This document shows, piece after piece, positions 1 through 64,000 of a stretch of 64,000 nt of DNA (the stretch's first letter is position 1; each line of letters begins with the position of its first letter). Origin of the DNA: Thermococcus sibiricus MM 739. GTDB taxonomy: Archaea > Methanobacteriota_B > Thermococci > Thermococcales > Thermococcaceae. Where the stretch lies: the NCBI RefSeq assembly GCF_000022545.1, contig NC_012883.1:1294276-1358275 (forward strand). The letters run 5' to 3'. The notes under the pieces are model-generated. The model searched no databases. It saw nothing but the letters and a program-made list of their open reading frames with translations, and had not been told where the DNA came from. The translations under genes and the position numbers were made by a program.

Positions 1-497
1 CTCGTGCAGTTTTAATCGCTGAGAACAGCGACTTAATTGTAGCAGGAGCTACTTACAGCTTCAGCGTTAGTGAAGCTGATGGTTGGGTTCTCAGACTTCC
101 ACCTGATGGAAACCTGCAGAACTGTGAGTTCTGCAGGGATTCAAACGCCCAAGTGTCTGAAACGAGTGCTGAGGTTTCTACCTCTGCTGCAGTGGTAGGT
201 CAGAGTAACGCTGTTGTGAAGGATACAATTGCTGAAATTTATGATACGAACGCCAATGTGAAGACTTTGTTAGCTTATGCTCCTCCTAAAGATACAACTA
301 CGTCCAGCCGGACGACCACTAGTTCGACCATAACTTCTTCAACTAGTACAAGCCAAGGGTATGGTACTACAACTACTGAAACTACCGAAGAGGGGGATGG
401 CTTTGAAGTGTCAGTAACATGTGGTCCAGCGGCTTTCCTTGTCCTCATCCTCATTGGTGGGGCTGTTGCCAGGATTAGAGGAAGAAGAGACGATTGA
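1..497 (+). CDS. C-terminal part of a secreted CGP-CTERM surface protein (5' truncated by window edge)
   Basis: The reading frame is open from base 3 with no start, so only the C-terminus is present. The first ~40 residues (AVLIAENSDLIVAGATYSF...DGWVLRLPPDGNL) look like one blade of the 'D-W-VLKLD-x-nGN' repeats found in large exported Thermococcales beta-propeller-like proteins. A Ser/Thr-rich linker follows (TTTSSRTTTSSTITSSTSTS), typical of a glycosylated stalk. The end is CGP, then a hydrophobic stretch and RIRGRRDD, which is the tripartite CGP-CTERM sorting signal known from Thermococcus and Pyrococcus (Cys-Gly-Pro, membrane segment, basic tail). I infer a cell-surface protein anchored or processed at its C-terminus; the ligand or substrate is unknown. 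The repeat assignment rests on one blade only. Confidence 0.75.
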   Translation, partial: RAVLIAENSDLIVAGATYSFSVSEADGWVLRLPPDGNLQNCEFCRDSNAQVSETSAEVSTSAAVVGQSNAVVKDTIAEIYDTNANVKTLLAYAPPKDTTTSSRTTTSSTITSSTSTSQGYGTTTTETTEEGDGFEVSVTCGPAAFLVLILIGGAVARIRGRRDD

Positions 498-519
498 GGG
501 GCGTTTTACACGCTCCCCT
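497..519 (+). terminator. Stem-loop just after the CGP-CTERM gene
   Basis: AGGGG-CGT at 497-504 pairs with ACG-(CT)-CCCCT at 510-519, leaving a five-base loop and a two-base bulge; a short T-run (CAATTTTAG) follows. It overlaps the stop codon and probably ends the transcript. Confidence 0.4.
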
Positions 520-571
520 ACTCAATTTTAGTAGTATTCAAGATTTGAATAGTAAAATATTTCTCAATAAT

Positions 572-590
572 CGAAAAGTTTATTAATAAT
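572..590 (+). promoter_or_regulatory. BRE/TATA promoter of the 668-1108 gene
   Basis: A BRE-like CGAAAA (572-577) precedes the TATA-like GTTTATTAATA (579-589). Transcription would start near 612, leaving a ~55-nt leader that can fold (GCAAAGCC near 610 against GGGTTTGC near 644) just upstream of the GGTGGTG ribosome binding site. Confidence 0.5.
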
Positions 591-667
591 ATTACGTAAC
601 ATGTCAAAAGCAAAGCCTGTCCCGCTTTCCTTTTCTGCGAGATGGGTTTGCCTTGGTGGTGCATATA

Positions 668-1108
668 TTGAAAAAATACTACCTTGCGGGCATAGTGATT
701 TGGATAACAAGCCTGCCTTTGGCGTTATGCCAGGATAGCGAAGACTATCTGACGGGGTTTAGTGTAGAGGGTCCTTTTGTAGGTGTTGTGCTGATAGGTG
801 CACTTCTCTTACTGCTCTGGCTAATCAAAAAATACTTGATCAAGTTACTCCTAGCCTCCATTGTGGCCGTGACCCTTGGAGGCGTTGGGTATTTGATCAG
901 TTCAATGTTCCTCCAGGAGCTTGCAGTTCCGTTAGCGGTGGGATTCTTCATTCTTGGCCTCGTAGTGTCTCTGAAGATGCCTAAGGCTAAAGGCACGAGT
1001 GTTGTTAGGACATCGCTTGGAGGCAGTGACGACGAGGACTGGTCCTTTGATGATGAGGAAGACGAAGATTATGAATTTGATGATGAGGAATGGGACTGGG
1101 ATGATTGA
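668..1108 (+). CDS. Membrane protein with strongly acidic cytoplasmic or external tail
   Basis: No family recognised. I chose the TTG at 668 because GGTGGTG (655-661) sits six bases upstream; a longer in-frame TTG at 653 would place the start over that site. The product (146 aa) has an N-terminal signal-like segment ending ...SLPLALCQ, two further hydrophobic stretches (roughly residues 35-60 and 65-95), and a C-terminal tail of almost only D/E with aromatic residues (SDDEDWSFDDEEDEDYEFDD). Acidic tails of this type can bind divalent cations or basic partners, but that is speculation. It is followed 42 bases later by another exported protein in the same direction, so the genes probably share a transcript. 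Confidence 0.6.
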   Translation: MKKYYLAGIVIWITSLPLALCQDSEDYLTGFSVEGPFVGVVLIGALLLLLWLIKKYLIKLLLASIVAVTLGGVGYLISSMFLQELAVPLAVGFFILGLVVSLKMPKAKGTSVVRTSLGGSDDEDWSFDDEEDEDYEFDDEEWDWDD

Positions 1109-1150
1109 GAGGGTGGAGTTTAGTTTGAAAATGAAAGGAGGAGGGATTTT

Positions 1151-3220
1151 ATGAGAAAAAGTAAGGTTTACCTGGTTGTATTAATCCTTTTGACCTCGGC
1201 ATTTCCCATTGGCATGGTTTCGGGTTCAGAGCTCCCCGACTACGCGCCAACGCCCAGTGAGCTTAATGCAATCGGTATTGAGGTTACAGATGTTGACCGA
1301 ACTCCTGATGGAGTTACATTTGAGGGAACTTTCCAAGTAAATAATCAGTATGAACCGCAGACGACCGAAGTAAAAATAGCAATCTTTGAGTACGAAAACC
1401 CTGAAAAAGCTAGAGAAGAGTTTAAAAAGTCCATAAATACCCTCATAAGTGGTTGTTATGAAAACAAGAAGATCCACTGGGAAGGAGAGATGGCGAACCA
1501 TGAGTGGGTGGACGGTACATTTATCGCAAAGCACGTTGAGAAATACGGAACTTCTAACAGTTCTACATGTTACATGTTCTTTATACTCAAGCATGCGAGA
1601 TCCGGCTATATTTTCGGGGCAGCAACGAACCACGAAGCTCTCTACACGTATGGGAAGTACGTTATCTTTGTGGGAATATACGGAGGATGGAATGACTATG
1701 ACTCAATCCTCACTAACCCCCAGAAGAGCTACATATATGTGGTTTGCTCTGAGAGCGAATGTACGGGTGCTGTGGACGAAGCTAAGTACCAGGCGTATAT
1801 GAATCTATTAGAAGAACGTAACAAAGCTGTAAAGCTCAAGGCAGAGAGGCTTACCAAGAGCGTGGTTGATTTAGTTTTGAAGCATATAGAGAGTACCTCC
1901 CCAGAAGGCGGATATTCCGTTAGGATAACATCACCCCGGGACGGGGCGACGCTCAGGCAGCTCTTCGACGGCTACTTCACAATGTCCCTTTGGGCGGACG
2001 TGGATGGGAGCGGTGCCGAGAATCTTTACGCGGTGGTTACCCTGCCAGACGGCTCGAAGAAGAGGGAGAACGTGATGGGCGGGAGCATAGTCGACATCAT
2101 AGAGATCAGCGACCCAACGGTGAAGGGTGGTACCGTTAGGGTCGACCTCTACGGCACGATGAACGGCTCTACGAAGCTCCTCGCATCGGACTCAGTGAAG
2201 GTGGGCTTCGTCTCCAAGGAGGTTCCCGGGGACAACATCGACAACGACCTCGACGGTCTGGTTGACTGTGACGACCCCGACATTTTCGGCTGTCAGGAGT
2301 GCATCCTCCAGAAAAAGCTTGAATTTGCCGAGAACATCTACAAGAGGCATGTTGACTACCTCAACAAAGTCATAGAGCTCCACCCGGAGGACAGGTCAAT
2401 TTACGAAGTCTACCTCGACGACCTGAATGAAATCCACGACGACTACCTCGACGACCCTGACAGAATGGTCTCCGAGATGAACGCGTACATGGAGAAGAAG
2501 GTCTACGCCAACCAGAAGATCAACTCGTACCTCTCGATCTTCAAGGACGACCCCGAGAAGAGGTACCAGCTCAGACAGATAGCGATAAAGTACCGCTACG
2601 ACCCAATAATGCGCGACATCAAGATGAAAGACTTCATCTACAAAAACGCCCAGAGCGCTGCGGAGAGTAGCGCTATTGCCAACGCGATAATAGCTGGGAT
2701 CATCGAGCCGCCTCAGTGGCTCGTCGGCGGGCAGTACGGTTCCGGTGGGGCCCTCGACTGGGCGCACTTCATTGCTTCCAACTTCGAGAAGGTCGGGGAC
2801 ACGGTGAAGTTCAAGGGGAACGCCAAGGTGAAGATGCTCAGAACGCCCGCGACGGTTTATCTGGTTGCACTCGACGCCAAGGCGCTGATGGACCACGCCA
2901 GGGAGCTGCAGAACATGAACCTGCCGGAGAACACCAGGGTTTCCATAGTGGTTCTCGACGGAGCAACAAAGATAGGCAAACTGCTCGACCCGACCGGCTA
3001 CTTCGGCAACATGGCAGATGCAACGGTTGGAGCGCTGATAGACCTGCGGAAAAAGATAGAGCAGAGAAACCAGGGGTGGTTCACGTGGAACGGTTACGTC
3101 CTCCACGAGACCTCAACCCCGGGCATTTACGAGGACTATGAAACGGGCAAGAAGTTCAGGCGCGTAGGCGGCGGCTGGCTGAGCTCACCGAACTTCGTGG
3201 AGGTGAAGGACAATGGGTAA
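1151..3220 (+). CDS. Large exported protein of unknown function, compositional chimera
   Basis: The ATG at 1151 follows AAAGGAGGAGGG. The 689-aa product begins with a clear signal peptide (MRKSKVYLVVLILLTSAFP...SG). Residues ~20-250 form an unrecognised globular region with several Cys. A beta-sandwich-like segment (SVRITSPRDGATLRQL...) starts near residue 255. An Asp-rich DNIDNDLDGLVDCDDPD segment near 360-380 resembles thrombospondin type 3 or EF-hand-like Ca-binding loops. The C-terminal ~300 residues are mainly charged and helical. Base use changes abruptly near 1915: one 60-base line upstream is about one third G+C, one near 2700 is about 70%, and codon third positions follow. No enzyme motif seen. 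It overlaps the next gene by 8 bases, suggesting that the two products act together at the cell surface. Confidence 0.65.
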   Translation: MRKSKVYLVVLILLTSAFPIGMVSGSELPDYAPTPSELNAIGIEVTDVDRTPDGVTFEGTFQVNNQYEPQTTEVKIAIFEYENPEKAREEFKKSINTLISGCYENKKIHWEGEMANHEWVDGTFIAKHVEKYGTSNSSTCYMFFILKHARSGYIFGAATNHEALYTYGKYVIFVGIYGGWNDYDSILTNPQKSYIYVVCSESECTGAVDEAKYQAYMNLLEERNKAVKLKAERLTKSVVDLVLKHIESTSPEGGYSVRITSPRDGATLRQLFDGYFTMSLWADVDGSGAENLYAVVTLPDGSKKRENVMGGSIVDIIEISDPTVKGGTVRVDLYGTMNGSTKLLASDSVKVGFVSKEVPGDNIDNDLDGLVDCDDPDIFGCQECILQKKLEFAENIYKRHVDYLNKVIELHPEDRSIYEVYLDDLNEIHDDYLDDPDRMVSEMNAYMEKKVYANQKINSYLSIFKDDPEKRYQLRQIAIKYRYDPIMRDIKMKDFIYKNAQSAAESSAIANAIIAGIIEPPQWLVGGQYGSGGALDWAHFIASNFEKVGDTVKFKGNAKVKMLRTPATVYLVALDAKALMDHARELQNMNLPENTRVSIVVLDGATKIGKLLDPTGYFGNMADATVGALIDLRKKIEQRNQGWFTWNGYVLHETSTPGIYEDYETGKKFRRVGGGWLSSPNFVEVKDNG

Positions 3221-4421
3221 ATTCACAGCGTTTCTATTGATCCTCCTCATCCTCGGGGGCCTCTACTACATCTACAACAAAAACCCCGACTTGATAAAGG
3301 ACATCATAGACGATACCAACAACGGGGGATCCTCCGGCCAGCTCTCCGATAACACCGGAGGCGGAAGCAACGGGGGAAGCTTTTCCAGCGATAACGGCGG
3401 GACTGCCTCCGGAGAGAGCGGGTGGAGCGATACGGACGGGGATGGGGCCCCGGATATCTATGTGAGCACGGGTTTTGGGGCGGTAAGTATCAACGGGAGC
3501 TATATTATAACCAAGGACAGGAACGAAGACGGTGTAATAGACGCGATATATCTCGATACTACGGGAGACGGAGATTTCGACACCTCTTACCTCGACGAGG
3601 ACTACAACGGAAAGACCGACACGTGGATTACAGCCTTCAACGGTGTCAAAAGTTATGCGTGGGACTTAAGCGGGGACGGCATTCCGGACGTTTACGACAC
3701 CAACGGAGATGGCAAGGTAGATGCATGGGATTTGAACTCCGACGGAGTTATAGACGAGAAGGACGTGGATTACGATGGAACCCCTGATTTGCATGACTAT
3801 GACTTCGACGGAATTTTCGATGAGTTTGAAGGCGGTGCAAACATAGTACCACCTGAAAACACGAGTGAGAGCTTTACGTGCCCACCAAGTCAAGAAGAAG
3901 CCTACGAACTCTTTGTACAGGCATACAACAATGTTACCTCCCTGATGGGCTCAAATGCCTCGCAGGAAGAACAGGAGGAAGCTTATGCAAAGTACTTGGA
4001 GGCCAAGGCGTGCTATGAATCGTCCCTAAACTCAGGAACTTCAATCTCCCCTCCAAAAGAGGGAACCTTTGGAGAGATCTATGAAGTTACTCTTTCAACG
4101 CCTACCGCAATGATGTTGGACTTTTCAACAGGAGATGTTGGAGGTGAAGATGGGGACATAATGCTTGAACCCTGGTGCGTGGACTATCCCGCCATATTGG
4201 GTAATTATGCTGAAACCAATCTGATAAGCTTGGAGGATGTTACTGTTGAAGATATTCCGAGCTCTGGGTACACGAACGAGGATGCAATGGAAATCAAAAT
4301 AGGGTACGTTTATATAAACAGGAACTCTGACGGCTCGTACACGGCTTTTGTTGTAGTGACCCACGAGAAGATAGGGGAATGTGATCACAAAGTAACCCTG
4401 AGATACAGGACACTTGGATGA
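3213..4421 (+). CDS. Membrane-anchored protein with Asp-rich calcium-binding repeats
   Basis: ATG at 3213 lies inside the end of the preceding gene (8-base overlap), preceded by GTGGAGGTGAAGG. The 402-aa product has an N-terminal membrane anchor (KFTAFLLILLILGGLYYIY), a Gly/Ser/Asn-rich linker (~residues 35-70), then about eight DxDxDG-type loops between residues ~70 and 205 (DTDGDGAPD, DRNEDGVID, DTTGDGDFD, DLSGDGIPD, DTNGDGKVD, DLNSDGVID, DYDFDGIFD), the pattern of dockerin or thrombospondin-3 calcium sites. A helical stretch (~220-270) and an unrecognised C-terminal domain containing Cys residues follow. The first half shares the GC-rich composition of the upstream gene; the second half returns to AT-rich. 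I infer a Ca2+-stabilised extracellular protein acting with its neighbour; no enzymatic motif was seen. Confidence 0.65.
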   Translation: MGKFTAFLLILLILGGLYYIYNKNPDLIKDIIDDTNNGGSSGQLSDNTGGGSNGGSFSSDNGGTASGESGWSDTDGDGAPDIYVSTGFGAVSINGSYIITKDRNEDGVIDAIYLDTTGDGDFDTSYLDEDYNGKTDTWITAFNGVKSYAWDLSGDGIPDVYDTNGDGKVDAWDLNSDGVIDEKDVDYDGTPDLHDYDFDGIFDEFEGGANIVPPENTSESFTCPPSQEEAYELFVQAYNNVTSLMGSNASQEEQEEAYAKYLEAKACYESSLNSGTSISPPKEGTFGEIYEVTLSTPTAMMLDFSTGDVGGEDGDIMLEPWCVDYPAILGNYAETNLISLEDVTVEDIPSSGYTNEDAMEIKIGYVYINRNSDGSYTAFVVVTHEKIGECDHKVTLRYRTLG

Positions 4422-4435
4422 ACGGTGGTGGAATA

Positions 4436-4504
4436 ATGGAAAAGTTGTGTTGTTTCAATTTTAGATTGGCACATTTAAACAAATTAAAAGGAGGTGAAAA
4501 ATGA
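4436..4504 (+). CDS. Possible 22-residue translated leader ORF coupled to the next gene
   Basis: ATG at 4436 is preceded at six bases by GGTGGTGG and opens a 22-codon frame (starts MEKLCCFNF) whose TGA overlaps the next start as ATGA at 4501-4504. The spacing and overlap look like translational coupling, but the frame is very short and could be chance. Confidence 0.25.
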   Translation: MEKLCCFNFRLAHLNKLKGGEK

Positions 4505-4890
4505 TGGGATTAATAAAGAAGCTCATAGTAGGATTCTTTGTTCTTCTAGTCGTGGGAATTGCATTTGTATTTGGGACTTACTACTACACGCTGGCAACTC
4601 ACGAGAAAGAACTGATCGTAGAGCTGAGCGAGACAGTTACGGGCCCAGTTTACTATACTTCCGATGTAATACCTCCAGGAAAATACCTTATAACAGCAGA
4701 AAGCTCGGGAGTTGTTGAAGGCATGCAAATACTCAAAGCCGATACGGACGAAGTTGTGACAGAATTTGAAGGCGATAACGTTATATACAGTTCAGAAACT
4801 CCTTTTAGGGTCCGCATTCAATACAACGCACCAAATCCAAATGAAGAGTACACAGTCTCTGTTAAGATATACCGGCTTGTGAAAAAGTGA
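4501..4890 (+). CDS. Small membrane-anchored extracytoplasmic protein
   Basis: A perfect AAAGGAGGTGA lies just upstream; either of the tandem ATGs at 4501 or 4504 could be used. The 129-aa product has one N-terminal membrane segment (IVGFFVLLVVGIAFVFGTYYY) and a ~95-residue, probably all-beta exterior domain (ELSETVTGPVYYTSDVIPPGKYLITAESS...). No conserved motif recognised. Same strand and close spacing tie it to the preceding exported-protein cluster. A T-rich tract (about 4898-4930) follows and probably terminates the cluster. Confidence 0.6.
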   Translation: MMGLIKKLIVGFFVLLVVGIAFVFGTYYYTLATHEKELIVELSETVTGPVYYTSDVIPPGKYLITAESSGVVEGMQILKADTDEVVTEFEGDNVIYSSETPFRVRIQYNAPNPNEEYTVSVKIYRLVKK

Positions 4891-4897
4891 TCTAGGA

Positions 4898-4932
4898 GTT
4901 TTGGTTTTTGTTTATATTTCTCTTTTTGTTAT
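4898..4932 (+). terminator. T-rich terminator of the exported-protein cluster
   Basis: Several T-runs (GTTTTGGTTTTTGTTTATATTTCTCTTTTTG) directly follow the stop at 4890. Archaeal RNA polymerase terminates on such oligo-T tracts. A TATA box for the next gene (GTTTATAAG, 4976-4984) lies 45 bases beyond. Confidence 0.4.
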
Positions 4933-5016
4933 CTAATATTATACGAGCTTTGTGAACTTTTCCTCAACCCAAAGTGTTTATAAGTAAGAAAATCCTATCT
5001 CACTTAGGTGACCCAA

Positions 5017-6069
5017 ATGAAAGCCGAACGGGCAAAAGAAATCTTGGTAGATTTATTAAAAATTCCCTCTCCCTCAGATCATGAAGATCGCCTTGCCTTA
5101 CATATAATGGAATTCCTTCATAAACTTGACTATGAAGTCCATATAGAGAGTGATGGACGAGTAATTGACCTTGTTGTGAATCCAGAAGCTGATCTTTTTT
5201 TTGAAGTGCACATGGATACGATAGATATAAGGGCCGAGCCTTTTGTTAGAGGCAATATAGTTTATGGAACCGGTGCTAGTGATGTTAAAGGAGGCCTAGC
5301 AAGTGTACTTCTCATGATGGAGAGCCTCAAGAGAGGAAACCAAAACCTTAATGTTGGTGTTGTATTTGTGAGCGACGAAGAAAAGGGAGGAATGGGTTCA
5401 GCATTATTCATGGAGCGCTATAAGCCAAAGATGGCTATCGTAATAGAACCCACTGATCTCGAAGTGCACATAGCCCATGCTGGAAACATAGAAGCATATT
5501 TTGAAGTTGATGGAAAAGAGGCCCATGGGGCCTGTCCTGAAAGCGGTATAAATGCCATCGATCAAACTTATAAAATGATAGAAGAACTTAAGAGCCTAGA
5601 ACCATTTAAACAAAAAGGCAAGTATTTTGATGCTTACATAGGCCTACAGGAGCTTATATGTGAAAACCCCTACTACTTAATTCCTGCTCTCTGTAAAGGG
5701 AGATTGGAAGCACGGCTTCTACCAACCCAAGAGGTTGAAGATATTTTAGACCTTATAGAGCCTATTCTGGAAGAATATACACTTAAATATGAATATACTG
5801 AGATATGGGACGGTTATGAACTTGATGAAGATGAAGAAATTGTCCAACTTGCGAAAAAGGCGATGGATGAAGTCGGAATTGAAGATTTCGGAGGAATGCG
5901 GAGCTGGACAGATGCTATCAACTTTATGTACAATGGGACAAAAACAATAGTCTTTGGACCCGGAAACCTTGATATTTCTCACACAAAAAGCGAGAGGATA
6001 GACGTTAGAGATGTTGTGGAGGCAAGTGAATTTCTAAAGAAAATCAACGAAATCTACGGCCGGAGTTAG
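5017..6069 (+). CDS. M20-family metallopeptidase/deacylase (ArgE/DapE/LysK-like)
   Basis: The family is co-catalytic di-zinc hydrolases that remove acyl or peptide groups. I placed the start at the ATG after TTAGGTGA (5004-5011), not the GTG at 5008 inside that site. In the 350-aa product the metal and catalytic residues are visible: H65 and D67 (EVHMDTID), bridging D89 (GASDVKGG), E121-E122 (SDEEKGG; base and ligand), E144 (IEPTDLE) and a C-terminal His (LDISHTKSERID). The inserted dimerisation domain follows AHAG near 155. Substrate cannot be told from sequence; LysW-amino-acid hydrolase, N-acetyl-amino-acid deacylase or dipeptidase are all possible. The hydrolase gene at 6076 starts six bases after the stop, so they are probably co-transcribed. 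Confidence 0.8.
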   Translation: MKAERAKEILVDLLKIPSPSDHEDRLALHIMEFLHKLDYEVHIESDGRVIDLVVNPEADLFFEVHMDTIDIRAEPFVRGNIVYGTGASDVKGGLASVLLMMESLKRGNQNLNVGVVFVSDEEKGGMGSALFMERYKPKMAIVIEPTDLEVHIAHAGNIEAYFEVDGKEAHGACPESGINAIDQTYKMIEELKSLEPFKQKGKYFDAYIGLQELICENPYYLIPALCKGRLEARLLPTQEVEDILDLIEPILEEYTLKYEYTEIWDGYELDEDEEIVQLAKKAMDEVGIEDFGGMRSWTDAINFMYNGTKTIVFGPGNLDISHTKSERIDVRDVVEASEFLKKINEIYGRS

Positions 6070-6075
6070 AGAACA

Positions 6076-7005
6076 ATGAAAAGGCTCTACAAATTTTTTA
6101 TTGGAGTCTTTCTCTTCTTAATAATCCTCTACTTAATTCCAATACCTAGTACCGGTCACAATGTAGAATATATAGCTCTTCCAGAGAGCAAATTCATTAA
6201 AGTGTGTGGGTTAAAGGTTCATTATGTAGAAAAACCAGGTGAGGGGAATTTACTGCTTTTACACGGCTTTGGGGCCAGCACATTTTCCTGGAGATATCTG
6301 CTCGAGGGCAATTTAAGTGAGAGAGTTGTTGCTTTTGACAGGCCCGGTTTTGGACTCACGGAAAGAAAAAATCCTAAAGGGCTACTATGTAACCCTTACT
6401 CTCCTGAAGGAGCTGCAGAGTTGACTTTAAAACTAATGGATGAATTTGGAATGGAAAAGGCCACCTTAGTTGGCCATTCTGCAGGTGCGGGGGTAGCACT
6501 CTTAGTTTCGATTAAAGCCCCTGAAAGAGTTGAAAAATTGATTTTAGTGGCCCCTGCATGGGGATCAAGAAACCAAAGCACTTTTCAAAAACTCATTTTC
6601 TCTCTTCCATGGACTGAGAAGTATTTTCCACTAATACTTCGTTTTTCAGTTGGCAGGTTAGAAGGAATCCTTGAGAATGCGTGGTATAACCAGAGCAAAC
6701 TAACTGAAGAAGTTTGGGAAGGATATAAGAGGCCTTTAAAGGCCAAAGACTGGGATAAAGGCCTTTTTTGGGTAACTAAATATGGAGAATACCCCAATAT
6801 AACGGAAGAACTCAAAAATCTAAATATTCCTACTCTGATAGTCCACTGCAGGCAAGATAAGATAGTACCTCTAGAAAGTGGAAAAAAACTACACCAAATT
6901 ATTCCAAACTCTCAGCTGGCGATAATGGAAGAATGTGGTCATTTACCCCATGAAGAAAAACCAAGTGAATTCCTTCAAATTTTAAGCGACTTCTTGAACG
7001 AATAA
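6076..7005 (+). CDS. Membrane-anchored alpha/beta-fold hydrolase
   Basis: The 309-aa product has an N-terminal membrane segment (residues ~6-24), then a standard alpha/beta hydrolase domain: oxyanion region LLHGFGAS (61-68), nucleophile elbow GHSAG with S135, acid Asp in CRQDKIVP (~265) and catalytic His in GHLPHEEKP (~290). An FDRPGFGLT loop is typical of the epoxide hydrolase/haloperoxidase-like branch. It probably acts at the inner or outer face of the membrane on an ester, but the substrate is unknown. It begins directly after the M20 peptidase gene and runs convergently with, and with no gap to, the helicase gene at 7006. Confidence 0.8.
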   Translation: MKRLYKFFIGVFLFLIILYLIPIPSTGHNVEYIALPESKFIKVCGLKVHYVEKPGEGNLLLLHGFGASTFSWRYLLEGNLSERVVAFDRPGFGLTERKNPKGLLCNPYSPEGAAELTLKLMDEFGMEKATLVGHSAGAGVALLVSIKAPERVEKLILVAPAWGSRNQSTFQKLIFSLPWTEKYFPLILRFSVGRLEGILENAWYNQSKLTEEVWEGYKRPLKAKDWDKGLFWVTKYGEYPNITEELKNLNIPTLIVHCRQDKIVPLESGKKLHQIIPNSQLAIMEECGHLPHEEKPSEFLQILSDFLNE

Positions 7006-9756
7006 TCATTCCTTCCAAAACTTTCTTGTTCTTATGTATCTTCTTTCGGCCTCAAGCAGTGCAACAAGAAGAGCTTCCCCCTTATACTGACTTAGAATCC
7101 TTGCAGCAGTATCGGGTCCTACACCATAACTCGCAAGTGCCAAAACCGCATCAAATCCATAAACCTTAAGGAGATCACTAGCCTTTATCAACCTTCTATA
7201 TGCGCTCTCCTCCTCTTTTTCAAGACCCTCTTTTCTGTTGAGTTTCTTCAACGCTGAAACAAATAACTCAGCATCTATTGGATGGGCCACCGTGACCATA
7301 AGAGAGGAGCACTTTGGACATTGTAAATGTTCAAGCCTATTCTTTAAGCGTGAGACCCTTGTAGTGCTTTTCCACCCACAGTTTGTGCATATTAAAGCAA
7401 CTTCAGTATTTAGAAGGCGCTCTTTAAATAACATAAGAATCTCATCTTTCTCGAGTTCTCCTCCTACAAGAAATTCTCCTCCAATATTCAAATTAATGAC
7501 TGCAAGAGGGGAAGGCTCCTTCCTTAGAACTGCTTTAATCCTGACTCTACCCTCCTTCAAAAGTCTTAAAACCTCCTCAGCCCTTTCAACATCAATTTTA
7601 TCATGGAAGAGTTCATTTAAAGTCTCTTTCTCAATAACTGTCCCTTCAAAAAGCCTCTCTACTTTTCTTATTTTAGCCTCCCTTCTTAGAGCCCCCATTC
7701 TCTTTGCAACATTCAACATTCTCCACCTGTAAGGTGAACTCCCTCTCAATCCCCTGGAGATGACAAATTCGAGAACCCTATGATCCTGGAGAAGATATTC
7801 CTTTACTTCTTTGGGGTTAACCTGAAATGGAGTCCGAATAACTATTGCATGAGCCTGAGCCTTCATTACAAAGACTTTTCCATATTTTGCTGCCAAAAAA
7901 GCCATTAAAAATCTGCCAATAGCTTCATTAGCTTGATTACCAAAATCTGCATGAATAATCAAGGCCTTCGGGACGGATTCTAAACCTATGTCCCTATCAG
8001 TCCCCAAGGGTTTTTGCTTTTCCAGAATATTCTTTATAAGTTTTAAATCCTCTTCCCGAAAATCTACAAGTGAGATTGACCTCTTAGCAGAATTAAAATC
8101 AAATAAGAGTTCTCGTTTGAGTTTTCCAACTTCTAACGCAACCTCAAATGGGACAGGGATCATTTCTCCCTCCCAACTTGGTACAGCACTCTGCAAACTC
8201 TTACTCTCCCTAACTTTAAGAAGCCTAGATTCCTCATCGACTCCAAGCAATATCCAGCTTCTTCCGTGCATAATAAATTCCATACCATCTTCTAAATCCA
8301 TTACAAAGCTCTCATCTAAACGACCAACAATTCTTCCACTCTTAACGTCAAAAACACGGTAGCTAATCTCATCGGGAATCGTGGAAAGGTTTTCATAGTA
8401 GTACTGATACGCTCCTCTTCTCAGGTATAAAAGGCCACTATCTTCATCATAACCAATTAAGTTTGCATCACTTAACATGTGGAGAACTGTCCCGTAATCT
8501 TCCCATGTTAAGTCTCTATAGGGATATGCTCTCTTAGCAATCTCAAATGGAACCTCCTTTGGCAGTCTTCTGTGTTCCATTAAAAGCCCAACTATAAAAT
8601 GACCCAAAACATCAAGGGCATTCTTATATGGCTTTACTGCCTCAAGTTTACCTTCCAAAGCCCTTTTAGCGATAATCAAGCTTTCTAAATAATCTTCTAC
8701 ATTGGTAGTAATGATATAACCCTCACTAACCTCTCCGACCCTATGTTTTGAACGCCCGATTCTCTGGATAAGTCGATTAACCTGTCTTGGGCTCATATAC
8801 TGGATAACAACATCCACGTCACCTATATCTATCCCAAGTTCCATCGAAGAAGTACAAACCAAAGCCTTAATACTCCCTTCTTTGAGTGCTTTCTCAGCTT
8901 GAACTCTGGCCTCCTTGGAGAGACTTCCATGATGAACTTCAACCGGTTTTCCCCAAGCTTTAAAACGATGGGCCAAGATTTCAGCAAATTGTCTGGTATT
9001 TGTGAAGACTAAGGCCCGTTCATACTTTTCAATTATTTCCCACAAAACCCGTAAACGGGTGGCAACGTCTAAAGGCACGCTTAATTTCCTAGAGAGCTCA
9101 ATGTCCCTTTCATCCGGCTGAGGAAAGAGGACATTAACTTTATATCCTTTTTCTATCGGTGGTCTAACTACTACATCAACCTTAAGCCACGTCTTAATCT
9201 CTTCCTCATTTCCCACAGTTGCAGAAAGGCCGACTCTTTGAAATTCCGCAATTTCGGCAAGTCTCTCAAGTGCTAAACTGAGTTGTGCTCCTCTTTTGTT
9301 ATCAACGAGCTCAACTATCTCATCAACCACCACAAATTTAACATTTGAAATTGCCTTACGGAGAGATTTCATTGTAAGAATGATTCCAAGAGTTTCAGGA
9401 GTGATAATGAGAACATGTGGAGGTTTTTTTACCTGTTGGGCTTTCCTATATGCAGAAGTATCCCCATGTCTAACCTCCACATTAAGGTTTAACTTTTCTC
9501 CCCACCAGAGCAATCTATCTAAAAGATCCCTATTAAGGGCCTTTAAAGGAGCTATGTAAAGGGCAGAAATTGGTTTTAGGCCATCTTCTAAGATTGCATT
9601 AAAAACCGGCAACAATGCCGCTTCAGTTTTTCCACTTCCGGTAGGAGCCACTATTAAAACACTCTTTCCAGAGCTAACCTCCTCAAAAGCCTTCATCTGA
9701 AGCTCATTAACCCCTCCAAATTTTTCCTTTATAGCTTTTTTCAGGAGAAAGTGCAT
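7006..9756 (-). CDS. lhr: Lhr-type superfamily 2 DNA/RNA helicase
   Basis: ATP-dependent 3'-5' helicase of the large-helicase-related family, implicated in archaeal DNA repair. Visible motifs: Walker A APTGSGKT (residues ~38-45), motif II VVDEIVEL where a His is usual at the fourth position (DEIH), SAT in GLSATVGN, RecA2 domain with TNTRQFAE and QRIGRSKHR. A winged-helix region and the long Lhr core follow. Near the C-terminus CTNCGW...CPKC forms a zinc ribbon. The frame extends to a GTG at 9789 that overlaps the preceding gene's stop (GTGA). I prefer the ATG at 9756 because ATTTTTAAA lies ~25-30 bases upstream, which suits a leaderless transcript, and protein similarity seems to begin at MHFLLKKAI; the longer start remains possible. 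Confidence 0.85.
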   Translation of the reverse strand: MHFLLKKAIKEKFGGVNELQMKAFEEVSSGKSVLIVAPTGSGKTEAALLPVFNAILEDGLKPISALYIAPLKALNRDLLDRLLWWGEKLNLNVEVRHGDTSAYRKAQQVKKPPHVLIITPETLGIILTMKSLRKAISNVKFVVVDEIVELVDNKRGAQLSLALERLAEIAEFQRVGLSATVGNEEEIKTWLKVDVVVRPPIEKGYKVNVLFPQPDERDIELSRKLSVPLDVATRLRVLWEIIEKYERALVFTNTRQFAEILAHRFKAWGKPVEVHHGSLSKEARVQAEKALKEGSIKALVCTSSMELGIDIGDVDVVIQYMSPRQVNRLIQRIGRSKHRVGEVSEGYIITTNVEDYLESLIIAKRALEGKLEAVKPYKNALDVLGHFIVGLLMEHRRLPKEVPFEIAKRAYPYRDLTWEDYGTVLHMLSDANLIGYDEDSGLLYLRRGAYQYYYENLSTIPDEISYRVFDVKSGRIVGRLDESFVMDLEDGMEFIMHGRSWILLGVDEESRLLKVRESKSLQSAVPSWEGEMIPVPFEVALEVGKLKRELLFDFNSAKRSISLVDFREEDLKLIKNILEKQKPLGTDRDIGLESVPKALIIHADFGNQANEAIGRFLMAFLAAKYGKVFVMKAQAHAIVIRTPFQVNPKEVKEYLLQDHRVLEFVISRGLRGSSPYRWRMLNVAKRMGALRREAKIRKVERLFEGTVIEKETLNELFHDKIDVERAEEVLRLLKEGRVRIKAVLRKEPSPLAVINLNIGGEFLVGGELEKDEILMLFKERLLNTEVALICTNCGWKSTTRVSRLKNRLEHLQCPKCSSLMVTVAHPIDAELFVSALKKLNRKEGLEKEEESAYRRLIKASDLLKVYGFDAVLALASYGVGPDTAARILSQYKGEALLVALLEAERRYIRTRKFWKE

Positions 9757-9785
9757 GATAGAAAAAATGAAAGAGGGTTTAAAAA

Positions 9786-10928
9786 TCACTCGCCATAATA
9801 AGCTTTCCTATACAGTTCTTTTATGTCTTCAATGCTAGGCTCTACCGGGTTAAAATTAATTAAAGGATCATTATAAGCCTTTTCTGCCATTTCATCGAGC
9901 TTTGAAAGGAATGTTTCTTCACCAACAAGCTCATTAAGCTTTGGAACTCCAAGCATTTCATTGAACTCTTTAATGACTTCAAGAAGCTCTTCAGATGTAT
10001 TAAACCCTATTTCTCTGGCTATCTTGGTATATTTCTTTCTTGTACCTTCATCCTTCATGTTAAAATGTATTACATAGGGCAGAAATATTGCATTAAGCAA
10101 GCCATGTGGCCCTATCCAAGCGGCTTTATGACTTAAACTGTGGCATATTCCAAGGCGAGCATTTAGAAACGCTATTCCTGCCATAGTTGCAGCATAATGA
10201 ATCTTTTCCCTTGCTTTCCCATCACCCTTAACTGACAAAGGAAGCCATTTAAAGACTGTTTTTATAGCCCCCAATGCCATAGCATCACTAAAAGGAGTTG
10301 CCACTTTCGTCGTATAGGCCTCTATACCATGCACCAAAACATCTAAGCCACTATTTCTGGCAATCTTTTCTGACATCGTTCTTGGTAACCTTGGATCAAG
10401 AATTGCATACTCTGGAGCAATTTCGTAGGAAACAAGGTTATATTTTGCTCCATCTTTTTTGAGCACGCTAGCTGCAGAAACTTCACTTCCAGCCCCACTT
10501 GTGGAGGGTATAGTTATCAAAGGGGTCTTAAGTTTAGGGATAATTCTAACTGGTTTTGTGAATCTATCAAGAAAAGCTACTTCCTCAAACCTCAAATCAG
10601 GCACTTCATAAAACACCTTTATAGCCTTTGTTATATCTATTACACTGCCACCGCCAAGGGCAATAAGTAAGTCAGGAGAGAACTCCCTAATCCTTGGAAG
10701 GATCTCTTCTACATCTTCATAAGCTGGTTCAGCTGGTAAACCCTCTATAGCATCCACTTCCGCACCGGCCTCTTCTGCATAGTCCATAACCTCATTCAAA
10801 AACCCGTGAATACGCATAGATTTACTTGAAAGTACCATGACTCTTTCATAATTCCTAGCCACGCTTTCTACGTATCTTAAGCTTCCCTCTCCCATAATTA
10901 TCCTCGTCTTTAAACTGAAAAACCTCAT
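9786..10928 (-). CDS. Iron-containing (group III) alcohol dehydrogenase
   Basis: NAD(P)-dependent reduction of aldehydes or ketones, possibly to remove reductant. Start chosen at the ATG at 10928, five to six bases after GGTGA; the frame extends further upstream but without support. Nucleotide-binding region GGGSVIDITKAIK and substrate pocket PSTSGAGSEVS are visible, and the metal ligands are present as D and H in SGLDVLVHGIEAY and two His in GICHSLSHKAAW plus GPHGLLNA. Length (380 aa) is usual for the family. The downstream helicase gene may be co-transcribed. Confidence 0.9.
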   Translation of the reverse strand: MRFFSLKTRIIMGEGSLRYVESVARNYERVMVLSSKSMRIHGFLNEVMDYAEEAGAEVDAIEGLPAEPAYEDVEEILPRIREFSPDLLIALGGGSVIDITKAIKVFYEVPDLRFEEVAFLDRFTKPVRIIPKLKTPLITIPSTSGAGSEVSAASVLKKDGAKYNLVSYEIAPEYAILDPRLPRTMSEKIARNSGLDVLVHGIEAYTTKVATPFSDAMALGAIKTVFKWLPLSVKGDGKAREKIHYAATMAGIAFLNARLGICHSLSHKAAWIGPHGLLNAIFLPYVIHFNMKDEGTRKKYTKIAREIGFNTSEELLEVIKEFNEMLGVPKLNELVGEETFLSKLDEMAEKAYNDPLINFNPVEPSIEDIKELYRKAYYGE

Positions 10929-10984
10929 GAGCATCACCAGAAAAAATAAGGAATGAGGATATTTAACTCTTCTTGGGCAACTCA

Positions 10985-12049
10985 TTATTCAAAAATCTTC
11001 TTTAAATTCCTTTCAAACGGTGGGTACACTACTCCTCTGTCAGTAATTATTGCCGTTAGATACTTATGGGGTGTTACATCAAAGGCAGGGTTATAAACAT
11101 CAACATCTGGGGCTATTTTGCATCCTCCACAGGTTAGTACTTCCTCTTTTGGCCTTTCCTCAATTGGAATCTCCTTTCCGCTCTTAAGGTTCATATCAAC
11201 TGTGGAAATTGGTGCAATTGTGAAAAACGGGATTTTATGTTCCTTTGCAAGCACAGCCAGAGAATAGGTCCCTATTTTGTTGGCAAAATCACCATTGGCG
11301 ACTATTCTATCCGCACCAACGATTATCGCATCCACCTTTCCTTGTTGCATGACAAACCCCGCCATATTATCGCTTATTAGCTTTAGTGGAATTCCATCAT
11401 AGTGATATTCCCAAGCAGATAAGCGGGCACCTTGAAGAACAGGCCTTGTTTCATCAACCCATAGAAGTTTGAGCTTTCCCTCTCTATGCATCACTCTTAA
11501 AGCCGCTCCAACTGTGCCAAGATGCACCGTGGCTAAGCTACCTGCATTGCAATGTGTTAAAACGTTCCCTTCAGGGAGAATCTCGGCTCCATAATGGCCC
11601 ATTCTAAGGTTCGCCTCAACATCTTCATCTGCTATCTTGTGGGCCTCTTCAATAATCAGCTTCTTTATTGTGTCAAGATTATTCTCCTTATGCTCCTCTA
11701 AAAGACGTTTAACCCTATTAAGGGCCCAGAAGAGGTTAACTGCAGTTGGTCTGGTATTTTTAAGGATTTCAAACGCTTTGTAAAACTCATCGAAAAACTT
11801 TTCCTTTGTCTTTGCATTACTCTTTTCTGCAAGTAAAGCCAATCCATAGGCTGCTGTTGCACCTATAGCTGGAGCACCACGAACTTGAAGGGTTTTTATT
11901 GCTCTGGCAACATCTTCAACTTTTTCCAATGCTATTACTTTGAATTCTCTAGGAAGCAAAAGCTGATCAATAAGATACACTTTCCCTTCTCTAAATTCAA
12001 CGCTTCTTGGGAGTTTTGTAAGTTCCTCTGGTTTGTATTTTATCCCCAT
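10985..12049 (-). CDS. mtnA: Methylthioribose-1-phosphate isomerase / eIF2B-alpha-like protein
   Basis: Isomerises S-methyl-5-thioribose-1-phosphate to the ribulose form in methionine salvage. Start at the ATG (12049) following GAGGTGG; the frame extends five codons further. Diagnostic features: RGAPAIGATAAYG (phosphate binding, ~residues 52-64), catalytic Cys in LTHCNAGSLAT, and catalytic Asp in VGADRIVANGD. C-terminal VTPHKYLTAIITDRG is typical. Archaeal homologues were often misannotated as eIF2B subunits; the Cys/Asp pair argues for an isomerase. Ribose-1,5-bisphosphate isomerase is the nearest alternative but usually lacks the N-terminal domain present here. Confidence 0.88.
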   Translation of the reverse strand: MGIKYKPEELTKLPRSVEFREGKVYLIDQLLLPREFKVIALEKVEDVARAIKTLQVRGAPAIGATAAYGLALLAEKSNAKTKEKFFDEFYKAFEILKNTRPTAVNLFWALNRVKRLLEEHKENNLDTIKKLIIEEAHKIADEDVEANLRMGHYGAEILPEGNVLTHCNAGSLATVHLGTVGAALRVMHREGKLKLLWVDETRPVLQGARLSAWEYHYDGIPLKLISDNMAGFVMQQGKVDAIIVGADRIVANGDFANKIGTYSLAVLAKEHKIPFFTIAPISTVDMNLKSGKEIPIEERPKEEVLTCGGCKIAPDVDVYNPAFDVTPHKYLTAIITDRGVVYPPFERNLKKIFE

Positions 12050-12133
12050 TCTTGCCCACCTCAAGATTTCGTGATGGTAATTATCTTCAGAAGAATTTAT
12101 TAAATCTTCCTCTAAAAAAGTGTAGGGAGCATC

Positions 12134-12649
12134 ATGAAAATTTTTATCACAGGTCTACCTGGAGTTGGCAAGACAACCATTATATTAAAGGTCACAAAAG
12201 AGCTTAAAAATCACGATTTAAAAGTTGGCGGCTTTGTAACCCAAGAAATTAGAGAAAAGGGGAAAAGAGTAGGTTTTAAAATTAAAGCTCTCGATACGGG
12301 AGAAGAAGGCATTCTCGCATGGGCTGGAAATGGATACCCAAGGGTTGGAAAATACGTGGTTAATCTCAAAGACATAAACAACATAGCTGTCTCAGCAATA
12401 AGAAGGGCCGTTGAAAATGCTGATGTAATAATCATAGACGAAATTGGGGCCATGGAGTACAAAAGCAGGGAATTTGCAAAGAGCATTGATGAAGTAATCA
12501 AAAGCGAAAAAGTACTTTTAGCTACGGTTCATAGAAGATACGTAGATAAATTCAAAACCCTAGGAAGAGTTTACGTCCTCACCCCTGAAAATAGAGAACA
12601 AATAAGGCAAGAAATCATTGAAAATTTAAGAACGCACTGGAAGATTTGA
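12134..12649 (+). CDS. THEP1-family nucleoside-triphosphatase
   Basis: Hydrolyses NTPs to NDPs; biological role unclear. The 171-aa protein has Walker A GLPGVGKTT (residues 7-15), a Walker B VIIIDEIGAME (~96-106) and the family's GGFVTQEIRE segment after the first helix. ATG at 12134 follows AGGGAGCATC, and a TATA-like AATTTATTAAATC (~12092-12104) gives a short leader. Convergent with the ABC transporter genes, with eight bases between the stops. Confidence 0.88.
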   Translation: MKIFITGLPGVGKTTIILKVTKELKNHDLKVGGFVTQEIREKGKRVGFKIKALDTGEEGILAWAGNGYPRVGKYVVNLKDINNIAVSAIRRAVENADVIIIDEIGAMEYKSREFAKSIDEVIKSEKVLLATVHRRYVDKFKTLGRVYVLTPENREQIRQEIIENLRTHWKI

Positions 12650-12657
12650 AACACCCA

Positions 12658-13380
12658 TTATTCGATCGCCGTTATAATTTTAAGACTATCCACTTCTGTT
12701 ATTTTTGCTTTTATCTCATAAACTTCCTCCAAGATCTCTGGGGTTAATTCAGAAGGTCTGCCAATCCAGCGAACCTCGCCCTTATCAAGAATCAAAAGAT
12801 TATCTGCATAGTTCAGAGCCAAATTCAAATCATGCATGACAGTTACAACAATTTTCTCCTTTTTAAGAGTTTTTAGAAGATTCATTATCCGAAGTGCATG
12901 GTTAATGTCCAGATGGGAAGTAGGTTCATCAAGCAACATTACATTACTTCCCTGGGCCAGTGCTCTTGCAACCAAAACCAGCTGATACTCCCCACCACTT
13001 AACTTTGTTACGAGCTCATGTTTCCTTTCCCACATCCCCACTGTTTTCAAGGCATCTTCAACACTCCCTCCTGTAGCATAGCTCCCAAGTTCAACAAACT
13101 CTTCAACCGTAAATGCGAACTCTGGGTAGGAGCTTTGAGGGACATAAGAAATATACTTAGCCCTCTCTTTAGGTTTCAGATTAAGTAGGTTAATACCATT
13201 TAATTTCGCATAACCTTTAGGTTTTAACATTCCAACCAGACACTTGAGAAGTGTGGATTTCCCCGCCCCATTAGGACCAACAATTGCTAAGAGATCCCCT
13301 TCCTTAGCCGAGAATGAAACATTTTTCAGCACTTCCTTCTGGTCATATGAAAAAGACACCCTGACTTCAAGTCTAACCAA
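12658..13380 (-). CDS. ABC transporter ATPase, iron/cobalamin type
   Basis: Energises uptake of a metal chelate or corrinoid through the FecCD permease encoded upstream. Motifs: Walker A GPNGAGKST, Q-loop VPQSSYP, signature LSGGEYQL, Walker B VMLLDEPTSHLD, switch His VMHDLN. I chose TTG at 13380 because GGGGTGA precedes it by five bases; the GTG at 13389, which lies within that site, is the alternative. Overlaps the permease end by 8 bases, so the two are translationally coupled. Confidence 0.85.
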   Translation of the reverse strand: MVRLEVRVSFSYDQKEVLKNVSFSAKEGDLLAIVGPNGAGKSTLLKCLVGMLKPKGYAKLNGINLLNLKPKERAKYISYVPQSSYPEFAFTVEEFVELGSYATGGSVEDALKTVGMWERKHELVTKLSGGEYQLVLVARALAQGSNVMLLDEPTSHLDINHALRIMNLLKTLKKEKIVVTVMHDLNLALNYADNLLILDKGEVRWIGRPSELTPEILEEVYEIKAKITEVDSLKIITAIE

Positions 13381-14371
13381 GGAGCTCACCCCTTTTCTTC
13401 TTCATCAAGAGATAAATAAAAAATGGAGCCCCAAAAAGGGCAGTTATTATGCCCACAGGAATTTCACTTGGCCTGAGGAGAACTCTCGCAAGAATATCTG
13501 CAAAGACCATTAAACTGCCCCCAAAGAGAGCGGAAGCTGGGAGTAATCTCTTATGATTGGGGCCAAACAATATTCTCATAGCATGTGGGCTTATCAATCC
13601 TACAAAACCAATTATTCCACTTGTAGCAACAGCAAAGGAAGTAAGGAGTGAGATAACCCCAATAATAAGCTTTCGGTATAGATTAATGTCCAGCCCCATT
13701 GAGACACTCTCCTCCCCCAATAAAAGCAGATTAAGCTCCTTCCAAGTAAAAAATAGGAAAAAGACCCCTAAAATTGAAGAAAATAACACTAATTTTACAT
13801 CATCCCATTCACTTCCATTAAAGGTTCCCATAAGCCAAAAAATAGCATTATGAATGGCTTCTTTTCTTACATAAAGAAGATAAGATGTTAGAGCACTTGT
13901 AAAGAAACCAAGTGCAATTCCAGCTAAAAGCAAAGTATCCACCGGGATATGGCCATTGACTTTCGCAATTTTATAAACAGTGAAAACAGCTAAAACTGCA
14001 CCAAATAAGGCGAAGATACTCATGTATTGAGGAAAGTATAAGGCCGCTAAAGATGCTCCTACTGCAGCACCACCACTTATTCCAATTATATAAGGATCTG
14101 CAAGAGGGTTTTTAAATAAGGCCTGAGAGGCTGTTCCTGCAGAGGCCAAACTTACCCCTACAAGATAAGCCAGTATAATTCTTGGTAGCCTTATCTGAAG
14201 AATGATATAAGCATTCCCCTTGAGCATATTGGGCCTTGAAAATGCAATTTTAATATTTTCTAAACTAAATGAGGCCAGTATATCGCTTAGAGATATTTTA
14301 ACAGGCCCTACAGCTATACCTAAAAGGATTAAAAGGATGGACGAGGTCAGGAGAGGTATAAGTTTTTTCAT
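13373..14371 (-). CDS. FecCD/BtuC-family permease of an iron-chelate or B12 ABC importer
   Basis: The 332-aa product has about ten membrane segments and the family hallmarks RLPRIILAYLVG, SLASAGTASQALFKNPLADPY, and GIIGFVGLISPHAMR, followed by HKRLLPASALFGG. It pairs with the ATPase downstream. No substrate-binding protein gene is adjacent (upstream lies a tRNA gene), so it must be supplied elsewhere or the unit is incomplete. Substrate (ferric chelate, cobalamin or haem) is not decidable. Confidence 0.88.
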   Translation of the reverse strand: MKKLIPLLTSSILLILLGIAVGPVKISLSDILASFSLENIKIAFSRPNMLKGNAYIILQIRLPRIILAYLVGVSLASAGTASQALFKNPLADPYIIGISGGAAVGASLAALYFPQYMSIFALFGAVLAVFTVYKIAKVNGHIPVDTLLLAGIALGFFTSALTSYLLYVRKEAIHNAIFWLMGTFNGSEWDDVKLVLFSSILGVFFLFFTWKELNLLLLGEESVSMGLDINLYRKLIIGVISLLTSFAVATSGIIGFVGLISPHAMRILFGPNHKRLLPASALFGGSLMVFADILARVLLRPSEIPVGIITALFGAPFFIYLLMKKKRGELLG

Positions 14372-14464
14372 GTTCCCACTGGATTATTTATCCAAATTGT
14401 TCCTTAAAAGCTTAACTTATTTTCCAAGAATAACATGAACATGATAGAACAAGGAAAATGATTT

Positions 14465-14542
14465 TGGTGCCCCGGCCGGGATTTGAACCCGGGGCGCGGG
14501 CTCGAAAGGCCCGCATGTTTGACCGGGCTACACCACCGGGGC
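14465..14542 (-). tRNA. tRNA-Glu (UUC)
   Basis: Acceptor GCCCCGG (14542-14536) pairs with CCGGGGC; the T-arm carries GGTTCAAATCC; the anticodon stem CGGGC/GCCCG encloses loop CTTTCGA, anticodon TTC. CCA is encoded (14467-14465). A BRE/TATA (CGAAAACTTTTTAAATGC, minus strand, ~14567-14583) lies about 25 bases upstream. Confidence 0.95.
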
Positions 14543-14627
14543 GTCCAATATGCTAACGTCCAGATGCATTTAAAAAGTTTTCGCTCAAAAGTCTTTTAAG
14601 CAGAGGTAATAGGTAATAGTGGGGAAA

Positions 14628-15620
14628 ATGTTAGGAATAAAAGTTCCAAAAAAAGAAGCTGAAAAAATAAGAAAACAGCTTTTAGAACTTAATTTGCTCG
14701 ATGTCAACTTTAAGATCAAACATCAGAATGACTTCGTAATCTTCCCAATAAAAGAGAGAATAAAAGGATTTGAAATAATTGAGACTACCTTTGAAAAAGC
14801 CACAAAACGACCCCACAGCTATAGAGAAGTTGTGAATATTCCTTCTGAGCTCCAACCACTCCTCCCTTCATCATTTGATATAATAGGAGACATTGCCATA
14901 ATAGAGCTTCCAGAAGAGCTTATATCTCATGGAAAGAACATTGGAAAAGCAATACTAAAAGTCCATAAACATATAAAAGCTGTTTTTGCAAAAGGAAGCA
15001 AGGTTTCAGGGGAATATAGGGTGAGAGAACTCCTTCATCTTGCCGGTGAGAACAGAACCGAGGCCATACATAGAGAGAACGGGATAAGACTAAAGCTTGA
15101 TGTCGCAAAGGTTTACTTTTCACCAAGGCTTGCAACCGAGAGAATGAGAGTTTTCGAGAGAGCTAAAGAGGGAGAAGTTGTATTTGACATGTTTGCTGGA
15201 GTTGGTCCGTATTCAATTCTCCTCGCAAAGAAAGTAAAGATGGTTTTTGCATGCGATGTAAACCCCATAGCTATAAGATATTTAGAAGAAAATAAAAAGC
15301 TAAACAAAGTTGAGAACCTTATCCCGATCCTCGGAGACGTGAGAAAAGTAGCTGGTCAAGTAAAGGCCGACCGCGTAATAATGAACCTCCCCAAGTTTGC
15401 CCACGAATTCTTAAAGGAAGCGATGATAAGCGTTAGAAAAGGTGGGGTTATCCATTACTATGGATTTTCCCACGAAGAAAACCTTTTTGAGGAGCACTTG
15501 GAAAAGATAGAAAAAGTCGCAGAAGAACTTGGAAAAAATGTCAAAGTTCTCGAAAAGAGAAAAGTAAGGCCCTATGCTCCGTACCAATTTAACATTGCTA
15601 TTGATTTTAGTGTGTTTTAG
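14628..15620 (+). CDS. trm5b: tRNA (guanine37-N1)-methyltransferase, Trm5b type
   Basis: Methylates G37 next to the anticodon using S-adenosylmethionine, which prevents frameshifting. The N-terminal D1-like domain (MLGIKVPKKEAEKIRKQL), the central GENRTEAIHRENG segment and the class I methyltransferase fold are visible: motif I VFDMFAGVGPYSI (~residues 185-197), acidic motif II ACDVNPIA, and motif IV NLPKFAHEF in place of NPPY, the Trm5 signature. ATG at 14628 chosen because family members start MLGIKVP; a GTG three codons earlier (14619) is possible. The 3' end overlaps the convergent nucleotidyltransferase gene by 14 bases. Confidence 0.9.
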   Translation: MLGIKVPKKEAEKIRKQLLELNLLDVNFKIKHQNDFVIFPIKERIKGFEIIETTFEKATKRPHSYREVVNIPSELQPLLPSSFDIIGDIAIIELPEELISHGKNIGKAILKVHKHIKAVFAKGSKVSGEYRVRELLHLAGENRTEAIHRENGIRLKLDVAKVYFSPRLATERMRVFERAKEGEVVFDMFAGVGPYSILLAKKVKMVFACDVNPIAIRYLEENKKLNKVENLIPILGDVRKVAGQVKADRVIMNLPKFAHEFLKEAMISVRKGGVIHYYGFSHEENLFEEHLEKIEKVAEELGKNVKVLEKRKVRPYAPYQFNIAIDFSVF

Positions 15621-16299
15621 GATTCTCCAACATTCTCAAGATTTCGTCGCATCTTATGGTAATAAACTTTCTCAGGGAATCCTCGTCAAACAGCATGCTC
15701 CTCTTGTTAAGATAGGAGGTATAGATAGAAAGTGCATCTTCATTCCCAAGAGTGCGAAGTGTCTCGAGAATATCTTCTTTTTTTAGACTTTTTGCACCAT
15801 TAATAAGGGCAAGCAGTCTAGCGACTTCTCCTGCAATTATATGGAGCATTTTTAGATTTCCTCTGTTGGTATCACTTAGCATAAGAAGTCTCTTGACCCT
15901 CCATTCAATGAGGTCTTCAAACTTATATTTTGGGAGAATTTTTGCTATATCCTCTCCATAGATAACCACATGGTTCTTTATGAAATCCTCCTGATAAACC
16001 GTTAAGAACTTGAAGGGAACTCCTTTATTGAAAAGGCCATCCAAATTTTTAAGAAATTCCCATGCTACATCAACTTCAACTGCGTCTATATCTTTAGTAC
16101 ACTTCTCTAAAATCTCCTTTAGGGAAGGCAAAATTTTATCCTCCGTTTTCACAACAGCAAAAAAGTCCAGATCGCTCACACCTTTAATAAAATCTCCTCT
16201 CACAGCTGAGCCATATAGAACCAGGGAATAAAGTTCATCCTTAAGCTTTTCATTCTTTTCAATTTTGTTTTTTATGCACTTGATGATGTCATTGAGCAT
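15607..16299 (-). CDS. MNT-type nucleotidyltransferase-domain protein
   Basis: The N-terminal domain carries the pol-beta superfamily motif YGSAVRGDFIKGVSDLDF (residues ~28-46) with the catalytic Asp pair in SDLD, and a further acidic strand AVEVDVAW. The remaining ~120 residues are helical and could be a substrate- or HEPN-like domain. This resembles the nucleotidyltransferase half of minimal nucleotidyltransferase/HEPN pairs, but no HEPN gene is adjacent. Start at the ATG after AAAGGGGAAT (16299). The start abuts the end of the DUF192 gene, so they are probably one operon. Confidence 0.7.
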   Translation of the reverse strand: MLNDIIKCIKNKIEKNEKLKDELYSLVLYGSAVRGDFIKGVSDLDFFAVVKTEDKILPSLKEILEKCTKDIDAVEVDVAWEFLKNLDGLFNKGVPFKFLTVYQEDFIKNHVVIYGEDIAKILPKYKFEDLIEWRVKRLLMLSDTNRGNLKMLHIIAGEVARLLALINGAKSLKKEDILETLRTLGNEDALSIYTSYLNKRSMLFDEDSLRKFITIRCDEILRMLENPKTH

Positions 16300-16300
16300 A

Positions 16301-16765
16301 TTATTCCCCTTTAAGCTTCGGCTTGGGTTCTGCAAGACTTATAGTTCCATTTGAGTTTTTTATACCTATTTTGTTCAATGCTTCAACTGGTGAGGGGATT
16401 GCGCTTCTTTCTTCCTCCACTTCCCAGTCTATTTCGTCACCGATTTCAGCATTTAAATAGTCTATAACACCCACAGGAGTCTCAATGATATATTTGGCCC
16501 CTCCTTTTGGAACATAAAACCTCCAAGGCCGAGCCCTTTTCAGATCAACTACTTCCCTAGAAGAGTCCAAAAAGATAACATCTATACTCTGAAGCATAAA
16601 GAACATGTGAATGGATGCATTTAGCCTTGTTTCTGAAGGTAAAATGAACACAAGAGCATAATTTACATTGGGAGTTAACATTAACCCCCTGAATCTCTTA
16701 AAGAAAGTATCTGCAATTTTAACTCTTCCGGTCCACACTTTTCCCTTTGTTTTGTTTATCAACAT
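16301..16765 (-). CDS. DUF192-family protein
   Basis: The 154-aa protein shows the DUF192 core: [16 protein letters not shown], the conserved [22 protein letters not shown] segment and ...[23 protein letters not shown]. Many relatives are exported, but no signal peptide is evident from the ATG at 16765; the frame could extend to 16816 with a hydrophobic FFFDM patch. Function unknown. Directly followed by the nucleotidyltransferase gene. Confidence 0.75.
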
Positions 16766-16874
16766 ATCAAAGAAGAATATAGATTCTCCTCTAAATAAGC
16801 ATTGCGTCGGGAACATGCCGAGAAGACTTCTTCAAACTGACCTGATTTCCAGAAAATAATTGAAAATATTTTCA

Positions 16875-16923
16875 GTTATTAACCTCCAGTTTAAAAAAGA
16901 GTTATAAACCCAAAGTTAGTAAC
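16875..16923 (+). promoter_or_regulatory. Three SurR-type GTTn3AAC motifs over the nfn promoter
   Basis: GTTATTAAC (16875-16883), GTTATAAAC (16901-16909) and GTTAGTAAC (16915-16923). The last two are exactly five bases apart, giving GTTn3AACn5GTTn3AAC, the extended operator described for SurR, the sulfur-responsive redox regulator of Pyrococcus. The middle motif also supplies the only good TATA-like element (GTTATAAAC) in front of the start at 16966, so bound SurR would block the promoter and oxidised SurR would release it. Motif matches are seen; regulation is inferred. Confidence 0.7.
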
Positions 16924-16965
16924 CAAAAGTGTACAAACTTAAACATGTGTACACGGTGGTGCGTT

Positions 16966-17814
16966 ATGGGTTACAGGATAACGAAAAAAGAAAACTTAAG
17001 TGCCATTGATTTTTTTATGGAAGTGGAGGCCCCACATATAGCCCATTCATGGAAAGTGGGCCAATTTGTGGTTTTAATTGCAGATGAGAAAGGCGAAAGA
17101 GTACCAATGTCTGTCTACCACGCAGAGGATGGAAAAATAGGCATGTTCATTAGAAGGCACGGAGTGACAACATTCAAGCTCTGGTATGAGTTTGATGTTG
17201 GAGATGAAATATTCAGTATAACAGGGCCGCTTGGGAAACCAATAGAGGTAAAACACTACGGAAATGTAGTTTTCGTCTCAGATGCAGTCTGTGCACAGGC
17301 AGAGAGCTATGCCACTCTAAAAGCTATGAAAGAAGCTGGCAATTACACAATAGCGATACAAACCTTTGAAAATGCTGCCAATACCTATCCAGAAAAGTAT
17401 CTCGCAAAATCTGTTGCAGATGAACACTACCTTACCACAGAAGATGGAAGCATTGGAATAAAGGGCCACTACCTCGATGTGCTTAAAGAACTCATAGAAA
17501 AAGACAAGGTTGACATTGTTTTTGGTGGTGGAAAACTTGGAAGTCTGGTTAAACTTGCAGAGCTAACAAAACCCTATGGAATTCCCACCATAGTTACAGT
17601 AAGACAGATAATGGTCGACGGTACCGGCATGTGTGGTTCCTGTAGGGTTCTCTACGATGGAGAAGTCAAATTCGCCTGTAGAGACGGCCCAATGTTTGAT
17701 GCACACAAGATAGACTGGGAAGATGCAATAAAGAGAAACGCCCGCTTTGCAAAGCAGGAAAAGCTTGCAAAAGAGATGTATATGGCAAAACTTAAGGAGA
17801 AGGGGGTAATCTGA
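16966..17814 (+). CDS. nfnA: Ferredoxin:NADP+ oxidoreductase small subunit (NfnA/SudB type)
   Basis: Small FAD/2Fe-2S subunit of the ferredoxin-dependent NADP oxidoreductase (formerly sulfide dehydrogenase). It has a ferredoxin-reductase FAD domain (VGQFVVLIAD...RVPMSVY, ~35-60), an NAD-binding region (VVFVSDAVC, DIVFGGGKLGSL) and a C-terminal 2Fe-2S cluster site (DGTGMCGSCRVL...FACRDGP). ATG at 16966 follows CGGTGGTGCG; the frame extends seven codons upstream. The stop overlaps the next start by three bases short of ATGA spacing (TGAATGG). Controlled by the SurR-type operator described above. Confidence 0.9.
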   Translation: MGYRITKKENLSAIDFFMEVEAPHIAHSWKVGQFVVLIADEKGERVPMSVYHAEDGKIGMFIRRHGVTTFKLWYEFDVGDEIFSITGPLGKPIEVKHYGNVVFVSDAVCAQAESYATLKAMKEAGNYTIAIQTFENAANTYPEKYLAKSVADEHYLTTEDGSIGIKGHYLDVLKELIEKDKVDIVFGGGKLGSLVKLAELTKPYGIPTIVTVRQIMVDGTGMCGSCRVLYDGEVKFACRDGPMFDAHKIDWEDAIKRNARFAKQEKLAKEMYMAKLKEKGVI

Positions 17815-19256
<1,442 letters not shown>

Positions 19257-19257
<1 letters not shown>

Positions 19258-19276
19258 TTTTTTATTTTTCTTTTTG
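19257..19276 (+). terminator. T-rich bidirectional terminator between nfnB and the kor operon
   Basis: TTTTTTATTTTTCTTTTTG follows nfnB's stop; the convergent kor operon ends at 19292. The A-runs after it provide a T-tract on the minus strand. Confidence 0.4.
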
Positions 19277-19291
19277 AAAAATGAAATAAAA

Positions 19292-19852
19292 CTAAAGCTC
19301 TCCTTTGAGAGCTTTTTCTCCAAGTTCAAAACCCTTTTTAAGGGCCTTTAAATTAAGATGTTCCGTTCCCTTGGGAATTGAATCAAGAACGGCCTTCTCT
19401 ATGGCCTCCTCACTTACTATTCCAGTCAGTCTAACTAAAAATCCAAGAGTGAGGATATTCATCGTTAGACTAAGTCCTGTACTCTCCTCAGCTAGCTTGG
19501 TGAAAGGGAGTACATAAACCTTAAAGTTCTTCTCAAGTTCTTCATTCCTATTGGGGATTAGATCCTTCTCTACTATAACTATGCCCCCCTCTTTAACTAG
19601 TGAGAGATATTTCTCATAGGCCTGCTGGGAGAGTAAAATAGCATAATCTGGGTTTAATGCCTTAGGGTAATCTATCAAATCGTCACTTATAATAACTTCA
19701 GCCTTACTTGCTCCTCCCCTTGATTCTGGGCCATATGACTGAGTTTGAACTGAATATAGACCCTCATAAACTGCAGCTGCTCTTCCCAGAATGACACTCG
19801 AAAGGATAACTCCTTGACCACCGAAGCCCCCTATAAGGACTTCCTTTCTCAT
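19292..19852 (-). CDS. 2-oxoacid:ferredoxin oxidoreductase gamma subunit (second set)
   Basis: Gamma subunit of a thiamine-diphosphate 2-oxoacid oxidoreductase that oxidatively decarboxylates a 2-oxoacid to acyl-CoA with reduced ferredoxin. The GGFGGQGVILSSVILG N-terminus, QTQSYGPESRGGASKAEV and the C-terminal GTEHLNLKALKKGFELG are family-specific. ATG at 19852 follows GGGGTGGGAAGA. Four-base overlap with the beta gene. Last gene of the seven-gene minus-strand operon. Confidence 0.88.
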   Translation of the reverse strand: MRKEVLIGGFGGQGVILSSVILGRAAAVYEGLYSVQTQSYGPESRGGASKAEVIISDDLIDYPKALNPDYAILLSQQAYEKYLSLVKEGGIVIVEKDLIPNRNEELEKNFKVYVLPFTKLAEESTGLSLTMNILTLGFLVRLTGIVSEEAIEKAVLDSIPKGTEHLNLKALKKGFELGEKALKGEL

Positions 19853-20694
19853 TCTTCCCACCCCATAGCCGTTTTAGCCCTTTTCTTGTATGCTTCATAT
19901 TCTTTAACCAAACTTGGTCTATCTCTGTCAATGAACTCCCCGATAATCACTTTGCCCTCGAGTTCTTCCGGAGACATTTCCTTTGCTTTATTTATGGGAA
20001 CTGAGAGTTTTTGATACCACTTTATCAATTCAGGAGCGGTTTTGAGCTTATTTCTTCTTCCGAAACTTATTGGGCATGGAGAGAGAAATTCAACCAAAGT
20101 AAAACCCTCCTTCTGGAGGGCTTTCTTTATACTGTTTATTCCTTGGAGATAATTGAAAACGCTCCATCTAGCTACATAGTTAGCACCGGCAACAACAGCA
20201 AGTTCTGCAATATCAAATGGATTTTCAAAACTTCCATATGGAGCTGTAGTTCCTCTGAGGCCCTTTGGAGTAGTTGGTGCTACTTGCCCACCCGTCATTC
20301 CATAAGTAAAGTTGTTAATTAAAATCACTGTAATGTCAAGATTCCTTCTTATAGCATGAATCAAATGATTTCCACCAATTGCGGCTGCATCACCATCTCC
20401 CATGAAAGCTATGACTTTAAGATCTGGATTTGCCATTTTTATTCCTGTCGCAAATGCCAAGGCCCTTCCATGAGTAGTGTGTAAGCCATCAAAGTTAACA
20501 TAACCTGGAACTCTTGATGAACATCCAATACCGCTTACCCACACCACTTCATCTTGATTTAATCCAAGATCATCAATAGCCCTGAGAGTGTATTGCAAAA
20601 CAGCACCTATACCACAACCAGGACAGAATATTGTGGGGAGCATGTCTTTTCGGAGATATTTATCCCTAATTTCATAGCTTGACTTTAGATACAT
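19849..20694 (-). CDS. 2-oxoacid:ferredoxin oxidoreductase beta subunit (second set)
   Basis: ThDP-binding subunit. The CPGCGIGAVLQYTLRAI motif supplies cluster ligands; GDGDAAAIGGNHLIHAIRRN is the ThDP/Mg-binding motif and NNFTYGMTGGQVAPTT follows; a third Cys lies in GIGCSSRVPGY. ATG at 20694, five bases past the alpha-gene stop, follows GAGGTGA. This set has no delta (ferredoxin) subunit of its own. Confidence 0.9.
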   Translation of the reverse strand: MYLKSSYEIRDKYLRKDMLPTIFCPGCGIGAVLQYTLRAIDDLGLNQDEVVWVSGIGCSSRVPGYVNFDGLHTTHGRALAFATGIKMANPDLKVIAFMGDGDAAAIGGNHLIHAIRRNLDITVILINNFTYGMTGGQVAPTTPKGLRGTTAPYGSFENPFDIAELAVVAGANYVARWSVFNYLQGINSIKKALQKEGFTLVEFLSPCPISFGRRNKLKTAPELIKWYQKLSVPINKAKEMSPEELEGKVIIGEFIDRDRPSLVKEYEAYKKRAKTAMGWEE

Positions 20695-20699
20695 TATTC

Positions 20700-21839
20700 T
20701 CACCTCAAATCATCCTTAATTCTCTCTATTATCTCTTTTGGAGTATGTACTTCGCCACCTATCTTGGAAATTAACTCCACCGGAGCTTTCCCGTTAGCAC
20801 CCTCTTTTACCATATGATACAACTGGCCTAAGTTCATCTCGACTACATAGATCTTCTCAACCCCCTCTGCTATTCTTTCTATGAGCTCAAAATCAAAGGG
20901 CCACACGACATTGAACTTAAGGAGTCCTGCTTTGATCCCTTTCTTACGTAACTCCTTAACAGCTCTCATTGCAGATCTTGCCACTATTCCAAAACTAATA
21001 ATGGCAATCTCAGCATCTTCAAGCTCATAAGCCTCATAATCAACGATATCTTTTTTATTCTTCTCTATTTTCTCGACTATCCGCTTTATCAGCTTCTCAT
21101 GAATCTCACTTTGCACTGTTTGAGGCCTCCCCTTTTCATCGTGTGTCAGGCCTGTAACATACGTATGATGGCCCTTTCCGAAGACAGGCATCGGAGGAAT
21201 TAAATCTCCATGTACATCTCCAAACGGATACTTTGCTTCCTCTTCATTTGCAGGAAGCTTCCTATAAATAAGTTCAAGCTCATCTGGATGTGGAGCATAA
21301 ACCCTTTCTCTCATGTGTCCTACTTCAGCATCGGTCAAGAGTATAACAGGAGTTCTGTACTTTTCAGCGAGATTAAATGCCTTTATTGTCATATCAAATG
21401 CCTCTTGAACTGTGGCAGGAGTCAACACTATCAAGCTGTGATCGCCATGCGTTCCCCATATCGCTTGCATTAGATCACCTTGAGCGGCCAGAGTTGGTTG
21501 GCCTGTAGAAGGGCCACTTCTCTGGACATTAACTAGAACCAAAGGAGTTTCAGTCATTATTGCATAACCAAGATTTTCCATCATTAAACTAAACCCCGGT
21601 CCAGAAGTGGCTGTCATTGATTTAGCACCTGTCCAAGAAGCTCCTATAACAGCTGCAATACTCCCAATCTCATCCTCCATCTGGATGTTCACTCCATCTA
21701 CAAGGGGCATGTAAACAGACATGGCCTCAAAAATCTCACTTGCAGGGGTTATTGGATATCCCGCATAAAATCTACATCCTGCTAAAATTGCGGCCCTTGC
21801 TATGGCTTCATCCCCTTGAATAAAATCTACCGCTCCCAC
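20700..21839 (-). CDS. 2-oxoacid:ferredoxin oxidoreductase alpha subunit (second set)
   Basis: The 379-aa alpha subunit carries FIQGDEAIARAAILAGCRFYAGYPITPASEI, EDEIGSIAAVIGASWTGAKSMTATSGPGFSLM and the C-terminal EMNLGQLYHMVKEGANG. The frame begins at a GTG (21839) 13 bases after the upstream gamma stop without a close ribosome binding site; AGGAGGG lies about 22 bases upstream. The order alpha-beta-gamma downstream of delta-alpha-beta-gamma matches the Pyrococcus furiosus arrangement where the first set is 2-oxoglutarate-specific and the second has no firmly assigned substrate. Confidence 0.88.
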   Translation of the reverse strand: MGAVDFIQGDEAIARAAILAGCRFYAGYPITPASEIFEAMSVYMPLVDGVNIQMEDEIGSIAAVIGASWTGAKSMTATSGPGFSLMMENLGYAIMTETPLVLVNVQRSGPSTGQPTLAAQGDLMQAIWGTHGDHSLIVLTPATVQEAFDMTIKAFNLAEKYRTPVILLTDAEVGHMRERVYAPHPDELELIYRKLPANEEEAKYPFGDVHGDLIPPMPVFGKGHHTYVTGLTHDEKGRPQTVQSEIHEKLIKRIVEKIEKNKKDIVDYEAYELEDAEIAIISFGIVARSAMRAVKELRKKGIKAGLLKFNVVWPFDFELIERIAEGVEKIYVVEMNLGQLYHMVKEGANGKAPVELISKIGGEVHTPKEIIERIKDDLR

Positions 21840-21852
21840 TGGAAATGGTATT

Positions 21853-22365
21853 TCATTTCATTCCCTCCTCATACCCTGTTCTAAATGCCTTTAGGTTAAT
21901 CTCCTCAGTTCCCTTTGGAACTCTTCTTCTTATTGCCTTTTCAACACTTTCTTTCTTCACAACATTTGTTTTTGCAACTAGATATCCAAGTGCAACCATG
22001 TTAACAGTTAAAGCCAAGCCTACTTTTTCCTCAGCAATTCTAGTGAATGGAGCACCTGTAAACTCTTTATCAGGTTGCACCAATCCTGTGTCAACTATTA
22101 AAAGGCCACCTTCTTTAAGTGACTCCTTTGTGGATTCATACCCAAGTTGGGCAAGGGCAAGTAGAACATCAGCCTTCGTCACAATTAAATCATAAATGGG
22201 ATCCTTTGAAATTATCAAATCAGCAATGGAATGACCTCCTCTACTTTGAGATCCATAATCTTGTGTCTGGACAACATTGAGGCCTTCTATAGCTGCTGCA
22301 TCCCCCAATATAACTCCTGCCAAAATTACCCCTTGACCACCAAATCCAGCCAGTCTAATCTGCAT
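21853..22365 (-). CDS. korG: 2-oxoglutarate:ferredoxin oxidoreductase gamma subunit
   Basis: LAGFGGQGVILAGVILGDAAA and VQTQDYGSQSRGGHSIADLI mark the gamma family; GTEEINLKAFRTGYEEG ends it. Tandem ATGs at 22368 and 22365; the second gives better spacing from GGGTGA. The start overlaps the end of korB. Fourth gene of the operon. Confidence 0.87.
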   Translation of the reverse strand: MQIRLAGFGGQGVILAGVILGDAAAIEGLNVVQTQDYGSQSRGGHSIADLIISKDPIYDLIVTKADVLLALAQLGYESTKESLKEGGLLIVDTGLVQPDKEFTGAPFTRIAEEKVGLALTVNMVALGYLVAKTNVVKKESVEKAIRRRVPKGTEEINLKAFRTGYEEGMK

Positions 22366-23218
22366 CATTATCACCCAACCCATAATGTTTGCTCACTTCC
22401 TCAATAAGAGAATTAAGTTCTTCTGTAAATTCTGGTTTTTCTCTATTCACTAATTCTCCAACCACAATTTTTCCTTGGAGCTCATCTGGAGACATGTTCC
22501 TTGCTTTACTTATGGGAATACTATTCTTCTGGAACCATCTAAGCATTTCTGTTGGTGTCTTCATCCTGTTTCTTCTTCCAAACTGCACGGGACATTGAGA
22601 AATAGCTTCAACCAATGCAAAACCCTTCACACTCAGGGCCCTTTTTATGCTTTCAATTAACGGATAAACATGGAAAGTTGTCCACCTTGCTACATAAGAT
22701 GCTCCAGCAGAGGCCACAGTCTCCGATATATTCAAAGGATGCTCAACATTCCTATATGGTGAGGTGGTTGTAATGGCACCAAATGGTGTTGTTGGGGCCA
22801 CTTGACCGCCAGTCATACCATAAATGAAATTATTGACAAGAATTACGGTAATATCAATGTTCCTTCTGGCCGCGTGGATTAAATGATTCCCACCAATTCC
22901 CGCCAGATCCCCATCTCCACTTATCACCACTACCTTCTTATCAGGTAAACCCACCTTAACTCCTGTTGCATAAGCTATTGCTCTTCCATGAGTCGTGTGC
23001 AAAGTGTCTGCCAAAAAGTAAGGAGAAGCTATCCATGCCGAACAACCAATTCCACTCACAACCACTAAATCCCGTGGATCAATTCCAAGTTGATCAATAA
23101 CATTTGCAAAGGCATTTAATACAGTTCCTCCTCCACATCCAGGACAAAGAGCAGTAGGAAGAGCCTCCTTTCGGAGATACTTTGCCATCTTATATTTGGT
23201 ATAAATTTCTTTTGCCAT
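22355..23218 (-). CDS. korB: 2-oxoglutarate:ferredoxin oxidoreductase beta subunit
   Basis: ThDP-binding subunit with CPGCGGGTVLNAFANVI, GIGCSAWIASPYF, the GDGDLAGIGGNHLIHAARRN ThDP motif and NNFIYGMTGGQVAPTT. ATG at 23218 follows AAAGGTGA (an in-frame GTG/ATG pair upstream lies inside that site). The 55-base gap to korA contains the promoter and 5' part of the candidate plus-strand C/D sRNA. Confidence 0.88.
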   Translation of the reverse strand: MAKEIYTKYKMAKYLRKEALPTALCPGCGGGTVLNAFANVIDQLGIDPRDLVVVSGIGCSAWIASPYFLADTLHTTHGRAIAYATGVKVGLPDKKVVVISGDGDLAGIGGNHLIHAARRNIDITVILVNNFIYGMTGGQVAPTTPFGAITTTSPYRNVEHPLNISETVASAGASYVARWTTFHVYPLIESIKRALSVKGFALVEAISQCPVQFGRRNRMKTPTEMLRWFQKNSIPISKARNMSPDELQGKIVVGELVNREKPEFTEELNSLIEEVSKHYGLGDNDAD

Positions 23219-23258
23219 CCGCATCACCTTTAAATATTCTCAACACCAACCATCAATC

Positions 23259-23312
23259 AGCGATGATGAATATCTAATCCGCCGAACGGTGACGAGAACG
23301 CTCGGCTGAGCT
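23259..23312 (+). ncRNA. Candidate box C/D guide sRNA, antisense to the korA 3' end
   Basis: Boxes in canonical order: C (GATGATGA, 23262-23269), D' variant CCGA (23282-23285), C' variant GTGACGA (23289-23295) and D CTGA (23306-23309), closed by a terminal stem AGC (23259-23261)/GCT (23310-23312). Guide spacings of 12 and 10 nt are normal for archaeal sRNAs. The first guide, TATCTAATCCG, is complementary to the universally conserved 16S rRNA CGGATTAGATA (790 loop); the D'+5 rule would then point to U788 (E. coli numbering). A TATA-like TTTAAATATT (23230-23239) lies ~25 bases before the predicted 5' end. The second guide has no target I can name. Confidence 0.65.
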
Positions 23313-24491
23313 TTCTATCTCTTTTAAAATTTCTTCTACTGTTAATGGCACACCACCAATCTTGTTCACACCAATAACTGGAACTTCATCTCTCACAAAG
23401 CGCTGTACTTCAAGTATCACTTGCCCAAGGTTCATCTCTGGTACAATGATCAGTTGAACATTTTTAGAAAGCTCTTTAATTCTCTCTCCGGGGAATGGGT
23501 GAACAGTTTTTGGGACAAAAAGGCCTACTTTTATCCCCTTCTTTCTAGCCTTCATCACCGCTCCAAGAGAAGGTCTTGCACTAACTCCCCAGCTTACAAG
23601 CAGAATTTCAGCGTCTTCAACATAGTATTCCTCCCACTTTTGAATCTCGGCCTTATGTATTTCTATTTTCTTATGAAGCCTTCTTACTAAGCGGTCGTGA
23701 ACTTCAGGAGTGTAAACATCCCTGAGACCATTCTCTTTATGAGTTGACCCTGTAACGTGAGTAAAGTAACCATGGCCAAAAAGTGGCATCGGAGGAATTA
23801 AATCTCCATGTACATCTCCAAAAGGATACTTTGCTTCTTCATCACTAGTAGGAAGTTTTCTGTAGACTATCTCCACTTCTTCTGGGTCGGGTATATTTAT
23901 TTGTTCCCTTGTATGTCCTATAATCCCATCAGCAAGAACAAGGACTGGAATTCTAAACTTCTCACTCAGGTTGAAGGCCCTTATTGTTTCCCAGAAACTG
24001 TCTTCCACACTTGTTGGGGAGATAGCTATTATTGGGTGGTCACCATGCGTCCCCCATCTTGCCTGGAAAAAGTCCCCTTGGGCTCCTTTAGTAGCTTGGC
24101 CTGTAGAAGGGCCACTTCTCTGGACATCTACTAAAACCAAGGGGGTCTCAGTGAAGATAGCATAGCCGAGGTTTTCCTGCATTAAACTAAACCCCGGTCC
24201 AGAAGTGGCTGTCATGCTCTTAAACCCTGTCCAGGAAGCCCCTACAACAGCTGCAATACTCCCAATCTCATCCTCCATCTGAATATAATAACCCTTAAGT
24301 TTCGGGAGTTCTCTTGCCATTGTTTCAGCAATTTCACTTGCAGGCGTTATTGGGTATCCCGCATAAAATCTACATCCTGCAAAAAGGGCGCCATAAGCTA
24401 TGGCCTCATCCCCCTGCATGAAGTAGTTCCCCTTAGGATACATCTTTTTTAAGAGTCTTATCTGTTCAGGCTCATCTCCACGGATTATCAT
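23274..24491 (-). CDS. korA: 2-oxoglutarate:ferredoxin oxidoreductase alpha subunit
   Basis: The 405-aa alpha subunit has FMQGDEAIAYGALFAGCRFYAGYPITPASEI, EDEIGSIAAVVGASWTG and SGPGFSLMQENLGYAIFTETPL. ATG at 24491 follows GTGGTGATATC. It shares three exact 32-38-bp tracts with the second alpha gene. Its last residues (SSAERSRHRSAD) are atypical, and this stretch is exactly where the opposite strand carries the candidate C/D sRNA, so the C-terminal tail may be shaped by RNA constraint. Confidence 0.88.
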   Translation of the reverse strand: MIIRGDEPEQIRLLKKMYPKGNYFMQGDEAIAYGALFAGCRFYAGYPITPASEIAETMARELPKLKGYYIQMEDEIGSIAAVVGASWTGFKSMTATSGPGFSLMQENLGYAIFTETPLVLVDVQRSGPSTGQATKGAQGDFFQARWGTHGDHPIIAISPTSVEDSFWETIRAFNLSEKFRIPVLVLADGIIGHTREQINIPDPEEVEIVYRKLPTSDEEAKYPFGDVHGDLIPPMPLFGHGYFTHVTGSTHKENGLRDVYTPEVHDRLVRRLHKKIEIHKAEIQKWEEYYVEDAEILLVSWGVSARPSLGAVMKARKKGIKVGLFVPKTVHPFPGERIKELSKNVQLIIVPEMNLGQVILEVQRFVRDEVPVIGVNKIGGVPLTVEEILKEIESSAERSRHRSAD

Positions 24492-24497
24492 GAGATA

Positions 24498-24755
24498 TCA
24501 CCACTTAACAGCTATTGCAAAGTCTGGACATAGGAGTTCACAGAGCTTGCACTTCACGCACTTATCTGCATTTACCGGAATCGGATAATGTACACCCTTT
24601 TCACTAAGTTCTTTGCTCCACTCAAATACTTTTCTTGGACAGAGTTCTAAGCAGATGCCACATCCCTTACACAGAAAGGTGTCTACACTAATTTCAACCG
24701 CTTCTGTTTTCCCAATAGAGAGATATCCATCCTTTTTAACTTCGACATTTGTCAT
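24498..24755 (-). CDS. korD: 2-oxoglutarate:ferredoxin oxidoreductase delta (ferredoxin-like) subunit
   Basis: An 85-aa polyferredoxin subunit with two 4Fe-4S sites, CKGCGICLELCPRKVF and CVKCKLCELLCPDFAI, that passes electrons to ferredoxin. ATG at 24755 follows GGGTGA; upstream in-frame starts up to 24836 would add an unlikely Phe/Cys-rich leader. It is the first gene of the operon and the only delta subunit for both alpha-beta-gamma sets. Confidence 0.88.
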   Translation of the reverse strand: MTNVEVKKDGYLSIGKTEAVEISVDTFLCKGCGICLELCPRKVFEWSKELSEKGVHYPIPVNADKCVKCKLCELLCPDFAIAVKW

Positions 24756-24782
24756 AAGCATCACCCACGATCCACTAAACTT

Positions 24783-24820
24783 GTTTACGTATGTAAAACA
24801 TTTAAAGTTTTCGAAAATTT
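24783..24820 (-). promoter_or_regulatory. kor operon promoter with adjacent inverted repeat
   Basis: On the minus strand CGAAAACTTTAAATG (BRE/TATA, ~24800-24813) is followed by an inverted repeat TTTAC-GTAT-GTAAA (24784-24797, plus strand), placed around the expected transcription start. The repeat is a candidate repressor site for the whole operon. No factor can be named. Confidence 0.45.
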
Positions 24821-24967
24821 TCTCACCTATACTCATGCATAGAGAATGGGTTGGCTTTTAGTGCCTGAAAAGTCAACACATATCGCCTTAATGTACACAA
24901 TTCATCATCAGATGCTCTATTTAATATTGAAATTTAAATGAGTAGGGTTTATGTTCATAAAGGAAGA

Positions 24968-25939
24968 TTACCACATTTGAAGTTGCCAATCCAGAAGCCC
25001 TTCCATAATTATATACTCCCATTCTTTAATACATTCATGCTCGATTTTTTCCAACTGCTTCAGGTCTTGAGTGTTTGAAAATTCTCTAATGGCCCTTGCA
25101 ACCCTTTTATCACATTCCCCACAATTATGAGGCCCTCTTTTCGAGCCAGCTCCAACTGGATCGCTTAGAATTCTTTTTTCCGGAAAATTCCTTTTGGCCC
25201 ATTTAATAACCTCAAAAACACTCCAAAGCCATGGAGGCCGATACTCCTTTCTTTCCCACAACCTCTCATACACCGTACCTCTTTGAATGTTAGTAACGTT
25301 TATGGAGAAGGTGTCAGTATAAGGCGCAGCTTTCTTTATGCTCTCTTTTATATCCTCAATTCCATCACGTTCATTTAGGAAAGCGGGTTTTAGAAGCAAA
25401 TAAGTCTTCACATATGCCCCAGCCTCTTTAATAACTTTACTGGCCGTAATAAATTCTTCAAAAGTATTCCCCTTATTTATTCCCACATCAGCTATGTCAT
25501 CATTTGCTGTTTCAAGACCTATAGCCACCTCAAAATGTTTGCCTTCTACTAAATCAACTAACTCCTTAACAGTCTCAAATCTAACAAGCTCAGAACGGGT
25601 CTCCACAACAATTTCCTTAACATCCTCAATTTCTGCCAATAAAGAAAAAATCTCCTTCCTTGTTGTAGGTTTAACTTCTCCATCATCAAAAAAGCTCCCC
25701 GAAGTAAATATTCTAACTGAAATTGGCCCTTTTTTTCCTTCAATTTTTTTGAGGGCCTTTTTAAAATATTCAATAAGATCTCTCTGAGTCCACGGTGTTT
25801 TTGGAGCCTCTGCTGGATATGAGCACATATAACATGCTTCTCCCATTCTATAACGATAACATCCTATTGTTGGTAATATCACATAAAGGGCAGTTCCTTT
25901 TTTTCCGGCAACGTTGTCCTCACTGGTCCAGAATGTCAT
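24968..25939 (-). CDS. raSEA: Archaeosine-synthase radical SAM subunit RaSEA
   Basis: A TIGR01210-type radical SAM enzyme. In other archaea this family acts with ArcS to convert the lysine adduct of preQ0 in tRNA (position 15) to archaeosine. An unusual cluster motif, CYRYRMGEACYMC (residues ~27-39), replaces plain CxxxCxxC. Later Cys pairs in HNCGECD and a typical VETRSELVRFETV and ETANDDIADVGINKG follow. I prefer the ATG at 25939 after GGGTGA; ATG 25954 is an alternative. No arcS in the window. The substrate assignment comes from family knowledge, not sequence alone. Confidence 0.75.
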   Translation of the reverse strand: MTFWTSEDNVAGKKGTALYVILPTIGCYRYRMGEACYMCSYPAEAPKTPWTQRDLIEYFKKALKKIEGKKGPISVRIFTSGSFFDDGEVKPTTRKEIFSLLAEIEDVKEIVVETRSELVRFETVKELVDLVEGKHFEVAIGLETANDDIADVGINKGNTFEEFITASKVIKEAGAYVKTYLLLKPAFLNERDGIEDIKESIKKAAPYTDTFSINVTNIQRGTVYERLWERKEYRPPWLWSVFEVIKWAKRNFPEKRILSDPVGAGSKRGPHNCGECDKRVARAIREFSNTQDLKQLEKIEHECIKEWEYIIMEGLLDWQLQMW

Positions 25940-26043
25940 TGTATTCTCACCCATCACACCTTGGAAAATTCCTTTTTAAGTTTGATGGAGAGCCGAAAAA
26001 GAGATATACTTTACTACAAAGTTTAAAATTAAGGTGATGATTT

Positions 26044-26628
26044 ATGAGTTTAACAAATGCAAAAACTTATGGTGGAATAGGAGCAATTCTATCTTTGCTT
26101 AGTGGGTTCGTCCCAAGAGCTTGGAGTTTAGTCATGTTGCTGGGGCTTGTGCTTCTACTCTTTGCAGTAAAAGAAATTGCTGATGAAATCGAAAGAGAAG
26201 ACATATTCAGGGATTACTTGGTGGGAGTTATTCTTCGATTTGGAGCACTTATTGTCATAATTCTTGCTTTTTTCCTCGCGATGGGATTTGCTGTGTTGAA
26301 AGGAGCCCCTTTTAAAGGGATGGAAGAAGGTTTTGAAGGAATGAGAATGTTAATTGCACCTATACTGGTAGGAGCCCTCTTAGCATGGATCTTGTTTGTC
26401 ATTGGCACTTACTATACAAGAAAGAGCTACGAAAAGATATCCTCCGAGGTGCAAGTTGATACTTTTAAAACAGTTGGCTTTCTGTACTTCGTAGGAGGAA
26501 TTCTGGTGATAGCACTTGGAATAGGTCTTTTGGTACTTCTAATAGGTAAAATTCTGGAGATAGTGGCTTACTTCTCCCTTCCAGAAAGCATTAAAAAAGA
26601 AGAAGTGAGTGAAAAAACAGGGGGGTAA
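26044..26628 (+). CDS. DUF996-family multi-pass membrane protein
   Basis: The 194-aa protein begins MSLTNAKTYGGIGAILSLLSGF, the conserved DUF996 opening, and has about five membrane segments (near residues 8-38, 58-82, 102-122, 142-165). ATG at 26044 follows AAGGTGATGATT with a TATA-like GTTTAAAATT ~20 bases earlier. Function unknown. The surE gene starts six bases after the stop. Confidence 0.7.
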   Translation: MSLTNAKTYGGIGAILSLLSGFVPRAWSLVMLLGLVLLLFAVKEIADEIEREDIFRDYLVGVILRFGALIVIILAFFLAMGFAVLKGAPFKGMEEGFEGMRMLIAPILVGALLAWILFVIGTYYTRKSYEKISSEVQVDTFKTVGFLYFVGGILVIALGIGLLVLLIGKILEIVAYFSLPESIKKEEVSEKTGG

Positions 26629-26634
26629 GTAAAG

Positions 26635-27420
26635 GTGGCAAAGATCTTGGTAACAAATGATGATGGAATTCACTCAAGGGGTATAAAAGCAGCTGTTGAA
26701 GCTCTTCAAGATCTTGGAGAGGTTTATGTAGTAGCACCAATGTTTCAGAGAAGCGCTAGTGGAAGAGCTATGACCTTACACAGGCCTTTAAGAGTAAAAA
26801 GAATTAACCTTAAGGGAACAAAAGTGGCATATGCATTAGATGGGATGCCCGTTGATTGTGTAATTTTTGCCATGGCTCGTTTTGGTAAATTTGATCTCGC
26901 AGTTAGTGGGATAAATTTGGGAGAAAATATGAGTACTGAGATTACAATTTCCGGAACAGCCAGTGCTGCCATAGAAGCCGCCACTCACGATATTCCCAGT
27001 ATAGCCATGAGTTTAGAAGTCAATCGAGAAAAACATAAATTTGGTGAAGGAGAAGAAATAGACTTTTCTGTAGCAAAATCCTTTTTAAAAAGAATTTCAA
27101 ATGCTATTCTGAGTAACGGAATGCCAAAGAGTGTTGATATGCTCAACATTAATGTACCCTATGATGCACATGAAAACACACCCATAGAACTCACAAAACT
27201 CGCTAAAAGAATGTATATGGCCTCAGTTGAAGAAAGAGTCGACCCTAAGGGGAATCCTTATTATTGGATAGTTGGTACCCAATGCCCCAAAGATACCCTA
27301 GAACCAGGCACTGATATGTATGCTTTGAAAGTTGAAAGAAAAGTTAGCGTAACTCCAATAAACCTTAACATGACAGCGAAAGTCAATTTTAATGACGTTA
27401 GAAGACATTTGCAGTTGTGA
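26635..27420 (+). CDS. surE: 5'/3'-nucleotidase SurE
   Basis: Mg/Mn-dependent nucleoside monophosphatase. Signature ILVTNDDGIHSRGI (metal-binding Asp pair), APMFQRSASGRAMT, SGINLGENMSTEITISGTASAAIEA and the late TDMYALKVERKVSVTPIN are all present. Starts at a GTG (26635) after GGGGTAAGTAAAG. 261 aa is normal length. Confidence 0.92.
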   Translation: MAKILVTNDDGIHSRGIKAAVEALQDLGEVYVVAPMFQRSASGRAMTLHRPLRVKRINLKGTKVAYALDGMPVDCVIFAMARFGKFDLAVSGINLGENMSTEITISGTASAAIEAATHDIPSIAMSLEVNREKHKFGEGEEIDFSVAKSFLKRISNAILSNGMPKSVDMLNINVPYDAHENTPIELTKLAKRMYMASVEERVDPKGNPYYWIVGTQCPKDTLEPGTDMYALKVERKVSVTPINLNMTAKVNFNDVRRHLQL

Positions 27421-27480
27421 AGTACTCCTTCCCTGAAAGGTAAGAGTTTCAAAGAAAAATATAATATCATCGAGAAATTT

Positions 27481-27558
27481 TGGCGCCCGGGTCGGGATTT
27501 GAACCCGAGTCGCGGGAGTGACAGTCCCGCATGATGGGCCTGGCTACACCACCCGGGC
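27481..27558 (-). tRNA. tRNA-Asp (GUC)
   Basis: Acceptor GCCCGGG/CCCGGGC, discriminator G and encoded CCA (27483-27481). Anticodon stem CGGGA/TCCCG with loop CTGTCAC, anticodon GTC. It lies eight bases downstream of the 5S rRNA, as in other Thermococcales, and is presumably processed from the same transcript. Confidence 0.95.
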
Positions 27559-27565
27559 ATTTGAG

Positions 27566-27688
27566 TGGCCGGCGGCGTCCCCGGTTTCCCGCCCCCTCTC
27601 GGAGGGCAGTACCGCCGGGATCGCTGGCGGGCTTAACTTCCGGGGTCGAAACGAGTCCGGGTGTGACCCCGCCGCTATGACCGCCGTA
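27566..27688 (-). rRNA. rrf: 5S ribosomal RNA
   Basis: Begins TACGGCGGTCATAGCGGCGG and contains the archaeal 5S hallmarks CCGGAAGTTAAGCCCGCCAG and GTACTGCCCTCCGAGAGGG; the ends pair (GGCGGT... with ...GCCGCC). GC-rich island in AT-rich DNA. A TATA box (TTTATAAAC, minus strand, ~27712-27720) lies ~25 bases upstream. End positions are accurate to a few bases. Confidence 0.93.
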
Positions 27689-27845
27689 CCACTAACAACT
27701 CCCTGCATTGAGTTTATAAATTTTGCGGTAACTTGATAGGTCAAAGAAAATAATAAGAGGGATCAACTCTCAAAAATAGCATGCATTGCAAAAAGTGAAA
27801 AACTTAAATAGTGAAAACCCTTCCTAAATAAAAGCGGTGGTGAAA

Positions 27846-28694
27846 ATGAAAGTAAAAAATCTCATGACTCCTGATCCAGTGGTGATTGAACTACCGGCCA
27901 CGCGGAATTATGCCCTAGACCTTTTTAAAAGGTACAAAGTTAGGTCTTTTCCGGTTGTTAAGAGAGGAACAAAGGAAATTGTCGGGATAGTAAGCATAAA
28001 GAGTGTTCTTTTACATCCTGATGAAGATCAATTAGCAATGCTCATCAAGCGAGATGTTCCCCTTGTTACCCCAAATGATGCCCTAAAGAAAGCCGTCAAG
28101 CTAATCTTGAAAAACAAATATAGGCGGGTTGTCGTAGTAGATAAAGAAAATCATGTTGTAGGAATCTTAACTGTCGGTGACATAATAAGGAGATACCTAT
28201 CCAAAAATGAAAAAATGAAGTCCATAGAAATCAAGCCCTATTACCAGAAACATGTGAGTGTTGTGTGGAAAGGAACTCCCTTAAAAGCTGCTTTAAAAGC
28301 CCTTCTACTCTCTAACGCCATGGTCTTGCCAGTGATCGATGACGACGGCAGTTTAATCGGGATTATAGATGAGACGGACTTACTTAAAGACAGTGAAATA
28401 GTTAGAGTCATGAAGAGCTCGGAATTGGCTGTATCCAGCGAAGAAGAATGGATCTTAGAAAGTCATCCCGTGCTCTTATTTGAAAAATCAGAATTACAAA
28501 TCCCTAAAAAACCAGTGCAGGAGTTAATGACTACTGAGTTAAAATTGGCAACACCACATATGAGCGTGTATGAGGTAGCCAACATAATGACCCAAGAGCA
28601 CATAGAACAGCTGCCAGTAATAAAAGGAGAAGGAGAAATAATAGGCCTCATTAGAGACATAGATCTAGTTAAAGCCATAGTGGGTGCAAGATGA
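27846..28694 (+). CDS. Protein with four CBS domains
   Basis: The 282-aa protein is composed of CBS motifs only, beginning VKNLMTPDPVVI, then RDVPLVTPNDALKKAV, the HVSVVWKGTPLKAALKAL and VQELMTTELKLATPHM repeats (~residues 1-55, 65-120, 132-185, 225-282). Such modules sense adenosyl ligands. ATG at 27846 follows GGTGGTGA. The stop overlaps the homoserine dehydrogenase start (ATGA), so a regulatory role linked to amino-acid synthesis is possible but unproven. Confidence 0.8.
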   Translation: MKVKNLMTPDPVVIELPATRNYALDLFKRYKVRSFPVVKRGTKEIVGIVSIKSVLLHPDEDQLAMLIKRDVPLVTPNDALKKAVKLILKNKYRRVVVVDKENHVVGILTVGDIIRRYLSKNEKMKSIEIKPYYQKHVSVVWKGTPLKAALKALLLSNAMVLPVIDDDGSLIGIIDETDLLKDSEIVRVMKSSELAVSSEEEWILESHPVLLFEKSELQIPKKPVQELMTTELKLATPHMSVYEVANIMTQEHIEQLPVIKGEGEIIGLIRDIDLVKAIVGAR

Positions 28695-29704
28695 ATTCAC
28701 TTTCCCTTTCTATTATTGGCTTTGGAAATGTTGGAAGGGGAGTAGCAGAAGTACTCTATACTAAAATGCCTCATTTTAAGAAGAAGTATGGAATTAATAT
28801 AAAAGTCGTTAGCATAACCGACACCAGCGCTACAATATGGGACCAAGAAGCCATAAATCTAAGAGAAGCTATTGAAACTAAAAATCACTTTGGTTCATTG
28901 AAATTCTGGGGAAATGAATACGAAGTGTATAAATTAGATCCAATGGAAGTTGTTAAAGAAATTGATGCTGATGTAATTATCGACGTAACGAACGATAAAA
29001 ATGCATCGAAGTGGCATTTAGAAGCATTAAAAAGAGGAAAAGGGGTTGTAACATCTAACAAACCCCCGGTTGTCTTTGATTATAAGGAACTTGTAGATTT
29101 AGCAAATTCAAAAAACCTCCCCTATCTCTTTGAAGCGACAGTAATGGCCGGGACACCTATAATAAATCTTTTGAAGGAGGAAATTCTTGCAGATTCAGTT
29201 AAAAGAATTTCCGGTGTTTTCAATGGAACTACCACATTTATATTAACCTCCATAGAAACTGGAATGACGTTTAAAGAAGCCCTCAAGCAGGCCCAAACAG
29301 CAGGGATAGCTGAAAGGGACCCCTCTAATGACCTAAAAGGTATAGATGCAGCTTACAAAGCCACTATTCTCCATCACCTGGCTTTTTATCCCATAGACTT
29401 CAAAGAAGTCCACATAGAGGGAATAGAAAACCTTAGCGAAGAAGAAATCAGAGAGGCAAAGAAAGAGGGAACTCCTTTTCGACTCGTGGCTACTGTAGAG
29501 GAAGGTAAAGTAGAAATAAAACCCAAAAAAGTCTATGAAAATGGCCCACTTGCCGTAAGTGGAACTTCAAATGTCGCAGTTATTGAAACAGACCTTTTAG
29601 GAGAGTTAATGCTTAAAGGTTCCGGAGCGGGTATAAAAGAAACTGCTTCGGGAGTCGTGGGAGATATAATAAGAGCCGCTGTCTCAATATACAAATATTT
29701 ATAA
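28691..29704 (+). CDS. hom: Homoserine dehydrogenase
   Basis: Reduces aspartate semialdehyde to homoserine on the threonine/methionine route. NAD(P)-binding GFGNVGRG (residues 10-17), TSNKPPVVFDY with the catalytic Lys, ATVMAGTPIINLL, SGVFNGTTTFIL and GIAERDPSNDLKGIDAAYK are all family hallmarks. 337 aa, no ACT domain, so no built-in allosteric module. Translation coupled to the upstream CBS gene. Confidence 0.92.
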   Translation: MNSLSLSIIGFGNVGRGVAEVLYTKMPHFKKKYGINIKVVSITDTSATIWDQEAINLREAIETKNHFGSLKFWGNEYEVYKLDPMEVVKEIDADVIIDVTNDKNASKWHLEALKRGKGVVTSNKPPVVFDYKELVDLANSKNLPYLFEATVMAGTPIINLLKEEILADSVKRISGVFNGTTTFILTSIETGMTFKEALKQAQTAGIAERDPSNDLKGIDAAYKATILHHLAFYPIDFKEVHIEGIENLSEEEIREAKKEGTPFRLVATVEEGKVEIKPKKVYENGPLAVSGTSNVAVIETDLLGELMLKGSGAGIKETASGVVGDIIRAAVSIYKYL

Positions 29705-29737
29705 TACAAACTTTAATCCTCAGTTTTAGGTGGAAGT

Positions 29738-30265
29738 ATGGAGCATGTCATAGCTCTCCACCAGGTCTATGGAGAACTCATCTTTAGGGGCCTAAAATTC
29801 CATGAAATAAGGAAGGCCCCAATAGTTAGAGAAGGTGATGTTGTCTTTCTTTACATTGCAAGAGGAAACCCCGTTGTTCTAAAGAGAACCCTTAAAAAAC
29901 TCGGCCTGAGTGAAGAGCAGGCCTTAACTCAGAGGGGGAGTATAGCCGGAGGATTTGAAGTAGGTGAAGTGATCAGAGCGGACTTCGAGAATCTTTGGGA
30001 AATCACAAAGGATACAAGCGGCCTCACATTCGTCTATGGTGAAGAGGTTGGTAAAACATGGTTAAGGAGTTATATCAAAGACCAAGGGTATGCATTCACA
30101 ATAGAAAAACCATTTTTGTTCCAAGAACCCCTTACAAGGGAAAAAATGAAAGAGGTTTATGGAACACGTGTGGATGGGGTAATTCATCTTTCAAGCAGGA
30201 CCCGAAAACCATGGGTAAGAGCCCTTCTAGAGGATCTTATGAGTAGGGATATGCGTTTCATTTAA
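29738..30265 (+). CDS. DUF365 / ASCH-like protein
   Basis: The 175-aa product (IALHQVYGELIFRGLKFHEIRK...GDVVFLYIARGNPVV...GGFEVGEVIRADFENLWE) has the ASCH/PUA-like beta-barrel order of DUF365, a likely RNA- or nucleotide-binding fold. ATG at 29738 follows TAGGTGGAAGT. Convergent with the ZPR1 gene, sharing eight bases. Function unknown. Confidence 0.65.
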   Translation: MEHVIALHQVYGELIFRGLKFHEIRKAPIVREGDVVFLYIARGNPVVLKRTLKKLGLSEEQALTQRGSIAGGFEVGEVIRADFENLWEITKDTSGLTFVYGEEVGKTWLRSYIKDQGYAFTIEKPFLFQEPLTREKMKEVYGTRVDGVIHLSSRTRKPWVRALLEDLMSRDMRFI

Positions 30266-30863
30266 CTTCTTCCGAGGGGTCATAGACTACATAAGGGCCT
30301 TTACTAAGCTTTGCCACCTCTTCTTTGGTGAGAACTCTGCTCTTAACTTTCTCACCTATAAGTGCACTGTTTCCAAAAGGATCCATAATTCTCACTGTTA
30401 AAGGTTTTTTACCCTCCTTTACCCCCTCAATATAGTTCAATATCTCTTCAATCTTTTTTATACTTTCCTCATCATTTTCCTCTTTCTTGAAGTTTTTAGC
30501 CATCAAAAGGGTCTCTCTGGCCCTTTCAAGAACTCCCTCTACGTTGGTGACAAAACCCTGGCTTGCTGGACCTGGTTCTATTTTTATCCCGATTTCCTCC
30601 AGCTCAATAGTACCGCTCTTACTCCTGACAACTCTTGTAAATAGATCTTTTTCTTCTTCCACTTTAACAGTATACATTTTCGGTTCTTTTTCTTCCAAAA
30701 GCATAACATCCGCATTTCTATATCCACACTTCTCACAGATTATCGTGGACTCCATAACCTTTCCAAAATAGGGAATCTCATGAAGATAATTCAAAGCTTT
30801 CAAGGTATTTTTCCCACCACAGATTGGGCAATCACCCAGTCTAACTTCATGTATATCACTCAT
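30258..30863 (-). CDS. ZPR1-type zinc finger protein
   Basis: The 201-aa product carries a CPICGG...IICEKCGYRNADV zinc ribbon (residues ~12-48) and a following ZPR1 beta-domain (KSGTIELEEIGIKIEPGPASQGFVTNVEGVL). Archaeal single-unit homologue of eukaryotic ZPR1, an EF1A-binding folding factor; in archaea the partner is unproven. Confidence 0.88.
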   Translation of the reverse strand: MSDIHEVRLGDCPICGGKNTLKALNYLHEIPYFGKVMESTIICEKCGYRNADVMLLEEKEPKMYTVKVEEEKDLFTRVVRSKSGTIELEEIGIKIEPGPASQGFVTNVEGVLERARETLLMAKNFKKEENDEESIKKIEEILNYIEGVKEGKKPLTVRIMDPFGNSALIGEKVKSRVLTKEEVAKLSKGPYVVYDPSEEVK

Positions 30864-30917
30864 TTTACTTCACCACAACCAAAAAGAAGGGGGAGTTTAT
30901 AAAGATTAGAGAAAATA

Positions 30918-31307
30918 TCAGCCTTTATAGATCTTAATATCTGGGGGGGTTATCAAGATCTTAATCTCATGTTTCGCTATTTTTGCGGTTTCGCCGCCAA
31001 GGGCCTGAGTAATGCCCTTTATCTGTTCAACAACTTTAGCAAGCACTTCTGGCTTTGATTCTAGCGGAGTTAAATCGGCAATAATAATATTACCGGCTTG
31101 GACTTCCTCAGAAATCTTTTCCAGATCGCTGTAACTAGTAACAACAATCTTTTTTATATATCTAACTTCAGGTTCAGTTATAGTCTTTGCTAAAAGATCC
31201 TCTTCCATAGGAATAACCTCGACTTCCCGTTTAAAATCCTTCTTCCTACCAGCCCCAAGTTCTTTCTTTGGTTCTTCTTTTTTAGTGAGCTTGTCAAACA
31301 ACCCCAT
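30918..31307 (-). CDS. sepF: Archaeal SepF-like cell-division protein
   Basis: Starts with MGLFDKLTKK, an amphipathic membrane-targeting helix, followed by a charged linker and the DUF552/SepF core (RYIKKIVVTSYSDLEKISEEVQAGNIIIADLTPL...IKGITQALGGE). SepF tethers FtsZ to the membrane. ATG at 31307 follows GAGGTGA; a GTG three codons earlier is less likely. 129 aa. Confidence 0.85.
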   Translation of the reverse strand: MGLFDKLTKKEEPKKELGAGRKKDFKREVEVIPMEEDLLAKTITEPEVRYIKKIVVTSYSDLEKISEEVQAGNIIIADLTPLESKPEVLAKVVEQIKGITQALGGETAKIAKHEIKILITPPDIKIYKG

Positions 31308-31316
31308 GGTTTTCAC

Positions 31317-31740
31317 CTCAAAATATTCCTAACTAAGTTATTTTTTTGTACTAAGTCTTTATATTTCTTGTGGATGTCACTTTCATTAATATCCTTTTCA
31401 TCTGCCCTTAAAGGAAGAGAGGTTTAAAATATGAGATGTGACCAATTCCAAGTTGAATAATAAGGTTTGAATTTTTACCTAAGATGAACGCATCACTAAT
31501 CAAGAATCATCAATATTAAAACGGTGGCTCGAGAAATAGAGTGCCTACCCAGATGAGCACTTAAATTTCGTCAATTGTTTACATAGAAAAATCATTATTA
31601 AATATGGCCAACATGACTTCTTCACTTAACGGTTCCTATGAATGTACAAGAAAATAGGGGATAAAAAGGTCAAAAAATAGTCCTTTTATCGAAACCTTTA
31701 TATACCTTTAATTCCAAAAATAAGAATGAAGAATTTTCCC
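31317..31740. other. AT-rich intergenic region between sepF and the histone gene
   Basis: About 420 bases with no ORF above ~15 codons that I could support. Its 3' end holds the histone promoter: BRE CGAAAC and TATA CTTTATATACC at about 31690-31705, giving a ~30-nt leader. I see no RNA signature in the rest. Confidence 0.5.
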
Positions 31741-31754
31741 AGGAGGTGTTATGA

Positions 31755-31958
31755 ATGGCTGAGTTGCCAATTGCCCCAATTGATAGGTTGATTAGAAAGG
31801 CCGGTGCCGAGAGAGTTAGTGAAGATGCCGCCAAAGTACTTGCAGAGTACCTCGAAGAGTACGCAGTCGAAGTCGCTAAGAAGTCCGTTGAATTCGCCAG
31901 ACACGCTGGCAGAAAGACCGTCAAAGCCGAAGACATCAAACTCGCTGTCAAGGCCTGA
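31755..31958 (+). CDS. Archaeal histone
   Basis: A 67-aa single histone fold ([26 protein letters not shown]...[19 protein letters not shown]) that wraps DNA as dimers and hypernucleosomes. ATG at 31755 follows AGGAGGTG (31741-31748); the earlier ATG at 31751 stops after three codons. Strong promoter and codon choice typical of high expression (GAG/GTC/GCC). Confidence 0.96.
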
Positions 31959-31990
31959 AGGCCCTTCTTTCTTTTGTTCTTTTAATTTGG
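31949..31990 (+). terminator. Histone gene terminator
   Basis: AAGGCC-TGAA-GGCCCTT hairpin overlapping the stop codon, followed by TTCTTTCTTTTGTTCTTTT. Stem plus T-run fits a strong terminator. Confidence 0.5.
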
Positions 31991-32024
31991 CAAATGTTTA
32001 AAAATTCTCTTCTGAGTTTCTATC

Positions 32025-33299
32025 ATGCAGGAGATAGCTATTAGAATGACCCGTAGAAATCATAATGCGTTTGTTCACCTCTTGGGGGCCCTTGAATCTC
32101 AAGGTTTTGATATTGGGGAGCTTTTAATAACAAAGGATTTTTCTGAAATTCTAAAGGCAAGGTCTAAAGTAGTTCTCTATTCTTTTTTTACTGAGGAGAT
32201 CTGGGATATTGAGAAGGAAGTAAAGATTCTGAAAGAAAAAACAAACGCTCTTCTAATTGCTGGCGGCTATCATACAACTGCAATGCCAAAACATACTTTG
32301 AATAAACTTGGATTTGATATAGCTACAATTGGAGAGGGAGAAGAAGTTATATTCCACCTTTTAAAAACACTCACAGAAAACAATTTCAGAATAACAAAAG
32401 AATTGCTGGGAATTAAGGGCCTTGCCTTTTATCTAAATGGACACTTTACTTTTACAGGCTTTGCTAGAGTTGATGACTTCACAAAGTTTCCACCATTTGC
32501 TGAAACCTCTCGGCTGATAGCCCCAATAGAAATAAGTCGTGGCTGCCCGTTTGGTTGCTACTACTGCCAAACGCCTTATGTAAAAGGCTTTAGAATGCGC
32601 CACAGACCTATAGATCAGATAGTAAAGTACTCAAAGAGAATGAAAGACATGCGCTATATAACCCCAAACGCCTTTGCCTATGGTTCCCCGGGAGGGATCT
32701 TAAACCTGAATAAACTTGAGGCCCTCTTAAAAGCCCTTCAACCTATTAGAAAAGAGGGAAGGAGATTATTTTACGGCACTTTCCCAAGTGAAGTAAGGCC
32801 CGAATTTATCAAACCTGAGACTCTTGAACTTCTCCTGAAGTATGCGGACAATAGGAGGCTGGCCATAGGGGCCCAAAGTGGGGATGATGAGATGTTTAAA
32901 GCCATGCACCGTATGCACACAACGGAAAACGTGAGACAAGCTGTTGAATACATGCTCGAATACGACATAGAACCTGTTGTAGATTTCATAGTTGGTCTGC
33001 CAAATGAAACCAAGGAAAGCCAGAGAAAGAGCATTGAATTCATGAAGTGGATAATAAAAAAGGGTGGAAAGGTGAGGGCCCATTACTTCATGCCCCTGCC
33101 GGGAACACCCTGGGCCAGGTGCAAACCCTCCCCACTAAGTGAGGAGATGAAAAAGTTCCTTGGGAGAATGGCCGCCAAAGGATACATTGAGGGCTCTTGG
33201 GGAGTACAAATAGAACTCTCCAAAAAACTCCAGAGACTTATAGAAGAGTTCTATGAAGAGAGTCCAAGCTACGTGGGTGACCTTAGAAAAATCTGCTGA
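32025..33299 (+). CDS. B12-binding-domain radical SAM protein (TIGR04013-like)
   Basis: The 424-aa protein has an N-terminal Rossmann B12-binding-like domain (ALLIAGGYHTTAMPKH... GEGEE, residues ~1-140) and a radical SAM domain with EISRGCPFGCYYCQTP (CxxxCxxC, ~176-190), then GAQSGDDEMFKAMHR and VDFIVGLPNETKES. The short size and order match the TIGR04013 family; reaction unknown. TTTAAAAATT ~15-20 bases before the ATG and no ribosome binding site suggest a leaderless mRNA. Confidence 0.75.
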   Translation: MQEIAIRMTRRNHNAFVHLLGALESQGFDIGELLITKDFSEILKARSKVVLYSFFTEEIWDIEKEVKILKEKTNALLIAGGYHTTAMPKHTLNKLGFDIATIGEGEEVIFHLLKTLTENNFRITKELLGIKGLAFYLNGHFTFTGFARVDDFTKFPPFAETSRLIAPIEISRGCPFGCYYCQTPYVKGFRMRHRPIDQIVKYSKRMKDMRYITPNAFAYGSPGGILNLNKLEALLKALQPIRKEGRRLFYGTFPSEVRPEFIKPETLELLLKYADNRRLAIGAQSGDDEMFKAMHRMHTTENVRQAVEYMLEYDIEPVVDFIVGLPNETKESQRKSIEFMKWIIKKGGKVRAHYFMPLPGTPWARCKPSPLSEEMKKFLGRMAAKGYIEGSWGVQIELSKKLQRLIEEFYEESPSYVGDLRKIC

Positions 33300-33334
33300 G
33301 AAAAGGATTTAACCTTTGGAATCAATTATCTCAC

Positions 33335-34030
33335 ATGTTGATTGGTCTTATAAGTGATATACACTCAAACCTTGAAGCTTTAAAAGCAGTGTGGAAAAAT
33401 GTCAAGAGGGCAGATGTTATCTTCTGTATAGGCGATTTGGTTGGTTATGGAGCAAATCCAAATGAAGTTGTGGAGTTTTTTAGAAAACAAATGGAGAAGA
33501 GGCAAATTCTCTGTGTGAGAGGAAACCACGATAATGCAATTGCTTTTGGGATAACCTGGGGATTCAATCCTTACGCGAGGGAAGCAATAAAATGGCATGA
33601 GAAAGTCATGACAGCTGAAAATTTAGAGTTCATCCGAAAGCTTCCCGTAAAAGAGTTGTTTGAAGTGGACAATGAGACCTTTCTTATAATCCACGGCTCT
33701 CCAAGGGCCCCATTGGATGAATATATTTTTCCCTGGCTTCCTGACAGTGAATTTGTGGAAATTTTGAAGTACTTCAGGGAGAAAAACCTAGTTCTTGGGC
33801 ATACTCACATGCAGATGCTTAAAGAGATCGGTGGGAGGAGGATAATAAATCCCGGGGGAGTAGGACAACCAAGGGATGGGGACTGGAGAGCAGCTTATGC
33901 TTTCATAGATACCGATAATGATGAAGTTATGTTTGAGAGAGTGGAGTATGACATTAATGAAGCCGCAAAAAAGATAATTGAGGCGGGCCTTCCAAAGTTT
34001 CTGGCGTATAGACTTTATGAGGGATATTGA
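33335..34030 (+). CDS. Calcineurin-like metallophosphoesterase (YfcE/MJ0936 type)
   Basis: Di-metal motifs in order: SDIHSNLEAL, GDLVGYG, RGNHDNA, HGSPR, LGHTHMQ. 231 aa. Likely a phosphodiesterase with broad substrate range; physiological substrate unknown. A TATA-like GGATTTAAC sits ~25 bases before the ATG, again suggesting little or no leader. Confidence 0.88.
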   Translation: MLIGLISDIHSNLEALKAVWKNVKRADVIFCIGDLVGYGANPNEVVEFFRKQMEKRQILCVRGNHDNAIAFGITWGFNPYAREAIKWHEKVMTAENLEFIRKLPVKELFEVDNETFLIIHGSPRAPLDEYIFPWLPDSEFVEILKYFREKNLVLGHTHMQMLKEIGGRRIINPGGVGQPRDGDWRAAYAFIDTDNDEVMFERVEYDINEAAKKIIEAGLPKFLAYRLYEGY

Positions 34031-34506
34031 AAATTTTTCGTTACTCGTTTGGGAACTTTATTTTTCAGTTTTCTCCTTTGAAATTACTTTTCTTTAGATT
34101 TTAAAATCCCTAATCGATTTTTGGTCTTTTAATAACATTTTGTTATTATCAGATAAACGGTTATAAATTTTTATATTTTTATAACGAAATTTTTTCGAAA
34201 TTTTGAACAATGGCCTCTGCAACCTTCTTTTGTATCTCTCCCTTATGGAGATTTAACTTTTTTGGATTTTTAAAGTTTTTAACTGTTTAAATTTAATTTG
34301 GTGCTCTTACTTTTCATAGCGGGCCCTATATCATTTTTTGTTCACTGTTGTGAGAAAGCTGAAACATAGTTATTTTGGATTAAACTCTTATGTGAGCACT
34401 TTATTTGAAGACTTTAGAGGGCTTATTTATTACCCCCTGCAATAAAGCTTATAAATTCTAAACTCTTTACTAGTTTTATAGGGAATTTAGGGGAAAATTC
34501 GCCCCT
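34031..34506 (+). other. CRISPR leader
   Basis: Gene-free, very AT-rich stretch between the phosphoesterase and the first repeat. A TATA-like CTTATAAATT (~34448-34457) could start pre-crRNA transcription at ~34480. GGGG-AAAATTCG-CCCC (34490-34505) abuts the first repeat, a candidate integration-anchoring element. Further upstream an 8-bp inverted repeat GTTATAAA/TTTATAAC (34160-34185) is present. The position of the truncated repeat at the other end supports this side as the leader. Confidence 0.75.
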
Positions 34507-36128
34507 GTTCCAATAAGACTTTAAAAGAATTGAAAGTTACGTAGTTTTTGAGCCGTAGCAACTCTGTCCTTTGTTCCAATAAGACTTTAAAAGAATTGAA
34601 AGGTTTGTTTGCTTTCATCTTCGTAAAAACTTATGTAGTTCCAATAAGACTTTAAAAGAATTGAAAGATTATAACGAAAAAGTATACAGACGTCTTTGTC
34701 GAGCGTTCCAATAAGACTTTAAAAGAATTGAAAGTTTCGCAAACTTCTTCTTATACAGTACCTGCCACCGCGTTCCAATAAGACTTTAAAAGAATTGAAA
34801 GACAAATGAAACAACTTTCACTTGAAAAGATATTACTGTTCCAATAAGACTTTAAAAGAATTGAAAGTGGTAGTAATACAAGTACTTTTTATACGTTAAT
34901 GCTGTTCCAATAAGACTTTAAAAGAATTGAAAGTTAATGAACCTGATAAGTATTCGTCTAATACGTGTGTAAATAGGTTCCAATAAGACTTTAAAAGAAT
35001 TGAAAGATGTACATCCAACTCCCCTGACACATCCTCATACCTGTTCCAATAAGACTTTAAAAGAATTGAAAGATGCTTTCTCTTTGTGTCGGTGGTAGTG
35101 AAGTAATCGTTCCAATAAGACTTTAAAAGAATTGAAAGTTATAAAGGGAAATGCGTTAAACATTAATGCCCCTCGTTCCAATAAGACTTTAAAAGAATTG
35201 AAAGCATGTTACTATCACTCAACGTAAACCAGAGTAATACGTTCCAATAAGACTTTAAAAGAATTGAAAGCCGTGTATGCTAAAATCTCTTTCATAACTT
35301 TTTTGAAGTTCCAATAAGACTTTAAAAGAATTGAAAGAGAGGTCATTATAGAATCCCCAAGGAGGGAGTGGAGAGTTCCAATAAGACTTTAAAAGAATTG
35401 AAAGGAAAGTCGTAGAGTGGAGGAATGGAAATGGCGCGGATGGTTCCAATAAGACTTTAAAAGAATTGAAAGCTGTTCTTGAGGTATGCTTCAAACTCTT
35501 CAAGTGTTAGTTCCAATAAGACTTTAAAAGAATTGAAAGTCAAATCAGAGCACTAGGGTGACAAGAAAAAATAGTGTTCCAATAAGACTTTAAAAGAATT
35601 GAAAGCAAAAACCTCTTTTTGGTTTTCTCCTCCTTATCATCAGTTCCAATAAGACTTTAAAAGAATTGAAAGTCTTAATTGCTCTTTGTTCTGCTTCTAC
35701 CATCTTTTCGTTCCAATAAGACTTTAAAAGAATTGAAAGTGGGGTCTCCCAATACCACCATGCCAGCGGTGTGTAGTTCCAATAAGACTTTAAAAGAATT
35801 GAAAGACAAGTCCTACAACTGGTATGTTGTTCCAAATTGTCGTTCCAATAAGACTTTAAAAGAATTGAAAGCTATTATACTACGCAATAGACTTCCTAGG
35901 CAGGGAGTTCCAATAAGACTTTAAAAGAATTGAAAGCAGGGTGAGGAATGATATCGATTTAGAGGCAGGCTTGGTTCCAATAAGACTTTAAAAGAATTGA
36001 AAGCATGGATGGTGGAAAATGAAGTGCCCGCGGCGGCGGAGTTCCAATAAGACTTTAAAAGAATTGAAAGTGACCACGGCGGTGCTTAAGCTTTCAAGGG
36101 TTATGCGGTTCCAATAAGACTTTAAAAG
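34507..36128 (+). CRISPR. CRISPR array, 25 repeats and 24 spacers
   Basis: A 30-bp repeat beginning GTTCCAATAAGACTTTAAAA and ending GAATTGAAAG, the Thermococcales repeat family. I count 24 identical copies (34507 to 36070) and a terminal copy at 36108 that matches only the first 21 bases. Spacers are 35-38 bp, except spacer 7 (34934-34976) at 43 bp. The repeat is not perfectly palindromic, so crRNAs carry an 8-nt ATTGAAAG tag after Cas6 cleavage, as known in Pyrococcus. The transcribed strand is inferred from the leader side and from this tag. Short ORFs inside the array are artefacts. Confidence 0.98.
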
Positions 36129-36178
36129 TATACTTTTTCGAATCTTTTACGTAAATCTTAAATATGTCAAATGGGTAA

Positions 36179-38312
<2,134 letters not shown>

Positions 38313-38316
<4 letters not shown>

Positions 38317-39197
38317 GAAAAATCGTTATTGGGCTATTAACTCGTGTCTCTGGGAATGTAAATGCAAATGAAGTTGATGGAGACAGAATAAGGATAAAGA
38401 AGTTAGTATCCACAAGTGGGGAAGTCTATCCGTTTGTCTCTGCAAGAGCTGTCAAAAGAGGAATAAGAGAAAAGCTTACAGAACGAGGATTTGAAGTTGA
38501 TCCATTTAGAATTGGGGAGGGTAACAAACTTGCTGATAGTGGTGATCCAATAAAATACGTAGATAATGACTTATTTGGGTATCTTTATATCAAAGGAAAT
38601 GAACAAAAACCCAGACAAGCTCCAGTTTCATTGTCTCCAATAATTGCAGTAGAACATACGCCGATACAAATTGACTTTGGAGGCAGATTTCCAAGAGAGA
38701 TGGGAAGTACAAATCCAACACCATTTGAGACAGAGGTTGCTGACTTTATTGGCCTTATGAAAATTGTAATTACAGAAAGAGTAGGAATATTTAGTGAAAA
38801 TGAAAAGACTGACCAGGTTAAAAAATGGGATGAATACGCTAAAGAAGGCAAGATAACAAAGCAAGGTACTACGTATATCCTTCCTGAAAAAGAAAGGATA
38901 AGACGAGTTAGTGCATTATTGGAAATTTTGCTAAATGAAGGTTGGGCATATCCTAGGAGAACAAACTACTTCGCTATGGCAGAGCATATTTCGACAATAA
39001 TCTATGCTGGAGAAAGATTATATCCTGTTTGGAAAGCATTTGAAGAATATCATTTCAAAAAAGAACTTGTGCCTTATCAAATTACTGAAGGAAAAGAATT
39101 CTTGGAAACATATGACTTGAAAAAAGGCTTAGTTCCTAAAAAGGATATTGAAAAACTGGCAACTTGGCTGGTGAGTGGAGTATGGAAAAAGGAGTGA
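38313..39197 (+). CDS. cas7: Cascade backbone subunit Cas7 (Cst2/DevR)
   Basis: The 294-aa protein starts KIVIGLLTRVSGNVNANEVDGDRIRIKKL, with the Cst2/DevR-type first strand and loop, then GEVYPFVSARAVKRGIREKL. It polymerises along the crRNA. ATG at 38313 after GGAGGTGA; four-base overlap with cas8b and 16-base overlap with cas5. Confidence 0.92.
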
Positions 39198-39838
39198 CAA
39201 TTGATGTTTTATTTGACTTGGCACACTTTAAGGTTCATACAACTATGAAAGGCAGAACATCTTACTTAATACCATTACCAACAACAGTCCTTGGATTCTT
39301 CTTTTCTATTCTTGGAAAAGGTAGAGAGGCATACCTTCGAGAGAGAAACCAATTTAAAGCAGGTGCTAAGTTGCTTAGCATAAAGGGAATTGCAAGAGAA
39401 AATGCACAGTTGTTAAAGTTAAAGAGAGGACAAGAAGTCAGGACTACTGAAGAACTTATGCTTTTAGTAAAGCCAAAATATCGCTTTGCAATTTGGGGTA
39501 AACAGGAACTCATTAATAATCTCTATGAGCGAGTCCGAACTTTTGATTTTGAGTTTGTACCATATGGTGGAATAAGTGAGTTCATTATCTCAGAAATTGA
39601 AACCCCTCAGCTATATGATGAATATGAGGAAAAAGATACTATAAAAGATTCCTACGTGCCTCAACCATTATTAAACTCATTGAGAATATTAGATAATGGA
39701 ATCGTTTATAATCTCCCCTATGTGTATTCTGGTAAACCTAAATTCGTTATTATGGGATGGAATGTTGAATTGAATCTAAAACAAAAGATTCCAACTATAG
39801 GGGGGGTTCCGTTATATCCCCCATTTATGGTGATTTAA
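39182..39838 (+). CDS. cas5: Cascade subunit Cas5 (Cas5t)
   Basis: Binds the 5' handle of crRNA. The N-terminus (VTIDVLFDLAHFKVHTTMKGRTSYLIPLPTTVLGFFFSILG) has the Cas5 ferredoxin-like start with the Pro-rich P-T-x-x-G-F turn. ATG at 39182 follows GGTGAGTG; the frame extends six codons upstream inside cas7. The TAA stop shares its last A with the cas3 ATG. 218 aa. Confidence 0.88.
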   Translation: MEKGVTIDVLFDLAHFKVHTTMKGRTSYLIPLPTTVLGFFFSILGKGREAYLRERNQFKAGAKLLSIKGIARENAQLLKLKRGQEVRTTEELMLLVKPKYRFAIWGKQELINNLYERVRTFDFEFVPYGGISEFIISEIETPQLYDEYEEKDTIKDSYVPQPLLNSLRILDNGIVYNLPYVYSGKPKFVIMGWNVELNLKQKIPTIGGVPLYPPFMVI

Positions 39839-42039
39839 TGATAAATGAAAAAATGCTACCAAATTTGGGATTGGATACTCTCTCAAAAACATCACATAAA
39901 AACGAGCAACAAGAAAAATCATTAAAGCAACATATTGAGGAAGTTATTAGAGTTTCCAAGAGTCTAGCAAAAAAGCACGGACTACAAGAATATGAAAAAG
40001 TATTAAAAACATTAGCATGGTGGCACGATTTAGGGAAGCTAAATCCAAAATGGGATATAACTAAAAAGAAAAAACCTCCTCATTCTGCACTTTCAGCTTA
40101 CCTCTTTTTAAGACATTCTAACATTAAAGACCCTAGAATATTTTATTTCATCTTAAGGCATCATTCCCATTTAACTCCAATTCTTTCGCATCCAAATTAT
40201 CTAGCTAAAAATGTCCTTGGAAGAATACAGTTCCCTATTGACTACAATAGTGTATTTCGTTTAATTTATCAAGAAACGAAACAGTTTAATGAATTTATTG
40301 AAAAGAACAAAAGAGAAAATGTGATTTATGTGGATCTCTTTGGAATTTTTAAGACCGCAGACATTGTTTCAGCAATGTTTGAAAGTGAAAACGAAATTAT
40401 TAAAGAGAAACCTTCTTTTAGAGAAACAGATATTAAACAAGGATTACAAAGATATGTAAAAGATAAAGGGTTACAATTTAATGAGAAAAAGTGGGAACTA
40501 TTCCTGAATATGGCAAACTCTGGTGAAAATATCTTATTCTCAGCCCCTACTGGATGGGGGAAAACGTTTGCCTCTTTAACAATAGCCTCTACCAAAACTC
40601 CAACTCATATAATCTATGTTCTTCCAACGATAACATCAATAAGGAAAATGAAAGAAACAATTAAAAAAATCCTGAAAATGAAGGTTGAGGATAATTATTA
40701 TTTTGCCGATGTTGAAAAAGTAGCAAAACAGAAAGACTATGAAAGAAGTGTTGATTGGGAACTTTTTATTTCAAGATCATTTATGAGTCCTGTTACTTTA
40801 ACAACGCTTGACCAGATAGTTTTAACTTTCCTTCACGTAGGAAAGTATTTCCTCAAAAGATTCCACTTTAGAAATTCAATATTTATCTTTGATGAGTTTC
40901 ATCTTTATCCAATAAGTGGACTATACATCCTCCTGAAGTTCATACAGAAATATAATCAGGAGTTCGACTATAATATCAAAACAGTATTTATGTCAGCTAC
41001 TGTGCATCCAGCGTTAGAAAACCTAGTCAGCTCTTATATATCTCCAATTTCATTTGATTTTACTGAAGAATATAAAAGAAAAAGGAGATATATGTACTCC
41101 ATTAACGAAGAAGATATTGTTAGTCCTGCTATCCTTGAGGAAATAGCAAAAAAAGCACAGGATGGAAATGTACTAGTTATATGTAACACAGTAGAAAAAG
41201 CTATCAAACTATATCTTTTACTAAAACGTCACTATAAAATCAAGAAGACACTTCTTCTACACTCAAGATTTACATACAAAGACAGAAAGGAAAAAGAAAC
41301 CCAATTAGAATGGCTCTCAAGAATACCCAAAGGTTTTGTTTTTGTCTCTACACAGGTTGCCGAAGTGAGTCTTGATATGTCTTTTGATTATCTATTCACA
41401 GAACTTGCGCCACTATCTTCATTAATTCAAAGGTTCGGAAGAGTGAATAGGTATTCAACCTTTACAAATAATGAAAATGTAAAAATCCTAAAACCATCCG
41501 AATTAGTGGATAAAAGACGTTATCCCTACGATTTAGACGAGTTAAGCTTAGCAAAAACCATTTTAGAAGAGTTTGATGGAAATATTAAAACAGAATTTGA
41601 ACTAATAGAGCAGTTTAAAGAGAGTTCATTAAAACTAGATAAAACCAAGTTAAAAGAGATTGACAAATACCTTCAAAAATGGGATAATGATACAAGATAC
41701 TTTTTCTCAATAGATTTAAACGATAAAGAGCTAGATAAAATCCTTAATTTCAGGGAAACAAACACAATCTTAGTCATTCCAGAATGTTTTATTGACAAGA
41801 TTGCCGATATATTGGCTAGCAGTAGTAAGTACAAACTTCAAAAAATAAAAGAATATCTCACTCCAATCCCAATATGGTGGCTGTTTTTCGATGATAGTTT
41901 TCTAAGCATGTACCATAACTTACCAGTACTGTCTAGTTCAAGATTTCTCTATTCAAATGAAGTTGGTTACTTCGACTCTGGAAAGCTATCTGAATTTATT
42001 AATGAGATTAATGTTTGTGAGAAAGAGGAGATAGTGTAA
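39838..42039 (+). CDS. cas3: Cas3 HD nuclease-helicase
   Basis: Degrades target DNA recruited by the Cascade complex. N-terminal HD nuclease: H32 (KQHIEE), H63-D64 (WWHDLGK), H82, H108-H109 and D175 (KTADIVSA). Helicase: Walker A APTGWGKT (236-243), motif II DEFH (352-355), SAT (386-388), and QRFGRVNRYS motif VI. All catalytic residues are intact and HD is N-terminal, the common order in I-B. 733 aa, AT-rich. Confidence 0.93.
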   Translation: MINEKMLPNLGLDTLSKTSHKNEQQEKSLKQHIEEVIRVSKSLAKKHGLQEYEKVLKTLAWWHDLGKLNPKWDITKKKKPPHSALSAYLFLRHSNIKDPRIFYFILRHHSHLTPILSHPNYLAKNVLGRIQFPIDYNSVFRLIYQETKQFNEFIEKNKRENVIYVDLFGIFKTADIVSAMFESENEIIKEKPSFRETDIKQGLQRYVKDKGLQFNEKKWELFLNMANSGENILFSAPTGWGKTFASLTIASTKTPTHIIYVLPTITSIRKMKETIKKILKMKVEDNYYFADVEKVAKQKDYERSVDWELFISRSFMSPVTLTTLDQIVLTFLHVGKYFLKRFHFRNSIFIFDEFHLYPISGLYILLKFIQKYNQEFDYNIKTVFMSATVHPALENLVSSYISPISFDFTEEYKRKRRYMYSINEEDIVSPAILEEIAKKAQDGNVLVICNTVEKAIKLYLLLKRHYKIKKTLLLHSRFTYKDRKEKETQLEWLSRIPKGFVFVSTQVAEVSLDMSFDYLFTELAPLSSLIQRFGRVNRYSTFTNNENVKILKPSELVDKRRYPYDLDELSLAKTILEEFDGNIKTEFELIEQFKESSLKLDKTKLKEIDKYLQKWDNDTRYFFSIDLNDKELDKILNFRETNTILVIPECFIDKIADILASSSKYKLQKIKEYLTPIPIWWLFFDDSFLSMYHNLPVLSSSRFLYSNEVGYFDSGKLSEFINEINVCEKEEIV

Positions 42040-42075
42040 TTATACCAAAAATCTAGTAACAAAAATTACAGTTTC

Positions 42076-42098
42076 ATTTGTTACAAATCAATTTGTAA
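42076..42098 (+). promoter_or_regulatory. Triple half-site palindrome upstream of cas4-cas1
   Basis: ATTTGT (42076-42081), ACAAAT (42083-42088) and ATTTGT (42091-42096) alternate in orientation; TTACAAAT-CA-ATTTGTAA (42081-42098) is an exact 18-bp palindrome. It lies between the cas3 stop and the cas4 ribosome binding site, where a regulator of the adaptation genes could bind. No factor can be named from sequence. Confidence 0.5.
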
Positions 42099-42104
42099 TG
42101 ATAA

Positions 42105-43599
<1,495 letters not shown>

Positions 43600-43602
43600 G
43601 GG

Positions 43603-44298
43603 GTGAAGGACATAGAAGAGTTTGGAAGGCGACTGGAAAACCTCCTTAAATATGGAAATATCAGGGGGCCTAAAAGAACTATCAGTGTGACTTCTGTTTC
43701 TTTTTGCCCTTTGAAAGCAGCCCTAACCACTCGATATGACGTTAGATTTTTTGGAGAAAAAAACAAGGAAAGGATCTTAGGCCAGGTACTCCACATGGGC
43801 CTTTTAGGGCTTATCAAGGATTCATGGTCATATCTGCAGGGTGATATTGAGGCTACTCCTGAGATAGAAAAAGAAGTCTCATATGAGCTGGGGGATGGAT
43901 GGCTTCTAACTGGTAGGATAGATCTTGTAATAGGGGAGCACGTGTTCGAGTTTAAGTTCCTTAGTGATTGGTCTTATGAAAAAATTCCCGAGAATCTGGA
44001 TGAGGTCGATGAGGAGAGTGTGTTGAACGCTTATACAGAGCAGTTAAATGCGTATCTAAACATACTTCCTGATGCGGAATTCGGACATCTCTGGATATTT
44101 CGACATAATGAGTTAATACCATGGAAAAAGCTTGAGATCAAAAAGGACTCAAAAGCGTTTAAAGGGTTCCTGAAAAGAGCCAAAGGTATTGTTAAACTCA
44201 TTGAATCCATAGAAAATGGAGAACTTCCCAAAGATCCAGAACCACGGTTTGAATGGGAATGCAAAAACTGTATTTTCAAATCAATATGCTCTAAATAA
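43603..44298 (+). CDS. Second Cas4-like PD-(D/E)XK nuclease
   Basis: 231 aa from a GTG three bases after the cas1 stop (no separate clear ribosome binding site besides GGGG). A Cys in VSFCPLKAALTTRYD, nuclease core GRIDLVIGEHVFEFKFLS (Asp, Glu-x-Lys) and a C-terminal CKNCIFKSIC cluster place it in the Cas4 superfamily, distinct from the 169-aa Cas4 upstream. It is likely a counterpart of P. furiosus Cas4-2, which acts on the opposite protospacer end, although there it is stand-alone. Converges on cas2 with an eight-base overlap. Confidence 0.78.
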   Translation: MKDIEEFGRRLENLLKYGNIRGPKRTISVTSVSFCPLKAALTTRYDVRFFGEKNKERILGQVLHMGLLGLIKDSWSYLQGDIEATPEIEKEVSYELGDGWLLTGRIDLVIGEHVFEFKFLSDWSYEKIPENLDEVDEESVLNAYTEQLNAYLNILPDAEFGHLWIFRHNELIPWKKLEIKKDSKAFKGFLKRAKGIVKLIESIENGELPKDPEPRFEWECKNCIFKSICSK

Positions 44299-44548
44299 TA
44301 TCCTCAACTGGATTTTTCTCTATCCCTAAATTCTTTCTTTTTGGCCTTGCTCTTAATCTGTAAATAATCACAGAGTCTTCATTCTCATCAATAAGTTCCT
44401 TAATTCCTTTTTTAATTCTCTCGTACTCGGCCAGTGTAACTTCTCCTTCAAAGACACTATTTTGAACCCAGATTAAATGCTGCCTTAAGAATTTTTTCAC
44501 TTTATTCACCCGAGAAACGTTCACGTCGTAAACTACAATGATATACAT
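44291..44548 (-). CDS. cas2: Cas2, transcribed opposite to the other cas genes
   Basis: The 85-aa protein (MYIIVVYDVNVSRVNKVKKFLRQHLIWVQNSVFEGEV...) has the Cas2 YDV strand and VQNSVFEGE. ATG at 44548 chosen by family; GTG 44560 is in frame. A GATATTTAAAC TATA (~44567-44577, minus) is ~25 bases upstream, so the mRNA has a short or no leader. Converges with the second cas4. Confidence 0.93.
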   Translation of the reverse strand: MYIIVVYDVNVSRVNKVKKFLRQHLIWVQNSVFEGEVTLAEYERIKKGIKELIDENEDSVIIYRLRARPKRKNLGIEKNPVEDII

Positions 44549-44627
44549 ATATGGATGCACCGTTTAAATATCCTTTTTGACATTTTTAGTCTTTTTGCTG
44601 GTTAAATCTTTAGTCTAGCAACCTTGG

Positions 44628-44662
44628 GTTAAAAACCCTTCATTAGTTTTTAACTTTTGGTT
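44628..44662 (+). promoter_or_regulatory. SurR-type operator upstream of hypF
   Basis: GTTAAAAAC (44628-44636) and GTTTTTAAC-n5-GTT (44646-44662), the latter a full match to GTTn3AACn5GTT. It sits directly upstream of the hypF BRE/TATA (GAAAAGGTATAAAT, 44665-44678), which suits activation when sulfur is absent. Motif seen; regulation inferred from known SurR control of hydrogenase genes in Pyrococcus. Confidence 0.68.
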
Positions 44663-44711
44663 TTGAAAAGGTATAAATGCCCTTTTTTCGATTTTGGAAT
44701 AGGTGGGAGTA

Positions 44712-47024
44712 GTGAAAACTTATCACATTCACGTTGAGGGAATTGTTCAGGGGGTTGGTTTCCGGCCCTTCATCTATAGAATTGCTCACGAACACAGCTT
44801 GAGGGGATATGTTAAAAATCTCGGTGATGCGGGAGTTGAGATTGTTGTTGAAGGTAAGGAAGAGGATATAAGGGCCTTTTTAAAAGCTCTTAAGGATAAG
44901 GCACCTCCTCTAGCGAGAGTGGAAAAGATAAAAACAAAAGAACTTCCACTTCAAGGCTTTGATAGGTTTTACATTGAGAAGAGTTCTAACGGTGGAGAAG
45001 GGGGCGATTCAGTTATACCTCCGGATGTTAGCATATGTGATGACTGTCTCAGAGAGCTTTTTGATCCGAGGGATAAGCGCTATATGTATCCATTCATAGT
45101 ATGTACCAACTGCGGGCCTAGATTTACTATAATCGAAGATCTCCCCTATGATAGAATTAACACAACCATGAGAGAATTTGATATGTGTGATTACTGTGAG
45201 AGCGAGTATAAGGATCCGCTGAATAGAAGATATCATGCTGAGCCAGTTTGTTGTCCTGTGTGTGGGCCAAGCTATCGCCTTTACACTAATGAAGGAGAGG
45301 AGATAACAGGTGACCCTCTAAAAAGGGCTGCAGAATTAATAGACAAAGGGCATATAGTGGCCATAAAGGGCATTGGTGGGATACACATAGCTTGCGATGC
45401 CACCAATGAGGAGACATTAAGAGAGCTCAGGAAAAGAATCCTAAGGCCCGAACAGCCCTTTGCAATAATGGCCAAAGATCTGGAAACAATAGAGAACTTT
45501 GCTATAGTTAGTGAGATTGAAAGAGAAGAACTCACAAGCTATAGAAAACCCATAGTGGCACTGAGAAAGAAGGAGCCATTCCCACTACCGGAGACCCTGG
45601 CTCCGGGGCTTCCAACAATAGGGGTCATGCTGCCCTATGCTGGAACCCACTATATACTTTTCCACTACTCAAAGAGTCCGGTTTATGTCATGACCTCAGC
45701 AAATTATCCCGGAATGCCGATGGTTATAGATAATGAAACGGCGCTTAAAGAATTGAAAACACTGGCCGATTATTTCCTTCTTCACAATAGAAAAATACTC
45801 AACAGAACCGATGATAGCGTGATAAGATTTGTTGATGGAAAGAGAGCTGTAATAAGAAGAAGCAGAGGTTTTGTGCCATTACCTATTGAGATTCCATTTG
45901 AGTATAACGGACTGACAGTTGGTGCAGAACTCATGAATGCCTTTGGCATTGCAAAAAATTCTAAGGTGTATCCAAGTCAATATATAGGGAACACGTCGAA
46001 GGTTGAAGTGCTGGAGTTTATGAGAGGGGCTATCTCGCACTTCAAGAAGATTCTAAGGGTTCAAAACTTGGACTTGATCGTTGCCGATATGCATCCCCTC
46101 TACAATACCACAAAGCTCGCCATGGAAATAGCGGAAGAGGAAGGGGTGGAGTTCCTTCAAGTCCAACACCATTATGCTCACGTTGCCTCTGTAATGGCCG
46201 AAAATAAACTTGATGAAGTTATAGGCATAGCTCTGGATGGCGTTGGTTATGGAAGCGATGGGCACACTTGGGGTGGGGAAGTTATCTACCTCAGTTATGA
46301 AGATGTTGAAAGGCTGGCACACATCAGTTACTATTCTCTTCCTGGGGGCGATTTAGCTAGTTATTACCCACTTAGGGCTCTGGTTGGTATTTTAAACAAG
46401 ATATACAGTGTGGAAGAGGTAGAAGAGCTTGTAAGAAGATGCTGTCCAAGGGCCATTGACAATTTAAGGTATGGCAAAGTTGAGTTTAATGTTATCCTAA
46501 ATCAGCTTGCTAGGGACATAAACGTTAGCTACGCTTCCTCTACGGGAAGAGTTCTTGATGCATTTGCCGTTCTTCTTAACGTTGCCTATAAGCGGACTTA
46601 CGAGGGAGAACCTGCGATGAAGCTTGAAGGCGTCGCGTTTAGAGGAAAGAACGACCTAGGATTTAGGGTTCCAGTTGAAGGAGAAGAACTCAAGGTTGAA
46701 GAACTCTTTAGACAGGTTTTAGAAAGCAGAACAAATCCTGCAGATATTGCGTATTCCGTTCACTTGGCTTTGGGAAGGGCCTTTGGAGAAATAGCGGTTG
46801 AGAAAGCTAAGGAGTTCGATATTAAAAACGTGGCCCTCAGCGGCGGAGTAGCTTACAACGAGCTAATCGTCAAGACTATTAGAAAGATAGTGGAGAGTAA
46901 CAATCTCAGGTTTTACACTACCCACGAGGTGCCAAGAGGAGACAACGGCATAAATGTTGGTCAGGCATTCCTTGGAGGCCTCTACTTGGAGGGATATTTA
47001 ACCAGAGAAGACCTCATGCTTTAA
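44712..47024 (+). CDS. hypF: Carbamoyltransferase HypF, hydrogenase maturation
   Basis: Makes the thiocyanate precursor of NiFe hydrogenase cyanide ligands from carbamoyl phosphate. All domains in order: acylphosphatase (VEGIVQGVGFRPFIYRIA, ~residues 5-85), zinc fingers (CDDCLRELFDP...CTNCGPRF and CDYCESEY...CCPVCGP, ~110-185), YrdC-like domain (IKGIGGIHIACDA) and the Kae1-like transferase (ADMHPLYNTTKLA, QHHYAHVASVMAEN, LDGVGYGSDGHTWGGE, LSGGVAYNE). GTG at 44712 follows AGGTGGGAG; GTG 44703 would start inside that site. Confidence 0.93.
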   Translation: MKTYHIHVEGIVQGVGFRPFIYRIAHEHSLRGYVKNLGDAGVEIVVEGKEEDIRAFLKALKDKAPPLARVEKIKTKELPLQGFDRFYIEKSSNGGEGGDSVIPPDVSICDDCLRELFDPRDKRYMYPFIVCTNCGPRFTIIEDLPYDRINTTMREFDMCDYCESEYKDPLNRRYHAEPVCCPVCGPSYRLYTNEGEEITGDPLKRAAELIDKGHIVAIKGIGGIHIACDATNEETLRELRKRILRPEQPFAIMAKDLETIENFAIVSEIEREELTSYRKPIVALRKKEPFPLPETLAPGLPTIGVMLPYAGTHYILFHYSKSPVYVMTSANYPGMPMVIDNETALKELKTLADYFLLHNRKILNRTDDSVIRFVDGKRAVIRRSRGFVPLPIEIPFEYNGLTVGAELMNAFGIAKNSKVYPSQYIGNTSKVEVLEFMRGAISHFKKILRVQNLDLIVADMHPLYNTTKLAMEIAEEEGVEFLQVQHHYAHVASVMAENKLDEVIGIALDGVGYGSDGHTWGGEVIYLSYEDVERLAHISYYSLPGGDLASYYPLRALVGILNKIYSVEEVEELVRRCCPRAIDNLRYGKVEFNVILNQLARDINVSYASSTGRVLDAFAVLLNVAYKRTYEGEPAMKLEGVAFRGKNDLGFRVPVEGEELKVEELFRQVLESRTNPADIAYSVHLALGRAFGEIAVEKAKEFDIKNVALSGGVAYNELIVKTIRKIVESNNLRFYTTHEVPRGDNGINVGQAFLGGLYLEGYLTREDLML

Positions 47025-47030
47025 CTCTTT

Positions 47031-47489
47031 TTATTCAAACTTGAAGTACACTGTAGTGTTCTCAAGAGAGTAGGGGATTTCATGAATCTCCAAGAACTTT
47101 GTATTGTCCTCATATTCTTGATATGGGTTCTCAATGGCACAGTACCAGACAAAAATTTTAATGGTTGTATCATTAGTTGGAGGAATGCTAACCAGAACTG
47201 TAGTAGAGTTTTCTACCCAATAATATAGAGGATTAGTGCCATTTTCATCCGAAGTTACATACACTTTCCCCTTTCTATTCCAGAGCGGCACCTTTTGTGG
47301 GTCTATTAAGATCTTTGTGGGGTGTTCTTTGTTTGCTTCGAAAAGTAACAAATTGACTGGAAGTTTGCATATATAAACTCTCCCTTCTCCAAGTTGCTGA
47401 GGAGCTAGGTGGATATAGGTATAGGAAAAAGCAAGGGGACATAGCAATAAAAGTATGAAAATCATAAAGGCTAATATGCTCCTTTTCAT
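47031..47489 (-). CDS. Small secreted protein of unknown function
   Basis: ATG at 47489 follows GTGGGAAAAATC; the frame could extend seven codons. The 152-aa product has a signal peptide (KRSILAFMIFILLLLCPLAFS) and a beta-rich exterior part (IHLAPQQLGEGRVYICKLP... PLYYWVENSTTVLVSIPPTNDTTIKIFVWYC) with several N-glycosylation-type sequons. Parts resemble DUF2341-like beta domains, but only loosely. Convergent with hypF. Shares an xLGEG/IGEG stretch near the mature N-terminus with the neighbouring 47679 protein. Confidence 0.5.
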   Translation of the reverse strand: MKRSILAFMIFILLLLCPLAFSYTYIHLAPQQLGEGRVYICKLPVNLLLFEANKEHPTKILIDPQKVPLWNRKGKVYVTSDENGTNPLYYWVENSTTVLVSIPPTNDTTIKIFVWYCAIENPYQEYEDNTKFLEIHEIPYSLENTTVYFKFE

Positions 47490-47678
47490 GATTTTTCCCA
47501 CTACATCCAACGTTTTTCCGCCGTTATAAACCTTTTGACAAGTTTTGGTTTAAATAGCTAAATGAGGCCTTGGAATGTTTATTAATATAAATCGTTGGTT
47601 TTTTACTATTTGTCGTTGGATAAATTTTTAAAGGAATTTATTCAGCATAATTCCGCTAAACAACAGGGAGGTGATAGA

Positions 47679-48095
47679 ATGAAAGAGATGAAGTTGTTAG
47701 GTAGAGATAAGAGAGTGTTGGCAATGTTATCGGCGTTTGCATTCTTGTTAGTAAACGCCGCCTTGGCAGTCCCAGTGATAAACCTAAACGTGCAGAACAT
47801 TGGTGAAGGTTCTGCCCCGGTGACTTCTCCTGTGGACAATGGAAATATTAAATTCCTGCTTAACAGTACTAATCCCGATTATATAACCGGAGTAGAGGTT
47901 TCATTTGACAAGGATGTTTCAGCAGGCTCAACAATTTATGTAAAGCTTTATGACAGCTCAAGTAATTTACTTGCAGTTGGGAGTTATACTCCAAGTGTTG
48001 ATCTTCCAATGAATACAGCTCTGCCAATAAACTTTCCAACACAAGTCCAAATAAGCCAAGTGGAAAATGTCGCCGTTGTTGTCCAAGGCCCATGA
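47679..48095 (+). CDS. Small secreted beta-rich protein next to a signal peptidase
   Basis: ATG at 47679 follows GGGAGGTGATAG (the longer frame to 47595 is unsupported). The 138-aa precursor has a signal peptide with an internal polar start (KEMKLLGRDKRVLAMLSAFAFLLVNAALA), and a ~107-residue mature part made of beta strands (VINLNVQNIGEGSAPVTSP...). Size, signal and the neighbouring dedicated signal peptidase resemble TasA/camelysin-type subunit plus SipW cassettes of surface fibres, but homology is not shown here. Confidence 0.5.
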   Translation: MKEMKLLGRDKRVLAMLSAFAFLLVNAALAVPVINLNVQNIGEGSAPVTSPVDNGNIKFLLNSTNPDYITGVEVSFDKDVSAGSTIYVKLYDSSSNLLAVGSYTPSVDLPMNTALPINFPTQVQISQVENVAVVVQGP

Positions 48096-48132
48096 CTTCT
48101 TTAACCTCTTTTAATTTTTTGAGGTGTGGAAA

Positions 48133-48621
48133 ATGAGGAAGTTTCTGGAAACCCTGTTAAGTTATACCCTTCTTTTTGGACTCGTGCTCTTCATCCTTCT
48201 CCACATGCTTGGATTCAAAAGTTTGGTGGTTTTAACGGATTCCATGGAACCGGAAATAACGCCCTTTTCCTTAGTAATAGTATCTCCAGAGAGTGATATT
48301 AAGATTGGCGATGTCATTCTTTATGAGGTAGAGCTTTCGAAAAAGAAATACAAAGTGCTCCATAGAGTAATAGACATAAAAGAGAGAAAAGGCCAAATTG
48401 TTTACATCACAAAAGGGGACAACAGAAGATATGCCGACGCTTGGTACGTGAGCAGGGAAAATATAATAGGAAAACTGGTCTTTTCTGTTCCATATGCTGG
48501 TTATGTTTCATACTACGGCACTCACTTGCTGAGTTTAATTTATCCTCTGGTTTCTACATATCTGTTTTATAGGTTGCTCCTTCTAGTATGGGTTAAAAAT
48601 GGGGGATTAAAATGCCTTTAA
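48133..48621 (+). CDS. Signal peptidase I, archaeal/SipW (S26B) type
   Basis: The 162-aa protein has an N-terminal membrane segment, catalytic S37 (TDSMEPEI), H77 (KVLHRVID) replacing the bacterial Lys, D96/D102 (KGDNRRYADAW) and a second C-terminal membrane segment (~residues 125-155). ATG at 48133 after GAGGTGTGG. Located 37 bases behind a small secreted protein gene, suggesting that it processes it, rather than being the general housekeeping peptidase. Confidence 0.8.
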   Translation: MRKFLETLLSYTLLFGLVLFILLHMLGFKSLVVLTDSMEPEITPFSLVIVSPESDIKIGDVILYEVELSKKKYKVLHRVIDIKERKGQIVYITKGDNRRYADAWYVSRENIIGKLVFSVPYAGYVSYYGTHLLSLIYPLVSTYLFYRLLLLVWVKNGGLKCL

Positions 48622-48711
48622 AATACTCCCTTCAGAAAGTATTTAAACTATCTGTTGGTTATAAAGACCAAGCAAAGCATAAACAGAATCAAGCTTAGAG
48701 GGTGATAATTT

Positions 48712-49722
48712 ATGAAAATTAAGCTGGAACATGGAGCTGGTGGCGAATTAATGGAAGAGCTTATTAAAGAGGTCATTTTGAAGAATGTAACCCTGAACTC
48801 GGCTGGTGGAATCGGGCTAGAGGCTTTGGATGACGGAGCGACGATTCCTTTTGGAAATAAACATTTGGTATTCACCATAGATGGTCATACAGTTAAGCCC
48901 CTATTTTTTCCTGGAGGAGACGTGGGAAGACTAGCGGTAAGTGGCACGGTGAATGACTTGGCCGTCATGGGAGCGGAGCCTTTGGCTTTAGCGAACTCAA
49001 TGATAATTCAGGAAGGGTTCGATGGCGAGGACTTTGAGAGGATCTTGAAATCAATGGATGAAACAGCTCGAGAGGTGCCCGTTCCGATAGTGACTGGAGA
49101 TACAAAAGTGGTAGAAGATAAAATCGGAATATTCGTAATCACCGCGGGAATTGGAATTGCTGAAAGACCAATAAGTGATTCAGGGGCAAAAATAGGGGAT
49201 GTCGTTTTAATAAGTGGCACTGTGGGAGATCACGGGATAGCCCTAATGAGTCATAGAGAAGGTATAGGCTTTGAAACAGAGTTGAAAAGTGATGTGACAC
49301 CGATATGGGAAGTTGTAAAAAGTGTCGCAAAAGTCATAGGTTGGGAGCATATCCATGCAATGAAAGATCCCACGAGAGGTGGTCTAAGCAATGCCTTAAA
49401 TGAGATAGCAAGAAAGAGCAATGTTGGAATTCTTGTAAGGGAGAGTGATATCCCAGTGAGGCCCGAAGTAAGAGCTGCAAGTGATATGCTCGGCATAAAC
49501 CCCTATGAAGTGGCAAACGAAGGGAAAGTTGTAATGATAGTTGAGAGAGAGTTTGCTGAAGATGCCTTGGAGGCTATGAGAAAAACCAAACTCGGAAGGG
49601 AAGCAGCTATAATAGGGGAAGTAACTGATCAATATATTGGAAAGGTTCTTCTTGAGACGGGTATAGGTGGAAAAAGATTCTTGGAGCCACCTGTTGGAGA
49701 TCCAGTGCCCAGAGTTTGCTGA
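48712..49722 (+). CDS. hypE: Hydrogenase maturation protein HypE
   Basis: Dehydrates the carbamoyl group transferred by HypF to form the cyanide ligand. AIR-synthase fold with GAGGELMEELI, DDGATIPFG, the ATP-binding PGGDVGRLAVSGTVNDLAVMGAEPLAL, DPTRGGLSNALNEIA and the essential C-terminal PRVC (last residue C336), where the thiocarbamate forms. ATG at 48712 after GGTGATAATT. Separated from hypF by the secreted-protein/peptidase genes. Confidence 0.95.
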   Translation: MKIKLEHGAGGELMEELIKEVILKNVTLNSAGGIGLEALDDGATIPFGNKHLVFTIDGHTVKPLFFPGGDVGRLAVSGTVNDLAVMGAEPLALANSMIIQEGFDGEDFERILKSMDETAREVPVPIVTGDTKVVEDKIGIFVITAGIGIAERPISDSGAKIGDVVLISGTVGDHGIALMSHREGIGFETELKSDVTPIWEVVKSVAKVIGWEHIHAMKDPTRGGLSNALNEIARKSNVGILVRESDIPVRPEVRAASDMLGINPYEVANEGKVVMIVEREFAEDALEAMRKTKLGREAAIIGEVTDQYIGKVLLETGIGGKRFLEPPVGDPVPRVC

Positions 49723-49836
49723 TCTTAAGGGCTTTTCATTTTTATTATTTAATGCGCTTTTGTATACATTGGAATCTATTTTGGTTCACGAAAATTTATA
49801 AATCCACGGCTTTTCTCGTGGCCGGAGGTGATATGT

Positions 49837-49950
49837 ATGGTGGATCTTAGAGAGCTCATTAGAAAAAAGTTAATTGAGGGAAAAATCGGGTTAGAGGACT
49901 TTCCACTCCTACTTATTTATGGATTAGCTTCATCCGACGAGAAGAAGTGA
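49837..49950 (+). CDS. 37-residue small protein
   Basis: GGAGGTGA (49824-49831) is five bases before ATG 49837; the alternative ATG at 49833 stops within six codons. The product (starts MVDLRELIRKKLIEGKIGLE, ends SSDEKK) reads as an amphipathic helix followed by a hydrophobic PLLLIYG segment. A BRE/TATA (CGAAAATTTATAAAT, ~49790-49803) and a short CCACG/CGTGG inverted repeat precede it. A T-rich tract (~49970) follows. Function unknown; small DNA- or protein-binding factors are possible. Confidence 0.6.
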   Translation: MVDLRELIRKKLIEGKIGLEDFPLLLIYGLASSDEKK

Positions 49951-50038
49951 TCTTCCGCTTTATATTCTTTTTTCTATTTGGAGTTTCTATTCTTGTGAGC
50001 AATGTTTATAAGGCCCTCTTTGATAGTATACTTCGAGC

Positions 50039-50125
50039 GCCGGGGTAGCCTAGCCAGGGAAGGCGGTGGACTCGAGATCCACTGGGCTTTGTCCCGCCGG
50101 GGTTCAAATCCCCGCCCCGGCGCCA
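50039..50125 (+). tRNA. tRNA-Ser (CGA)
   Basis: Acceptor GCCGGGG/CCCCGGC, discriminator G, encoded CCA (50123-50125), anticodon loop CTCGAGA (anticodon CGA) and the long variable arm (TGGGCTTTGTCCCG) of class II tRNAs. TATA-like GTTTATAAGG lies ~25-30 bases upstream. Confidence 0.95.
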
Positions 50126-50146
50126 ATGCCGAGAAAAGAGTGAAAA

Positions 50147-50794
50147 TCATGAGAAGATGATCTCTTTTCCATCAATCTCATTATTTACTGACCTTAATAT
50201 GCTAAAAACAGTTCGAGATTCCTTTTTACTTATTTTTATTACTGTAGTAGCCATCTCCCTCAGCAAGAATTCGATGCAAGGATTGCTTTTTTCAATTACC
50301 TCTTCGTTAATGATATAAAAAGCAATCCTTTTTTCATTTCCAATATATTCCAATACAGCATTTAATTCCATTAGAATCTCTTGATTTGAGTTGGTAAACA
50401 TTAATAATCTCTCAAAGCCCAACACAGGATTAATAACTTTTCCTTGTTTAAAAAGCGAGCCCGTAACTTCAGCATACTTCTTTTCATAAACTTCTGGTTC
50501 ATTTACGGGAAGTCTTGTTACTATGTCCCCAACTTTTAACTTCCCTCCCAATTTAATGACTTTCACATTGTTTAAAATACTCGTGTTAAACCCTGCAAGC
50601 TTCATGTGCGTAGCATAAAGATAAAAGGTATCCAAGAAGTCATCCACAACTACTGGATAATTTCTCTCCATACTCCATTTTATGATATAATAAAGCCCTT
50701 GAACTGATGAAGTAAGTGAATCATGCTCTAAGAGTACTGTTTCTCCCCACTTCAAACTATCAAGCAATCTATAAAACTCTTCAATCTCTGACAT
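50147..50794 (-). CDS. DUF257-family protein
   Basis: A RecA-like-fold family largely confined to Thermococcales. The 215-aa product starts MSEIEEFYRLLDSLKWGETVLLEHDSLTSS with the family's first strand and helix and ends ...IKISKKESRTVFSILRSVNNEI. ATG at 50794 is nine codons inside the longest frame. Walker residues are not evident. Function unknown. Confidence 0.65.
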   Translation of the reverse strand: MSEIEEFYRLLDSLKWGETVLLEHDSLTSSVQGLYYIIKWSMERNYPVVVDDFLDTFYLYATHMKLAGFNTSILNNVKVIKLGGKLKVGDIVTRLPVNEPEVYEKKYAEVTGSLFKQGKVINPVLGFERLLMFTNSNQEILMELNAVLEYIGNEKRIAFYIINEEVIEKSNPCIEFLLREMATTVIKISKKESRTVFSILRSVNNEIDGKEIIFS

Positions 50795-50947
50795 TATGCC
50801 ACGTCCTGATGAAGCATGCATACATTCAAATATTAAAAATTCGCTTTAAATTTTTCGGTACTGTCAGGGTAAGTGCGGGCTAAACTTAAAGTTCCAGAGG
50901 AAAGAAGGCCAAAAAGGCCTAAATTACCGCTAAAGTAAGCATTACCT

Positions 50948-51180
50948 TCAAATTATCCTTCTCTGAAAGTTTATTACCTCGCACTTTGCGTATTCTTTCT
51001 TGAGTTCCGGCTTTTTCTCTCCAATCCAAAATTTTCTTAAACCTTCAAACATCTCATCATCACCAATCAATAATAGAGTGGTCAACATACAAGCCAATAA
51101 CGGTCAAAAATGAACAAGAGATCTGAATAGTTTCAATGGTGATGCAAAAGTTATCCGAACAGTAACATCTTTCTCTATAA
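50948..51180 (-). pseudogene. Possible decayed gene between DUF257 and map
   Basis: The 380-base gap between 50822 and 51198 has no normal gene. On the minus strand one frame is open from ~51180 to a single TGA near 51103-51105 and continues to a stop at 50948; it reads protein-like on both sides (VRITFASPLKLFRSLVHF before, LLLIGDDEMFEGLRKFWIGE after). The second part contains a 46-codon ORF from ATG 51088 without a good ribosome binding site. I could not recognise a family. It may be a relic or chance. Confidence 0.25.
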
Positions 51181-51198
51181 GTAATTTAAAAAAGGTAG

Positions 51199-52098
<900 letters not shown>

Positions 52099-52193
52099 CT
52101 AACTTAATTTTAAGTGCATTTTTAAAAAGACTTCCCCCATTTGTCTCGAAAATTTTTTAATGCCCTTTTCTCTTTAAACTATGTGGTGACCCA

Positions 52194-53678
52194 ATGTTAG
52201 AAGTCAGAAAATACATCAATATTGCAGATGATATTTTTGTAATAAGAAATTTAATCGGTGCGCTTCTTCAGGGCATTGGGGTTGCTTACCTGATCCCAAT
52301 CCTGATTACATGGGTTTATATTGAGGAGATAAAATATGTTTACTACTTCGTTTTTCCGGGAATTGCATGTATCATAGGTGGAGCATGGCTTGCAAGACAT
52401 TCAGAACGCGTGGAGGACGTTAACTTAAGACAAGCAATGATTTCAGCTGCATTTGTCTGGCTCTTTGCGTCATTTGTGAGTGTGATTCCCTTTATGAAAA
52501 TCGCTGGTATGAGTTTTGTAGATTCTTATTTTGAAAGCATGTCCGCTTGGACCGGAACAGGCCTAACAATGATGCGTAATTTAGAGAGTTATCCACATGT
52601 AATACTTTTCTGGAGAGCCTGGATGCAGTGGCTTGGAGGAATTGGTATTGTTTTAGTTGCGTTAACTATTTTGATCCGTCCAGGAGTTGCTGCTGCACGA
52701 CTTTACAAAGCAGAGGCAAGAACCGAGAGGATTCTCCCAAACTTAGTCAACACCTCTAAAATAATATTTCAGATTTATACCGTCATTACACTTCTCGGAA
52801 TTTACCTTTATTACACGAATGGTATGGGACTCTTTGATGCTACAATCCACTCAATGGTAGGGGTTGGGACTGGTGGTATGAGCTCCCACGACTTAAGTGT
52901 TGGATTCTTTAACAGTTTGAGTATAGAGGCCATAACAATATTTCTAATGATAATGGGTGCCACTAACTTCACGGTTCATTATAAAATGTTCAAGGAAAAG
53001 TCCCCGGTGTCGTTTTTTAGAGACATCCAAGTCAAATATATGTTCTTCTTTTTAACCCCGGCTGTGGCACTAATAGGATATGCACTAACTACTCAAGCTG
53101 GTCTTACAATAGCACACTCCTTTAGAGAGGCAATCTTTCACGCAGCCTCTGCAGTTACCTGTACTGGGTTTTCCATTACTGATCTGAGTAAATATCCCGA
53201 ACTTGCAAAGCTTCTTATAGGGTTCCTCATGGTTGTTGGTGGCGGTGCAGGAAGTACTGCTGGTGGTATCAAGCTCATCCGTATAACACTAACTTTTCAG
53301 AGTTTAAAATGGACCATAGAACAGGCAATACTTCCGAAGGGGGCAGTGATAAAAAGAAAAATTGGAGAGTATGTCTTCACAGAAGAAGACCTTCAAGAAG
53401 TTTTAGGCTTCACAATGACTTACATTGCCCTCCTACTCACGGGTACTGTCTGGACAATGGTTAGAGTTGGTGCAAGCTTGGCAGATGCTTTCTTTGAAGT
53501 GGCATCAGCCCAAGGAAATGTCGGATTGAGCGTGGGAATAACCTCCACAGCTTTGCCCATTGATGTCAAGATACTCCTGATTCTCCACATGTGGATAGGA
53601 AGGCTTGAGATATTCTCGACCCTAGTATTCATATTTGGTATGGTCTTTATATTGCCTAGAGTTGTAGAGAGGAAGTGA
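52194..53678 (+). CDS. trkH: TrkH-type potassium channel subunit
   Basis: 494 aa with about ten membrane helices and four degenerate pore repeats: AWTGTGLTMM, VGVGTGGMSS, AVTCTGFSI and SAQGNVGLSVG, with the conserved GGGAGSTAGGIK hinge. Imports K+ or Na+ with a cytosolic TrkA regulator, not seen here. ATG follows GTGGTGA. Confidence 0.9.
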   Translation: MLEVRKYINIADDIFVIRNLIGALLQGIGVAYLIPILITWVYIEEIKYVYYFVFPGIACIIGGAWLARHSERVEDVNLRQAMISAAFVWLFASFVSVIPFMKIAGMSFVDSYFESMSAWTGTGLTMMRNLESYPHVILFWRAWMQWLGGIGIVLVALTILIRPGVAAARLYKAEARTERILPNLVNTSKIIFQIYTVITLLGIYLYYTNGMGLFDATIHSMVGVGTGGMSSHDLSVGFFNSLSIEAITIFLMIMGATNFTVHYKMFKEKSPVSFFRDIQVKYMFFFLTPAVALIGYALTTQAGLTIAHSFREAIFHAASAVTCTGFSITDLSKYPELAKLLIGFLMVVGGGAGSTAGGIKLIRITLTFQSLKWTIEQAILPKGAVIKRKIGEYVFTEEDLQEVLGFTMTYIALLLTGTVWTMVRVGASLADAFFEVASAQGNVGLSVGITSTALPIDVKILLILHMWIGRLEIFSTLVFIFGMVFILPRVVERK

Positions 53679-53680
53679 AG

Positions 53681-54520
53681 ATGATAAGAGTAGAAGAACT
53701 AAGCTTCAAATACACAGGTGCCAAAGAATACTCCCTGAAAAATATAAACTTAAAAGTCAAGAAGGGGGAATTTTTAGGCATTCTAGGGGCCAGTGGGAGT
53801 GGAAAATCCACTCTATGTTTAACTTTTAATGGTATAATCCCGCATTCAATAAAAGGGGAATTTAATGGAAATGTCTTTGTTCAGGGGTATAACACCAAAG
53901 AGGCCAGTGTGGCGGAACTTTCAAAGCTTGTAGGGCTTGTTCTCCAGAATCCAGATTCACAACTCTTCAATATGACAGTGGAAGAGGAAGTAGCCTTTTC
54001 CCTTGAAAATTTAGGGCTTGATGTGGAGGAAATAAGAAGAAGGGTTTACTGGTCTTTGAAAATTACCGGGCTTGAAGGACTTGAGAATGAGTTTCCACCC
54101 AATTTAAGTGGGGGGCAAAAGCAAAGGCTCGTAATAGCAAGTGTTTTAGCCATGAAACCCCAAATACTTGTTTTAGATGAGCCGACATCCCAGCTTGATC
54201 CCTTAGGCCGGGAACAAGTTTTGAGCCTCATAACACTTCTTAACAAAGAACAAAGTATCACCATAATTCTCGTGGAGCACAATACAGAATACCTCTTCGA
54301 CTTTGCCGATCGCCTAATAGTCTTGGATAAAGGAGAACTTGTTATGGAAGGCAAACCAAGAGAAGTATTTGAGGAAGCAGGCTTTTTAAGGAATCTTGGT
54401 ATTAAAATCCCTACAAGTGTGAAGATAGGCGCAGAATTAAAGAAAAAAGGCCTTTTGGAGAGAGCAGCTCTCAATGATAGGGAGCTTGTTGATGCTATTA
54501 GGACTTTTCTGAAAGGTTAG
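53681..54520 (+). CDS. ECF/cobalt-type ABC ATPase
   Basis: 280 aa with Walker A GASGSGKST, Q-loop LQNPDSQLFNMTVEEEVAF (the ECF-family signature), LSGGQKQR, Walker B ILVLDEPTSQLD and VEHNTEYLF. This is an EcfA-type subunit of a vitamin or metal importer, but no EcfT or S component lies nearby. ATG 53681 after GAGGAAGTGAAG. Its 3' end overlaps the convergent CYTH gene by 23 bases. Confidence 0.85.
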   Translation: MIRVEELSFKYTGAKEYSLKNINLKVKKGEFLGILGASGSGKSTLCLTFNGIIPHSIKGEFNGNVFVQGYNTKEASVAELSKLVGLVLQNPDSQLFNMTVEEEVAFSLENLGLDVEEIRRRVYWSLKITGLEGLENEFPPNLSGGQKQRLVIASVLAMKPQILVLDEPTSQLDPLGREQVLSLITLLNKEQSITIILVEHNTEYLFDFADRLIVLDKGELVMEGKPREVFEEAGFLRNLGIKIPTSVKIGAELKKKGLLERAALNDRELVDAIRTFLKG

Positions 54521-55049
54521 TTTTTTCCATTAAAAGCTCTAAATATGACTTTCTCTCAAATTGTTTGACCCCAAGCGACTCCAAGATCTTCAATAGTCTC
54601 TTAACTTCATTCTCAATGTTTCTTTCATCTGTCTCCAGTTTTTCTATCTCAACAAACTTTCCTAAGCCTTCAATTTCGTCGAGTGTTATTGTAACACCTT
54701 TTTCCACATAATATTTCTCCCGGCTCTTCTTTACAGTTAAAACTTCCCTAAACCCCAATGCATGGAGGAGTTCAATGTATGCATCTACATTATCTATGGT
54801 AACTTCTATTTCTTTTCTCGTTTTTGAGATATTATCAATCTTTGGCCCTTTATATGTAAGCAGGGCTTCAAAATGCCCATTAAATCTTTTAATTCTAATT
54901 CTAAGTGCTTCATCAGTCTTGGAAAAATCTCTACACGGATGACTAAAATACATATCTTCATGAATTTCCTTCCTCATGAACTCAAAAGCTTCTCTTATAT
55001 TTCTAAACACCCTATCATCTGCATAGCCCTTAAGCTCAATTTCTATCAT
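54498..55049 (-). CDS. CYTH-domain protein (class IV adenylate cyclase/thiamine triphosphatase-like)
   Basis: Tunnel-fold triphosphate enzyme. The EIELKG start (ExExK motif), LRIRIKRFNGHFEALLTYKGP, and TLDEIEGLGKFVEIEKL strand are typical; 183 aa, normal for CyaB-type members. Substrate may be ATP, thiamine triphosphate or polyphosphate. ATG at 55049 after GGTGGAAGG overlaps the amzA end by 14 bases. Confidence 0.8.
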   Translation of the reverse strand: MIEIELKGYADDRVFRNIREAFEFMRKEIHEDMYFSHPCRDFSKTDEALRIRIKRFNGHFEALLTYKGPKIDNISKTRKEIEVTIDNVDAYIELLHALGFREVLTVKKSREKYYVEKGVTITLDEIEGLGKFVEIEKLETDERNIENEVKRLLKILESLGVKQFERKSYLELLMEKTNLSEKS

Positions 55050-55605
55050 CCTTCCACCCCAAACTCCTTTTTAATTTCTCCAAACAAGTTTCACAATAAG
55101 TATTGCCCTTATAATCAGTATCTATTATCGAATTTGAAAAATGCATCACACACCTAGGGTTGGGACAATGTTCAAGGCCAAAGACATGTCCAAGCTCATG
55201 CATGGCCTCTTTTATTGCTCTATTCTTTAAAAGACCTTTATTTTCTTCACCATAGAACTCAGGTCTCAAGCGGGCCAGTGATATTATCGCCGATCTAAGA
55301 TACGGGTTTGCAAGACCAAAGATAAAGTTCATCCCTTCCTCATAAAGATCAGCATCTGTTATTCCCAGTGCAACTGAAATTCCCTCTATTCCCCTGATTT
55401 CAGCGATTTTTATTAGGAAAAATCTACCAAGAAATTGACCTCTAACTGAGTTGTATACAAACAATAGATCTTCAACACTGGTTTCTGATATTATCTCAAC
55501 TTCAAATCCAAAATTGGAGTAAAATCTCCCTATATAGCCCTCTATTGCATTCAGCACATCTCCATCCACTTCTTTCGCGACAATTGGAATTATACCAATC
55601 TTCAC
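55036..55605 (-). CDS. amzA: Archaemetzincin
   Basis: Zinc peptidase with HELGHVFGLEHC (HExxHxxGxxH) and a four-Cys second zinc site (C in LEHC, NPRC, and CETC), then a Met in CVMHF. 189 aa. GTG at 55605 overlaps the previous stop (GTGA). Natural substrate unknown. Confidence 0.92.
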   Translation of the reverse strand: MKIGIIPIVAKEVDGDVLNAIEGYIGRFYSNFGFEVEIISETSVEDLLFVYNSVRGQFLGRFFLIKIAEIRGIEGISVALGITDADLYEEGMNFIFGLANPYLRSAIISLARLRPEFYGEENKGLLKNRAIKEAMHELGHVFGLEHCPNPRCVMHFSNSIIDTDYKGNTYCETCLEKLKRSLGWKDDRN

Positions 55606-56027
55606 CCTCTACCCTCCAGAAAAGATTTGAGGAACACTATTCCATCCTCTACAAACCGGAGATATTCTTCCATGTTCTGAAATGCCATTTCATCACTAAT
55701 AAGGTCATAATCATAGATTAAAACATCCCTTAGCTGAACCAAAAACTCAAGCTTTTCCTTCAGGCGGTCATCAATTATTTTATTCTTGTGAAGGGTTTCC
55801 ACAATGTCTTTATATCCTATAGACGGCCCAAGCTCTAGGGCAACAATTATTTCGTTAAAACTATCTAGAATATTCTGAATCGCAAATTCTAACCTCTTAT
55901 ATATTCCATCCTTTGCTAGACCCATTCTTAAGAATTCATCTGGAGTTTCTGGGAATGCATCTTTTATACGTTCAACACTATCTTCCGCCAGTTCAAGTTT
56001 GTATTCAATTTCCCCTTTTTTCACCAA
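55602..56027 (-). CDS. HepT-like DUF86 (HEPN) protein with a degenerate RNase motif
   Basis: Four-helix HEPN protein (~141 aa). The usual RNase motif R-x4-6-H-x-Y appears as RDVLIYDYDL, with Tyr where His is expected, so RNase activity is doubtful. No MNT antitoxin is adjacent; a nucleotidyltransferase exists 40 kb away. TTG at 56027 after GGTGTACT is the best start, GTG 56024 is near-equivalent; an extension to 56108 would run into the next gene. Confidence 0.65.
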   Translation of the reverse strand: MVKKGEIEYKLELAEDSVERIKDAFPETPDEFLRMGLAKDGIYKRLEFAIQNILDSFNEIIVALELGPSIGYKDIVETLHKNKIIDDRLKEKLEFLVQLRDVLIYDYDLISDEMAFQNMEEYLRFVEDGIVFLKSFLEGRG

Positions 56028-56073
56028 AGTACACCAAGAATAATTAAGGAAGAAGAAAAGATAAGGTTTTAGG

Positions 56074-57111
56074 TTACGGGACAAGGTCCATGGGTTTGAG
56101 TTCTTCAAGGAAGTGTTTTGCCAGTTTTATTGTGTTATCAACATCTCTGGCATCAGTTAGCTCGACTTGGGAGTGCATATACTTTATAGGGATTGAAAGG
56201 ACTGCCGTTGCAACTCCTTCTCTGTTTATCTGCATTATATTTGCGTCTGTTCCTGTGGGCCTAGGACTTGGTTCTATCTGAAGTGGAATCTCATGCTTCT
56301 TGGCAACTTCTTCAGCAAAAGCTCTAACTTTTGGGTTGATATTAGGCCCAACATCCATTACGGGGCCTTTTCCAAGTTCTGGAACTATTTTGCCTTTATC
56401 TCCGGGTTGTTTTGCAAAGGTTACATCCATGGCTATTCCAATTTCTGGATCAATTGCATAGCTTGCAACTCTTGCTCCCCTCAAACCTACTTCCTCCTGA
56501 ACACTCGCCACAAAGTAGATGTCGGCTTGATGCTCCTCTAAAGCTCTTGCTACTTCAATCATGGCATACAAACAGATTCTATCATCTAGATATGGCGTAG
56601 TAAAGCGGTTTTCATTAAGCCTCGTGAAAGCAGGAGCAAATTCCATTATAGTACCGATTTTTATCCCCATTTTCTCTACTTCTTCTTTTGAATCTGCACC
56701 CACATCAATAACTATGGTATCCCAGTCGGCTGCTTTGGTTCTCTCCTCAGGCTTTGTTAAATGCGGTGGGATATGTCCTACAACGCCATAAACATCTCCT
56801 TTTTCTCCAAAGATTCTAACCCTCTGAGCCACAAGAGTTCTAGGATCAACTCCTCCAACACTTACTACATGTAAATAACCCTTTTCATCAATATGATTAA
56901 CCATCAAACCTATCTTATCCATATGAGCAGCAATCATAATCCTTGGACCATCTCCCTTCTTGTGGGCAATAACATTTCCAAGCTTATCTACGTTAATTTC
57001 ATCAACATGATATGTTAGAGCCTCAATTACCACGTCTCTAATCCCCATAAACTCATATCCAGAAACACCGGGCGCTTCAATAACTCTCTGCATTAATTCC
57101 CAGTTGACCAT
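56074..57111 (-). CDS. M42 aminopeptidase, TET3-like
   Basis: Self-assembling di-metal aminopeptidase. Ligands and catalytic residues: [57 protein letters not shown] and MHSQVELTD. The segments closely match P. horikoshii TET3, which prefers Lys/Arg N-termini, more than TET1 or TET2. ATG 57111 follows GGGGTGG. 345 aa. Confidence 0.88.
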
Positions 57112-57190
57112 TTCAACCACCCCATTTTCATTTAGATGCTTATCTTAATGTGGTGTTGTACCTTAAAAATTTTTCCAAGAAAAAATAAAG

Positions 57191-58753
57191 TTAGAGAAGA
57201 ACCTGCAAAAAGGCCTCTTCTCCAGGTTCCAGTTTTTCTATTTTCCATATCACCTTGCCATTTTCAATTGTAACCTCACCTTTCGTTGCTCTTGCATCAA
57301 CAGCATCTATTGCCTTTTCATAAGTGAACCCTTGTATTTCCCTGAGTCTCGGAGCCTTTATTTTAACAAAATAATACTTATCCATTTGTTCTTCAAATTT
57401 TAGCGGTCTGAACAGGGCTATGTATGAGGTGCTCCCAAAGAGAACTGCAGAGAGAATCAAAATTAAAGGTAGGTTTCCATAATCCTTTGGGTGCAATGGT
57501 GGAGCAGGTTTTGTAGTTTGGTTTGCAGAGGTTGAAGTGGAGCTTGTTGTACTGGGAAAGGGTGTTTCTGTCTCTGGAAGTTGTGGCTTTTCAACCTCCA
57601 CCACAGCTTCTGCTCCAATATATGCATCATTTTCTGCTTTTATCCTAATACTGCCAAAACCAGTCTCATTTAGGTTTATTAGAGCTGTTCCATTTTCATC
57701 GGTTGTTCCGTAAGATTTTCCTAAGGGGCCTATCGCCTCTACACTTGCCTTTGGAACCCCAACACCCGAAGAATCCCTCACATAAATCAAAAGTGTTTCA
57801 TTTCTTTGCTCGTAGTCCAAAAACAATCTCTTAACTTCCACAAAAGTTTCAACTATTTTTCCATCCAAGTTGAGTGTTATCCTATAGGTTCCCGGTTTAT
57901 TTGCTTCAATAAATGCTGTCCCATAAGAATTTGTCTGCAGTTGGGTTCCTTCTATATTCACCGGAATTCCTCCCACTCCATTTCCATGCTCGTCAGTGAC
58001 CCTGACAGAAATTACACCATTTTGAAACTTGGCCTCATAACTGAGAACTCTTTGATAAACAAGAAAACTTTTTGTAACAGTCTTTGAAAGTCCTCTAAAC
58101 GTACTTCTCATTATCACTGTGTAATTACCTACACTGGGTCTTGGGATAAAGATCGGGTATTCCCACTTATTCCTTGGTGGATCTGGATATAAGAAAATGT
58201 TTCTCATGTTTCTCTGGGCGATTAGATTATTATTCCTGTATATCTCATATGAGACATCCCCAAAGATAACTCCATTGGATGAAGAAGAAACCAGCAAAGT
58301 TATTATCACGTCCTGACCAAAGAGGTATTTGTTTCCTACATCGATGTCTGCAGAATAACTTATCTGGGTAAGTACTCTTAGGGAAATGGGAATTTCTATG
58401 AAGGTTACCCCCACCTTAGCAATTATTTTTAAATCGTAAACACCTGCTCTTACATCTTGAACATAAATAGACAAAGTTTTATCCATAGTTTCTGCGGGCT
58501 CAAGCTTTTTTATATACTCTTGACCATAAAGGAGACCCTTAACGATGGGTCCAGAGACATGAATGGTTATATTCTCGATGCTCTCGTTTCCGATATTAAC
58601 CAGTGTGACAGGAACAGATACAGTCTCTCCAGGCTTGGCTTCAAAATATTGTTGTGGTACTTGGAGGAGGAGAGGAACTTGAGCACTCGTTGGCGAATAG
58701 GTAAAACTCAGAAAGAAAATCAGCATGATAGTGATGAAAATTTTTCTAATCAC
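57191..58753 (-). CDS. Large exported protein with NEW3- and Big-1-like beta domains and a membrane anchor
   Basis: 520 aa: signal peptide ([24 protein letters not shown]), an NPCBM/NEW3-like domain ([31 protein letters not shown], ~35-130), further beta domains with Big-1/carboxypeptidase-regulatory-like repeats ([36 protein letters not shown]), a Ser/Thr-rich linker (~398-425), a membrane helix ([21 protein letters not shown]) and a ~75-residue cytoplasmic domain. GTG at 58753 after GGTGATAGGA overlaps hjc by eight bases. Structural or adhesion role inferred; no enzymatic motif. Confidence 0.7.
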
Positions 58754-59150
58754 TTCCTATCACCTCAACTAAAGACTTCTGCCTACCTATAACCTCTTCA
58801 AAAGTTTTAGCTTTATGTTTTGCTATTTGCAAGCTTATTTTATAATTTTTTCCACTTTTTTTCAAATCAAAAACATCAAAAAAGTACCATCCATTGTTTA
58901 TGAACTTGACTGCAATAACACCTTTTCCCCCAAAGGCTTTTGAAAAGCTTTTAATTTTCAACATGTCTTCTTCACTTAAATATAATTTGTCGCTTCTTGT
59001 GGTTTTTACTTCTATACAAAGGTATGTTTTGCCATTTCCAGCTATAATATCAACTTTTTTACTTCCAGCTGACCTCACAACAGCGAATCCTTCTTTTTCA
59101 AGCATTTTTATAAGTTCCCTTTCGGCAGTGGCCCCTTTTCGGTACCTCAT
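58746..59150 (-). CDS. hjc: Holliday junction resolvase Hjc
   Basis: Resolves four-way junctions. Matches P. furiosus Hjc: [50 protein letters not shown] contains catalytic E (AEREL), D (KVDII), E-x-K (IEVKT) and the basic patch. ATG at 59150 after GTGGGATGCTA; the earlier ATG is two codons upstream. 134 aa. Confidence 0.93.
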
Positions 59151-59224
59151 TAGCATCCCACCACATTTCTGTTAGGGTGTGAAAGTTTATAAGTTGTTTT
59201 ACTCAGCCATTACTGGTGGTAATC

Positions 59225-59749
59225 ATGGTGATATATGAGCTAAATGGAAAAAGGCCTAAAATTCACGAGACAGCGTTTGTGGATGAGAATGCGTATATAA
59301 TCGGAGATGTAGTTTTGGAAGAAAAGAGTAGCATATGGCCATCCGCAGTGCTCAGAGGAGACATAGAGCAGATATACATTGGAAAAGGCTCCAACATACA
59401 GGATAATGTAAGTGTTCATACCTCCCATGGAATGCCTACAATACTTGGAGAGTACGTCACAGTAGGTCACAATGCAGTTATCCACGGTGCAAAAATCGGG
59501 AATCATGTTATTATCGGTATGGGAGCAATAGTTCTAGATGGTGCAAAGATTGGAAACCATGTGATTGTAGGAGCTGGCGCATTGATTCCTCCTGGCAAGG
59601 AGATTCCAGACTATAGCCTAGTTGTTGGAGTCCCTGGAAAAGTTGTAAGGCAGCTCAGTGAAGAAGAGATTGAGATGACCAGGAAAAATGCTGAAATTTA
59701 TATGGAACTTGCTGAAATGCATGTTCAAAAGAGAAAGAGAGTTGAGTGA
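59225..59749 (+). CDS. Gamma-class carbonic anhydrase-like hexapeptide protein
   Basis: Left-handed beta-helix of hexapeptide repeats (IGKGSNIQDNVSVHTSHG, VGHNAVIHGAKIGNHVIIGMGAIV). The three metal His are present (VHTSHG, VGHNAVIHG). 174 aa. Acts on CO2/bicarbonate or an acyl donor; many archaeal relatives are of uncertain activity. ATG 59225 after GGTGGTAATC. Confidence 0.82.
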   Translation: MVIYELNGKRPKIHETAFVDENAYIIGDVVLEEKSSIWPSAVLRGDIEQIYIGKGSNIQDNVSVHTSHGMPTILGEYVTVGHNAVIHGAKIGNHVIIGMGAIVLDGAKIGNHVIVGAGALIPPGKEIPDYSLVVGVPGKVVRQLSEEEIEMTRKNAEIYMELAEMHVQKRKRVE

Positions 59750-59755
59750 CGAAAC

Positions 59756-60562
59756 ATGAGCCTGATTTATAGAGTCGTGTCCTCTGTTCCCCATATTTTA
59801 TTTAAGCCTGTGTATGACCTATACGAGTCATACCTATTTGAAAAAGTCAAGTCCCGGCCTGAGAGAATTCCAAAGCATATAGCAATAATAATGGACGGAA
59901 ACAGAAGATGGGCCAGAATTCTCAATAAACCTCCATGGTATGGCCATCTTTTTGGCTCTAAAAAATTGGAAGAGATTCTTGAATGGTGCCGAGACTTAGG
60001 GATAAGAACACTGACTGTATATGCTTTTTCTACTGAGAATTTCAACAGGAGCAAAGAAGAGGTCAAGATGCTTATGGATCTCTTTGAGAAGAAGTTCAAA
60101 GAATTAATTCACGACAGAAGAGTTCACAAATATGGAATACGAGTTAACGTCCTTGGAAGGAAAGAATTGCTACCAGAAAATGTTCGAAAAGCTGCGGAAG
60201 AAGCCGAACAAGCCACGAAAAAATATAACAACTATAATTTAAACATAGCCATCGCCTATGGAGGACGGAGCGAGATAGTTGATGCTGTGAAACGGATTGT
60301 CGATGATATCCAAGTTGGAAAACTCAACAAAAATGAGATAGACGAGAAACTATTGAAAAGATATCTCTATGTCCCAAACATGACAGATCCAGATATAGTG
60401 ATAAGAACCGGTGGGGAGGTAAGGATAAGCAATTTTTTGATCTACCAGATAGCTTATAGTGAGCTTTTCTTTGTTGATGTATATTTCCCAGAGTTTAGGA
60501 AGATTGACTTCTTGAGGATAATTAGAGAGTACCAAAAGAGGGATAGAAGATTTGGAAAATAA
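59756..60562 (+). CDS. uppS: Cis-prenyltransferase (undecaprenyl-diphosphate synthase family)
   Basis: Makes long-chain polyprenyl diphosphate for glycan carriers (dolichol type in archaea). Hallmarks: HIAIIMDGNRRWAR with catalytic Asp, GHLFGSKKLEEIL, TVYAFSTENFNRSKEEV, NIAIAYGGRSEIVDAV, PDIVIRTGGEVRISNFLIYQIAYSELFFVDVYFPEF. 268 aa. Six bases after the previous gene. Confidence 0.93.
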   Translation: MSLIYRVVSSVPHILFKPVYDLYESYLFEKVKSRPERIPKHIAIIMDGNRRWARILNKPPWYGHLFGSKKLEEILEWCRDLGIRTLTVYAFSTENFNRSKEEVKMLMDLFEKKFKELIHDRRVHKYGIRVNVLGRKELLPENVRKAAEEAEQATKKYNNYNLNIAIAYGGRSEIVDAVKRIVDDIQVGKLNKNEIDEKLLKRYLYVPNMTDPDIVIRTGGEVRISNFLIYQIAYSELFFVDVYFPEFRKIDFLRIIREYQKRDRRFGK

Positions 60563-60635
60563 ACATGGAAAGATTTATAACTGAATTTTTGAAGTGAGAG
60601 ATGAACTAACGATCAACATTTTTAGGTGGTGCGAT

Positions 60636-62834
60636 ATGGGAAAGAGGGAAGAGATGATTAAGGAAATTAAAGAATTGATGCTTCAACCCGAAAGAATTAG
60701 AAACATGGGTATTGCCGCTCACATTGACCATGGTAAGACTACATTAAGCGACAACCTTTTGGCTGGAGCAGGAATGATTAGTGAAGAGCTTGCAGGAAAG
60801 CAGCTTGTGCTTGACTTTGATGAGCAAGAACAGGCCAGAGGTATCACAATCAACGCAGCTAACGTTTCAATGATTCACGAGTATGGAGATCAAAAATACC
60901 TTGTCAATCTTATCGACACTCCAGGCCACGTTGACTTTGGCGGTGACGTTACAAGAGCAATGAGAGCTATAGACGGGGCAATTATCGTAGTTGACGCCGT
61001 TGAAGGTGTCATGCCACAGACAGAGACTGTCCTTAGACAGGCTCTTAGAGAATACGTTAAACCAGTCCTCTTCATAAACAAGGTTGACAGACTCATCAAA
61101 GAGCTTAAACTCAATCCACAACAAATGCAAGAGAGATTTGTTAGGGTCATTACTGATGTTAACCGCTTAATCAGAAAGTACGCCCCTGCTGAGTTCAAAA
61201 ACAAATGGTTAGTAAACGTTAATGATGGTAGCGTCGCTTTTGGTTCCGCTTACTACAACTGGGCTCTTAGTGTCCCATACATGAAGAAAACTGGAGTCTC
61301 ATTTAAGGACATTATCGACCTAACAAACGCTGGTGACTTAAAAACCTTGAGAAAGAAGGCCCCACTTCACGTCGTGGTTTTAGATATGGTGGTTAGGCAT
61401 CTCCCCAATCCTGTAGAAGCTCAAAAATACAGAATTCCACACCTCTGGAGAGGGGAGATTGAAAGTGAGATTGGCCAATCAATGGCCAGCTGCAATCCAA
61501 AAGGAAAGATGGTAATGGTTGTCACAAAGATCATCATCGACAAACACGCCGGTGAAGTTGCAACTGGTAGAGTTTGGAGCGGTACCGTAAAGACTGGGCA
61601 AGAAGTTCACATTATAACCGCAAAAAGGAAGGCCAGAATACAACAAGTTGGTATTTACATGGGCCCAGAGAGAATTAACATGGAAGCTGTCCCAGCTGGT
61701 AACATTGTTGCTGTCACTGGTTTGAGAGATGCCATGGCTGGTGAAACCGTTGCAGAAGAGCCAATCGAACCATTTGAAGCACTTCACTACACAAGTGAAC
61801 CTGTTGTTACTGTGGCTATTGAAGCTAAGAACGTTAAGGACCTACCAAGACTTATCGAGGCCCTTAGACAGCTTGCTAAGGAAGATCCAACCCTCCACGT
61901 TAAGATCGACGAAGAGACAGGCCAGCACTTGCTCAGCGGTATGGGTGAGCTCCACCTTGAGGTGAAGTTAGTCCACCTCAAAGAACAATGGGGCGTTGAT
62001 GTTGACGTCTCAGAACCAATCGTTGTCTATAGAGAAAGCATCACAAAACAAAGCCCAATAGTAGAAGGAAAGTCACCAAACAAGCACAACAGATTTTACA
62101 TTGTTGTCGAACCAATGCCAGATGAAATTTATCAAGCAATTAGAGAGGGTGAAATCCCTGAGGGAAGACCAAAAGATACGAAGGTCGTTGCAAAGAAGCT
62201 TGCCGAGCTAGGAATGGATTATGAAATCGCCAGAGGTATTGTTGACATTTACAACGGAAACATGTTCCTTGACAACACAAAGGGTCTCCAGTATCTCAAC
62301 GAGGTCATGGATCTCCTTGTAGACGGTTTCCACCAGGCAATGGATGAGGGACCACTTGCCAGAGAACCAGTAATGAAAGTCATAGTCAGACTTGTAGATG
62401 CTAAAATCCACGAGGATAACGTCCACAGAGGTCCAGCCCAAATTTACCCAGCAATTAGAACTGCTATTCACTGTGCAATGATGAAATCCAACCCAGTCCT
62501 TTACGAACCATACCAGAAAGTAGTCATAAACGTTCCATATGAATACATGGGTTCAGTCAGCAGAGAAATGAACCAAAGAAGAGGACAGCTCATTGACATG
62601 AGACAGGAGGGCGAAGTAATGATCATTATCTCAGAGGCTCCAGTAGCCGAAATGTTTGGATTCGCTGGAGCAATTAGGGGTGCAACCAGCGGTAGGGCCC
62701 TATGGAGCACAGAGCATGCTGGCTTCAAGAGAGTCCCAACTGAACTTGCAATAAACATAATAAGGCAGATAAGGCAAAGAAAAGGCCTTAATCCAAATCC
62801 ACCAACAGAGAAGGACATCTGCCCACAGCAGTAA
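60636..62834 (+). CDS. fusA: Translation elongation factor aEF-2
   Basis: Drives ribosomal translocation. GTPase motifs AHIDHGKT (27-34), [31 protein letters not shown]. Diphthamide site is the His in [11 protein letters not shown] (about H597 counting from the ATG). ATG at 60636 follows TAGGTGGTGCGAT; the frame extends 14 codons upstream of it. TATA GATTTATAACTG (~60570-60581). 732 aa, highly expressed codon choice. Confidence 0.97.
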
Positions 62835-62835
62835 A

Positions 62836-62876
62836 ATCTTTTTTCTGTTCTTCTATTCTCAGTATTTTTTCTAACC
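62836..62876 (+). terminator. T-rich terminator after aEF-2
   Basis: ATCTTTTTTCTGTTCTTC and TATTTTTTCTAACC follow the stop directly. The rest of the ~225-base gap before 63061 is AT-rich, with a TATA-like element near the end and no further feature seen. Confidence 0.45.
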
Positions 62877-63060
62877 TTTCTAATAACATGACCTTCTTCC
62901 GTCCTAAAATGTAATACTTGTATAAAGTCAGTTTCATTTATAAACTGCTTGACTATTATCCAAATTAAGTCCTATTTATAGGCATGAACTTACCAATTCT
63001 TCAGAATTTTTTGCATAAAATACATATAGGATTAAGGAAGTTGTCATAATGGTGATGATC

Positions 63061-63966
63061 ATGAACGCTGTTCAACTAATAAGTAGGGATATTGAAAAGA
63101 CAATAAGAGTGCAGACAAAATTGATAGACTACCTGACCGATTTCTTTGTTAAAAAGGGTTTTAAATGGCTTTTACCTGTTATGCTGAGCTCTATAACCGA
63201 TCCTTTATGGCCCGACCCGGCCTCAAGCAAAATGAGAGCTCCGGAAATAGACGCTTATGGGACTAGATTGAAACTTATGCACAGTATGATTCTTCATAAG
63301 CAGTTTGCTATAGCCATGGGGCTTGAGAAAATATTTGTTCTTTCTCCCAACATAAGACTTGAAGAAAGAGATAGGGACGATGGAAGACACGCGTATGAGT
63401 TTACTCAAATTGATTTCGAGATAGCTTATGCAACCATGGACGATGTTATGAGCCTTATAGAAGAACTAATAGTAGGGCTCTTTAAGGAAGCAAGAACTTG
63501 GGAAGAACTTGGTGAGAGAGACTTACCCAAAGTTAAGGTACCATTTAAGCGCTTTACTATGGCCGAGATTGAAGAAGAATTTGGCGACGATGAAGAAGCT
63601 AGCAGAGCCATGGAAGAACCATTCTGGATAACAGACATTTCTAGGGAATTTTACGATAGGGAAGATCCGAAAAGACCCGGGCACTTTAGAAACTACGATC
63701 TAATTCTGCCAGAAGGCTATGGAGAAGTTTCAAGTGGTGGAGAAAGAGAGTGGGAGTATGAAGCAATATTGAGAAAACTAAAAGAGAGTGGATTAAGCTT
63801 GAGAGCATTTAGGCCCTATCTTGAGGTTGCAAAGGCTGGAAAGCTCAAACCTTCTGCTGGAGCTGGCATAGGCATTGAAAGACTCGTTAGATACATAGTT
63901 GGTGCAAAGCACATAGCTGAGGTTCAGCCATTTCCAAGAGTTCCCGGGATTCCTGCAGTCATTTAA
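63061..63966 (+). CDS. Archaeal asparagine synthetase (AsnRS-like, lacks anticodon-binding domain)
   Basis: Aminoacyl-tRNA synthetase class II core (301 aa) without the N-terminal OB domain. Motif 2 region EERDRDDGRHAYEFTQIDFEIAYA and motif 3 GAGIGIERLVRYIVG are visible, ATP/aspartate sites intact. In Pyrococcus abyssi the equivalent protein makes asparagine from aspartate and ammonia. ATG at 63061 after GGTGATGATC; the four-codon longer start is unlikely. Confidence 0.85.
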   Translation: MNAVQLISRDIEKTIRVQTKLIDYLTDFFVKKGFKWLLPVMLSSITDPLWPDPASSKMRAPEIDAYGTRLKLMHSMILHKQFAIAMGLEKIFVLSPNIRLEERDRDDGRHAYEFTQIDFEIAYATMDDVMSLIEELIVGLFKEARTWEELGERDLPKVKVPFKRFTMAEIEEEFGDDEEASRAMEEPFWITDISREFYDREDPKRPGHFRNYDLILPEGYGEVSSGGEREWEYEAILRKLKESGLSLRAFRPYLEVAKAGKLKPSAGAGIGIERLVRYIVGAKHIAEVQPFPRVPGIPAVI

Positions 63967-64000
63967 AAGCGTTTCCAAATTCATTTAGATGTACTCTTTC

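Follow-up and report, generated by a model that had tools for sequence, protein, structure and literature searches.

The window, i.e. the whole 64-kb stretch of DNA analysed here, carries on its minus strand (19849-24836) two tandem 2-oxoacid:ferredoxin oxidoreductase alpha/beta sets, accompanied by a gamma-like and a ferredoxin-like gene; in relatives we also observed an additional alpha gene that shares 54-58% identity with korA. On the opposite strand a predicted C/D box sRNA gene overlaps the end of korA, and the features of this locus are as follows:

22355-23227, minus strand: korB, beta subunit, with its start downstream of the sRNA locus
23229-23236, plus strand: TATA-like box TTTAAATA, centred ~26 nt before the predicted 5' end of the sRNA
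23259-23312, plus strand: C/D box sRNA, 54 nt, terminal stem A259-T312, G260-C311, C261-G310
23259-23261, plus strand: 5' arm of the stem, (A)GC
23263-23269, plus strand: box C, ATGATGA (consensus RUGAUGA)
23270-23281, plus strand: D' guide ATATCTAATCCG, 12 nt
23282-23285, plus strand: box D', CCGA (one mismatch to CUGA)
23289-23295, plus strand: box C', GTGACGA (one mismatch to RUGAUGA)
23296-23305, plus strand: D guide GAACGCTCGG, 10 nt
23306-23309, plus strand: box D, CTGA
23310-23312, plus strand: 3' arm of the stem, GC(T)
23274-24491, minus strand: korA, 2-oxoacid:acceptor (ferredoxin) oxidoreductase alpha subunit (NF006412, E = 5.5e-178)

The C/D box elements at 23259-23312 on the plus strand are confirmed. 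The first-pass annotation had described four boxes in order, a closing stem and guides of 12 and 10 nt, all of which can be read directly from the plus strand, the stem being just 2-3 bp long (GC/GC plus A-U). Its span of 23230-23312 does enclose the sRNA and has to be narrowed, as the sRNA proper occupies 23259-23312 and the start at 23230 includes the promoter region. The D'-C' spacer measures 3 nt, as short as the C/D class requires, and in the comparison of 14 genomes box C' reads ATGACGA in two. The fold stability of the sRNA alone is nothing unusual (z = -0.53); C/D sRNAs are known by their boxes, so that ordinary fold stability and a short stem are to be expected.

Class membership and the guide sequences

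To what extent such an arrangement arises by chance was gauged by scanning the 64-kb window and, as a control, 60 order-1 Markov shuffles of it. The strict C/D descriptor gave a single match in the window, the sRNA itself, and none in the shuffled windows, and the relaxed descriptor likewise found the sRNA site alone, again with none in the 60 shuffles. Comparison with Rfam revealed matches to 18 archaeal C/D families, most of them end to end (e.g. sR1, sR14, sR39, snoPyro_CD and sR9). The best is sR1 (E = 1.1e-5, 28.5 bits vs a gathering score of 45), and snoPyro_CD, whose terminal-stem model aligns end to end, scores 25.3 bits against a gathering score of 45. None of the Rfam archaeal C/D models reached its gathering threshold on the sRNA, and we therefore place it within the class and outside every Rfam family compared. 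Across the genome, a single contig of 1,845,800 bp, snoPyro_CD yields 17 matches at E <= 1 with the sRNA ranking thirteenth, in a loose list in which bacterial control genomes find matches too. The genome also contains the genes for fibrillarin and Nop5, adjacent to each other, and L7Ae is described as universal in archaea (PMC5539422). Terminal and internal boxes, a guide, a stem, conservation and the fibrillarin/Nop5 genes are thus all found, and the Rfam scores, the descriptor scan, ortholog conservation and the fibrillarin and Nop5 genes together support the C/D identity of the predicted sRNA, which would be bound by L7Ae, Nop5 and fibrillarin. Elsewhere in the window we observed a CRISPR array with 24 copies of a 30-nt repeat (34507-36070; Rfam CRISPR-DR6, equal scores).

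The D' guide had been credited with an 11-nt complement to 16S rRNA, and this complement is indeed there: positions 23271-23281 form 11/11 Watson-Crick pairs with 16S CGGATTAGATA (local 739-749), a match equalled by 0/150 shuffled guides, and the 11 complementary nucleotides are invariant in 14 genomes. The target falls in the conserved 790-loop region of 16S, and position D'+5 lies opposite a U at local position 743, which is taken, by reference to the GGATTAGATACCC site, to be U788 in E. coli numbering. The D'+5 rule therefore predicts that the guide directs Um788 in 16S, the same site that the first-pass annotation had named. No earlier report of an archaeal Um788 came up in a search of the literature. 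The 16S-23S operon is located at genome position 113592-118364, and a 5S rRNA followed by tRNA-Asp lies separately from it, at 27481-27688 of the window.

Comparison of the D guide with 16S, 23S, 5S and 33 tRNAs brought out no target above chance. Its best rRNA match is in 23S (local 1321-1330, where the mark would fall at G1325), with a mismatch in the pairing beside box D, and since 20/150 shuffled guides match rRNA equally well, the D guide is left without a confident target, a point on which the first-pass annotation is silent. A pairing of the D guide with 16S near the D' target (local 788) was rejected, as it comprises merely 7 bp, 3 of them G-U. The D guide is nevertheless conserved as strongly as the D' guide, which lends something to the explanation that the C/D sRNA is real and its 16S match is incidental or a chaperone contact, the functional guide being aimed elsewhere or being the D guide; orphan guides have been described and chaperone-like guide contacts proposed (PMC7994747, PMC4644070). 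We regard this explanation as unlikely, given that the D' pairing is complete in the exact D' register, is unmatched by shuffled guides, lies in the functional core of 16S and does not vary among the 14 genomes.

Conservation of the sRNA and the end of korA

Orthologs of the sRNA were sought by DNA search, pattern search and a covariance model, and all three agree: they are present in 12/13 genomes of its own genus and in 2/3 of a second genus, with scores of 82-89 bits, anything else scoring at most 32.8 bits. In all 14 carriers the location is the korA end. Both non-carrier genomes of the two genera show the paralogous korA alone in the assembly, and because the korA copy at issue is missing from the same assemblies as the sRNA, an assembly gap probably accounts for the absence. 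The boxes are kept in these relatives, and among the 14 genomes 45/54 columns of the sRNA are invariant, against a background of 2/21 in the upstream spacer and 31/57 in the adjacent korA stretch; the conserved block runs on for 15 nt after the korA stop codon.

An sRNA ortholog with the same guide was found in none of the genera g3-g6 of Thermococcaceae. The sub-threshold model matches in other genera (at most 32.8 bits), inspected where the simple pattern fitted, were rejected as other C/D-like RNAs with different guides. In one further genome (G059) a ATCTAATCCGCCGA motif was rejected as not being a C/D sRNA, boxes C, C' and D all being missing nearby. The D'-C' block GCCGAACGGTGACGA recurs in other Thermococcaceae C/D sRNA candidates (e.g. 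L063, L065, L074). As a separate observation, four loci (L063, L065, L073 and L074) contain a different C/D sRNA with the same D'-C' block, GGC(C/T)GAACGGTGACGA, which is a possible source or parallel of the korA-end sRNA.

The upstream TATA claimed in the first-pass annotation is present as TTTAAATA, 20-22 nt upstream of the sRNA in 13/14 genomes, with a divergent intervening spacer; the remaining genome (G001) has a weaker TATA-like version, TTTTTAAC. Across genomes the centre of the box lies about 24-26 nt from the sRNA 5' end, the spacing expected of an archaeal TATA box. Conservation of the box is partly confounded, because the adjoining AAAGGTGATG, on the other strand, resembles the korB ribosome-binding site. 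In loci L002-L015 we also observed a conserved TATTTAAAGGTGATG motif upstream of korB, the opposite strand of which contains the sRNA TATA-like box, and one set of bases may thus serve both signals. Scans for bacterial promoters and terminators have no application to archaea. Transcription of the sRNA, antisense to the korA end, is probably driven by its own TATA box.

The antisense overlap reported earlier is evident at the nucleotide level: the last 12 korA codons (SSAERSRHRSAD) and the stop run antisense through the sRNA, and since the stop TAG (complement of 23274-23276) lies within the D' guide, 39 nt of the sRNA are antisense to korA. By its position the sRNA is complementary over all 54 nt to the mRNA of korAB, and T. 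kodakarensis has many antisense transcripts at the ends of genes (PMC4247193), so the sRNA might be seen chiefly as an antisense regulator acting on korA-korB expression in the kor operon. Antisense pairing, however, requires neither boxes C, D', C' and D nor complementarity to 16S, and would leave their invariance unexplained, and for C/D genes that overlap 3' ends, reporter tests of sense overlap gave neutral or slight effects on transcription (Tripp 2017, as reported in PMC7994747); we hold this explanation to be highly improbable.

Among 12 same-genus sequences, codons with an invariant amino acid vary synonymously in only 1/11 cases in the tail, as opposed to 158/183 in the korA body (Fisher p = 1.1e-7). 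The sole amino-acid difference in the tail within the genus, S to P in one sequence (L007), corresponds to an A-to-G substitution within the D guide. KorA of the other four genera ends, in the loci read, with ...EEILREIRGV(A), ~12 residues earlier, and korB begins at the korA stop or only a few bases from it, overlapping or abutting it; six korA-korB junctions from these genera were scanned and gave no C/D match. That the conservation stems from selection on the protein tail, with the boxes a coincidence, as the near-invariance of the tail residues wherever the tail is present might suggest, is already contradicted and virtually untenable, since it is only in the tail that synonymous sites are frozen, the conserved block continues past the stop codon, other Thermococcaceae do without the tail and the C/D boxes match Rfam models. 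The frozen synonymous sites, the conservation after the stop and the joint absence of tail and sRNA instead support the proposal, already made in the first-pass annotation, that selection on the RNA shaped the KorA end. In four genera a shorter korA meets korB directly, so a single event of insertion or birth best explains the tail; in the korA tree the sRNA carriers group together (85/93), a moderate clade support for a single origin, and the data are compatible with the sRNA having been gained once.

Proposed origin and comparison with known C/D sRNAs

We consider it very likely that all parts of the following reading hold jointly, namely that the locus is a functional C/D sRNA gene whose D' guide is directed to 16S U788, and that it was gained once and fixed the KorA tail. 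A single birth or insertion in the ancestor of two Thermococcaceae genera would have placed the sRNA gene between korA and korB; korA would then have extended antisense into it as far as the TAG within the D' guide, and the KorA tail of ~12 residues would have been fixed through selection on the RNA. In the present-day cell, the D' guide would pair with the 16S 790-loop region, and fibrillarin would 2'-O-methylate U788. A bolder version, in which the one gain of this lineage-restricted sRNA both brought a new methyl mark to the 790 loop and broke the tight korA-korB junction, the sRNA possibly also acting antisense on korAB, appears unlikely to us; if true, one insertion would have changed the ribosome and an operon together.

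The significance of the locus lies in an uncatalogued guide RNA with a predicted target at a universally conserved ribosomal site, and in what may be a clean example of a non-coding RNA that dictates codon choice in an overlapping enzyme gene and provides it with an extra C-terminal tail. Close relatives without the RNA keep the alternative korA end, which allows comparison.

In T. kodakarensis 54 C/D snoRNAs have been verified by dRNA-seq, and of 17 antisense snoRNAs 16 run across a gene 3' end (PMC4247193); overlap with ORF ends is presented as general among C/D sRNA genes (PMC7994747). For these reasons the layout of the sRNA is ordinary, a point that the first-pass annotation does not mention. 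We compared the korA-end sRNA with Pyrococcus/Thermococcus sRNAs (sR1, RF01152; sR14, RF01145; sR9, RF01312; snoPyro_CD, RF00095). It resembles the C/D sRNAs of these genera in its size range (50-60 nt), its four boxes, terminal stem, guides of 10-12 nt and short D'-C' loop, and differs from sR1, sR14, sR9 and snoPyro_CD in having its own guide sequences and scores below the gathering score of each family. With the antisense snoRNAs of T. kodakarensis (PMC4247193) it shares the antisense position across the 3' end of the sense gene; unlike that set, it has a guide for which no ortholog was found in genera g3-g6, and the genus of T. kodakarensis seems to be without this sRNA. With the C/D sRNAs of Tripp 2017, as reviewed in PMC7994747, it shares a gene's stop codon within the sRNA; in those RNAs the stop belongs to the upstream gene and falls mostly in box C, whereas in the korA-end sRNA it is an antisense stop in the D' guide. 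The class and the layout are thus already known, and what is new is the particular guide and the clear before/after comparison of the korA end.
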